A stretch of DNA of 36,742 nucleotides, from the NCBI GenBank assembly GCA_016199485.1, contig JACQGO010000333.1, forward strand, positions 1 to 36,742, written 5' to 3'. Positions 1 to 36,742 of this stretch are shown here, piece after piece (within the stretch, counting starts at the first letter, position 1; the number at the start of each line of letters is the position of its first letter). The position numbers and the translations under genes were made by a program. The notes beneath the pieces were generated by a model. It was not told the DNA's origin. It was given only the letters and a program-made list of their open reading frames with translations, and searched no databases. This DNA comes from Betaproteobacteria bacterium. Lineage in GTDB: Bacteria; Pseudomonadota; Gammaproteobacteria; Burkholderiales; SG8-41.

Positions 1-175
1 CGATGGCGCATTTCCCCGGGGGCATCCGCGAGCCCGAGATCATCGCCGCGAAGACATCAACGAGATGGAGCTTCGCGCGCCCGGCAACTTCCGCGGGCAG
101 CTTGCGCTTGAGCGCGCCCGCGAGGTAGCCGCTCAGTTCGCGCATCAACGGCGACACGGGTTCATGCTTGTTCAC
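1..175 (-). CDS. MmgE/PrpD family protein, N-terminal part (truncated by window edge)
   Basis: Reverse-strand translation VNKHEPVSPLMRELSGYLAGALKRKLPAEVAGRAKLHLVDVFAAMISGSRMPPGKCAI resembles MmgE/PrpD N-termini; GTG start near 173-175 is approximate. Confidence 0.55.
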   Translation of the reverse strand, partial: MNKHEPVSPLMRELSGYLAGALKRKLPAEVAGRAKLHLVDVFAAMISGSRMPPGKCAI

Positions 176-367
176 GATTACACTCCAATGGGTGATGGAT
201 GCGGGTTCGACCGGGGCTCGCGTCAGCGCAGGTGATCGGAGCGCAGAACCGGGCGGAGCACACGCCTGCGATGATCATGCACGCTGCGGCTCCCTGACAT
301 TTCCCGGTCATTTTCGCGCAGTCTACCAGAATTTGGCCCGAGGCGCTTGCCGCGGGCGACGGTTCCT

Positions 368-401
368 GGCATCATGATGCCTTGTCATAAACATCATGAT
401 G
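368..401. promoter_or_regulatory. Two tandem palindromes, probable VapB operator
   Basis: GGCATCATGATGCC (368-381, perfect 14-bp palindrome) and CATCATGATG (392-401), centres 22 bp apart, just upstream of the antitoxin ATG at 419. Confidence 0.65.
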
Positions 402-418
402 CCTCACGGCATCCACCG

Positions 419-667
419 ATGCGGACTACGGTGACCCTCGACGAAGACGTCGCTGCGAAGCTGCGTTTGGAAGCACGGCGCTCGGGCAGGCCGTTCAAGC
501 AGACGCTGAACGACGCGCTGCGGCGCGGCCTGCTCGAAAGCAGGCGCGGCTCGGCACGCCGCGCCTTCCGCGTGAAGGCCCGCGACCTGGGCCGCATACG
601 TCCCGGCATTTCACTCGACGACATCGGCGGGCTGCTCGACCGTGTCGAAGGCGAGCGGCGTCGTTGA
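419..667 (+). CDS. Ribbon-helix-helix type antitoxin (VapB-like)
   Basis: MRTTVTLDEDVAAKLRLEARRSGRPFKQTLNDALRRGLL; overlaps the start of a PIN-domain ORF. Confidence 0.8.
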   Translation: MRTTVTLDEDVAAKLRLEARRSGRPFKQTLNDALRRGLLESRRGSARRAFRVKARDLGRIRPGISLDDIGGLLDRVEGERRR

Positions 668-1095
668 TCCTCATCGACGCCAACCTGCTGCTGTACGCCT
701 ACCACGCCGGGGCGCCCCAGCACGCCGCAGCGAAACCATGGCTCGAGACCGTGCTCGCCGGCGGCGATCCAGTGGGCCTCTCGTGGAGCACCATGCTCGC
801 GTTCCTGCGCATCGGCACCAGCCCGCGCGTATTCGAGCGCCCCTACCGGATCGAGGAAGCTGAAAGGATCGTATCGGCGTGGCTCGACTGCCCTGCGGTC
901 TCGGTGCTGCGGCCGGGCGAGCGCTACTGGGAGATCCTGCGCGCGCTGCTGCTCGAAGCGCGGGCGGAAGCGACGCTGGTGAGCGACGCGGCGCTGGCCG
1001 CGCTCGCCATCGAGCACGGGGCGACGCTCTGCTCGACCGACCGGGATTTCCGGCGGTTCAAGCAGCTCAAGCTGCGTAACCCGATCGAGAGCTGA
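664..1095 (+). CDS. PIN-domain toxin (VapC-like)
   Basis: MILIDANLLLYAYHAGAPQH...W...SVLRPGERY...LVSDAALAALAIEHGATLCSTDRDFRRF: conserved PIN acidic residues; TTG start overlaps antitoxin stop (TTGA). Confidence 0.85.
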   Translation: MILIDANLLLYAYHAGAPQHAAAKPWLETVLAGGDPVGLSWSTMLAFLRIGTSPRVFERPYRIEEAERIVSAWLDCPAVSVLRPGERYWEILRALLLEARAEATLVSDAALAALAIEHGATLCSTDRDFRRFKQLKLRNPIES

Positions 1096-1140
1096 GCCGC
1101 AAGCCGTGATGATCGAACCAAGAAATCATCAAGACGCAAT

Positions 1141-1276
1141 GACAGCGGACTGCGTGCGGGACCACGCCGGCTTGCACGCCGTGCGGCGCCCCGCGACAAT
1201 GCGGCTTTCCAAGCCCAACTAAGCCGCACGTGATCCCGGGAGGAAGCGAAGCGTCCTCGCGCATCGTCGTCGACGC
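1141..1276 (+). repeat. Copy A of duplicated promoter/5' coding segment (copy B 6630-6764)
   Basis: CCGGCTTGCACGCCGTGCGGCGCCCCGCGACAATGCGGCTTTCCAAGC...CCGGGAGGAAGCGAAGCGTCCTCGCGCATCGTCGTCGACGCG aligns by eye with 6657-6764. Confidence 0.75.
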
Positions 1277-3986
1277 GGGCGTGGCGCCAAGCGCTCTCGC
1301 CCCGGTCCTCACTCCGCACGGCCGGCTCATCCTGGCGCAGGCGGAAGACGCTTCCGCGCTTGCCCCCGACCTCTTGCGGAGGCTACAACAGTCCTTCGCG
1401 CGCGGCCCCGGCCACGGGCTGTTGCAGCTCGGCGCGGGAGAGGTCTCGACGGCATTGCCGCCTGTCTTCGGCTACTGGCGCGAGTTCGGCGCGCGCTATG
1501 TGACAGCGCTCTGCATGCTGCCGGAGATCGAGGAACGCCGCGCCGCGGCGCAGATCCCCGCCCCGCCGCCTGAAGAGCTCGAAACGCTGGCCGCGGCCGC
1601 CCCGCCGATGACAGGAGCGGAGTATCTGACGGCGTCCGTTCTTCGGGCGCTCTGGGTGGCGCTCGACGCCGCGTTTCGCGCGGAGCTGTCCGAGTCGAAA
1701 GAATCGATTCAGGACTTCCTCAAGCGCCGGAGTCTGGCCTGGAACCTTGTGGGCCGCGTCCATTTCAACCTCGCCGAAAACCGCAAGGACGATGAGGCGC
1801 CGTTCGCGTTCCTGGCGACGTACACCACGCGGCTGTCGGCACATGCGAAAGCCCAGCATCTGCCGCTTGGGCAGGCGCTGCGCGAGTATGCGGGCGCGGC
1901 GAACAGGGAGCGGCTGCTCTCGCTGCTGCTTCCGGTCCAGCGCGCGGCGGAAAAATGCCCCTGGCTCAAAACGATGGTGGACGCGGGCGAGATTTTTCAT
2001 CCGCTGCGCTGGACGCCGGGCGAAGCATTCCGGCTCCTCACGGACATGCCGCTCCTGGAAGCCGCGGGAGTCGTGGCGCGCGTGCCGGTCGCGTGGAGAA
2101 CGGGACGCCCGCCGCGTCCCCAGGTGAGCGCCACGGTCGGCGGCAAGGCGCCGTCCGCGCTCGGCAGGGATGCTCTCCTCGACTTCCGCATGGAGGTCAC
2201 CCTCGACGGCGAGCGGCTGACCGCCGGCGAAATCGCCAGGCTGCTCGCGGGATCGGACGGTCTTCAGCTCATCCGCGGGCGCTGGGTCGAGGTCGATCGA
2301 GAGAAGCTCGGCCGGATGCTCGACCAGTTTCGCGAGGTCGAACAAGCCGCCGCGCAGGGCGGCCTCAGCTTCGCCGAGGCGATGCGCATGCTCGCCGGCG
2401 CAAACATCTCCGGCGAAGAAACGGCCGGCGCCGCTCCCGACTGGTCGCGCGTCGTCGCGGGTCCCTGGCTCGCCGAGATGCTCAAGGGGCTGCGCAGTCC
2501 GGAGGGGCTGGCGCGCATGGAGCCGGGCAACGAGCTCAAGACGACGCTGCGGCCCTACCAGCAGGTCGGCGTGCGCTGGCTCTACCTCCTGTACCGGCTC
2601 GGCCTCGGGGCCTGCCTTGCCGACGACATGGGTCTGGGCAAGACGATGCAGGTGCTGGCGCTGCTGCTCGTGCTGCGCAGACAGGAGCACGCCGGGCGGC
2701 GCGCCAGCGTGCTCGTCGCCCCCGCCTCGCTGCTTGCGAACTGGGCTTCCGAGATCGAGCGCTTCGCGCCGGGTCTGAAGGCGCTCATCGCTCATCCCTC
2801 GGCGATGCCGGCGGCCGAGCTGAAGGCGCTCGATGCAGCGCGCTTCGCGGATGTGGATCTGGTCATCACGAGCTACGGATCGCTCCTGCGGCTGCCTTGG
2901 CTCGCGAACACCCCGTGGCGCGTAGCGGTCCTCGACGAAGCGCAGGCGATCAAGAACCCCGCGGCGAAGCAAACGCGGGCCACCAAGAAGCTCGACGCGC
3001 AGGTGAGGTTCGCGCTGACCGGCACGCCGGTCGAGAACCGGCTCGCGGACCTCTGGTCCATCTTCGATTTCATCAACCCGGGCCTGCTTGGCTCCGGCAA
3101 GGAGTTCACGAGCTTTACCAGGCGCCTTGCGGGCCGACCCCACAATCCTTACGCGCCGTTGCGCGAGCTGGTGCGCCCTTACATTCTGCGGCGCTTGAAG
3201 ACCGACAAGTCGGTCATCGCCGACCTTCCGGACAAGACCGAGATCAAGGCCTTCTGCGCGCTCAGCCGCAGGCAGGCGGCGCTCTACCAGCAAGCGGTGA
3301 AGGAGCTGGCCGCCGAGCTCGAAGACGCCGAGGGCATCGGGCGCAAGGGCGTCATCCTGTCGTTCCTGATGCGCTTCAAGCAGATCTGCAACCATCCGTC
3401 GCAGTGGCTGGGCGACGGCGCATGGGCCGAGGCCGACAGCGGCAAGTTCGCACGGCTGCGCGAGATCGCCGAGGTCATCGCCGCGAGGCAGGAGAAGGCG
3501 CTCGTGTTCACGCAATTCCGCGAAGCGACCGCGCCGGTCGCCGCCTTCCTCGGATCGGTGTTCGGGCGACCCGGGCTCGTCCTGCACGGCGGGACCGAGG
3601 TGAAGAAGCGCAAGGATCTGGTCCAGCGGTTCCAGGAGGACGAGCAGGTTCCGTTCTTCGTGCTCTCGCTCAAGGCGGGCGGCGCCGGCGTCAACCTCAC
3701 CGCCGCGACTCACGTAGTCCACTTCGACCGGTGGTGGAATCCGGCGGTGGAGAACCAAGCCACGGACCGCGCCTTCCGCATCGGCCAGACCAGGAACGTG
3801 CTCGTGCACAAATTCGTTTGCCGGGGGACGGTCGAGGATAAAATCGATACACTGATCGAATCGAAGCAGCAGCTCTCGAAGGATCTGCTGGAAGGCAGCG
3901 CGGAGATGCTGCTGACGGAAATGAGGGACGACGAACTCCTGAAGCTCGTCGCTCTCGACATTCATGCCGCCTCACAGGAAGGATGA
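1230..3986 (+). CDS. SNF2-family DEAD/DEAH-box helicase
   Basis: LRPYQQVGVRWLYLLYRLGLGACLADDMGLGKTMQ (motif I), LDEAQAIKNP (motif II), FALTGTPVENRLADLWSIFDF, VLSLKAGGAGVNLTAATHVVHFDRWWNPAVENQATDRAFRIGQ. Confidence 0.95.
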   Translation: MIPGGSEASSRIVVDAGVAPSALAPVLTPHGRLILAQAEDASALAPDLLRRLQQSFARGPGHGLLQLGAGEVSTALPPVFGYWREFGARYVTALCMLPEIEERRAAAQIPAPPPEELETLAAAAPPMTGAEYLTASVLRALWVALDAAFRAELSESKESIQDFLKRRSLAWNLVGRVHFNLAENRKDDEAPFAFLATYTTRLSAHAKAQHLPLGQALREYAGAANRERLLSLLLPVQRAAEKCPWLKTMVDAGEIFHPLRWTPGEAFRLLTDMPLLEAAGVVARVPVAWRTGRPPRPQVSATVGGKAPSALGRDALLDFRMEVTLDGERLTAGEIARLLAGSDGLQLIRGRWVEVDREKLGRMLDQFREVEQAAAQGGLSFAEAMRMLAGANISGEETAGAAPDWSRVVAGPWLAEMLKGLRSPEGLARMEPGNELKTTLRPYQQVGVRWLYLLYRLGLGACLADDMGLGKTMQVLALLLVLRRQEHAGRRASVLVAPASLLANWASEIERFAPGLKALIAHPSAMPAAELKALDAARFADVDLVITSYGSLLRLPWLANTPWRVAVLDEAQAIKNPAAKQTRATKKLDAQVRFALTGTPVENRLADLWSIFDFINPGLLGSGKEFTSFTRRLAGRPHNPYAPLRELVRPYILRRLKTDKSVIADLPDKTEIKAFCALSRRQAALYQQAVKELAAELEDAEGIGRKGVILSFLMRFKQICNHPSQWLGDGAWAEADSGKFARLREIAEVIAARQEKALVFTQFREATAPVAAFLGSVFGRPGLVLHGGTEVKKRKDLVQRFQEDEQVPFFVLSLKAGGAGVNLTAATHVVHFDRWWNPAVENQATDRAFRIGQTRNVLVHKFVCRGTVEDKIDTLIESKQQLSKDLLEGSAEMLLTEMRDDELLKLVALDIHAASQEG

Positions 3987-3989
3987 CGC

Positions 3990-4847
3990 ATGTTCTATCG
4001 GTGGAAGCCTTACGTATCCGCGGCCGAGCGCCGGCGTAAAGCCGAGCGCGCGATGGCGAGATTCAGGAAAAAGGGCCGGCCGCTGTCGCCGGTGGTCATC
4101 GAAGGTCGCGCCATCGCCAGGACCTTCTGGGGCAAGGCGTGGTGCGACAACATCGAGCGCTACAGCGACTATTCGAACCGGCTGCCGCGCGGACGGACCT
4201 ACATCCGCAACGGTTCGGTGCTCGACCTGCAAATCGCCGCCGGCGAGGTGAGGGCGCAGGTGATCGGGTCCGATATCTACCAGGTCGAGGTCAAAGTCGC
4301 GGCGGTCCCGAAGGCGCGCTGGAAGGCGATCTGCAAGGACAGCGCGGGGGCGATCGACTCGCTCGTGGAGCTTTTGCAGGGGCGTTTCTCCAAGGGCGTG
4401 ATGGAGCGCATCTGCCGGGAGAAAACCGGGCTGTTTCCCTCGCCGGCGGAGATCACGTTCTCCTGCAGTTGCCCGGACTGGGCCTCGATGTGCAAGCACG
4501 TCGCGGCGGTGCTCTACGGCATCGGCGCCCGCCTGGACGAGAAGCCCGAGCTGCTGTTCGCGCTGCGCAAGGTAAACGAGAAAGACCTGATCGCGAAGGC
4601 CGGCAAGGACCTCACGCTGACCGGGAAAGCGCCGGCGGCGGGGAAAGTTCTCGAAGGCGCGGAGCTTGCCGAGATCTTCGGAATCGAGATCGCGCAGGCC
4701 GCGGAGCCGGGTGCGGGGGATCGCACCGGGGCGGAAAAGCGAAAGCGCGCGACATCGGCGGCGAGGCCGACCGGCGGGAGTGGCACGACAGCGCGCAAGG
4801 CCAACACCCGCGGGCGCGGCCCGGGGAAGCGGCGTCCGAAGAGCTGA
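3990..4847 (+). CDS. SWIM zinc-finger protein, partner of the SNF2 helicase
   Basis: FSCSCPDWASMCKHVAAVLYGIGARLDEKPELLFALRKV: CxC...CxH SWIM signature; starts 3 bp after the helicase stop. Confidence 0.9.
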   Translation: MFYRWKPYVSAAERRRKAERAMARFRKKGRPLSPVVIEGRAIARTFWGKAWCDNIERYSDYSNRLPRGRTYIRNGSVLDLQIAAGEVRAQVIGSDIYQVEVKVAAVPKARWKAICKDSAGAIDSLVELLQGRFSKGVMERICREKTGLFPSPAEITFSCSCPDWASMCKHVAAVLYGIGARLDEKPELLFALRKVNEKDLIAKAGKDLTLTGKAPAAGKVLEGAELAEIFGIEIAQAAEPGAGDRTGAEKRKRATSAARPTGGSGTTARKANTRGRGPGKRRPKS

Positions 4848-4871
4848 AAAGGACAACATTCGAGTCGGGAG

Positions 4872-5510
4872 CTATCCAAAAGCTTTCTTGACCAACGCAA
4901 TGCATTCATCAAAGCTCCGGCGATAATCCAGGACCTCAAGTTCGGCGAATGTCTCTCTCAAAGCCACGTTCTGTGAAGCAATTCTCTGCAAGACCATGTC
5001 TCGACGATCGCGGAGTACAGGCCCGATTTTCCAGAGGGCGCCAGGTTCCTCCTCCGTCACCATCGCCAGGTCGAAAATATCTCTCGCAGTGAATTCGACA
5101 CCGCGGTGCCAGACTTTCTTCGCGACGATTTCGGTGGAAGTCTCGACCTGGACTTGGCGGCCGAATAACTCTTCCGTGACCACAGGATCTTCGGTTAGGG
5201 GAGCGGACGCTACGAAGTCAATCTCGCCTTCCGGAAAAATAAGCTTGAGAGAGTTCGCTCGCTCAACGTAGTTGGTGGTCAGCGACTCGGCTGCCGTATT
5301 GAGCCTGGGATTCAGGTAGCCCAGATACTGCGGATCGGGGACGAAGATATCTATGTCCTTGCTGAAGCGATGATGGTGACGACGCATGAGAACGGTCGCG
5401 CCCCCGAAACTCCAGTCTTCAAGCGTAATGCCTGCGTAGCTAACTGAATCGATCAGTTTTAACGCACGCTGAAAGAGCGTCTCCCAGATCCTCAGCCGGT
5501 CTTCAGCCAT
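4872..5510 (-). CDS. AbiEii/AbiGii-family nucleotidyltransferase (putative toxin)
   Basis: LEDWSFGGATVLMRRHHHRFSKDIDIFVPDPQYL: GG...R.S.DIDIF nucleotidyltransferase motif; overlaps the XRE gene upstream. Confidence 0.8.
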   Translation of the reverse strand: MAEDRLRIWETLFQRALKLIDSVSYAGITLEDWSFGGATVLMRRHHHRFSKDIDIFVPDPQYLGYLNPRLNTAAESLTTNYVERANSLKLIFPEGEIDFVASAPLTEDPVVTEELFGRQVQVETSTEIVAKKVWHRGVEFTARDIFDLAMVTEEEPGALWKIGPVLRDRRDMVLQRIASQNVALRETFAELEVLDYRRSFDECIALVKKAFG

Positions 5511-5989
5511 CCCTCGACGCTCCGCGATACCCCCAGGTCGTTCGCCAGCTTGCGCAGGTTCCTCTCGAGTTTTCCCGGTTTCGTCCATCCAGCCGCTTCC
5601 TCAGCGAGCCCTTGCAGCAAGGCCACCGGCGCCTCGTCAAGCAGCGTCCTTAAATGCGAACCTCGCTTTGCCGGGACCTTGCCGGTCACGAGCGCATGGA
5701 TCAGCTCGTCCTCGGTGAGCGCGCTCTTGAAGCTCACGTTCGCGCTCGTGCATGCCATACGCACGTAGTCCGGCCGGCGTGGCCGCATCCCCTGTTGCAA
5801 CGTTACGCTCAGCCCGAGGTGGTCAAGCACGGCCAATACCTTTCGAATGCCCAGGTCACGCACAAGGCCGCTCTCCAGCAGGTTGAGCGTTTCGCGGGAC
5901 AGCCCTGCCGCGCGGGCGAGCTGCGCCTGCGTCAGCCCCCGCGCATGACGCGCCCTCCGGATCTCGTGCCCCAGTTCCTGGGTCCGCAT
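5492..5989 (-). CDS. XRE-family HTH protein (putative antitoxin of the nucleotidyltransferase)
   Basis: LGHEIRRARHARGLTQAQLARAAGLSRETLNLLESGLVRDLGIRKVLAVLDHLGLSV: canonical HTH_3; overlaps the nucleotidyltransferase start. Confidence 0.85.
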   Translation of the reverse strand: MRTQELGHEIRRARHARGLTQAQLARAAGLSRETLNLLESGLVRDLGIRKVLAVLDHLGLSVTLQQGMRPRRPDYVRMACTSANVSFKSALTEDELIHALVTGKVPAKRGSHLRTLLDEAPVALLQGLAEEAAGWTKPGKLERNLRKLANDLGVSRSVEGWLKTG

Positions 5990-6070
5990 TAATCTTCTCG
6001 AATATTAGATATATATAACATTACAGAGCTTCTGACGCGATGTCAAAGGGAAGCGTCGCAGCAGCCTGGG

Positions 6071-6099
6071 TTGACATCCCTAATAGTCTGCGAGACTAT
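6071..6099 (+). promoter_or_regulatory. Sigma70-like promoter overlapped by a perfect inverted repeat
   Basis: TTGACA (6071-6076), 17-nt spacer, GACTAT (6094-6099); ATAGTCT-GCG-AGACTAT perfect inverted repeat at 6083-6099. Confidence 0.5.
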
Positions 6100-6148
6100 A
6101 AGACTTTAAGATCGTCGAGGGGATGATCTGAGCGTAATGGAGATTCTC

Positions 6149-6550
6149 ATGCGGACCATTGAAGTGGATTTCGACGTGTATAAGGCACTGATGATGCGGC
6201 GGCCGTCCGAGGACGTCACCGAAAATGACGTGCTGCGCGACCTGCTTCAGCTCCCGCGCAAGAAAGGGCCGGCCGTGGCACCGGCAGGCCCGGCTCCGGG
6301 TGACTGGATCACCAAGGGCGTGCGGTTCCCCGCCGGCACCGAGTTCCGGGCGCACTATAAGGGGCAGACCTACCTCGCGCGTGTGGGGTCGGGCGCGCTC
6401 GTGCTTAACGGCAAGCGGTACGATTCGCCGTCTTCAGCCGCGGTTTCGATCACGGGAAGCGCGATCAACGGCTGGCGCTTTTGGGAAGCCAGATTGCCCG
6501 GGGAGGCGGGCTGGAAGATGATCGAGTCGCTGCGCCGGTCGGGCGGCTAA
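6149..6550 (+). CDS. SeqA-N-like segment fused to a RAMA-like domain; hypothetical
   Basis: MRTIEVDFDVYKALMMRRPSEDVTENDVLRDLLQLPRKK resembles the SeqA N-terminal oligomerisation segment; GTEFRAHYKGQTYLARVGSGALVLNGKRYDSPSSAAVSITGSAINGWRFWEA resembles RAMA (restriction enzyme adenine methylase associated) domains. Confidence 0.6.
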   Translation: MRTIEVDFDVYKALMMRRPSEDVTENDVLRDLLQLPRKKGPAVAPAGPAPGDWITKGVRFPAGTEFRAHYKGQTYLARVGSGALVLNGKRYDSPSSAAVSITGSAINGWRFWEARLPGEAGWKMIESLRRSGG

Positions 6551-6629
6551 TTGGGGAGGGGGCAGGCCGTGTCGAAGAAGGGCTCGAATACCGGGGCGCG
6601 GGCCGGGATTCGCGAACGTGGCGCCAACT

Positions 6630-6764
6630 GATAGCGCGTGGCGTGCAGCGTTGCCCCGGCTTGCGTGCCGCGCGCCGCCCCGCGACAATGCGGTTATTCA
6701 AGCACAAAAAAACACATGTTACCGGGAGGCAACGAGGCATTCTCGCGCGTCGTCATCGACGCGC
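6630..6764 (+). repeat. Copy B of duplicated promoter/5' coding segment (copy A 1141-1276)
   Basis: CCGGCTTGCGTGCCGCGCGCCGCCCCGCGACAATGCGGTTATTCAAGC...CCGGGAGGCAACGAGGCATTCTCGCGCGTCGTCATCGACGCG. Confidence 0.75.
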
Positions 6765-8833
6765 TGCTGGAAGACGTCGGGTGGAATCTCACCGACGGGC
6801 GGAGCGTGCGCTATGAATATCCGCTCGCGGACGGAACGCGCGCTGACTATGTATTATCCGACCGTCACGGCCGCGCGCTCGCGGTCGTCGAAGCCAAGCG
6901 TTTCAGCGTGAATCCCGCCGATGCGGCGGCGCAGGGCCGCGCCTACGCCGAGCAGCTCGGCGTGCCCTTCGTGTTTCTTTCCAATGGGCGTGAGACCCGC
7001 TTTTGGGACTATGCCGCCGAAGCGCATCCCCGGCCGGTGAAAAGTTTCTTTTCCCAGGACAACCTCGAGCGCCGCGCGGCCACACGTAAGCTCCGCACCG
7101 ACCCGCTGGCGATCCCGATCGATCACCGCATCGTCGAGCGCGACTATCAGGTCGAGTGCATTGATACGTTGTGCCGGGAAATCGCGCGGGGCCGCCGCAA
7201 ACTCTTGGTCGAGATGGCGACTGGCGCCGGGAAGACGCGCATGGCCGCCGCTTTTATCAAACGCCTGTTTGAGGCGAACGCAGTCACACGGGTGCTGTTC
7301 CTGGTGGACCGCATCCCGCTCGCGATGCAGACCGAGGACGCCTTCACGGAGCACCTGCGCGACTATCCGTGCTACGTGCTGCGCGCCGGCCGCCGTTTTC
7401 AGGACGAGAAGCGCATCACGATCACCACACTGCAATCGATGATCAACATCTACCGCGACTACTCGGCAGGATATTTCGATCTCGTGATCTCGGACGAGTG
7501 TCACCGCTCGATCTATGGCAAATGGAAGAATGTCCTGTTGCACTTCGACGCCATTCAACTCGGGCTCACCGCGACGCCGTGCGTTGCGGCCGATTTGCGC
7601 ACCGGCGACGACGAGGATCGCCTTTTCGTACGCGATACCCTGCGCTTTTTCGAGGTGGAGAAGCCCACCTACGCCTATTCCCTGCGTGAAGCGATCCGCG
7701 ACGGCTGGCTGGTGCCCTATCAGATCTACAAGGCGAAGACGGTCAAGACCGCCGCGGAAGGCGGTTTCGAAGTTCGCCGCGACGAAATCCTCTGGGACGA
7801 GCTGGACGACAAGACCCGCAACGAGCTCGACCAGGCCTTTGGCGGGCGGGATTCAATCATGGTGGATCCTACCGCGCTCGAACGCCGCTTCACCATCCCG
7901 GAGCGCAACCGCGCCATCGTGCGCGAGTTCAGGGAGGTGATGGAGAACGGTTACGCCGACGCGAAGGGCATGCCGAGAAAACCGCTCATCGGCAAGACCA
8001 TTGTTTTCGCCGTCACCAAACGCCATGCCGAAACTCTCGCGCGGCTGCTCGATGGCGCTTTCGCTGACAAGAAGCCCTCGCCCGAGATACGCTACGCCGA
8101 CTATGTGGTCTCCGGGCTGGGCCCTGAGGATACCACCGACGCGATAATCAAGATTCGCCGCTTCAAGAAAGCGCAGGAGAAGTTTCCGCAGATCATGGTG
8201 TCGGTGAACATGCTCGACACCGGTTTTGACTGCCCGGAGGTCGTGAACCTTGTGTTCGGGCGGTTCACCAAGTCGCTTATTCTCTACCGCCAAATGCGGG
8301 GCCGCGGCACGCGCAAAGTGCACGGCAAGCCGCTCTTCACCATGTTCGACTTTGTCGGCGTGAGCGACTACCACGAGGACGAGGAGACGTACGGCGAGGG
8401 CGGGCCGCTCGTAGTGGACCGCACCCGGCCCCGTCCGCATCCCCGGGCGCTGGTTGTGGTGGACACCGATGATCACATCGATCCCGCGACGCGCGCGTGG
8501 ATTACGGTGGACGAGAACGGCAATCTCGTCTTTCCGGCGGCCTCGGAGGTTCGACAGAGCGAGGTTGGCGTGCGCTTCGAAGCCTGGCTCGGCGAGCAGG
8601 AACTGTCGCCCGATCAGTTGCGCCTCTTGAAAGTGGTCGGCGAGCAAATCCGCGCCAACGCCGAGCAGTGGAACGAATTCACTCCGGATCACTTCGAAGT
8701 GTGGTCGGCCCGCGGGCACTGGGACCGGCGCCGTGCGGTCGAACTTTTCGGCGATGAAAAACGGCTCGCCGAGTTATGCGCGGGTATGAGCCGCGCGGTA
8801 TTCGGGGACGGCGGCGCACGCGCCGCGCATTGA
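6716..8833 (+). CDS. hsdR: Type I restriction endonuclease R subunit
   Basis: N-terminal nuclease region (ADYVLSDRHGRALAVVEAKR), MATGAGKTRMAAAFIKRLF, ISDECHRSIYGKW, GLTATP, KSLILYRQMRGRGTR; followed by hsdM and hsdS. Confidence 0.93.
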   Translation: MLPGGNEAFSRVVIDALLEDVGWNLTDGRSVRYEYPLADGTRADYVLSDRHGRALAVVEAKRFSVNPADAAAQGRAYAEQLGVPFVFLSNGRETRFWDYAAEAHPRPVKSFFSQDNLERRAATRKLRTDPLAIPIDHRIVERDYQVECIDTLCREIARGRRKLLVEMATGAGKTRMAAAFIKRLFEANAVTRVLFLVDRIPLAMQTEDAFTEHLRDYPCYVLRAGRRFQDEKRITITTLQSMINIYRDYSAGYFDLVISDECHRSIYGKWKNVLLHFDAIQLGLTATPCVAADLRTGDDEDRLFVRDTLRFFEVEKPTYAYSLREAIRDGWLVPYQIYKAKTVKTAAEGGFEVRRDEILWDELDDKTRNELDQAFGGRDSIMVDPTALERRFTIPERNRAIVREFREVMENGYADAKGMPRKPLIGKTIVFAVTKRHAETLARLLDGAFADKKPSPEIRYADYVVSGLGPEDTTDAIIKIRRFKKAQEKFPQIMVSVNMLDTGFDCPEVVNLVFGRFTKSLILYRQMRGRGTRKVHGKPLFTMFDFVGVSDYHEDEETYGEGGPLVVDRTRPRPHPRALVVVDTDDHIDPATRAWITVDENGNLVFPAASEVRQSEVGVRFEAWLGEQELSPDQLRLLKVVGEQIRANAEQWNEFTPDHFEVWSARGHWDRRRAVELFGDEKRLAELCAGMSRAVFGDGGARAAH

Positions 8834-8843
8834 GGAAGCCGCA

Positions 8844-10466
8844 ATGCCTTTTACCGCTGATATGCGCCGTGCGGTCGAGCAAATCCGCGACTATCTCTAC
8901 GGCGGCGGTTATCCCGATCCTGTCAACAACGCCGAGCAGCTTTCGTTTCTGTTCTTTTTCTATCTGGCTGAAGGTCTGGATGTGCAGCAGGCAGCGCGTG
9001 CGCGTATCGCCAAGAAGGCGCGCCAGAGCGTTTTCGCCGGGGATTGGAAGCTGAAGAATCCGCTCAACGCGCAGTCCTTTGGCGGCAAGAAAACGATTCC
9101 GCGCGAGAATCTGCGCTGGTCGGTATGGGCGAATGGGCTTTCGGGTGAGGCGTTGGTGCGCTTCGTGCGTGACGAAGTGTTTCCGTTCTTTGCCGAAATG
9201 GCGAACGGCAGCGCAGTCAACTTCATGGACGGCGCGCGGCTCTCGATCGACGAGCCGACCGTGCTCACCCAAGTCGTGAATCTGGTGAATGGACTGCATC
9301 TCGATCAGGCGGACGCCGACTCGAAGGGGGATCTGTTCGAGCACGTGCTCAAGCAAATCCGGCAGGCAGGCGAGCTCGGCCAGTTCCGCACACCGCGCCA
9401 TATCATCCGCACCATCGTCGAGATCGTCGATCCGAAGATCGGCGAGACGATCTACGATCCGGCGGCGGGCACCGCCGGTTTTCTGGTCGCCGCCTACAAC
9501 CATATCCGGCTTGCAAATTCATCGCCTGACGGGATCGAGGAAGTCGAACTCGACGGCAAGAAAGTGCGCCGCGGACTCGGCGACCGGCTTTCCGCCGCCC
9601 AACAGACGATACTCGAATCGCGCACTTTCTTCGGCAACGATGTCGATCCGAAGATGGTGCACCTGGCGACAATGAACCTTACGCTGCGCGGGCTGCCCGG
9701 CGTGCGCATCGTCAAGCGCAACGTGCTTACCACGCCGCTCGAACCCGAAGCTAAGCAGGCACTCGGCATTCCGGCTGAGGGCTACAGCGTGGTCCTCGCG
9801 AATCCGCCGTTCTCCGGCCGCCTCGACAAGGACCGCATCCTCGACGACATCAAAGTTGGAACCACGACTGCGACAGAAATTCTCTTCGTAAAATATATGC
9901 TCGAAAGCCTGAAGCCCGGTGGTCGGTGCGGTGTAGTCGTTCCGGACGGGCTACTGTTTGGGCCTAGCGGTGCGCACAAGGAACTTCGACGACAACTTCT
10001 CGAGAACAATACTTTAGAAGCAGTTATGTCACTTCCAGGAGGCGTTTTCCAGCCTTATTCAAATTCAAAGACGTCGGTTCTCTTCTTCCACAAAAGCGGC
10101 TCGACTGCACGTGTGCTGTTCCTGCATGCCGATGCCGACGGCTACAAGCTCGATGCCCAGCACGACACTCCCATCGACGACGACGATTTGGCTACGCTAA
10201 TTGACATCTACCGCAACCGCGAGAAGCTGGCGAAGAAATGGGAAAAGCGCGACAGCAAAGCCGAGTGGAAAGACAAATGGTGGTTTGCCTCCGCGGACGA
10301 GGTACGTGCACGGGATTTTAACTTATCGGTAGGCACCTACCGCCCGTTTATCAAGACCCGAGTTGAGCATCGCGATCCGCGGGAATTGCTTGATGAGCTG
10401 AGTGCAATTGAAACCGAAATCGCGAAAGAAATCGATTCGCTTCGAGACTCATTTTCACGCACCTAG
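8844..10466 (+). CDS. hsdM: Type I DNA N6-adenine methyltransferase M subunit
   Basis: GQFRTPRHIIRTIVEIVDPKIGETIYDPAAGTAGFLVAAYNHI and VVLANPPFSG (NPPF) motifs. Confidence 0.97.
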   Translation: MPFTADMRRAVEQIRDYLYGGGYPDPVNNAEQLSFLFFFYLAEGLDVQQAARARIAKKARQSVFAGDWKLKNPLNAQSFGGKKTIPRENLRWSVWANGLSGEALVRFVRDEVFPFFAEMANGSAVNFMDGARLSIDEPTVLTQVVNLVNGLHLDQADADSKGDLFEHVLKQIRQAGELGQFRTPRHIIRTIVEIVDPKIGETIYDPAAGTAGFLVAAYNHIRLANSSPDGIEEVELDGKKVRRGLGDRLSAAQQTILESRTFFGNDVDPKMVHLATMNLTLRGLPGVRIVKRNVLTTPLEPEAKQALGIPAEGYSVVLANPPFSGRLDKDRILDDIKVGTTTATEILFVKYMLESLKPGGRCGVVVPDGLLFGPSGAHKELRRQLLENNTLEAVMSLPGGVFQPYSNSKTSVLFFHKSGSTARVLFLHADADGYKLDAQHDTPIDDDDLATLIDIYRNREKLAKKWEKRDSKAEWKDKWWFASADEVRARDFNLSVGTYRPFIKTRVEHRDPRELLDELSAIETEIAKEIDSLRDSFSRT

Positions 10467-10479
10467 GCCCGTCAGACAT

Positions 10480-11679
10480 ATGCAGTATGTACCCCTATCG
10501 TCCGTTTGTGAGATCAATCCGCGCTTCCCCAAGCAGTCGCGGCCCGGCGCACATACGGAAGTCACTTTTGTGCCCATGTCAGCCGTTGACGAACAGTTCG
10601 CGGAGATAAGCATCCCGGAATCGCGCCGATACGTGGATGTCGCAACGGGGTTTACTTGCTTTCGCAACGACGACGTGCTCTTTGCAAAGATTACCCCCTG
10701 CATGGAAAATGGGAAGGCGGCCATAGCTCGAAACCTTAAGAATGGACTTGGCTTTGGATCAACCGAGTTCCACGTATTGCGTACCGGCCCAGAAGTGATA
10801 CCCGAGTGGATTTATTACTATATTCGTCAGCCTGATTTTCGAAAACGCGCGAAGAGGAACTTCCGTGGCGCTGCGGGACAACAACGCGTCCCGGCTGATT
10901 TCCTGGCGCGTGAAGTCATCCCATTGCCAGCAGTCACACAACAACGTCGCATAGTTGACATTCTCTCCCGCGCTGAGGGGATCATTCGCTTGCAACATCG
11001 AGCCGCTGAAAAAGCGCACGAAATCATCCCCGCGCTTTTTCTCGATATGTTCGGCGACCCGGCGATGAATCCGAAGGGGTGGGCGCTCACAACACTCGGA
11101 GCCACTATCGCCGATTTTCGCTACGGGACTTCAGTGAAATCCGCGAAAGACGGTTACCCAGTATTGCGTATTCCGAACGTGATTGGTGACGCAATCGACC
11201 TAGACGATATCAAATACGTGCCCCTCGACAACCGCGAGTTCGAGCGATTAAGGTTGATCGAGGATGACATACTATTTGTGCGCACCAACGGCAATCCCGA
11301 TTACGTCGGACGCTGTGCTGTGGTTACATTGCAGCAATTCAAGAACACCGGGTTCGATCCCGAGCGCTTTGCGTTTGCATCGTATCTGATACGTGGACGA
11401 CCAAACCCGGAAATTGTGAATGCCGGTTACCTCGCAAACTATCTACGTACGGCATTTGGTCGCCGAGAGCTTTTGAAACGCGCGCGCACCTCCGCTGGGC
11501 AGTACAACATCAATATCGACGGTTTATCTTCTGTGGTCGTAATGCTTCCGCCACTGCAACTCCAGCAAACATTTACCGACCGCACGAACGATGTTCGTGG
11601 CGTCCTCGCGCAGCGCGACGCGTCACGTCGAAACGGAGAAGGCTTGTTTCAAGCGCTGCTCGCGCGAAGCTTCGCATAA
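10480..11679 (+). CDS. hsdS: Type I restriction specificity S subunit
   Basis: Two target-recognition-like halves (MQYVPLSSVCEINPRFP...; GWALTTLGATIADFRYGTSVKSAKDGYPVLRIPNV) with conserved helical spacers (PLPAVTQQRRIVDILSRAEGI; LPPLQLQQTFTDRTNDV). Confidence 0.93.
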   Translation: MQYVPLSSVCEINPRFPKQSRPGAHTEVTFVPMSAVDEQFAEISIPESRRYVDVATGFTCFRNDDVLFAKITPCMENGKAAIARNLKNGLGFGSTEFHVLRTGPEVIPEWIYYYIRQPDFRKRAKRNFRGAAGQQRVPADFLAREVIPLPAVTQQRRIVDILSRAEGIIRLQHRAAEKAHEIIPALFLDMFGDPAMNPKGWALTTLGATIADFRYGTSVKSAKDGYPVLRIPNVIGDAIDLDDIKYVPLDNREFERLRLIEDDILFVRTNGNPDYVGRCAVVTLQQFKNTGFDPERFAFASYLIRGRPNPEIVNAGYLANYLRTAFGRRELLKRARTSAGQYNINIDGLSSVVVMLPPLQLQQTFTDRTNDVRGVLAQRDASRRNGEGLFQALLARSFA

Positions 11680-11730
11680 GGTTAAGCTATTCGGTGGTCA
11701 AGCTCGCTGCAGACACTGGAACTTGATGCC

Positions 11731-12306
11731 ATGCGATCAGACGGAAATGAAAATCAAGGCGCTGCGACAAGCAGGCTACCTTTGATTAGGCTCGCGGATC
11801 GCCACCCTGGACTTACCAAGGCTATCGGGGACGGGTATTGCGAGGCAGCATCGGTTTGCCTCAGTAGACATCACGAGCCGCCCTCTGACCTCGTTGTAGA
11901 TTGTGAAGGCAATTCCTCGAAGTGCAGCGCGGAATGGGTCGCACCCGACCAACAAACAAAAGCGGCATGGGCGAATGAAATAGATGCAACCGAAGCCGGC
12001 GCGTATGGTGTGTCCCTTGCGGCCATCGAACTGGCCAAGGGTCTCGTCGCGGTAAGACGCGCAGAGACACTCACAGGGGCCGACTACTATGTGGCACCAC
12101 TCGGCACCAATGCAGATGATCTTGAGGCATGCATGCGCTTGGAAGTCTCCGGAACTGACAAAGGAAATCGAGCTGTTATTCAGCAGCGCCTAAAGGCGAA
12201 GATCAGCCAAGCTACCGCTGCTGCGAGCAATCTCCCCGCGATTGCCTCCGTGGTGGGATTTCGTGAGTGTGCAGTGGTGATTGCTAAGATGGATGATGCG
12301 TTATGA
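11731..12306 (+). CDS. Hypothetical protein, first gene of hsdS-linked coupled pair
   Basis: 191-aa ORF on the operon strand, 51 bp after hsdS; ATGA overlap with the next gene. No family recognised. Confidence 0.6.
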   Translation: MRSDGNENQGAATSRLPLIRLADRHPGLTKAIGDGYCEAASVCLSRHHEPPSDLVVDCEGNSSKCSAEWVAPDQQTKAAWANEIDATEAGAYGVSLAAIELAKGLVAVRRAETLTGADYYVAPLGTNADDLEACMRLEVSGTDKGNRAVIQQRLKAKISQATAAASNLPAIASVVGFRECAVVIAKMDDAL

Positions 12307-13412
12307 CCTGGGCTGATTGGCATAAGCGTAGCGAAGCGCTCGCATCCGAAGCATTCATTGCGACGCGCGCAGGTCAAGCGGATCAGGCCGTGACTCTATA
12401 CGCTCAGGCGGCAAACGCAGAAGAACGAGCCTTGCGTGAGCTTGACCGTTCTAAGGCGCGCACTCTTGGTGTCACGGCGATTAGCGTGGTTTCTCTCTGG
12501 TTCAAGGCGCGGGAATACCAGCGTGCCGAACAACTTGCGTTCTCCATACTTGGAAACGAGAAACTACCGGATTTTGCTACTACCGACTTGCGTACTCTCG
12601 TCCAGACCATCTGGACAGAAGGCTCCAAGAAGCGGGCGGGTGTCTTATTTCTCCCTGGACAGGTCGTTGTTTCTGTCAAAGGGGGCGAGATCATCACTGG
12701 TGGCGCACCGCTCGATCTTATCGTGGATAAGGTGCAGACCATCCAGTCGCTGTTCTACCGCACTATTGAGTTCGTCAAGGGTATGCCGCATCGCATGCAC
12801 GGCGGCCCGATCCGTGAGGTCCAGGAAGCCTGCCGTCCGTGGTTATTCCAGGCCCCCGCAGGAAGCTACCAGTTTTCGGTGGCGATTCAGGAGCCCGCAC
12901 AGAGGGATTTTTTTCAAGACACCATTAAGCCCGATCAAATCGCATGGCACTTCCTTGAGATTCTGAAGGCGACTGTCGACGACGAGCGGCAGGCTTTGGA
13001 AGCAATTGTCCCTGACAAGCAATACCGCTCTACGTTCTTGAGGCTCTCGCGCAATCTCGCGCCCACGGGGCGCACCTTTGCACAAATGGAGGTCAAGGCA
13101 GCAGGTGAATCGAGCGGCGTGGTTCTCATGCCTGAAAGCCGCTCCACGATCAACAGAACTCTTCGCGAGCAATCCAAGCCCCTCGAGGTCGAGGGTGAGC
13201 AGGAAACCTCGATCACTGGAGCACTGCGCGCCGTGCACCTCGACAAGGACTGGCTCGAAGTTGCTGTTGAAGGGAAAACAGTCCACATCGGGGGGCTAAA
13301 GGACACGGTTGACGATGTGATCGGCCCCATGGTGAATCGTCAGGTCATCGTCCGCGCCGCTAAATCCTCCAAGGACAAGCTTCGATTCATCGATATTGAG
13401 CTTGATGAGTGA
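12303..13412 (+). CDS. Hypothetical protein, second gene of hsdS-linked coupled pair; helical (TPR-like?) N-terminus
   Basis: 369-aa ORF starting in the upstream stop codon (ATGA); N-terminal repeat-like helices (QADQAVTLYAQAANAEERALREL...FKAREYQRAEQLAFSILG). Confidence 0.7.
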   Translation: MTWADWHKRSEALASEAFIATRAGQADQAVTLYAQAANAEERALRELDRSKARTLGVTAISVVSLWFKAREYQRAEQLAFSILGNEKLPDFATTDLRTLVQTIWTEGSKKRAGVLFLPGQVVVSVKGGEIITGGAPLDLIVDKVQTIQSLFYRTIEFVKGMPHRMHGGPIREVQEACRPWLFQAPAGSYQFSVAIQEPAQRDFFQDTIKPDQIAWHFLEILKATVDDERQALEAIVPDKQYRSTFLRLSRNLAPTGRTFAQMEVKAAGESSGVVLMPESRSTINRTLREQSKPLEVEGEQETSITGALRAVHLDKDWLEVAVEGKTVHIGGLKDTVDDVIGPMVNRQVIVRAAKSSKDKLRFIDIELDE

Positions 13413-13452
13413 GCGCATCCGCAATCCGCATTTGCTCTGCAGGCGACAGCGT
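13400..13452 (-). repeat. 3'-module copy R4 core (truncated), left boundary of TA array
   Basis: GAGCGCATCCGCAATCCGCATTTGCTCTGCAGGCGACAGCG matches R1; reverse translation LSPAEQMRIADALTHQA; begins at the stop of the 369-aa gene. Confidence 0.75.
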
Positions 13453-13501
13453 CGACGCCCGCTTGACTGCCGCAGTGACACGCTGTTCGATGCGGGGTTT
13501 C

Positions 13502-13626
13502 GTTACCGTACCCGCGAAAGCAGCCCGCCGCAGGAGATCGTGTAGATAAACAGGCCAAAAAGGAGGGACACGGCCCGTGTTCTCTGATTGATTCTGCGGC
13601 TTCCTATGCTTCACCGATCGGCAGCG
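13502..13626 (-). repeat. 3'-module extension of R4, with hairpin ACACGG-C-CCGTGT (13568-13580)
   Basis: Aligns by eye with 17007-17137 (GTTACCGTACCCGCG...GGAGATCGTG.AGATAA...CGGCTTCCT.TGCTTCA.CCGATCG). Confidence 0.7.
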
Positions 13627-13744
13627 AACGCACACGAACGCGGGATTCCTCGAAGACGATGATGGCGCCTTGCTGAACGAGCTGTTCCACGGCGGGCAGG
13701 TTCGCATGCAGTAATGCGAGCTGTCGCTCCGAGATAAAAAAGAG
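13604..13744 (-). pseudogene. 5'-truncated ORF remnant, possibly a toxin C-terminus
   Basis: Reverse frame ...[43 protein letters not shown] has no start codon; 5' end abuts the T-tract of repeat R5. Confidence 0.45.
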
Positions 13745-13783
13745 GGACGTAGTCCGATTTCAGTCAATTTCTACCAGCCGCCT
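13735..13783 (-). repeat. 3'-module copy R5 (short): AAGRN-stop, hairpin GGAC-TAC-GTCC, T-tract
   Basis: AAAAAAGAGGGACGTAGTCCGATTTCAGTCAATTTCTACCAGCCGCCT on + strand; terminator-like on - strand. Confidence 0.65.
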
Positions 13784-13826
13784 CAAAAAAAGGGGGGGAC
13801 GTAGCTCGGTGTTTCTCCATCGCGCA
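13784..13826 (-). repeat. 3'-module copy R6 (terminator half only)
   Basis: CAAAAAAAGGGGGGGACGTAGCTCGGTGTTTCTCCATCG, downstream of the PIN gene on the - strand. Confidence 0.6.
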
Positions 13827-13861
13827 GACGCGCGGGCGGGTCCTGCCGGAAAGCCGGACTG

Positions 13862-14284
13862 CTAATCGCCCGCCAGCACGTCGATGAAGCGCGCGCGGCC
13901 GGAAAGGCGGTACACCGCGAAATCGCGCCGGTCGGCGGTCAGAATCTCTCGCACGCCGCTGCGGGTCGCCAGCAGCACCACTGACGCATCGGCGAAGTCC
14001 ATCGGCTGGTCGGCGTACTTGCGGGCGAGTTTCTCCACCGACCGGAAGTCCACGGGCTCTCGATCGAGGAGGAGCAGCCCAGCCTGGACAGCGTTGCCCA
14101 GCCACTCGAGACAACGCAACTGCTGCGCATGCGATAGCAGGGCCAACGCTTCGGTGAGAACCGCCTCGGTTGTGAGAAACCGTCCCCGGTAGTCGCGCAG
14201 GAACTCGCGGCAGCGGGCGTGCAGTGGGTCCGTCTCGTCGAACAACCCGATCAGGAAGCCCGAGTCAACGACGACGTTTCTCAC
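13862..14284 (-). CDS. PIN-domain toxin (VapC-like)
   Basis: VRNVVVDSGFLIGLFDETDPLHARCREFL...FLTTEAVLTEALALL...MDFADASVVLLATRSGVREILTADRRDFAVYRL; GTG start overlaps antitoxin end. Confidence 0.85.
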   Translation of the reverse strand: MRNVVVDSGFLIGLFDETDPLHARCREFLRDYRGRFLTTEAVLTEALALLSHAQQLRCLEWLGNAVQAGLLLLDREPVDFRSVEKLARKYADQPMDFADASVVLLATRSGVREILTADRRDFAVYRLSGRARFIDVLAGD

Positions 14285-14531
14285 GGACGTAGTCGCGGAA
14301 GCGCCGCTGGCGGGAAGGGCGCGCCGCCCGCCCCGCTCGCTTCGGGGCGGCCGGCAGGACAGCCTCGGCGAGACTGCCGAGCGTCGGGCCTGATTGCTCC
14401 AGCAAATACTGCGCCAGACCCTGTTGCACGATATGGCTCCGGGTCTGCCCGGTCTGAAGGCAGTAGCGCTCCAGCGCCTCGGCAAGCGCCGGGTCGAGTC
14501 GGACCGAAAGAAGTGTCCGGGGCGGTGTCAT
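14265..14531 (-). CDS. Ribbon-helix-helix antitoxin
   Basis: MTPPRTLLSVRLDPALAEALERYCLQTGQTRSHIVQQGLAQYLLEQSG: RHH signature; paired with the PIN toxin. Confidence 0.8.
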   Translation of the reverse strand: MTPPRTLLSVRLDPALAEALERYCLQTGQTRSHIVQQGLAQYLLEQSGPTLGSLAEAVLPAAPKRAGRAARPSRQRRFRDYVREKRRR

Positions 14532-14553
14532 ACATAATATCTTAATGTATGAC
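14527..14553. promoter_or_regulatory. Inverted-repeat operator at antitoxin start codon
   Basis: GTCATACAT-AATATCTTA-ATGTATGAC, perfect 9-bp arms with 9-nt spacer, overlapping the start codon at 14529-14531. Confidence 0.7.
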
Positions 14554-14620
14554 AAAACTGTCCGCAAGACCTTGGCGGGGCAAGGACAGACCGGCCAGCC
14601 CCGACCTTACAGTCCAACAA

Positions 14621-14713
14621 GAAAAAAAGACGTAGCCCGGTTTTTCTCAATTTCCGCCAGCCGCCTGATGGGCGAGCGCATCCGCAATGCGCGTCTGCTC
14701 TGCAGGCGACAGC
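14621..14713 (-). repeat. 3'-module copy R1 (full core)
   Basis: Reverse strand: CTGTCGCCTGCAGAGCAGACGCGCATTGCGGATGCGCTCGCCCATCAGGCGGCTGGCGGAAATTGAGAAAAACCGGGCTACGTCTTTTTTTC; encodes LSPAEQTRIADALAHQAAGGN*. Confidence 0.8.
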
Positions 14714-14731
14714 GGTGGCGCACAGAGAACG

Positions 14732-15121
14732 TCAATCCATCCGCACCGGTCTCCCGCTGCGGCCAATGTGGTAAATGAATGGGCCAGGATTGGTCGCCAG
14801 GATCTTCTCGATTTGCTTCAGTGCGCCCGCGAGAATCGTACCCGTATCCTTTCCCGAAACATTCCCGCCGGTGAAAACGAACGCGCGGACGCCGGCGGCG
14901 TGCAAAGCGAGGCGTTCGAGCTGGCGGTAGCGGATGCGCTTGTCGCGGGTGAGGACAATCCAACTGTTCCGGCTGGCCTCGGCCAGCCATGTTTCGTCGG
15001 GAGTGCCCTTGGGAAAGTGATCCGTCAGCCGCTCAACTATCGCCCCCGCATCACGCAACGCGGTGACGACAGTCAGGCTGTCAAGCGACTCGTCAACAAA
15101 AAAAATGGCCCGTTCAGGCAG
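14732..15121 (-). CDS. DUF5615-like PIN-related toxin
   Basis: LPERAIFFVDESLDSLTVVTALRDAGAIVERLTDHFPKGTPDETWLAEASRNSWIVLTRDKRIRYRQLERLAL; follows the DUF433 gene; start codon uncertain (longer ORF to 15229). Confidence 0.75.
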   Translation of the reverse strand: MPERAIFFVDESLDSLTVVTALRDAGAIVERLTDHFPKGTPDETWLAEASRNSWIVLTRDKRIRYRQLERLALHAAGVRAFVFTGGNVSGKDTGTILAGALKQIEKILATNPGPFIYHIGRSGRPVRMD

Positions 15122-15785
15122 CTTTGAGTTCGAGTTCGCAGCGGATCGCGTCCTCGATCGCTTCTTCCGGGGCACCGTAGTCTTTCGCGAGGTCCTGAAT
15201 CCGCTCGCCCGCCTTGTAACGCTCGGCAAGCACCGCGGTTGGAATACCCGTACCCGCTATCACGGGCCGGCCGAACGACACGCGCGGGTCAATCACCACC
15301 GTCCGCGGCTGGTCACGGGGCGGTTGGGAACGCATGAACGGATAGAGTTTGATCGGCATGCCTTTGGCGTCGCGCTCGATGCGCTCAAGATACGCCCGAA
15401 TCATCTCCGCCATTTCGAGTTGTCCGTCTTTCGTAAGGTTGATGATCTCGCGGATGCGGTCCACGAACAGATCGACGCCGTTCGTGGCAAACTGTTCGGT
15501 CAACAGTGGACGTTTGGATCCCAAACGATCCGTCAACAGACGCAACGCACGGCGTATGGTGGGCAGACCGATACGGTGCTTGCGTCGCATCGACGTGAGT
15601 ACATATGCCTCGACAAGATTGGAAAAAGACAGCGTGTGCGTTTTCGGGTCGGTAAGATGGATGACTGCCCGAAACCACCGCTTTTCGCCACGGTAGGTGT
15701 AGGATTGTCCGGCCACCCACGTGCGCAGCGTCGGCGCCGCTATCCCAAGGTAGTGCGCCGCCTCCGGTACCGTGTAGGCCGGCAT
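15114..15785 (-). CDS. DUF433-domain antitoxin (VapB45-like)
   Basis: HTH-like N-terminus (YTVPEAAHYLGIAAPTLRTWV) and C-terminal RVSFGRPVIAGTGIPTAVLAERYKAGERIQDLAKDYGAPEEAIEDAIRCE (DUF433). Confidence 0.85.
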   Translation of the reverse strand: MPAYTVPEAAHYLGIAAPTLRTWVAGQSYTYRGEKRWFRAVIHLTDPKTHTLSFSNLVEAYVLTSMRRKHRIGLPTIRRALRLLTDRLGSKRPLLTEQFATNGVDLFVDRIREIINLTKDGQLEMAEMIRAYLERIERDAKGMPIKLYPFMRSQPPRDQPRTVVIDPRVSFGRPVIAGTGIPTAVLAERYKAGERIQDLAKDYGAPEEAIEDAIRCELELKAA

Positions 15786-15920
15786 CTCACGACGATCAGT
15801 TGCGGCAGCGAGGTTCAGGTTGCGGTCCTTGAACGCTTAAGGTCCATACGCCTATACGACGAAGCGACAGCCTATTATCTCACAGCTGCGCTTCGTTTCC
15901 ATTGGCCTCGCTGGTGTGTC

Positions 15921-16466
15921 TCACGCAGAAGAAAAACGGGGCTGCCCCGGTCTTTTCTCAATTTCCGCCAGCCGCCTGATGGGCAAGTGCATCGGTAATC
16001 CGCGTCCGCTCGGCGGTTGATTTACATCCGCAAGCTTTGTCGTCAGGGCATCCGGCGAAAGGATCGGGATGCGCGATTTGCCCGCCACCGCGAGCAGATC
16101 CTCGTCGCCCGTCACCAGCGCCTCCGCTCGCGCCGCATAGGCCAGTCGCAGGAATATCCGGTCGTCCGGATCGCGGTATTCAGGAATCCGAGCGGACGCG
16201 CCGACCTTGCGCATGGCCTCGGCGTGCTCCATGTAGTGCGCGAGCACATTTTTGGTCTCCTCCTCAGAAAGCTTGAGCTTCGGGCAGGCGAGCACGCGCA
16301 CCAGTTCGGCAACCGTTTCCGCGGAAACAACCGGGACGACGCGCCCCGCCTCCCATGCCTCCCGCAGCCAGGCGAGCCGCCCCTCGCGGAACACGAGGGC
16401 CGACACGGCGACATTGGTGTCGAGCACGACGCGCCGCGGGCGGGCTACTTCCGTTTTCTCGCCCAC
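15921..16466 (-). CDS. PIN-family toxin; C-terminus runs into repeat R2
   Basis: RRVVLDTNVAVSALVFREGRLAWLREAWEAGRVVPVVSAETVAELVRVLACPKLKL...DPDDRIFLRLAYAARAEALVTGDEDLLAV; tail NQPPSGRGLPMHLPIRRLAEIEKRPGQPRFSSA is repeat-encoded. Confidence 0.85.
   Translation of the reverse strand: MGEKTEVARPRRVVLDTNVAVSALVFREGRLAWLREAWEAGRVVPVVSAETVAELVRVLACPKLKLSEEETKNVLAHYMEHAEAMRKVGASARIPEYRDPDDRIFLRLAYAARAEALVTGDEDLLAVAGKSRIPILSPDALTTKLADVNQPPSGRGLPMHLPIRRLAEIEKRPGQPRFSSA
15928..16020 (-). repeat. 3'-module copy R2 (full core)
   Basis: Reverse strand encodes STAERTRITDALAHQAAGGN* followed by hairpin/T-tract; matches R1 over ~85 bp. Confidence 0.8.
15931..15950 (-). terminator. Rho-independent terminator within R2
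   Basis: Minus strand CGGGG-CAG-CCCCG followed by TTTTTC. Confidence 0.75.
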
Positions 16467-16669
16467 CGCACCGCGCCTTCGATATCCTTCTCGGTGATGC
16501 CGAGCGACTCGATCTTGCGCCAGACGCCGTCAAGGCTCGTCACCCTGGCCGGCACCAACACGATGCGCCCTTTCTCGGCGCGCACCTCGAAGTAGCGCGC
16601 GCCCGGAAACCGCGCCACGACCGCCTTGGGCAGCGTGAGCTGGTTCTTGGAGGTCAGCTTTGCCAGCAT
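16445..16669 (-). CDS. AbrB/MazE-type swapped-hairpin antitoxin
   Basis: MLAKLTSKNQLTLPKAVVARFPGARYFEVRAEKGRIVLVPA; overlaps the PIN gene. Confidence 0.85.
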   Translation of the reverse strand: MLAKLTSKNQLTLPKAVVARFPGARYFEVRAEKGRIVLVPARVTSLDGVWRKIESLGITEKDIEGAVRWARKRK

Positions 16670-16677
16670 TGCTGTAT

Positions 16678-16698
16678 TCCTTTTAGTAAGGATTCCTT
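16678..16698. promoter_or_regulatory. Three-arm operator-like repeat upstream of AbrB antitoxin
   Basis: TCCTT-TTAGT-AAGGA-T-TCCTT just upstream of the start at 16669. Confidence 0.5.
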
Positions 16699-16860
16699 AT
16701 TATATGGCAATCGCCCGCCGGCGCCAAGCGGGCTCCTGAATCGTGGTTGGTGGGGTGAGTCCCTGGCCGGAGCCTACCCAAACAAGGCCGGCGCATGTGC
16801 AGCGCCCGCCGGCGCATCACGCTGCGCCTGAGCGCCCGATTTGCTTAACGGGAAAAGGGG

Positions 16861-16965
16861 GAGAAAATAGGGAAACGTAACCCGGTTTTCTCAATCTCCT
16901 CCAGCCGCCTGACTGGTAAGCGCTTCGGCAATCCGCGCTTGCTCGGCGGGTGAAAGCGTCGGCCA
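16861..16965 (-). repeat. 3'-module copy R3 (full core)
   Basis: Reverse strand encodes TLSPAEQARIAEALTSQAAGGD*, then AACC-G-GGTT hairpin. Confidence 0.75.
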
Positions 16966-17006
16966 CGCTCGGGTGCTATGACGTCCCTCTCTCCGGTCAA
17001 GTGTTC

Positions 17007-17137
17007 TGTTACGGCACCCGCGTAAACGCCCACTGCGGGAGATCGTGAAGATAATAAACGGGGCCAAATAGCCAGATACAGCCCGTATCACTCTAATAGC
17101 CCGCGGCTTCCTTTGCTTCAACCGATCGCACTGGTAC
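17007..17137 (-). repeat. 3'-module extension of R3, with hairpin GATAC-AGCCC-GTATC (17075-17089)
   Basis: Aligns with 13502-13626; hairpin at the equivalent position. Confidence 0.7.
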
Positions 17138-17151
17138 AGAAGTTTGAAGAA

Positions 17152-17364
17152 TCAGGCCGTGGTGATCTGCTTGGGGCCGGCCGGCGCCGACTGGACCAGA
17201 TAATCCAGAACCTCGCCCTGCATGCGCTCGATCTCCAGCCGATAGCCGGAGCTCAGCGCGGCCCACTCCTCGGGCCGGGCGGTCTTCCGCAATTCGTCGA
17301 GCAGCCGCTCAAGTCTTGCCACGCGCTCGCGCGTCACCGCCAATTCCTGGTCGTTGCGTATCAT
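17152..17364 (-). CDS. Small coiled/helical protein, partner of the nucleotidyltransferase-like gene
   Basis: MIRNDQELAVTRERVARLERLLDELRKTARPEEWAALSSGYRLEIERMQGEVLDYLVQ; overlaps the end of the upstream ORF. Confidence 0.65.
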   Translation of the reverse strand: MIRNDQELAVTRERVARLERLLDELRKTARPEEWAALSSGYRLEIERMQGEVLDYLVQSAPAGPKQITTA

Positions 17365-17798
17365 GTCTGAATGTCCACTATGCCACGTTTTGCCCCATCG
17401 CGCTTGATCTGCCATGTTTCAAGAAACTCCCGCACCAGCCTATCCGACACCATGCCTTCACGCAGCCAGAAGACGCTTGCCCCATAACGAGCCTGTGCAT
17501 CCGCGTGCGAGAAAATCGTGCGACACTCGCGAGGGGATTCCTCCAGCCTGAAATCGGCCGCCATCACTAACGCTACGTCGACGTCATGTGGATCGGTTGT
17601 CGAAGATACAAAGCTGCCGAACACGCAGAACCGCTTGAGCTTGCCTGTGCGCGCCGCCAGTTCATGCAAATGACGTAGCCGGGCGAGCGCGTGAACGCGA
17701 ACTTCCGAGCCGATCCCGAAACGTTCGGCCACCTCGGCCCATGTCGCCGAATGTATGCCGAGTGGTAGGTCGCCGTTCTCATCAAGCGGCGGGAGCAT
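17361..17798 (-). CDS. Minimal nucleotidyltransferase-like protein (DUF6932-like)
   Basis: RFCVFGSFVSSTTDPHDVDVALVMAADF: GS...D.DV nucleotidyltransferase-type motif. Confidence 0.75.
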   Translation of the reverse strand: MLPPLDENGDLPLGIHSATWAEVAERFGIGSEVRVHALARLRHLHELAARTGKLKRFCVFGSFVSSTTDPHDVDVALVMAADFRLEESPRECRTIFSHADAQARYGASVFWLREGMVSDRLVREFLETWQIKRDGAKRGIVDIQT

Positions 17799-17831
17799 GC
17801 ACGCTGCTCATGATTGAAGTATTACTGCATC

Positions 17832-17957
17832 TCATTTTCTCGCACGTATGGGAAAAATCAGCACGTGGCATGGTTGCTTGCCTCGCTGCGACATACTCTC
17901 AAATTGCTCGAGCGCCGCGCGCGTCCACTCAAGCGGCTTTTCGCGAGCGCCGTGCAT
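17832..17957 (-). pseudogene. 3'-truncated RelE/ParE-like toxin fragment
   Basis: MHGAREKPLEWTRAALEQFESMSQRGKQPCHVLIFPIRARK*: ParE-like beginning, only 41 aa; start overlaps the antitoxin end. Confidence 0.45.
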
Positions 17958-18246
17958 GGCGCGCGATCATGGCCCGCAGTTCGGCACGCGCTTCGCCGTC
18001 GCTCACGATCACGCCGCGCCGGCCGGAGGCGATTCCTTCGTTCACGCGGCGGACGAGTTCCTCGCAGTAGTCGAACCCGTCGCGCAGCACGAATTTGAGC
18101 ATGCGCTGCGGCGTCGATCCGGCGGCAGCGGCCAAGCGCTCCAGACGCCTCCGATCCGCCCCTGCCAGTGCAAGTCGCGCGGAAGACCGCCTGGCTGAAT
18201 AACTTTGAGTGCGCATGGCAAACCTCTCGTTCACGCTTCTGATCAT
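17929..18246 (-). CDS. Putative CopG/RHH-type antitoxin
   Basis: RLALAGADRRRLERLAAAAGSTPQRMLKFVLRDGFDYCEELVRRVNEGIASGRRGVIVSDGEARAELRAMI; typical ParD-like length and layout. Confidence 0.55.
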   Translation of the reverse strand: MIRSVNERFAMRTQSYSARRSSARLALAGADRRRLERLAAAAGSTPQRMLKFVLRDGFDYCEELVRRVNEGIASGRRGVIVSDGEARAELRAMIARHARRSRKAA

Positions 18247-18279
18247 TCTAGCTCGAAGCCGCGTTAATGTCAGTTCTGC

Positions 18280-18310
18280 AAAGGAGGGGACGTAGCTTGG
18301 TTTTTCTCAA
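18280..18310 (-). repeat. 3'-module copy R7 (terminator half), right boundary of TA array
   Basis: AAAGGAGGGGACGTAGCTTGGTTTTTCTCAA matches the terminator half of R1/R6. Confidence 0.65.
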
Positions 18311-18426
18311 ACCCTTGGATAGCACGACCCGGCCGCGCTGCCCGACTGCCGCAAGCCAAAACATTTGGCGGGGCGGCCTGTCCCGGCGCTATCGGAGTTC
18401 AAGACAGATGCGAAAGAAAGCCGCAG

Positions 18427-19809
18427 TCACTTGTGCCGACGCGCGAGCAACCTGGCAAAAGAGCGCATGTCGGCCTCCTTCTCGATGGAGTGCACGCGGT
18501 CGATCACTTGCCGCGCGATGCGCGGTCCCAGGACGGGTTCGGCCTGCGTGCGGAACTTCCTCGTCACGTCGTCCCAGGTCATCGGGTTTTGCGGGTCCCC
18601 GCGCGGGTAGGTCACTTCGCGGTAAAACGTGCCGCGCGGCGTTTTCACCTCGACCGCCGCCGGGCGCGCGCCCTGCCTGAACAGCGCGGTGAATTCCGGC
18701 TTCGCCTCTATCGTCGTCTTTGCCATGAGAGTGGCAACCGCCGGATTGCGCAGCCATTCGTCGGTGAACTGCTGCGGTGTGACCTCGCCGGCGACGATCG
18801 CGGCCGCGACGCAATAGTAGAAGCTGTGATCCGCGGTCTCCTTGGTGGTCGGCGCGAGCTTGCTGCGGTCCCAGCTCGGCTTGGTGACCGCTTCCTCGTG
18901 GGCGAGGATGCGGATCGCCTCGATCTCGGCGGGATCGATCCGGTGTTCGTTCCTCAGTTCGATCGCCGCCTGCACCATCGCCGGCGTCATGCCCTCCACC
19001 GGATAAGGCTTGAGGCCGACCTTGAGGATGCGGAAGTCGCCGCGCTGCGGCACGAGCGGTTCGACATCGACGCCTCCCGCCACCGCGTGGCGAAAGCCGT
19101 AAGGGCCCTCGAGCAGCGTGCTACATCCCGTGAATCCGCGACCCGCGAGCAGCGCGTAGAGGATGCTCTGGCTCGCGACGATCGGTGCCGAGAGCGCCTT
19201 GTCCATCGGAATGTCTCCATGGCGGATTTCGGCGAGCGTGTTCGAGCGGGCGCCCGAGAGCGCGATCGCGTGCCCGATCTGCGTCCCGTTCAGTTCCAGG
19301 AGTCTCCCCGTGCCGGCGGCCGCGGCGTAGGCGCACGCGGCGGTGTGATGCCAGCCCGCATGCCAGAGATTCCTGGCGACCGGCAGATCGGAGAACCGCA
19401 TCTGCACTTCGTATGCGATCACCGTGGCGAGCAGGAAATCGCCTCCGGAGCGTTCACGCCATTCCGCGGTCGCGAGCAATGTCGCGATGTTGTCGCTGGG
19501 ATGCGCGGTCCACGCGGGGCCGAAGTAGACGTCGTTGTAGTCCTGGTAGCGCAGCGCGACGCCGTTGGCGAGCGCCGCGAGCTGCGCGGCCGCCTTTGCG
19601 CTCTCGCCGATGACGGTTGCGTGACCGCCTGCGTCGAGCTCGCGTATCGCGCTTCTCACGGTGCGCGCGGGCTCGCTCGCAAGGCCGCCGCAGGCGCAGG
19701 CGAGGCTGTCGAGCAGGATGCGCCTGGCGTAGTCGGTGACGCGCTCTCCCAGATCCTCGAATCGAAGGTCGGCAGCGTACTTCCCGATCCGTTCCACTAC
19801 TGTCTGCAT
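18427..19809 (-). CDS. MmgE/PrpD family protein
   Basis: YARRILLDSLACACGGLASEPARTV...RYQDYNDVYFGPAWTAHPSDNIATLLATAEW...HAIALSGARSNTLAEIRHGDIPMDKALSAPIVASQSI. Confidence 0.9.
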   Translation of the reverse strand: MQTVVERIGKYAADLRFEDLGERVTDYARRILLDSLACACGGLASEPARTVRSAIRELDAGGHATVIGESAKAAAQLAALANGVALRYQDYNDVYFGPAWTAHPSDNIATLLATAEWRERSGGDFLLATVIAYEVQMRFSDLPVARNLWHAGWHHTAACAYAAAAGTGRLLELNGTQIGHAIALSGARSNTLAEIRHGDIPMDKALSAPIVASQSILYALLAGRGFTGCSTLLEGPYGFRHAVAGGVDVEPLVPQRGDFRILKVGLKPYPVEGMTPAMVQAAIELRNEHRIDPAEIEAIRILAHEEAVTKPSWDRSKLAPTTKETADHSFYYCVAAAIVAGEVTPQQFTDEWLRNPAVATLMAKTTIEAKPEFTALFRQGARPAAVEVKTPRGTFYREVTYPRGDPQNPMTWDDVTRKFRTQAEPVLGPRIARQVIDRVHSIEKEADMRSFARLLARRHK

Positions 19810-19832
19810 CGCGTACTCCCCGCGGGGACGGG

Positions 19833-21203
19833 CTATGCAGGGACTGCGCGCCGGGTGCGCGTGGCGGTCGCGGTAAGCGCGTCCATCACCGGTTTGAGGT
19901 CGCGGATCTCCTCGAGGTTGAGCAGGCTCCGCTCCACCGTGCTCACGGTTTCCGGCGCAAGACGATACGCGGCGCAGGCGCGGAACTTGGTGAGCGTGCG
20001 TTCCTGCTGCAGACCGAAGACCGGGTCACCCGGCGCGTGCTTGATGTTCTTCTCGTGGCGCTTTCCGCCGCGCGTCACTATGGCGACGTTGACGCTGCCG
20101 TCGGCGGGATCGTCGATGTGGCGGACCTTCTGCATCAGCGCGCGTATCCCCGCCTCCTGCGTGCGCTCGACGCTGTAGTCGCCGATCACCGACCAGCCCT
20201 TGAGCACCCCCAGCGCAAGGTTGAAGGCCATCGAGAATTTGCCCTCGAGCCCGGTTGCCGGACTGAGGTGAAGCAGGGGGATCGGGCGCAGGTCGACTTC
20301 GATTGCCTCGATGTTCTGCGGCTGCAACGAGTGCTCGCGCACGAGGTCGATCACGCCCGAGGTCGCGCGGTGCGTGGACCAGCATGCCGGATACCACTTA
20401 ATGACCAGCCCGCGGCTCAACGCGAAATTTTTTCCCAGGCGGCCGCACACGACCTCCTCGGTGTAGTTTCCCGACCCGCGGAAGGCCCGCAGAAATCCTT
20501 GTTCTCCGCCCAATGCGTCCTTGTCCGCGGTGAACCCGCGTTGCGCGAGCAGCGCTGCAACCACGCCGTTGCGAGCCGCCAGTCCAGCGTGCAGCGGCTT
20601 AGTCATGGTGCCGAAGTTCTTTTGGATGCCGCACGCTTCGGAAGCCGCGATGCCGATCGCGTGCATGGTCTGTGCCCGGTTCAGGCCCAGCAGCCGCGCG
20701 GCGGTGCAGGTCGCGGCGATCGCTCCGTACGGCCCGGTCGGGTGCCAGCCGAGCTGCCAGCTGCGCGCATCGATCTTGCCGAACATGCTGCGATCGGCAA
20801 GGCAGGTCCCGATCTCGAATCCGGCCGTGTAGGCCGCCAGCGCCTCCTTGCCGGAGGGGCGGGTGAGATCGGCGAGCGCGAAAATCACCGGCACGAGCAC
20901 CGCGGTCGGGTGACCGAAGCCGCCGACATCGTCGAAATCCAGCGCATGGCTCAGCGCGCCGTTGGCCAGCGCGGACTCGGGTATGTTCGTCGCGACGTTC
21001 ATGCCGATGACGCGCGCCTGCGGCTTGCCCCCGACGAAGGCGAGATAGTCCTCGATGATCGCCGCCATCTCGGTCCCGGCGCCGGCCAGCGCGACGCCGC
21101 TGCAGTCGAGGATGCCCCATTTCGCCCACGTCACCGCTTCGCGGGGTATGGAATCGAAGTCGAGCCCGATCGTGTAGTCTGCGCAAGCCGAGGTCACGCT
21201 CAT
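19833..21203 (-). CDS. MmgE/PrpD family protein (second copy)
   Basis: WGILDCSGVALAGAGTEMAAI...ALSHALDFDDVGGFGHPTAVLVPVIFALAD...GWHPTGPYGAIAATCTAARLLGLN. Confidence 0.92.
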   Translation of the reverse strand: MSVTSACADYTIGLDFDSIPREAVTWAKWGILDCSGVALAGAGTEMAAIIEDYLAFVGGKPQARVIGMNVATNIPESALANGALSHALDFDDVGGFGHPTAVLVPVIFALADLTRPSGKEALAAYTAGFEIGTCLADRSMFGKIDARSWQLGWHPTGPYGAIAATCTAARLLGLNRAQTMHAIGIAASEACGIQKNFGTMTKPLHAGLAARNGVVAALLAQRGFTADKDALGGEQGFLRAFRGSGNYTEEVVCGRLGKNFALSRGLVIKWYPACWSTHRATSGVIDLVREHSLQPQNIEAIEVDLRPIPLLHLSPATGLEGKFSMAFNLALGVLKGWSVIGDYSVERTQEAGIRALMQKVRHIDDPADGSVNVAIVTRGGKRHEKNIKHAPGDPVFGLQQERTLTKFRACAAYRLAPETVSTVERSLLNLEEIRDLKPVMDALTATATRTRRAVPA

Positions 21204-21427
21204 CGTGGTGTCTCCATGGTTGGCTCAGGGTCGTGCATGGCGGTTCTCGTCCCGATGCGCCGGTTTCGGGTGCGCGCATCCTTCGTCCGCCCGGCCTGCC
21301 GATGATACCCAATCCCCACTATTTGAACCATGAATGATTTTGCATAATACCATTTGGAAATCTCATACCACGTCCCACGGCGCGGACAGCGGGAGGTGGA
21401 GCGGCCGGAGGATCGTGAGCGCGGCCG

Positions 21428-22405
21428 TCAGGTCATTCGCCGTACCGCGGGCGCCGCCGAGCGCAACCGCGCGAGATCGACATCCCTGCCTGCGAGCGCC
21501 CTCTGGACGACATCGCGCGTAAGGTGGGGCGCATAGAGCGAAATGAAGGAAAACATGTAGCTTCGGAGCCAGGCGTGCTTGCGGACGAGCACGTTGAGCA
21601 TGCCCACCTTGAACAGGCGGTCCGCGTCCAGCGCGCGCAGCTTGCGGTCCTTGGCGGGATCGAGCGCGATGCGCGGCAGGATCGCGATTCCCATCCCGCG
21701 TTCGACGTACGCCTTGCTGACATCGGCGTCGACCGCGCTCAGCACGATGCGCGGCTTGAGCCCCGCTGCGGAAAAAGCGTCGGTGACGGCGCGTCTCGCG
21801 CTGAACGCGGGGTCGAAGGTGATCAGGGGAAAACGCGCGAGCTTCGCCAACGTCAGGCGGCGCTCCTTGAGGATGGGATGGTCGTGCCGGGCCACGATGC
21901 AGCGCGCGAGGCGGTAGGCGGGCAGCGCGATCAGCTCGTCGAAAGACCGCTCGGTTTCGGTCGCGATCGCGATATCCGCCTCGCCCGCGGCCACCAGCTC
22001 GCAGCACTGCACGGGGTTTCCCTGCCGCAACGTCAGTCCCACCCCGGGGAAACGGCGCGTAAACGACTCGATGACCTGCGGCAGCGAGTAGCGGGCCTGG
22101 GTATGGGTGGTGGCGATGGTGAGATCGCCGGCGTCCTGGCGCGAGTATTCCTTGCCGATGAGACGCAGGTTCTCCAGGTCCCGCAGCACCCTTTCCGCCA
22201 CCCGGGCAACCTCGCGCCCGGGCGGGGTGAGCGATTCGATCTTGTTTTTCCTGCGGCGGAAGATCGTGATGCCCAACTCGTCCTCGATTTCGCGCACCTG
22301 CCGGCTGATGCCCGGCTGGGACTTGTGCAGGACCTCCGCCGCGGTGGAAATCTTCATGCCCTGCTTGATGACCTCGCAAATCGCCCGCAACTGATGGATG
22401 TTCAT
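21428..22405 (-). CDS. LysR-family transcriptional regulator, CysB-like
   Basis: MNIHQLRAICEVIKQGMKISTAAEVLHKSQPGISRQVREIEDELGITIFRRRKNKIESLTPPGREV...IATTHTQARYSLPQVIESF, strongly CysB-like. Confidence 0.92.
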   Translation of the reverse strand: MNIHQLRAICEVIKQGMKISTAAEVLHKSQPGISRQVREIEDELGITIFRRRKNKIESLTPPGREVARVAERVLRDLENLRLIGKEYSRQDAGDLTIATTHTQARYSLPQVIESFTRRFPGVGLTLRQGNPVQCCELVAAGEADIAIATETERSFDELIALPAYRLARCIVARHDHPILKERRLTLAKLARFPLITFDPAFSARRAVTDAFSAAGLKPRIVLSAVDADVSKAYVERGMGIAILPRIALDPAKDRKLRALDADRLFKVGMLNVLVRKHAWLRSYMFSFISLYAPHLTRDVVQRALAGRDVDLARLRSAAPAVRRMT

Positions 22406-22429
22406 CGGGCGCGTCCTCCCCGGCGGCAC

Positions 22430-22460
22430 ACTATCAGAAAAACGAATGGTACTATCAGAA
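22430..22460. promoter_or_regulatory. Direct repeat ACTATCAGAA, 21 bp apart
   Basis: ACTATCAGAA at 22430-22439 and 22451-22460 in the LysR/Bug divergent region. Confidence 0.45.
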
Positions 22461-22646
22461 GCCCTTCATTGACCACATAGCGCGGGGCATCTAACATGAA
22501 AATGGAAATTGTCAGTGAACCCCGTCAACTGGCGGAGTCCCGTTGAGCAGGTCCGTCCGTCGCGACACCGCGCCAACGTGATTGCGGCAGATCGCATCGT
22601 ATGGTGGTCAGCGAAACCGGCCCCGCGTGAAGAGAAGGAGACGAGA

Positions 22647-23630
22647 ATGCGCGCGATTGCGCTCGTGCGTCCTGCGACGCTGAACATTCTGCTGTGCCTC
22701 GCCGGGTTCGCTCTCCAGAGCGCATTCGCGCAGAGTTATCCGGTGAAGCCGATCCGGCTCATCCTGGGTTTCCCGCCGGGCGGCGGCGTGGATGTCGTCG
22801 CCCGCCAGCTCGTTCCCAAATTGAGCGAGCAACTGGGCCAGCAGGTGGTGATCGAAAATCGTCCCGGCGCCGGGGGTAACATCGCGTTCGAGCTGCTCGC
22901 CAATGCGCCTGCCGACGGCTATTCGCTCATGATGACCACGCCTACACTCACGGTCAATCCGGGCCTGTACCGCAAGGTGGCTTACGATCCGCTGAACGAT
23001 TTTGCGCCGGTGGCGATGGTCGCTTCCACGATCTATATGCTGGTAGTCCATCCCTCCCTGCCGGTGAAATCAGTGAAGGAACTGATCGCGCTCGCCGGGG
23101 CCAAGCCGCGCGAGCTTACCTACTCGTCCGGCGGCAACGGCGCGGCGGCGCACCTCGCCGGCGAGATGTTCAAGAGCATGACCAGGATCGACGTGGTGCA
23201 CGTGCCCTACAAGGGAATCGCGCCGGCTCTCGTCGCGTTGCTGAGCGGCGAGGCGCAGCTCACCTTCGGCAGTCTGCCCTCCACGCTGCCGCACGTCAGG
23301 GCGGGAAAGCTGAGGGCGCTCGCGGTGACGAGCGCCGCGCGATCGAGGTTCGTTCCCGAGCTGCCCTCGATCGCCGAGGCGGGGGTGCCCGGTTATGAAA
23401 CGACGGCCTGGTACGGAGTCATCGCGCCCGCGAAAACGCCGAAGGCGATCGTGACCCGGCTGGCGAGCGAGCTTACGAAAGTTCTCGGTCTGGAGGAGGT
23501 CAAGGGCCGCTTCTCGAGCCAGAGCATCGAGGTCGTCACCAGCACGCCGGAGCGATTCGGCGAATTCATCAGGACCGAGCTTGCCAAGTGGCGCAATGTG
23601 GTCAAGACTTCGGGCATGCGTGTCGACTGA
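22647..23630 (+). CDS. Tripartite tricarboxylate transporter (Bug/TctC) substrate-binding protein
   Basis: Signal peptide then SYPVKPIRLILGFPPGGGVDVVARQLVPKLSEQLGQQVVIENRPGAGGNIA. Confidence 0.95.
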   Translation: MRAIALVRPATLNILLCLAGFALQSAFAQSYPVKPIRLILGFPPGGGVDVVARQLVPKLSEQLGQQVVIENRPGAGGNIAFELLANAPADGYSLMMTTPTLTVNPGLYRKVAYDPLNDFAPVAMVASTIYMLVVHPSLPVKSVKELIALAGAKPRELTYSSGGNGAAAHLAGEMFKSMTRIDVVHVPYKGIAPALVALLSGEAQLTFGSLPSTLPHVRAGKLRALAVTSAARSRFVPELPSIAEAGVPGYETTAWYGVIAPAKTPKAIVTRLASELTKVLGLEEVKGRFSSQSIEVVTSTPERFGEFIRTELAKWRNVVKTSGMRVD

Positions 23631-23643
23631 CGAGGAAACGGGG

Positions 23644-24981
23644 ATGGATAGCGCGCTGGCCGGGGAGCGGCGGTTCAATTTCCGGTATTTTCCCGAGAAC
23701 TACATGTGGTCGCAGGGCATGATGCTCGCGATCGAGATGGCGCGCTGGGGCGGCTCGGCCATCAGCGAGGTCGACCGTGTCGGGCGGCGGCTCAAGGACC
23801 GGCTCGGCGACAACGATGCGTGGGGAGCCGAATGGGAGGCCGAAGCGCGGCGCGTCGAGCAGATGGGCGATGATGCCGTTGCCGGGAAACGTTACCTGAC
23901 GGCGGGCGCGCACTACCTGCGCGCCGCGGTGTACTACTTCTGCGGGGAGCGTTTCGTGCCGCTGGGCGCGAAGAAACTGGAGCTCTACAAGAACTGCCTG
24001 CGCTGCTTCCGCCTCGGCATCCGGTGGCGCTATCCGGGCATCGAGCGCGTCGAAGTGCCGTATGAGGGCGGCGCGCCGGAGCGAGGAGCAGGGGACCCCG
24101 AATCGCGGGGATGCGACCGCAAAGGCGCGCATCAGCCCGCGGTTTCGAATTCCGGCGCTCTTGTGCCCGCTCGCGGGTCGCATCCCGCAGGCGGAAGCCC
24201 TGCTTCGCCGTCCGCGGGCACGCTCCCCGCGTGGTTCATGAAAGCGCGCGGCGTGCCGGGCCGCGCGCCGGCGGTGTGCTTCTTCGACGGGCTGGACGCC
24301 GCCAAGGAACTCTCGATTCTGTTCGGGGGCGTGGAGCTCGCGAACCGCGGGATACATACCCTCGCCATCGACGGGCCGGGGCAGGGCGAGGCGCTGCGCT
24401 TGCAGAACATCCCCAGCCGCCATGACTACGAGGTCCCGGCGGCGGCCGCGTACGACTACGTGGCGAGCCGGGCCGACGTCGATCCCGGGCGGGTGGCGGT
24501 GATGGCCTTCAGCATGGGCGGCTATTACGCTCCGCGCGCGACGGCATTCGAGAAGCGCTTTGCCGCCTGCGTCGCCTGGGGCGCGCACTTCGACTACCAC
24601 GCGAACTGGGTCAAGCGCCGCAAGCAATTCGAATCGGGCGGCACCAGGGTCTCGGCCCCGCATTACCAGTTGCCGTGGGTGCTCGGCGTCGCGGACATGG
24701 ACGCAGCGATGAGGAAGCTTGAAAAGTACACGCTGGCGGGCGTCGCCGAGAGAATTGAATGCCCGACGCTCGTGATGCACGGCGAGCGCGACACGCTCTC
24801 GCCGGTGGAGACGGCACACCAGCTCTATAACGCGGTCGGCTCGAAGGTGAAGACACTGAAGATCTTCACCGCGGAGGAGGGCGGCGCCGAGCACTGCCAG
24901 ACCGACAATCGCCTGCTCGGCGCGAACTACGTCGCCGACTGGCTCGCGGAAACGTTGAAGGCAACCCCGCCGCAGCTCTGA
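23644..24981 (+). CDS. Alpha/beta hydrolase with in-frame insertion
   Basis: DGPGQGEALRLQNIPSRHDYEVPAAAAYDYVASRADVDPGRVAVMAFSMGGYYAPRATAFEKRFAACVAWGAHFDY; GFSMGG-type nucleophile elbow. Confidence 0.88.
   Translation: MDSALAGERRFNFRYFPENYMWSQGMMLAIEMARWGGSAISEVDRVGRRLKDRLGDNDAWGAEWEAEARRVEQMGDDAVAGKRYLTAGAHYLRAAVYYFCGERFVPLGAKKLELYKNCLRCFRLGIRWRYPGIERVEVPYEGGAPERGAGDPESRGCDRKGAHQPAVSNSGALVPARGSHPAGGSPASPSAGTLPAWFMKARGVPGRAPAVCFFDGLDAAKELSILFGGVELANRGIHTLAIDGPGQGEALRLQNIPSRHDYEVPAAAAYDYVASRADVDPGRVAVMAFSMGGYYAPRATAFEKRFAACVAWGAHFDYHANWVKRRKQFESGGTRVSAPHYQLPWVLGVADMDAAMRKLEKYTLAGVAERIECPTLVMHGERDTLSPVETAHQLYNAVGSKVKTLKIFTAEEGGAEHCQTDNRLLGANYVADWLAETLKATPPQL
24073..24219. repeat. 147-bp palindromic element inserted in frame in the hydrolase
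   Basis: Inverted arms GCGGGGATGCGACCGC (24105-24120) / GCGGGTCGCATCCCGC (24173-24188) and GGAGCGAGGAGCAGGG (24078-24093) / CCCTGCTTCGCCGTCC (24198-24213); excision restores VEVPYEGG-TLPAWFMKA. Confidence 0.65.
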
Positions 24982-25011
24982 CGGCGCCCCGGAACCCGCA
25001 AAAACAGTTTG

Positions 25012-25095
25012 AACCGCCGATGAACGCCGATCATGTCAATGAAGAACTGGTTAGCAGGAGACTTCGTCTGCGTTTATCGGCGTTTATCTGCGGTT
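25012..25095. repeat. Intergenic inverted repeat
   Basis: AACCGCCGATGAACGCCGAT (25012-25031) vs ATCGGCGTTTATCTGCGGTT (25076-25095): 18/20 complementary. Confidence 0.7.
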
Positions 25096-25118
25096 GATGA
25101 GTGGTTCTGATTTTTGAG

Positions 25119-26096
25119 ATGAGGCTAATGCGCGCTGCTTTGATTTGCACGGCGGTTTCCCTGCTCGTTGCCCCCGGCGCGGGAATCGCGCAGGGCGAGC
25201 GTTATCCGAGCAAGCCGATACGCTTCGTGTTGCCGTTCCCGGCGGGGGGCGCCACCGACCTGGTCGGCCGCACGGTAGCGGAAAAGCTGCAGGAGGGGCT
25301 CAGGCACCCGGTAGTGCTGGATTTTCGCCCCGGCGCCGGCGGTAACCTCGGAACGTCGATCGTGGCGAAGTCTGCGCCCGACGGCTACACGCTGCTCCTG
25401 TGCTCGCCGACGCTCGCGATCAGCCCGAGCATCTACAAGAACCCGGGCTACGACCCGCTGCGCGATCTTGCCCCGATTTCTCTGGCGGCAACGATACCGA
25501 CGCTCGTGGTGGTGCATCCCTCGGTGCCGGTGCGCACGGTGCGCGACCTGATCCAGCTCGCCCGCAAGAGCCCGGGCAAGCTCAACTTCGGCTCGGGCGG
25601 CGTCGGCTCCTCGAATCACCTCGCGGGCGAGCTGTTCAAGTCGCTCGCCAAGGTCAACATCGTGCACGTCCCCTACAAGGGCACCAGCATGGCCATGTTC
25701 GCGCTGATCACCGGCGAGACCGACATGGTGACGATCAGCCCGCCCGCGGCGCTGCCCCTGTTGCGGGAGGGCAAGCTCAGGGCGATCGCGGTACTGCGCA
25801 AGGAGCGCATCGCGGCGCTGCCGGAGGTCCCGACTTCGGCGGAGTCGGGATTGCCCGGGTGGGAGGTCAACACCTGGTACGGCGTATTGACCGTAGCGGG
25901 CACACCGCGCGAGATCATCGCCCAGCTCAACGCCGAGATCGTGAAGGGCCTCGGTTCATCCGACGCACGCAAACGCCTCGCGGTGGCCGGCGCCGAACCG
26001 CGCCCGTCCACGCCCGCCGAGTTCACCGCGTTTCTCAAGTCCGAGATGGAACGCCTGGGAAGGATCGTCCGCGATGCGGGCATCCGGGTGGAGTGA
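25119..26096 (+). CDS. Bug/TctC substrate-binding protein
   Basis: ERYPSKPIRFVLPFPAGGATDLVGRTVAEKLQEGLRHPVVLDFRPGAGGNLGTSIVAKSAPDGYTLL. Confidence 0.94.
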   Translation: MRLMRAALICTAVSLLVAPGAGIAQGERYPSKPIRFVLPFPAGGATDLVGRTVAEKLQEGLRHPVVLDFRPGAGGNLGTSIVAKSAPDGYTLLLCSPTLAISPSIYKNPGYDPLRDLAPISLAATIPTLVVVHPSVPVRTVRDLIQLARKSPGKLNFGSGGVGSSNHLAGELFKSLAKVNIVHVPYKGTSMAMFALITGETDMVTISPPAALPLLREGKLRAIAVLRKERIAALPEVPTSAESGLPGWEVNTWYGVLTVAGTPREIIAQLNAEIVKGLGSSDARKRLAVAGAEPRPSTPAEFTAFLKSEMERLGRIVRDAGIRVE

Positions 26097-26107
26097 ACAC
26101 GTAAAGC

Positions 26108-27076
26108 TTACCGCGCCGGGGAGATCTTGCTGTCGCGCACGACCTTGCCCCAGAACTCCATTTCTTTCGCGATGTGCCGGGCAAACTCTTCCGGAGAAGA
26201 CGCGCGGACCGTCGCACCGACTTGCTGCAGGCGGTTTCGAACTTCCGGAAGGCCGAGCACCCGGCTCAACGCCGAGTGCATCTGGCGGAGGATCGGCTTC
26301 GGCACGCCGGACGGCGCGACGATGCCCCACCAGGAATGCACTTCGTAACCCGGGAATCCCTGCTCGGCTACCGTCGGGACGTCAGGCAACTGTGGCATGC
26401 GCGTCGCGGATGTCACCGCCAGCGCGCGCACCCGCTGGGCTTTCACGAAAGGCGAGACAAAGAAGAAAGTGCCCAATTGCATGGTAATCTGGCCCCCCAT
26501 CACATCGGTAATGACCTGGGCGGGACCCCGATACGCGACTTGCGTGATCCTGAAGCCGGCTCTGTGCTCGAGCAACACCATCGCCAGATGCCCCCGGCTG
26601 CCGACGCCGCTTGATCCCAGGGTGAGCTCGCCGGGTTTCGCCTTCGCAGCGGCGACGATGTCGCCCAGCGTCCGGTAGGGGGAGGCGAGGTTGACCACCA
26701 GCCCGTAGGGCGACGTCGCGAAGAGCATCACCGGAATGAAGTCCTTCAGCGTGTCGTAGGGAAGGCTTTTCTGCAGGCTCGGGTTCGTGGCGTGGCTGTC
26801 GAATATGACCAGATAGTTGTAGCCATCGGGCGTGGATTTGGCGGCGATCGCGCTGCCCACGACGCCGTTGCCGCCGCTGCGATTGTCGATGACGATCTGC
26901 TGGCCGAGGGCGCCCGACAGATGTTCGGCGATGATGCGAGCGATCTGGTCGGAAGATCCGCCTGCGGCGAACGCGGTGATGAAACGAACCGGTTTCGTCG
27001 GCCAGCTCTGGGCCGCCGCGGCCTGCGATGACAACAGCAGGCAGAAGGCAGCCGTCAACCACTTCTCATGCTTCAT
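26108..27076 (-). CDS. Bug/TctC substrate-binding protein (tandem paralog 1)
   Basis: QSWPTKPVRFITAFAAGGSSDQIARIIAEHLSGALGQQIVIDNRSGGNGVVG. Confidence 0.94.
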   Translation of the reverse strand: MKHEKWLTAAFCLLLSSQAAAAQSWPTKPVRFITAFAAGGSSDQIARIIAEHLSGALGQQIVIDNRSGGNGVVGSAIAAKSTPDGYNYLVIFDSHATNPSLQKSLPYDTLKDFIPVMLFATSPYGLVVNLASPYRTLGDIVAAAKAKPGELTLGSSGVGSRGHLAMVLLEHRAGFRITQVAYRGPAQVITDVMGGQITMQLGTFFFVSPFVKAQRVRALAVTSATRMPQLPDVPTVAEQGFPGYEVHSWWGIVAPSGVPKPILRQMHSALSRVLGLPEVRNRLQQVGATVRASSPEEFARHIAKEMEFWGKVVRDSKISPAR

Positions 27077-27095
27077 CGCGGTCCTCCTTCTCCGA

Positions 27096-28064
27096 TTACC
27101 GGGTCCCGGAAATCCTGGCGGCACGCACGACCTTGCCCCACAGCTCCATTTCGCGCGCGATATGTCTGGCAAACTCTTCCGGTGTAGACGCCCGGATCGT
27201 CATACCCAGTCGTTCGAGGTGAGCGCGCATTTCGGAGCGGGCGAGCACTCGGCTCAGTTCCGCATGCATGCGCCGCAGGATTCCATTCGGTACGCCGGCG
27301 GGCGCGAGGATACCCCACCACGAATAAAGTTCGTATCCTGGGAATCCCTGCTCGGCGACCGTTGGTACATCGGGCCACTGTTCCATGCGCATGGCGGATG
27401 TGACCGCGAGCGCCCGTACCCGCTGTGCCTTGACGAAAGGCGAGACAAAAAAGAAGGTGCCCATCTGCATCGTGATCTGGCCCCCAATCACTTCGGTCAT
27501 GACTTGCGCGGCGCTCCGATACGGCACCTGTGTGATTCTGAAGCCGGCTCTCTGTTCAAGCAACGCCATTCCCAGGTGCCCGCGGCTGCCGAAGCCGGCG
27601 GATCCCAGGGTCAACTCGCCGGGCCTGGACTTCGCGACGGTGATGATATCGCCGAGCGCCCGGTGAGGCGACGCCGGGTTCACCACCAAACCATACGGTG
27701 AGGTCGCAAAAAGCATGATCGGGGTAAAATCCTTCGCCGTGTCATACGGCAGGTTTTTTTGCAAGCTCGGATTGGTTACATGGCTGTCGAATACCAGCAG
27801 GTAGTTGTAGCCGTCGGGCGTGGACTTGGCGGCTATCGCCGTGCCGACTGCGCCATTGCTGCCGCTGCGGTTGTCGATGATGATTTGCTGACCGAGAGCA
27901 GCCGTGAGACGTTCGGCGATTGGCCGTGCGAGTTGATCAACAGATCCGCCCGGTGCAAACGGGTTGATGAAACGAATTGGTCTTGTGGGCCAGGTTTGGG
28001 CGGCGGCAGGCAGCGACAAAACCAGCACGCAGAAACCAGCCGCAAGCCACTTCATTAGTCTCAT
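27096..28064 (-). CDS. Bug/TctC substrate-binding protein (tandem paralog 2)
   Basis: QTWPTRPIRFINPFAPGGSVDQLARPIAERLTAALGQQIIIDNRSGSNGAVG; highly similar to the neighbour throughout. Confidence 0.94.
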   Translation of the reverse strand: MRLMKWLAAGFCVLVLSLPAAAQTWPTRPIRFINPFAPGGSVDQLARPIAERLTAALGQQIIIDNRSGSNGAVGTAIAAKSTPDGYNYLLVFDSHVTNPSLQKNLPYDTAKDFTPIMLFATSPYGLVVNPASPHRALGDIITVAKSRPGELTLGSAGFGSRGHLGMALLEQRAGFRITQVPYRSAAQVMTEVIGGQITMQMGTFFFVSPFVKAQRVRALAVTSAMRMEQWPDVPTVAEQGFPGYELYSWWGILAPAGVPNGILRRMHAELSRVLARSEMRAHLERLGMTIRASTPEEFARHIAREMELWGKVVRAARISGTR

Positions 28065-28156
28065 GTTAACCGTCCTCCTTCGGGGGCAAGTCACGTCAAG
28101 CTCGCTGAACCTAACATGCTGCCGGACGTCACGGGGAAGCGTCTATCCAGGCCGGG

Positions 28157-29170
28157 TCAGTCGATCTTGACGCCGACCCGCTTGACCACGGCCCCCCAGC
28201 GCACCATCTCCTCGCGCATGAACCGGCCGAACTGCTCGGGCGAGCCGCCCGCGATTTCCGCGCCCTGCGCGCCGAAGCGTTCCCGCATTTCGCGCGTGGC
28301 GAGGATGCGGTTAATCTCGACGTTCAGCCTCAGGACGATGTCCCGGGGCGTGCGCGCGGGCGCGAGGAATCCGTACCAGGGGGAGCCCTCGATCCCCTTG
28401 TACCCGAGCTCCTCGAACGTCGGCAGTTGTGGGAACAGCGGATTGCGCTTGGCGCTCGCCGCCGCGAGCGGCCGGAACCGTCCCGCATTGATATGCCCGA
28501 GCAGCGACACGCCGCTGCCGAACAACACCTGTACTTGCCCCGCCACGAGATCCACCACCGCCGGCCCGCTGCCCTTGTAAGGCACGTGCAGCAGATCGAC
28601 TCCGACAGCGGACTTGAATATCTCGCCGAGCAGATGCGGCGCGGTGCCGTTACCTGCGGATGCAAACCGCAGTTCGCCAGGCCTTGCCTTTGCCATCGCA
28701 ATCAGGTCCTTCACGGAAGCGGCCGGGACGTCCCGGTTGACCACCATGATGAGCGGGATCGAGGTGATGTGAATGATCGGGATGAAGTCCTTCACCGGGT
28801 CATAAGGCAGTTTCGAATACAGATGCACGCCGATACCATGCGTGGTGATCGAAGCCTGCAGGATCGTGTATCCGTCGGGCGTGGCCCTGGCCGCAATGTC
28901 AGTGCCGATAATGCCGCTCGCACCGGGCCGGTTGTCGATCACTACCGTACTGCCGAGCGCCTCGCCCAGACGCGGCCCAACGGTCCGCGCAGTGAAATCC
29001 GCTCCCGCGCCCGGAGGCACAGTCACAATGACGCGAATCGGCCGCACGGGGTATGCAACGGCGCCCGCAACAACCCAAGCCTCGCTAAATTCGGGGGTAA
29101 TAATCAGGCCCCCGACTGCAAGCACATGAATGAGCGGTAGGATCCTGAAAGCTCGCAACTGATACTTCAC
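28157..29170 (-). CDS. Bug/TctC substrate-binding protein
   Basis: AYPVRPIRVIVTVPPGAGADFTARTVGPRLGEALGSTVVIDNRPGASGIIGTDIAARATPDGYTIL. Confidence 0.94.
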   Translation of the reverse strand: MKYQLRAFRILPLIHVLAVGGLIITPEFSEAWVVAGAVAYPVRPIRVIVTVPPGAGADFTARTVGPRLGEALGSTVVIDNRPGASGIIGTDIAARATPDGYTILQASITTHGIGVHLYSKLPYDPVKDFIPIIHITSIPLIMVVNRDVPAASVKDLIAMAKARPGELRFASAGNGTAPHLLGEIFKSAVGVDLLHVPYKGSGPAVVDLVAGQVQVLFGSGVSLLGHINAGRFRPLAAASAKRNPLFPQLPTFEELGYKGIEGSPWYGFLAPARTPRDIVLRLNVEINRILATREMRERFGAQGAEIAGGSPEQFGRFMREEMVRWGAVVKRVGVKID

Positions 29171-29328
29171 GGCATTTAATCCGGCCTCAAGTCTTGAATA
29201 AGGAACTCCTCATCTCGACTTTCCTGCTCCGCGCGCAAGTGCAAAGCAAGACAAGGCTGGACGAGCATCGGGTAAGATTAAAATCTAGCATATTTCTGTT
29301 AGCTTCGGTAATAGCACAGAACATCGGT

Positions 29329-29477
29329 AGTGGGTCAGTATGGCCGCAGCGACCAGTGCGGCGGCGCGCGTCGCGGGTAAGCCGTCAAGCGAAGTCTTGT
29401 GTTGACGAGCGCCGACGGCTTGGGTACCCGCAGCGTGCCGTTTGCCGCACCGGGAGCAAAGCCAAACTGACCCACTG
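29329..29477. repeat. ~148-bp palindromic MITE-like element
   Basis: Ends AGTGGGTCAGTATGGC (29329-29344) and GCCAAACTGACCCACT (29461-29476), plus internal complementary GCGGGTAAGCCGTC / GACGGCTTGGGTACCCGC. Confidence 0.65.
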
Positions 29478-29503
29478 CCGCGAGGGGACCCGGTGCACGT
29501 GGA

Positions 29504-30478
29504 TCAGCGGCCGGACAGCGCCTCGGGGTTGACGAGCTTCGAAGGGGCGCCTTTCGCGAACGCTGCGACCTGGTCGAACGCTTCGCCGAAATACAGTTCC
29601 ATCGTGCGCTTTTCGAGCCACGCGCTGTGCGGCGTGCACATTGCGTTGTCCATCGCGAGCAGGGGATGGTCGCCGTTCAGCACCGGTTCTTCCTCGTAGA
29701 CATCCACGGCGGCGGCTCCGGGACGGCCCCGCTCGAGCGCTTCCGCCAACGCGCCCGGGACGATCAGCTCGGCGCGCGCGGTGTTGACAAGGAGCGCGTC
29801 CGGTTTCATGCGCGCGAGATCTACCGCGGTGACGACGCCGCGCGTCGCGTCGCTCAGCCGCACGTGCAGGCTCAGCACGTCGGACTGCGCGAATAACTCC
29901 GCCCTGCCCGACGCGATGTCGTAGCCGGCAGCGCGGGCGCGCTCGAGCGAACGCTCGCGGCCCCACACCAGCACGCGCATGCCGAAGCTCCTGCCAATGC
30001 CGGCGACGAGGCTTCCGATCGTGCCGCAGCCGAAGACTCCGAGCGTGCGGCCGTGCAGCCCCACGCTGAACGTGCCGCGCCAGCGGCCTTCGCGCATGAG
30101 CCGTGTTTCCTCAGGAATGCGGCGCAGCGTCGCGAGCACGAGCGCCCAGGTGTGCTCGGCGACGGTATGCGGCGAGGAGTGTGAGCCGGCGATGACCGCG
30201 ATGCCGCGCTCGGTGCACGCGCTGACGTCGATGTGGTTCACGCTGCGCCCGGTCTGCGCGATGAGCTTCAGGCGCGGCAGCCGCGCGATCAACTCGCGCG
30301 TGAAGCGGGTGCGCTCGCGGATCGGCACGATGACCTCGGCTTCCTGCAGCCGCCCGGCGAGCGCGGCGGTATCCCGGATCGGCTCGCGCAGCACGCGCAC
30401 GTCGTGGCCGGCGAGCCGGGAAAAGCAGTCGAGCCGCGGCACGAGCCCCTGGTAGTCGTCGGGAATCGCGATGATCAT
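29504..30478 (-). CDS. D-2-hydroxyacid dehydrogenase family protein
   Basis: RTLGVFGCGTIGSLVAGIGRSFGMRVLVWGR; TARAELIVPGALAEALERGRPGAAAVDVYEEEPV. Confidence 0.93.
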   Translation of the reverse strand: MIIAIPDDYQGLVPRLDCFSRLAGHDVRVLREPIRDTAALAGRLQEAEVIVPIRERTRFTRELIARLPRLKLIAQTGRSVNHIDVSACTERGIAVIAGSHSSPHTVAEHTWALVLATLRRIPEETRLMREGRWRGTFSVGLHGRTLGVFGCGTIGSLVAGIGRSFGMRVLVWGRERSLERARAAGYDIASGRAELFAQSDVLSLHVRLSDATRGVVTAVDLARMKPDALLVNTARAELIVPGALAEALERGRPGAAAVDVYEEEPVLNGDHPLLAMDNAMCTPHSAWLEKRTMELYFGEAFDQVAAFAKGAPSKLVNPEALSGR

Positions 30479-30618
30479 GATGCGCGACGGAGATAAGCGA
30501 TGAATCAGTTCAGAGGGCTTCCAGGCGCTGCCAAGTGTAGCAGAGCGTGCGCGGTGGATCGAACTACCCGGCAGAACCGCGGCCACGGGCCGCGATGACG
30601 AGGGACGCCGGTGCGGGG

Positions 30619-30648
30619 CAAAAAAAATCCGCGCGGGCAGCGCGGATC
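30619..30648 (-). terminator. Rho-independent terminator downstream of the glycine-zipper gene
   Basis: Minus strand ATCCGCGC-TGCCC-GCGCGGAT followed by an unbroken T-tract. Confidence 0.85.
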
Positions 30649-30739
30649 AAGAGAGGATCGGGGCGCGGCGACGGTCCTGAGGAGGATCGGGTTACGTAAG
30701 GGGAGTTGCCGCCGCGCCCCGAATGAGCAGATTCCGTAG

Positions 30740-31246
30740 TCAGCGGCAGGCCGGGTTGGGTGTCGCGCCCATGTTCCCACCGAGTATCGAGCCCGCCGCC
30801 GCGCCGAGCGCGGTCGCGGCGTCGCGCCCGCGGCCGCCCCCGACCTGTGCGCCGAGCAGCCCGCCCGCGAGCGCGCCGACGAAGTGCCCGGCGTTGAGAT
30901 CGGGCTGGCACGGGTCCGCAGCTCTGCCTACCCCGTAGGCTCCGGCGGCTGCACCCACCGCCGCTGCGGCGGTTCGTCCGCTGCCCTGGCCGACCTGGGC
31001 GCCGAGCAGGCCGCCGGCGATCGCGCCGGCGACCTGCGCCGGCAGCACGTTGCCGCGCTGCGCGGGGGCGTATCCACCGCCGGCTGCACCGTAATTCGCA
31101 GCGGGGTAGGCGGCGTAGCCTCCGCGATACCCGTTGTTGTATCCATAGCCGCGGTCGTAAGATCCCGCGCCGTAGTAACCAGGCGTCGCGCACCCCGCCG
31201 CGGCGAGAACCATCGTCACCGCCAGAACCAGTCGCGTTCGTTTCAT
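30740..31246 (-). CDS. Glycine-zipper 2TM-domain lipoprotein
   Basis: MKRTRLVLAVTMVLAAAGCATPGYYG lipobox; repeated GAIAGGLLGAQVGQGSGRTAAAAVGAAAGAY glycine zippers. Confidence 0.85.
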   Translation of the reverse strand: MKRTRLVLAVTMVLAAAGCATPGYYGAGSYDRGYGYNNGYRGGYAAYPAANYGAAGGGYAPAQRGNVLPAQVAGAIAGGLLGAQVGQGSGRTAAAAVGAAAGAYGVGRAADPCQPDLNAGHFVGALAGGLLGAQVGGGRGRDAATALGAAAGSILGGNMGATPNPACR

Positions 31247-31394
31247 TTTCCCGCTCCTCTCGTGGTTGATCACCCGTCCGGTCGCACGCTGCGGCCGGAT
31301 TCAGTGTGTTCAACGGGGGAGACGGGGCGCTGTTTACCGGCGTCAGGTAACAAACTGCGCTTTTTTGTTACAAAGTATTTCCGCGGACAGCGCT

Positions 31395-32369
31395 TCAATC
31401 GACGCGTGTACCGGACGCCTCGATCACCTTCGCCCACTTCCTGATTTCCGCCTTGATGTAGTCGGCGAAGCGCTCGGGCGTGCTGCCGACCAGTTCGAAG
31501 CCCTGGCCCGCGAGCTTCTCCTTTACCTCGGGCAGCCGCAGGATGCGGAGCAGCTCGCGATTGTGCCGCGTGACGATCGTCTTCGGTGCACCGGCCGGGA
31601 CGAGCATGCCGATCCAGTTGTTGACCTCGTAGCCCGGCACGCCGGCTTCCGCAATGGTCGGCACCTCGGGCAGCGCGGTGGCGCGCTTGTCGTCGGTGAC
31701 CGCGAGGACGCGCATCCTGCCCGCCTTGATGTGCGACATCGAGGTCGGCAGCCCCACCAGCGCGAGGTTGACCTGCCCGGCAATGAGATCGATCACCGCC
31801 GGCCCCCCGCCCTTGTACGGCACGTGCGTCAACTTCGTGCCGGTCATCATCTTGAACAGCTCTCCGGCGAGATGCCCGACGCCCCCGGTGCCCGAGGAAG
31901 CGAACGTCAGTTGCCCGGGCCTGGCCTTTGCGAGCTCGATCAGCTCCTTCACCGATTTGGCGGTTACCGAAGGATGCGCGGCAAGCACGGTCGGCTGCGA
32001 AGCGAGCAAAGACACTGTTGCAAAATGCTTGACCGGGTCGTACGGCAGTTTCTTGCGCAGCCCGGGGTTGATCGCGAAAGCGATGTTGACGAGCAGTATC
32101 GTGTAGCCATCGGCGGCCGCGCGCGCCGCGATCTCGGTCCCGATCACGGTGCCGGCGCCGCCGCGGTTGTCGACTACGACCTGCTGGCCCCACGCCTCCG
32201 TGATTTTCTGCGCGAGGATGCGCCCCATGATGTCGGTGCTGCCGCCCGGCGCGAACGGCACGATGAGCCGTATCGGCTTGTCGGGATAGGCGTCGGCGCC
32301 CGATGTGGCGGCACCAGCCGAATGAATGCCGCACGAGAGCACGAGCACGGCTGCAAGGTTCCATTTCAT
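31395..32369 (-). CDS. Bug/TctC substrate-binding protein
   Basis: DAYPDKPIRLIVPFAPGGSTDIMGRILAQKITEAWGQQVVVDNRGGAGTVIGTEIAARAAADGYTILL. Confidence 0.95.
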   Translation of the reverse strand: MKWNLAAVLVLSCGIHSAGAATSGADAYPDKPIRLIVPFAPGGSTDIMGRILAQKITEAWGQQVVVDNRGGAGTVIGTEIAARAAADGYTILLVNIAFAINPGLRKKLPYDPVKHFATVSLLASQPTVLAAHPSVTAKSVKELIELAKARPGQLTFASSGTGGVGHLAGELFKMMTGTKLTHVPYKGGGPAVIDLIAGQVNLALVGLPTSMSHIKAGRMRVLAVTDDKRATALPEVPTIAEAGVPGYEVNNWIGMLVPAGAPKTIVTRHNRELLRILRLPEVKEKLAGQGFELVGSTPERFADYIKAEIRKWAKVIEASGTRVD

Positions 32370-32471
32370 TGTGCACCTCCTCCGTATGTAATCCGGCGAG
32401 CGCGGCTCCATTAAGACATCATCCGGCGTTCTGTGTCAAAATTTCGCAACTGTTTACCGGGAGGGACGGGC

Positions 32472-33245
32472 ATGGAACTCGGGCTGCGCGGCAAGGTCGT
32501 CGCCATCACCGGCGGCAGCGAAGGGATAGGCGCGGCGACCGCGAGGCGCTTCGCGCGCGAGGAAGCGAAGGTTGCGATCTGCGCGCGGCGGCCCGACGTG
32601 TTGAACGCGTTCGCCGGGGAGCTCAGGCACGGCGGCGCCGAAGTGCTGCCCGTGGTCGCGGACGCTGCCAGGGGCGAGGACATGAGCCGCTTCATCGAGG
32701 CCACAGTCGCGCACTTCGGGCGCATCGACGTCGTGGTCAACAACGCGGGCGGCACCGGGCAGGATCCATTCGACAAGGTTGACGACGCTGCCTGGCAGCG
32801 CGATCTCGATATCAAATTGATGGCGCAGGTCCGCACCGCGCGCGCAGCGGTGCCGTACATGAAGAAGCAGGGCGGCGGACGCATCATCAACATCAATATG
32901 GTCGGCGCCAAGCAGCCGTTTGCCGGCTCGTTTCCGACCACGGTGAGCCGCGCCGCGGGGCTGGCGCTCACCAAGGCGCTGTCGAAAGAGCTCGCCGCGT
33001 TCAACATCCTGGTGAACGCCGTCGCGGTGGGCAAGATCAAGTCGAAGCAGCAGGAGCGCCGGGCCGCCCGGGCGGGCGTCCCGGTGGCGCAGCACTACGA
33101 GCAGACTGGCAGGACGATACCGCTGGGGCGCGTGGGCGAAGCGGAGGAGGTGGCGGAGGTGATCGCGTTTCTCGCCTCGGACGCCGCGAGCTACGTGACG
33201 GGCAGTTGCATCAACGTCGACGGCGGGCTGTCGGGCGTGCTGTAA
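32472..33245 (+). CDS. SDR-family oxidoreductase
   Basis: GKVVAITGGSEGIGAATARRFA; VVNNAGG; YVTGSCINVDGGLSGVL. Confidence 0.94.
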   Translation: MELGLRGKVVAITGGSEGIGAATARRFAREEAKVAICARRPDVLNAFAGELRHGGAEVLPVVADAARGEDMSRFIEATVAHFGRIDVVVNNAGGTGQDPFDKVDDAAWQRDLDIKLMAQVRTARAAVPYMKKQGGGRIININMVGAKQPFAGSFPTTVSRAAGLALTKALSKELAAFNILVNAVAVGKIKSKQQERRAARAGVPVAQHYEQTGRTIPLGRVGEAEEVAEVIAFLASDAASYVTGSCINVDGGLSGVL

Positions 33246-33263
33246 AGAGATTCCGCTGCGCGA

Positions 33264-33575
33264 TTGCCCGAATCCGCACCCCAGCGCTCGCGCGTAAGAC
33301 CCGCCGCCGGGCTGCTGGTGGCTGTCGCCGTGCTGTCGGTGATCGGCCCATGGCTCGCCCCGCTCGCGCCGGATCCCACGCTGCTCGCGATGACCTGTCT
33401 CATGGCGTGGGGCGTCGGCCTTCCAGGGTGCCCGATGTCGGGCACTGTGATCGCGATGAATGCGCGCTACGGGGTCCCGATGAGGGACCTGCTCGGGCAC
33501 AACCGCGTCTTCGCCTTGAGCAGGCTGGTACCGTGCGCGGCGGTACTCAATGTCTACGCGGCGTTCGCGTTGTGA
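33264..33575 (+). CDS. Small putative membrane protein, possibly a permease remnant
   Basis: Hydrophobic AAGLLVAVAVLSVIGPWLAPLAPDPTLLAMTCLMAWGVGLPGCPMSGTVIAMNARYG. Confidence 0.4.
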   Translation: MPESAPQRSRVRPAAGLLVAVAVLSVIGPWLAPLAPDPTLLAMTCLMAWGVGLPGCPMSGTVIAMNARYGVPMRDLLGHNRVFALSRLVPCAAVLNVYAAFAL

Positions 33576-33599
33576 GCCTCAGCGCAGTATCCGGGCTTT

Positions 33600-34037
33600 T
33601 TACCTGAGTTGCACCAGCCGCACCAGCGGCTGCGGGCTCGCCGCGGCGTTTTCCAGCGCGATCGTACGCGAGACCGCGCGTTCGATGATCGCCTTCGCGA
33701 GCGCTGCAAGGCGCGAGCGGCTGGCCGCGCCGTAGAGCGTGGCGAGCCGCTCGCCGCCACGCCAGTAGATCTTGATCGTCGCTCCGCTCACAACAGCGGG
33801 ATAATCGGTATCGACGACGATGAGCGTCAGCGTGTAGTCGCCGAGCGGGTCTCGCACCACGTCCGCCACTGCCACTTGCGCGCCGGCAGCGCGCAACTCC
33901 TCGACCATCCCGATGAGATCTTCGACCGCGTGTTCGGGCTCGTGGAATTGTTTTTTCGGCAGTTTCTTTATTCCCAATGAGGCGGCGATGCGGGCGTTTT
34001 CGAGTTCTTTCCTGTAGATGTCGCCGAGGCTGGTCAT
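33600..34037 (-). CDS. Hypothetical protein
   Basis: MTSLGDIYRKELENARIAASLGIKKLPKKQFHEPEHAVEDLIGMVEELRAAGAQVAVADV...; plausible coding composition, no family recognised. Confidence 0.5.
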   Translation of the reverse strand: MTSLGDIYRKELENARIAASLGIKKLPKKQFHEPEHAVEDLIGMVEELRAAGAQVAVADVVRDPLGDYTLTLIVVDTDYPAVVSGATIKIYWRGGERLATLYGAASRSRLAALAKAIIERAVSRTIALENAAASPQPLVRLVQLR

Positions 34038-34280
34038 GGGTTCTCCTCCCTGGATTGCGGGCTGCCCGGCAAGCACGAGCAACCAGCGTTCCAGCGTGAT
34101 TGAAGGCGCTGAAATTCAGTCTGTTACAACCGGAACATGAAGTTATTTCGAAAAAGGAAATGTCGGGTGTGAGCGACAGCGAGCACCCCACGCGACGCAA
34201 CCCGTTGAGTATCAAGCGATATTACATGTCGCCGCGGGGTGACGGCTGATACGGGAGAACGTCGCCCCGGTCGCCTCCTG

Positions 34281-35177
34281 TCAACGGTGCCGCCGCTTCG
34301 CGCTCGCGCGGGCTCTGCCGGTAAACGGGATGACCATCAGGTCCTCGCCCCAGATGAGATTCCCGTGGTACGCGGCGGTCATCTCGCCGATGATGCGCTC
34401 GCGCACGCCCGGAGCGTCCATCCTGTCGTTGAAATGCGACAACACCAGCGTCCTGACGCGCGCCTGCTGCGCGAGCTTCGCGAGCTCGCGATGACCGGCG
34501 GTCGTCTTCGCGTGCGCGGCGCTCAGCTCGGTCCCGCTCTCATAGGCGCACATGTGCACGAGCACATCACAGCGCGTCGCCAGTTCGCGGACGCGCCGCG
34601 ACGGGCCGCTGTCGCCCGAGTAGACGAAGGAGCCTGCGTCGCAGTCGAGCCGGTAGGCGTAGCACTGCAGGTACGGCTGGACGTGAATCGTGCTCACGGT
34701 GGTTACCGTCCAGTGTTTGCCCCTGATGACCGCGGTGCTCCTGATTTCGGTCAGTTCGGGTTTCGGCCAGGGGCGGGGGAGCGCGCCGCCGCGCGCCCGG
34801 TAGATGTCGAGGCTCAACTTGTGCCGCGTGCGCGCGACGATGTCGGGGGCAAAAACACCTTCACGCGAAATGATCTGCTGCGTCATGCGGACGAGCGGCG
34901 GAGGACCGAAGACCTTGAGCTCGGGGACGCGGCCAGCACCGTGGTCCCAGCGCGTGAGGACAAGCCGCACGTAGTCGAGGCAATGGTCGTAGTGCAGGTG
35001 CGAGAAGAAGAGATGGGTCGGATCGGTCGCGGCGTAGCCGGCTTCCATCAGCCGGTGATATGCGCCCGGCCCGTGATCGAACAGGATCACGTCATCGCCC
35101 ACTTTCACGAGGTAGCCGGAACTCATGCGCCTGAGCGAGGGACGGGGCGAGCCCGTGCCGAGGAGCTGGATCAGCAT
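34281..35177 (-). CDS. MBL-fold metallo-hydrolase (RNase Z/arylsulfatase-like)
   Basis: MLIQLLGTGSPRPSLRRMSSGYLVKVGDDVILFDHGPGAYHRLMEAG...HLFFSHLHYDHCLDYVRL (HxHxDH); FVYSGDSGPSRRV. Confidence 0.92.
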   Translation of the reverse strand: MLIQLLGTGSPRPSLRRMSSGYLVKVGDDVILFDHGPGAYHRLMEAGYAATDPTHLFFSHLHYDHCLDYVRLVLTRWDHGAGRVPELKVFGPPPLVRMTQQIISREGVFAPDIVARTRHKLSLDIYRARGGALPRPWPKPELTEIRSTAVIRGKHWTVTTVSTIHVQPYLQCYAYRLDCDAGSFVYSGDSGPSRRVRELATRCDVLVHMCAYESGTELSAAHAKTTAGHRELAKLAQQARVRTLVLSHFNDRMDAPGVRERIIGEMTAAYHGNLIWGEDLMVIPFTGRARASAKRRHR

Positions 35178-35188
35178 GGTTTTCCTTT

Positions 35189-35905
35189 CTAGAACCTCTC
35201 GGCATACGGCCTGAGGTCAAGCTCCAGCGTCCATGCGCTGCGCGGCTGGCGATGCAGCTGGTAATAGACTTCGGCGATCGCATCGGGATCGAGCACGGCG
35301 TCCTTCCCGCGCTCGGCTTCGCTGTGCCCCGGGCGCTCGCTCCTGATCTGCCCGTCGATCACGACGTGCGCGACGTGCACACCCTGCGGCTGGAACTCGC
35401 GCGCCGTGCTCTGCGCCAGCGCGCGCAGCCCGAACTTGCCGACCGCGAGGTTGTGGAACTTCGCGCCGCCGCGGAGACTCGCGGTCGCACCGGTGAAGAT
35501 GATCGTGCCCTTGTGCTCCCCGGCGCGGCCGAGCATGGTGCGCAGCGCTTCGCGAGCGATGAGAAACCCGCCCAGGCAACCCGCGCGCCAGCAGCGCTCG
35601 AACTCCGCGGTCGAGGTCTCGAGCAGCCCCTTGCGCACGAACGCGCCGGCGTTATACACGACGAGCCGTGGCGGTCCGAGCTCGCGGCCGACGCGCTCGA
35701 ACAGCCCCGTGACGGCCGCTTCGTCGGTCGCATCGCAGGCGTAGGCACGCGTCTCTCCGCCGGGCTCGCGCACGAGCGGGGCGATCCTGTTTGCGTCGCG
35801 TGCAGCAACGGCGACGCCCATCGCGGCGCGCGCGAAGCGGCGCGCGAGCGCCGCACCGAGCCCGGGCCCGACGCCTACCACCAGTGCGACTTCACGCTCC
35901 GCCAT
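35189..35905 (-). CDS. SDR-family protein
   Basis: ALVVGVGPGLGAALARRFARAAMGVAVAARD; LVVYNAGAF; FHNLAVGKFGLRALAQSTAREF. Confidence 0.88.
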   Translation of the reverse strand: MAEREVALVVGVGPGLGAALARRFARAAMGVAVAARDANRIAPLVREPGGETRAYACDATDEAAVTGLFERVGRELGPPRLVVYNAGAFVRKGLLETSTAEFERCWRAGCLGGFLIAREALRTMLGRAGEHKGTIIFTGATASLRGGAKFHNLAVGKFGLRALAQSTAREFQPQGVHVAHVVIDGQIRSERPGHSEAERGKDAVLDPDAIAEVYYQLHRQPRSAWTLELDLRPYAERF

Positions 35906-36742
35906 GCCGCGCCTCCGGATCTCCAGCGAGTGCGGTCCTCACGCGCTGCGGCGAGAACGGCAGGTCCCGCAGCCTCACGCCGGTCGCGTTGTACACCGCA
36001 TTCGCGATCGCGGCTACCGCAGGGCCCTGCGCCCCCTCGCCGGTGCCGAGCGGCCTCTCCTCGGGGCGGTTGAGCAGGACGACTTCGACGTGCGGCACTT
36101 CGGGGAAGGTGAGGATGGGGTAATCCTGCCACGAGCGCGTGGTGACGCGCTGCCGGTCGAAGCCCAATTGTTCCTTGAGCGTCCAGCTCGCCGATTGGAT
36201 GATGCCCCCCTCGATCTGGTTCACGACGCCGTCGGGATTGACGATCAATCCGGCGTCGACTGCCGCGACTGCCTTCGTGACGCGTACCTTGCCAGTGCGT
36301 CGCTCGACCGTCGCGTCGGCCGCCACGGCGACATAAGCGGCAAGGTTCTTGTACCTGGCGAATGCGAATCCGCGCCCGCGCGCGCCGTCACCCTTGCCCT
36401 TGGGCTGCCAGCCTGCCTTCTGTGCGCACGCTTCGATCACCGCGCGCGCCCGCGCATCCTTCGTGTGGCGCAGCCGGAACTCGACCGGGTCGGCGCGCGC
36501 TTCGAGCGCGAGCTCGTCCATGAACGATTCGAGGGCGAAAACGTTGGCATAGGCGCCCAGCGTCCGCAGCGCCGAAGTGCGCAGCGGCGCCTCCGTGAGG
36601 TAATGCAGCACGATCTTCTGGCGCGGAAAATCGTAGAGCGGCACCGCGTTGCGGTCGGCGGCGCCCGCGGGCTGCTGCGAGTTGACAGGACGCGCCGGCC
36701 GCAGCCGCTCCGCGATGTGCCAGCCCGCGAGCAGATTGGCTC
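35892..36742 (-). CDS. Xanthine dehydrogenase-family molybdopterin-binding subunit, C-terminal part (truncated by window edge)
   Basis: LRTLGAYANVFALESFMDELALEARADPVEFRLRHTKDARARAVIEACAQKAGW...GRGFAFARYKNLAAYVAVAADATVERRTGKVRVTKAVAAVDAGLIVNPDGVVNQIEGGIIQSASWTLKEQ; frame stays open to the window end. Confidence 0.9.
   Translation of the reverse strand, partial: ANLLAGWHIAERLRPARPVNSQQPAGAADRNAVPLYDFPRQKIVLHYLTEAPLRTSALRTLGAYANVFALESFMDELALEARADPVEFRLRHTKDARARAVIEACAQKAGWQPKGKGDGARGRGFAFARYKNLAAYVAVAADATVERRTGKVRVTKAVAAVDAGLIVNPDGVVNQIEGGIIQSASWTLKEQLGFDRQRVTTRSWQDYPILTFPEVPHVEVVLLNRPEERPLGTGEGAQGPAVAAIANAVYNATGVRLRDLPFSPQRVRTALAGDPEARHGGA

Follow-up and report, generated by a model that had tools for sequence, protein, structure and literature searches.

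A candidate two-gene accessory module of restriction-modification loci: a predicted restriction-endonuclease-fold protein translationally coupled to a TPR/OB-fold partner

Known RM-linked effectors and the present locus

Effectors linked to restriction-modification (RM) systems are already known as a kind. RM-linked toxin-like genes of the restriction-endonuclease (REase) fold have been proposed as a general theme, and the unexplained genes that often follow RM systems have been proposed to be coupled suicide or dormancy effectors (PMC3506569). In PrrC/EcoprrI, a nuclease-type effector located in or beside a type I RM locus is proposed to provide a second line (PMC12707154, review). CoCoNuTs, type IV restriction systems predicted to target RNA, combine a REase-superfamily nuclease with OB-fold-bearing partners in defence loci, according to the available part of their description.

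The gene pair described here, A and B, recalls each of these systems and differs from each. PrrC is a single protein of the ABC-ATPase/HEPN type that acts on tRNA, whereas A-B consists of a predicted REase-fold protein and a TPR/OB partner, is devoid of an ATPase and is found beside several RM types. Compared with CoCoNuTs as presented in the same partial description, A-B is made of different genes and includes neither the McrB GTPase nor the coiled-coil protein. The neighbouring hsdM is distantly similar to MAD2 of the MADS systems and its operon carries extra genes; however, it scores 131.8 of 720 bits, far under the family cut-off, and A and B match no MADS model. In the libraries and literature searched, this module of two proteins appears undescribed, as do its divergent family of the REase fold and the range of RM types beside which it occurs; no description of the pair was found in a literature survey of incomplete coverage.

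The pair lies within a stretch of 36,742 nucleotides (the window; contig JACQGO010000333.1, assembly GCA_016199485.1, Betaproteobacteria bacterium), together with the following genes.

347-1095, RHH and PIN pair, upstream of the RM operon
1230-3986, SNF2 and DUF3670 helicase resembling the C-termini of ZorD/DpdE, upstream of the RM operon
3990-4847, SWIM-like ORF, upstream of the RM operon
4872-5989, minus strand, AbiEii nucleotidyltransferase with an HTH gene, upstream of the RM operon
6638..8833, plus strand, hsdR (context; library matches)
8844..10466, plus strand, hsdM (context; library matches)
10402..11679, plus strand, hsdS (context; library matches)
11731..12306, plus strand, ORF A, 191 aa, predicted REase-like (PD-(D/E)XK) fold protein with a non-canonical active site
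12303..12306, plus strand, 4-bp ATGA stop/start overlap of A and B
12303..13412, plus strand, ORF B, 369 aa, with a TPR-like N-terminus, a middle domain and a C-terminal OB-fold

Library searches identify hsdR, hsdM and hsdS as a genuine type I RM set. The end of hsdS at 11679 is separated from the start of A by a gap of 51 bp, and the two ORFs of 191 and 369 aa, joined by a 4-bp ATGA overlap on the strand of hsdS, sit exactly where an initial annotation of the sequence had placed them. The start codon of A is uncertain: the annotated ATG at 11731 has no obvious Shine-Dalgarno sequence, an alternative TTG at 11782 comes just after AGCAGG, and DNA similarity to a relative (locus L035) begins only at about 11791, 3′ of that ATG. 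Directly before hsdR, a small ORF (6137-6550) encodes a RAMA/DUF2924-type domain with a weak match to the PADLOC model PDC-S14, and is possibly an extra gene of the RM operon. Further defence or toxin-antitoxin-type content occupies positions 347-5989 upstream.

That same annotation had found neither A nor B recognisable as a known RM accessory gene, and the searches agree with it: no credible match to either protein was obtained in Pfam, PADLOC (database of 2023), NCBIfam or PHROGs, nor among PDB sequences searched by phmmer and by profile (hmmsearch). An NCBIfam match of A to an SDR model was discarded as noise (E 0.0018; 17.8 bits against a cut-off of 306).

Predicted folds of A and B

The AlphaFold model of A, computed from 12 own plus fetched sequences, has a mean pLDDT of 90.4 and a pTM of 0.87. 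In Foldseek searches its ten best PDB matches are all REase-like and include archaeal and human tRNA-splicing endonucleases and Holliday junction resolvases, with Rai1/DXO-type and Cas4-like nucleases at lower ranks; the best E-value is only 0.023, and for neither A nor B does any Foldseek E-value fall below 0.02. Among viral models, the matches to A were weak and of the PD-(D/E)XK type, with none closer; the named ones include several PD-(D/E)XK nucleases. A restriction-endonuclease (PD-(D/E)XK) fold is therefore a well supported prediction for A. An assignment as a tRNA-splicing endonuclease, after the top fold match, was dropped, the E-value being only 0.02 and only the general fold being common to both. 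The predicted active site maps as follows.

11992..11994, plus strand, E88 of A, motif I position, helix A, invariant in alignment A3
12082..12084, plus strand, D118 of A, motif II position, start of strand 2, invariant
12142..12150, plus strand, E138-V-S140 of A, motif III position, strand 3, E invariant and S in place of the canonical Lys
12199..12210, plus strand, K157 to Q160 of A, motif IV helix, K157 a candidate migrated lysine

E88, D118 and E138 are the only invariant acidic columns of A in that alignment, and in the model they occupy the positions of the motif I-III acidic residues. A nuclease-like D...E-x-S core, initially offered as speculation, thus falls at PD-(D/E)XK positions of a REase-fold model. 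The motif-III catalytic lysine (E-x-K) is absent, its place being taken by Ser, or by Ala in L017. Migration of this lysine to the motif-IV helix is documented for DUF506, DUF790 and DUF1626, the DUF506 motif being given as (D/E)X(S...), in the portion of PMC1913061 available; because of such variants, the motif-III lysine is not strictly defining for the superfamily. A has no Pfam match and no detectable sequence similarity to these three families, for which the same portion of that paper does not describe a TPR/OB partner. In A, Q160 is invariant and K157, in the helix following motif III, is kept in all rows of the alignment except L011, which makes K157 a candidate for the migrated catalytic lysine and an active but variant site plausible. 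On this model, A adds to the PD-(D/E)XK superfamily a divergent family that the sequence libraries searched here do not recognise.

Conversely, A could be inactive, since the canonical lysine is missing and S140 is not strictly kept. REase-fold domains that are inactive yet retain nucleic-acid binding have been described (PMC1189080), and A might likewise be a catalytically dead nucleic-acid binder, with A-B contributing to the assembly or specificity of the adjoining RM enzyme or acting as its anti-anti-restriction factor. The replacement of the motif-III lysine by Ser or Ala would suit such a helper, as would the same-strand arrangement with a short gap to RM genes in several loci. Against it, even very divergent members share an unchanged metal-binding triad, and K157 is nearly always retained; the neighbouring RM systems, considered below, bear on it further.

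The AlphaFold model of B (pLDDT 82, pTM 0.67) resolves into three parts.

12309..12635, plus strand, B residues 3-111, five helices, TPR-like (Foldseek: Fis1, HOP TPR2A, kinesin light chain)
12654..13172, plus strand, B residues 118-290, mixed alpha/beta middle domain (from the model; lower confidence at 128-134 and 180-210)
13200..13403, plus strand, B residues 300-367, OB-fold-like beta domain (LRAVHLDKDWLEV...VDDVIGPMVNR; Foldseek: RPA14, CusF, CcmE, Ten1/Stn1, PolD)

The helices of residues 3-111 are paired and antiparallel and superimpose on Fis1 with a TMt of 0.72; Pfam gave no TPR match to B. Residues 300-367, in keeping with a small five-stranded OB barrel, match RPA14, CusF, CcmE and Ten1 with probability 1.00 and TMt values of about 0.45-0.60. 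Overall, the TPR and OB-fold matches reach probabilities of 0.99-1.00 but weak E-values. The helical-repeat N-terminus and compact C-terminal domain first read from the sequence of B hold in both the model and the fold matches. Sequence conservation is highest in the middle region, for which no relative was identified. The second gene of Anabaena and Leptolyngbya consists of the TPR part only, which suggests that A plus a TPR domain is the minimal unit.

Conservation, mobility and neighbourhoods of the pair

The closest pair, at locus L035 in G054, another genome of the same family, shares about 81-82% identity in both proteins. A single DNA match between it and the window spans both genes, from about 11791 to the stop of B, with unrelated flanks on either side. 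Both are real genes under strong purifying selection, with dN/dS values of 0.11 for A and 0.06 for B against L035 (Nei-Gojobori; synonymous changes near saturation). At least 14 further loci encode A, B or both. A scan of genome contigs returned nine loci in which most of B aligns at 44-61% identity and A is directly upstream, and viral contigs contributed four more distinct loci (L016, L017/L019, L018 and L022). On plasmids of Anabaena, Leptolyngbya and Hymenobacter, an A-like gene is followed by a gene that starts like the N-terminal domain of B, mostly with the same 4-bp overlap; the ATGA overlap is also present in L004, L005, L006, L010, L013, L014, L016 and L022. The last of these bridges both branches by combining a cyanobacterial-type A with a full-length B, and the adjacent order of A then B is kept across a range that reaches from Betaproteobacteria to cyanobacterial plasmids. 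The two proteins have diverged in parallel: their distances correlate with r = 0.92 over 55 pairs (permutation p = 0.0005), a coefficient that tree shape alone can raise.

The pair is rare. Besides the window's own genome, it was detected in 2 of 99 relatives, one of which has a truncated B only, and in 0 of 398 genomes of the phylum samples; no close B was found in phage and plasmid records. In Hymenobacter radiodurans (L014:8465-9370), a B-type TPR N-terminus runs in frame into a sugar transferase (PF02397); the fusion may have arisen by deletion. Near the A-like pair of the Anabaena plasmid pANACY.01, a 1134-aa ORF (L013:9870-13271, minus strand) exceeds the threshold of the Pfam RNA-dependent RNA polymerase family (PF05183; 26.4 against 23.8 bits).

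The initial annotation had described the module as attached to the type I RM operon. This does not hold as a fixed association: the four closest HsdM proteins (71-73% identity) belong to genomes G013, G024, G071 and G073, all without B, and the pair is missing from the closest homologous hsdRMS operons, while the upstream neighbour in L035 is not hsdS but a 767-aa ORF of no RM type on the other strand. An obligatory place in the hsd operon is therefore rejected. Most relatives of the neighbouring RM systems likewise do not have the pair; for example, 40 plasmid records encode a relative of the L004 Mod protein at E 1e-50, although a window-type B is found in none of the plasmid records. Integrases or transposases adjoin several copies (L010, L016, L017, L022). 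From the closest hsd operons being without the pair, the unrelated flanks in L035 and these adjoining mobility genes, it follows that the pair is a mobile accessory that has landed beside RM systems of different types.

Several of these settings are RM loci. In L004, L005 and L006, which by record title are two Betaproteobacteria/Burkholderiales MAGs and one Deltaproteobacteria MAG, the pair comes after a BPTD_3080-family Res (in L004, 1371 bits against a cut-off of 800) and a type III Mod (in L004, 1513 bits in PADLOC), and is then followed by a UvrD-like helicase gene. These three loci also contain interchangeable toxin-like inserts (DarT, YhcG, ORF6N-like, TIGR04255), and the Res(BPTD_3080)-Mod(type III)-A-B-UvrD-like cluster could be a system in its own right. 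L022 places the pair in a type II D12/SacI setting within a Mu-like phage, in the order D12 adenine methylase, SacI-family restriction enzyme, AbiV, A and B, with a Mu-type transposase on the contig. The pair of L016 is flanked by a serine recombinase on one side and a PglX-like methyltransferase gene on the other, and the upstream region of L010 holds Mrr, an integrase and an HsdR fragment. In G011/L036, a B of 33% identity that is truncated and located at a contig end stands just before a different hsdMSR operon; its foreign 35-aa start (L036:12-116) recurs on several unrelated contigs of the family and is probably the end of a mobile element.

Of 11 genomes, 5 encode a PF01555 methyltransferase no more than 10 kb from the pair, where 0.53 would be expected (P about 3e-5); with the three MAGs rich in such genes set aside, the count is 3 and the expectation 0.13 (P about 2e-4). 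The test leaves out the type I genes of the window, and its P values are indicative, given the few genomes and a possible shared ancestry of the whole cluster in L004-L006. RM linkage thus recurs in independent loci, though not in every copy: no RM gene is near the pairs of L035, L012, L017, L013, L014 and L020, some of them on short contigs. The co-occurrence analysis suggested at the outset accordingly found RM neighbours of types I, II and III as well as a PglX-like methyltransferase. Of the original proposal of an RM accessory, the RM and defence neighbourhoods stand, being far above expectation, and the specific tie to type I falls. The pair may also be a stand-alone defence system, the other possibility raised initially.

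These neighbourhoods bear on two of the alternatives. The pair might travel in integrative islands as passenger genes with an unrelated function, brought near RM genes by common hot spots; integrases or transposases beside the four loci named above and the non-RM neighbour of the closest pair would agree with this. Against it, copies of the pair directly adjoin RM genes of at least four types on the same strand, and the Res-Mod-A-B-UvrD order is conserved in three distant genomes. The homologues' neighbours are moreover mostly defence rather than metabolic genes, and a passenger origin is the most doubtful of the readings considered. No consistent housekeeping context emerged for the pair, and neither A nor B is assigned to a known non-defence family. 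As for a catalytically dead A that assists the adjoining RM enzyme, those enzymes are of unrelated types, so a specific subunit role is unlikely, and the closest hsd operons work without the pair. On balance this helper role seems rather unlikely.

Decay of the pair and a proposed second line

Broken copies form a pattern drawn from four or five MAG loci, where sequencing errors are possible. In L009, A is split by an insert and B is whole; in L020, the frame of A is broken and the TPR gene is whole; in L007, A possibly carries a frameshift; and in L012, both genes are broken. The only intact A beside a broken B is found in L011, where B is interrupted by an IS, and this A is also the sole carrier of K157E. 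The insert in L009 (L009:8761-9867, about 1.1 kb) brings in the 5′ portion of a gene for an N6_N4 DNA methylase, which is joined to the tail of A, and the IS in L011 (L011:10605-12142, about 1.5 kb) is bounded by perfect terminal inverted repeats of 24 bp and contains a UPF0236-like ORF of 467 aa. The pattern would fit an A that is harmful without B, in too few loci to show it.

Such a pattern might also be left by a toxin-antitoxin or addiction cassette carried in mobile islands and uncoupled from RM, with A as a nuclease toxin and B as its antitoxin. The architecture of two overlapping genes on mobile elements would be in keeping with this, and so would the retention of B beside a broken A in L009, L020 and possibly L007 and the K157E substitution in the one intact A left beside a broken B. 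With its large size and several domains, however, B does not resemble typical antitoxins; general defence-island clustering apart, the RM enrichment would go unexplained; and the decay pattern amounts to a handful of loci. Such a cassette is improbable, somewhat more so than the helper role.

The reading preferred here, at a probability of about one half, is that A and B form a mobile accessory module of RM loci, two genes linked by translational coupling and encoding an effector and an adaptor that together act as a second line. A would be the REase-fold effector, probably cleaving nucleic acid with a variant active site formed by E88, D118 and E138, its catalytic lysine having moved to K157 of the next helix. 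The TPR region of B may bind A or an RM subunit, and its OB-fold may bind nucleic acid as a sensor; through these two proposed contacts, B would keep A silent or aim it. As with PrrC, the module would most likely come into play once the RM system beside it has been engaged or evaded.

A bolder form of this proposal is offered tentatively. A-B may be an unnamed plug-in immune module, indifferent to RM type, in which a variant-site REase-fold effector and a TPR/OB sensor can link up with RM systems of type I, II or III, firing when restriction is engaged or blocked. The company that the pair keeps with RM genes suggests an add-on anti-phage module, and a pair that moves between unrelated RM types would provide a clean test case for RM activity, or its inhibition, as a trigger.
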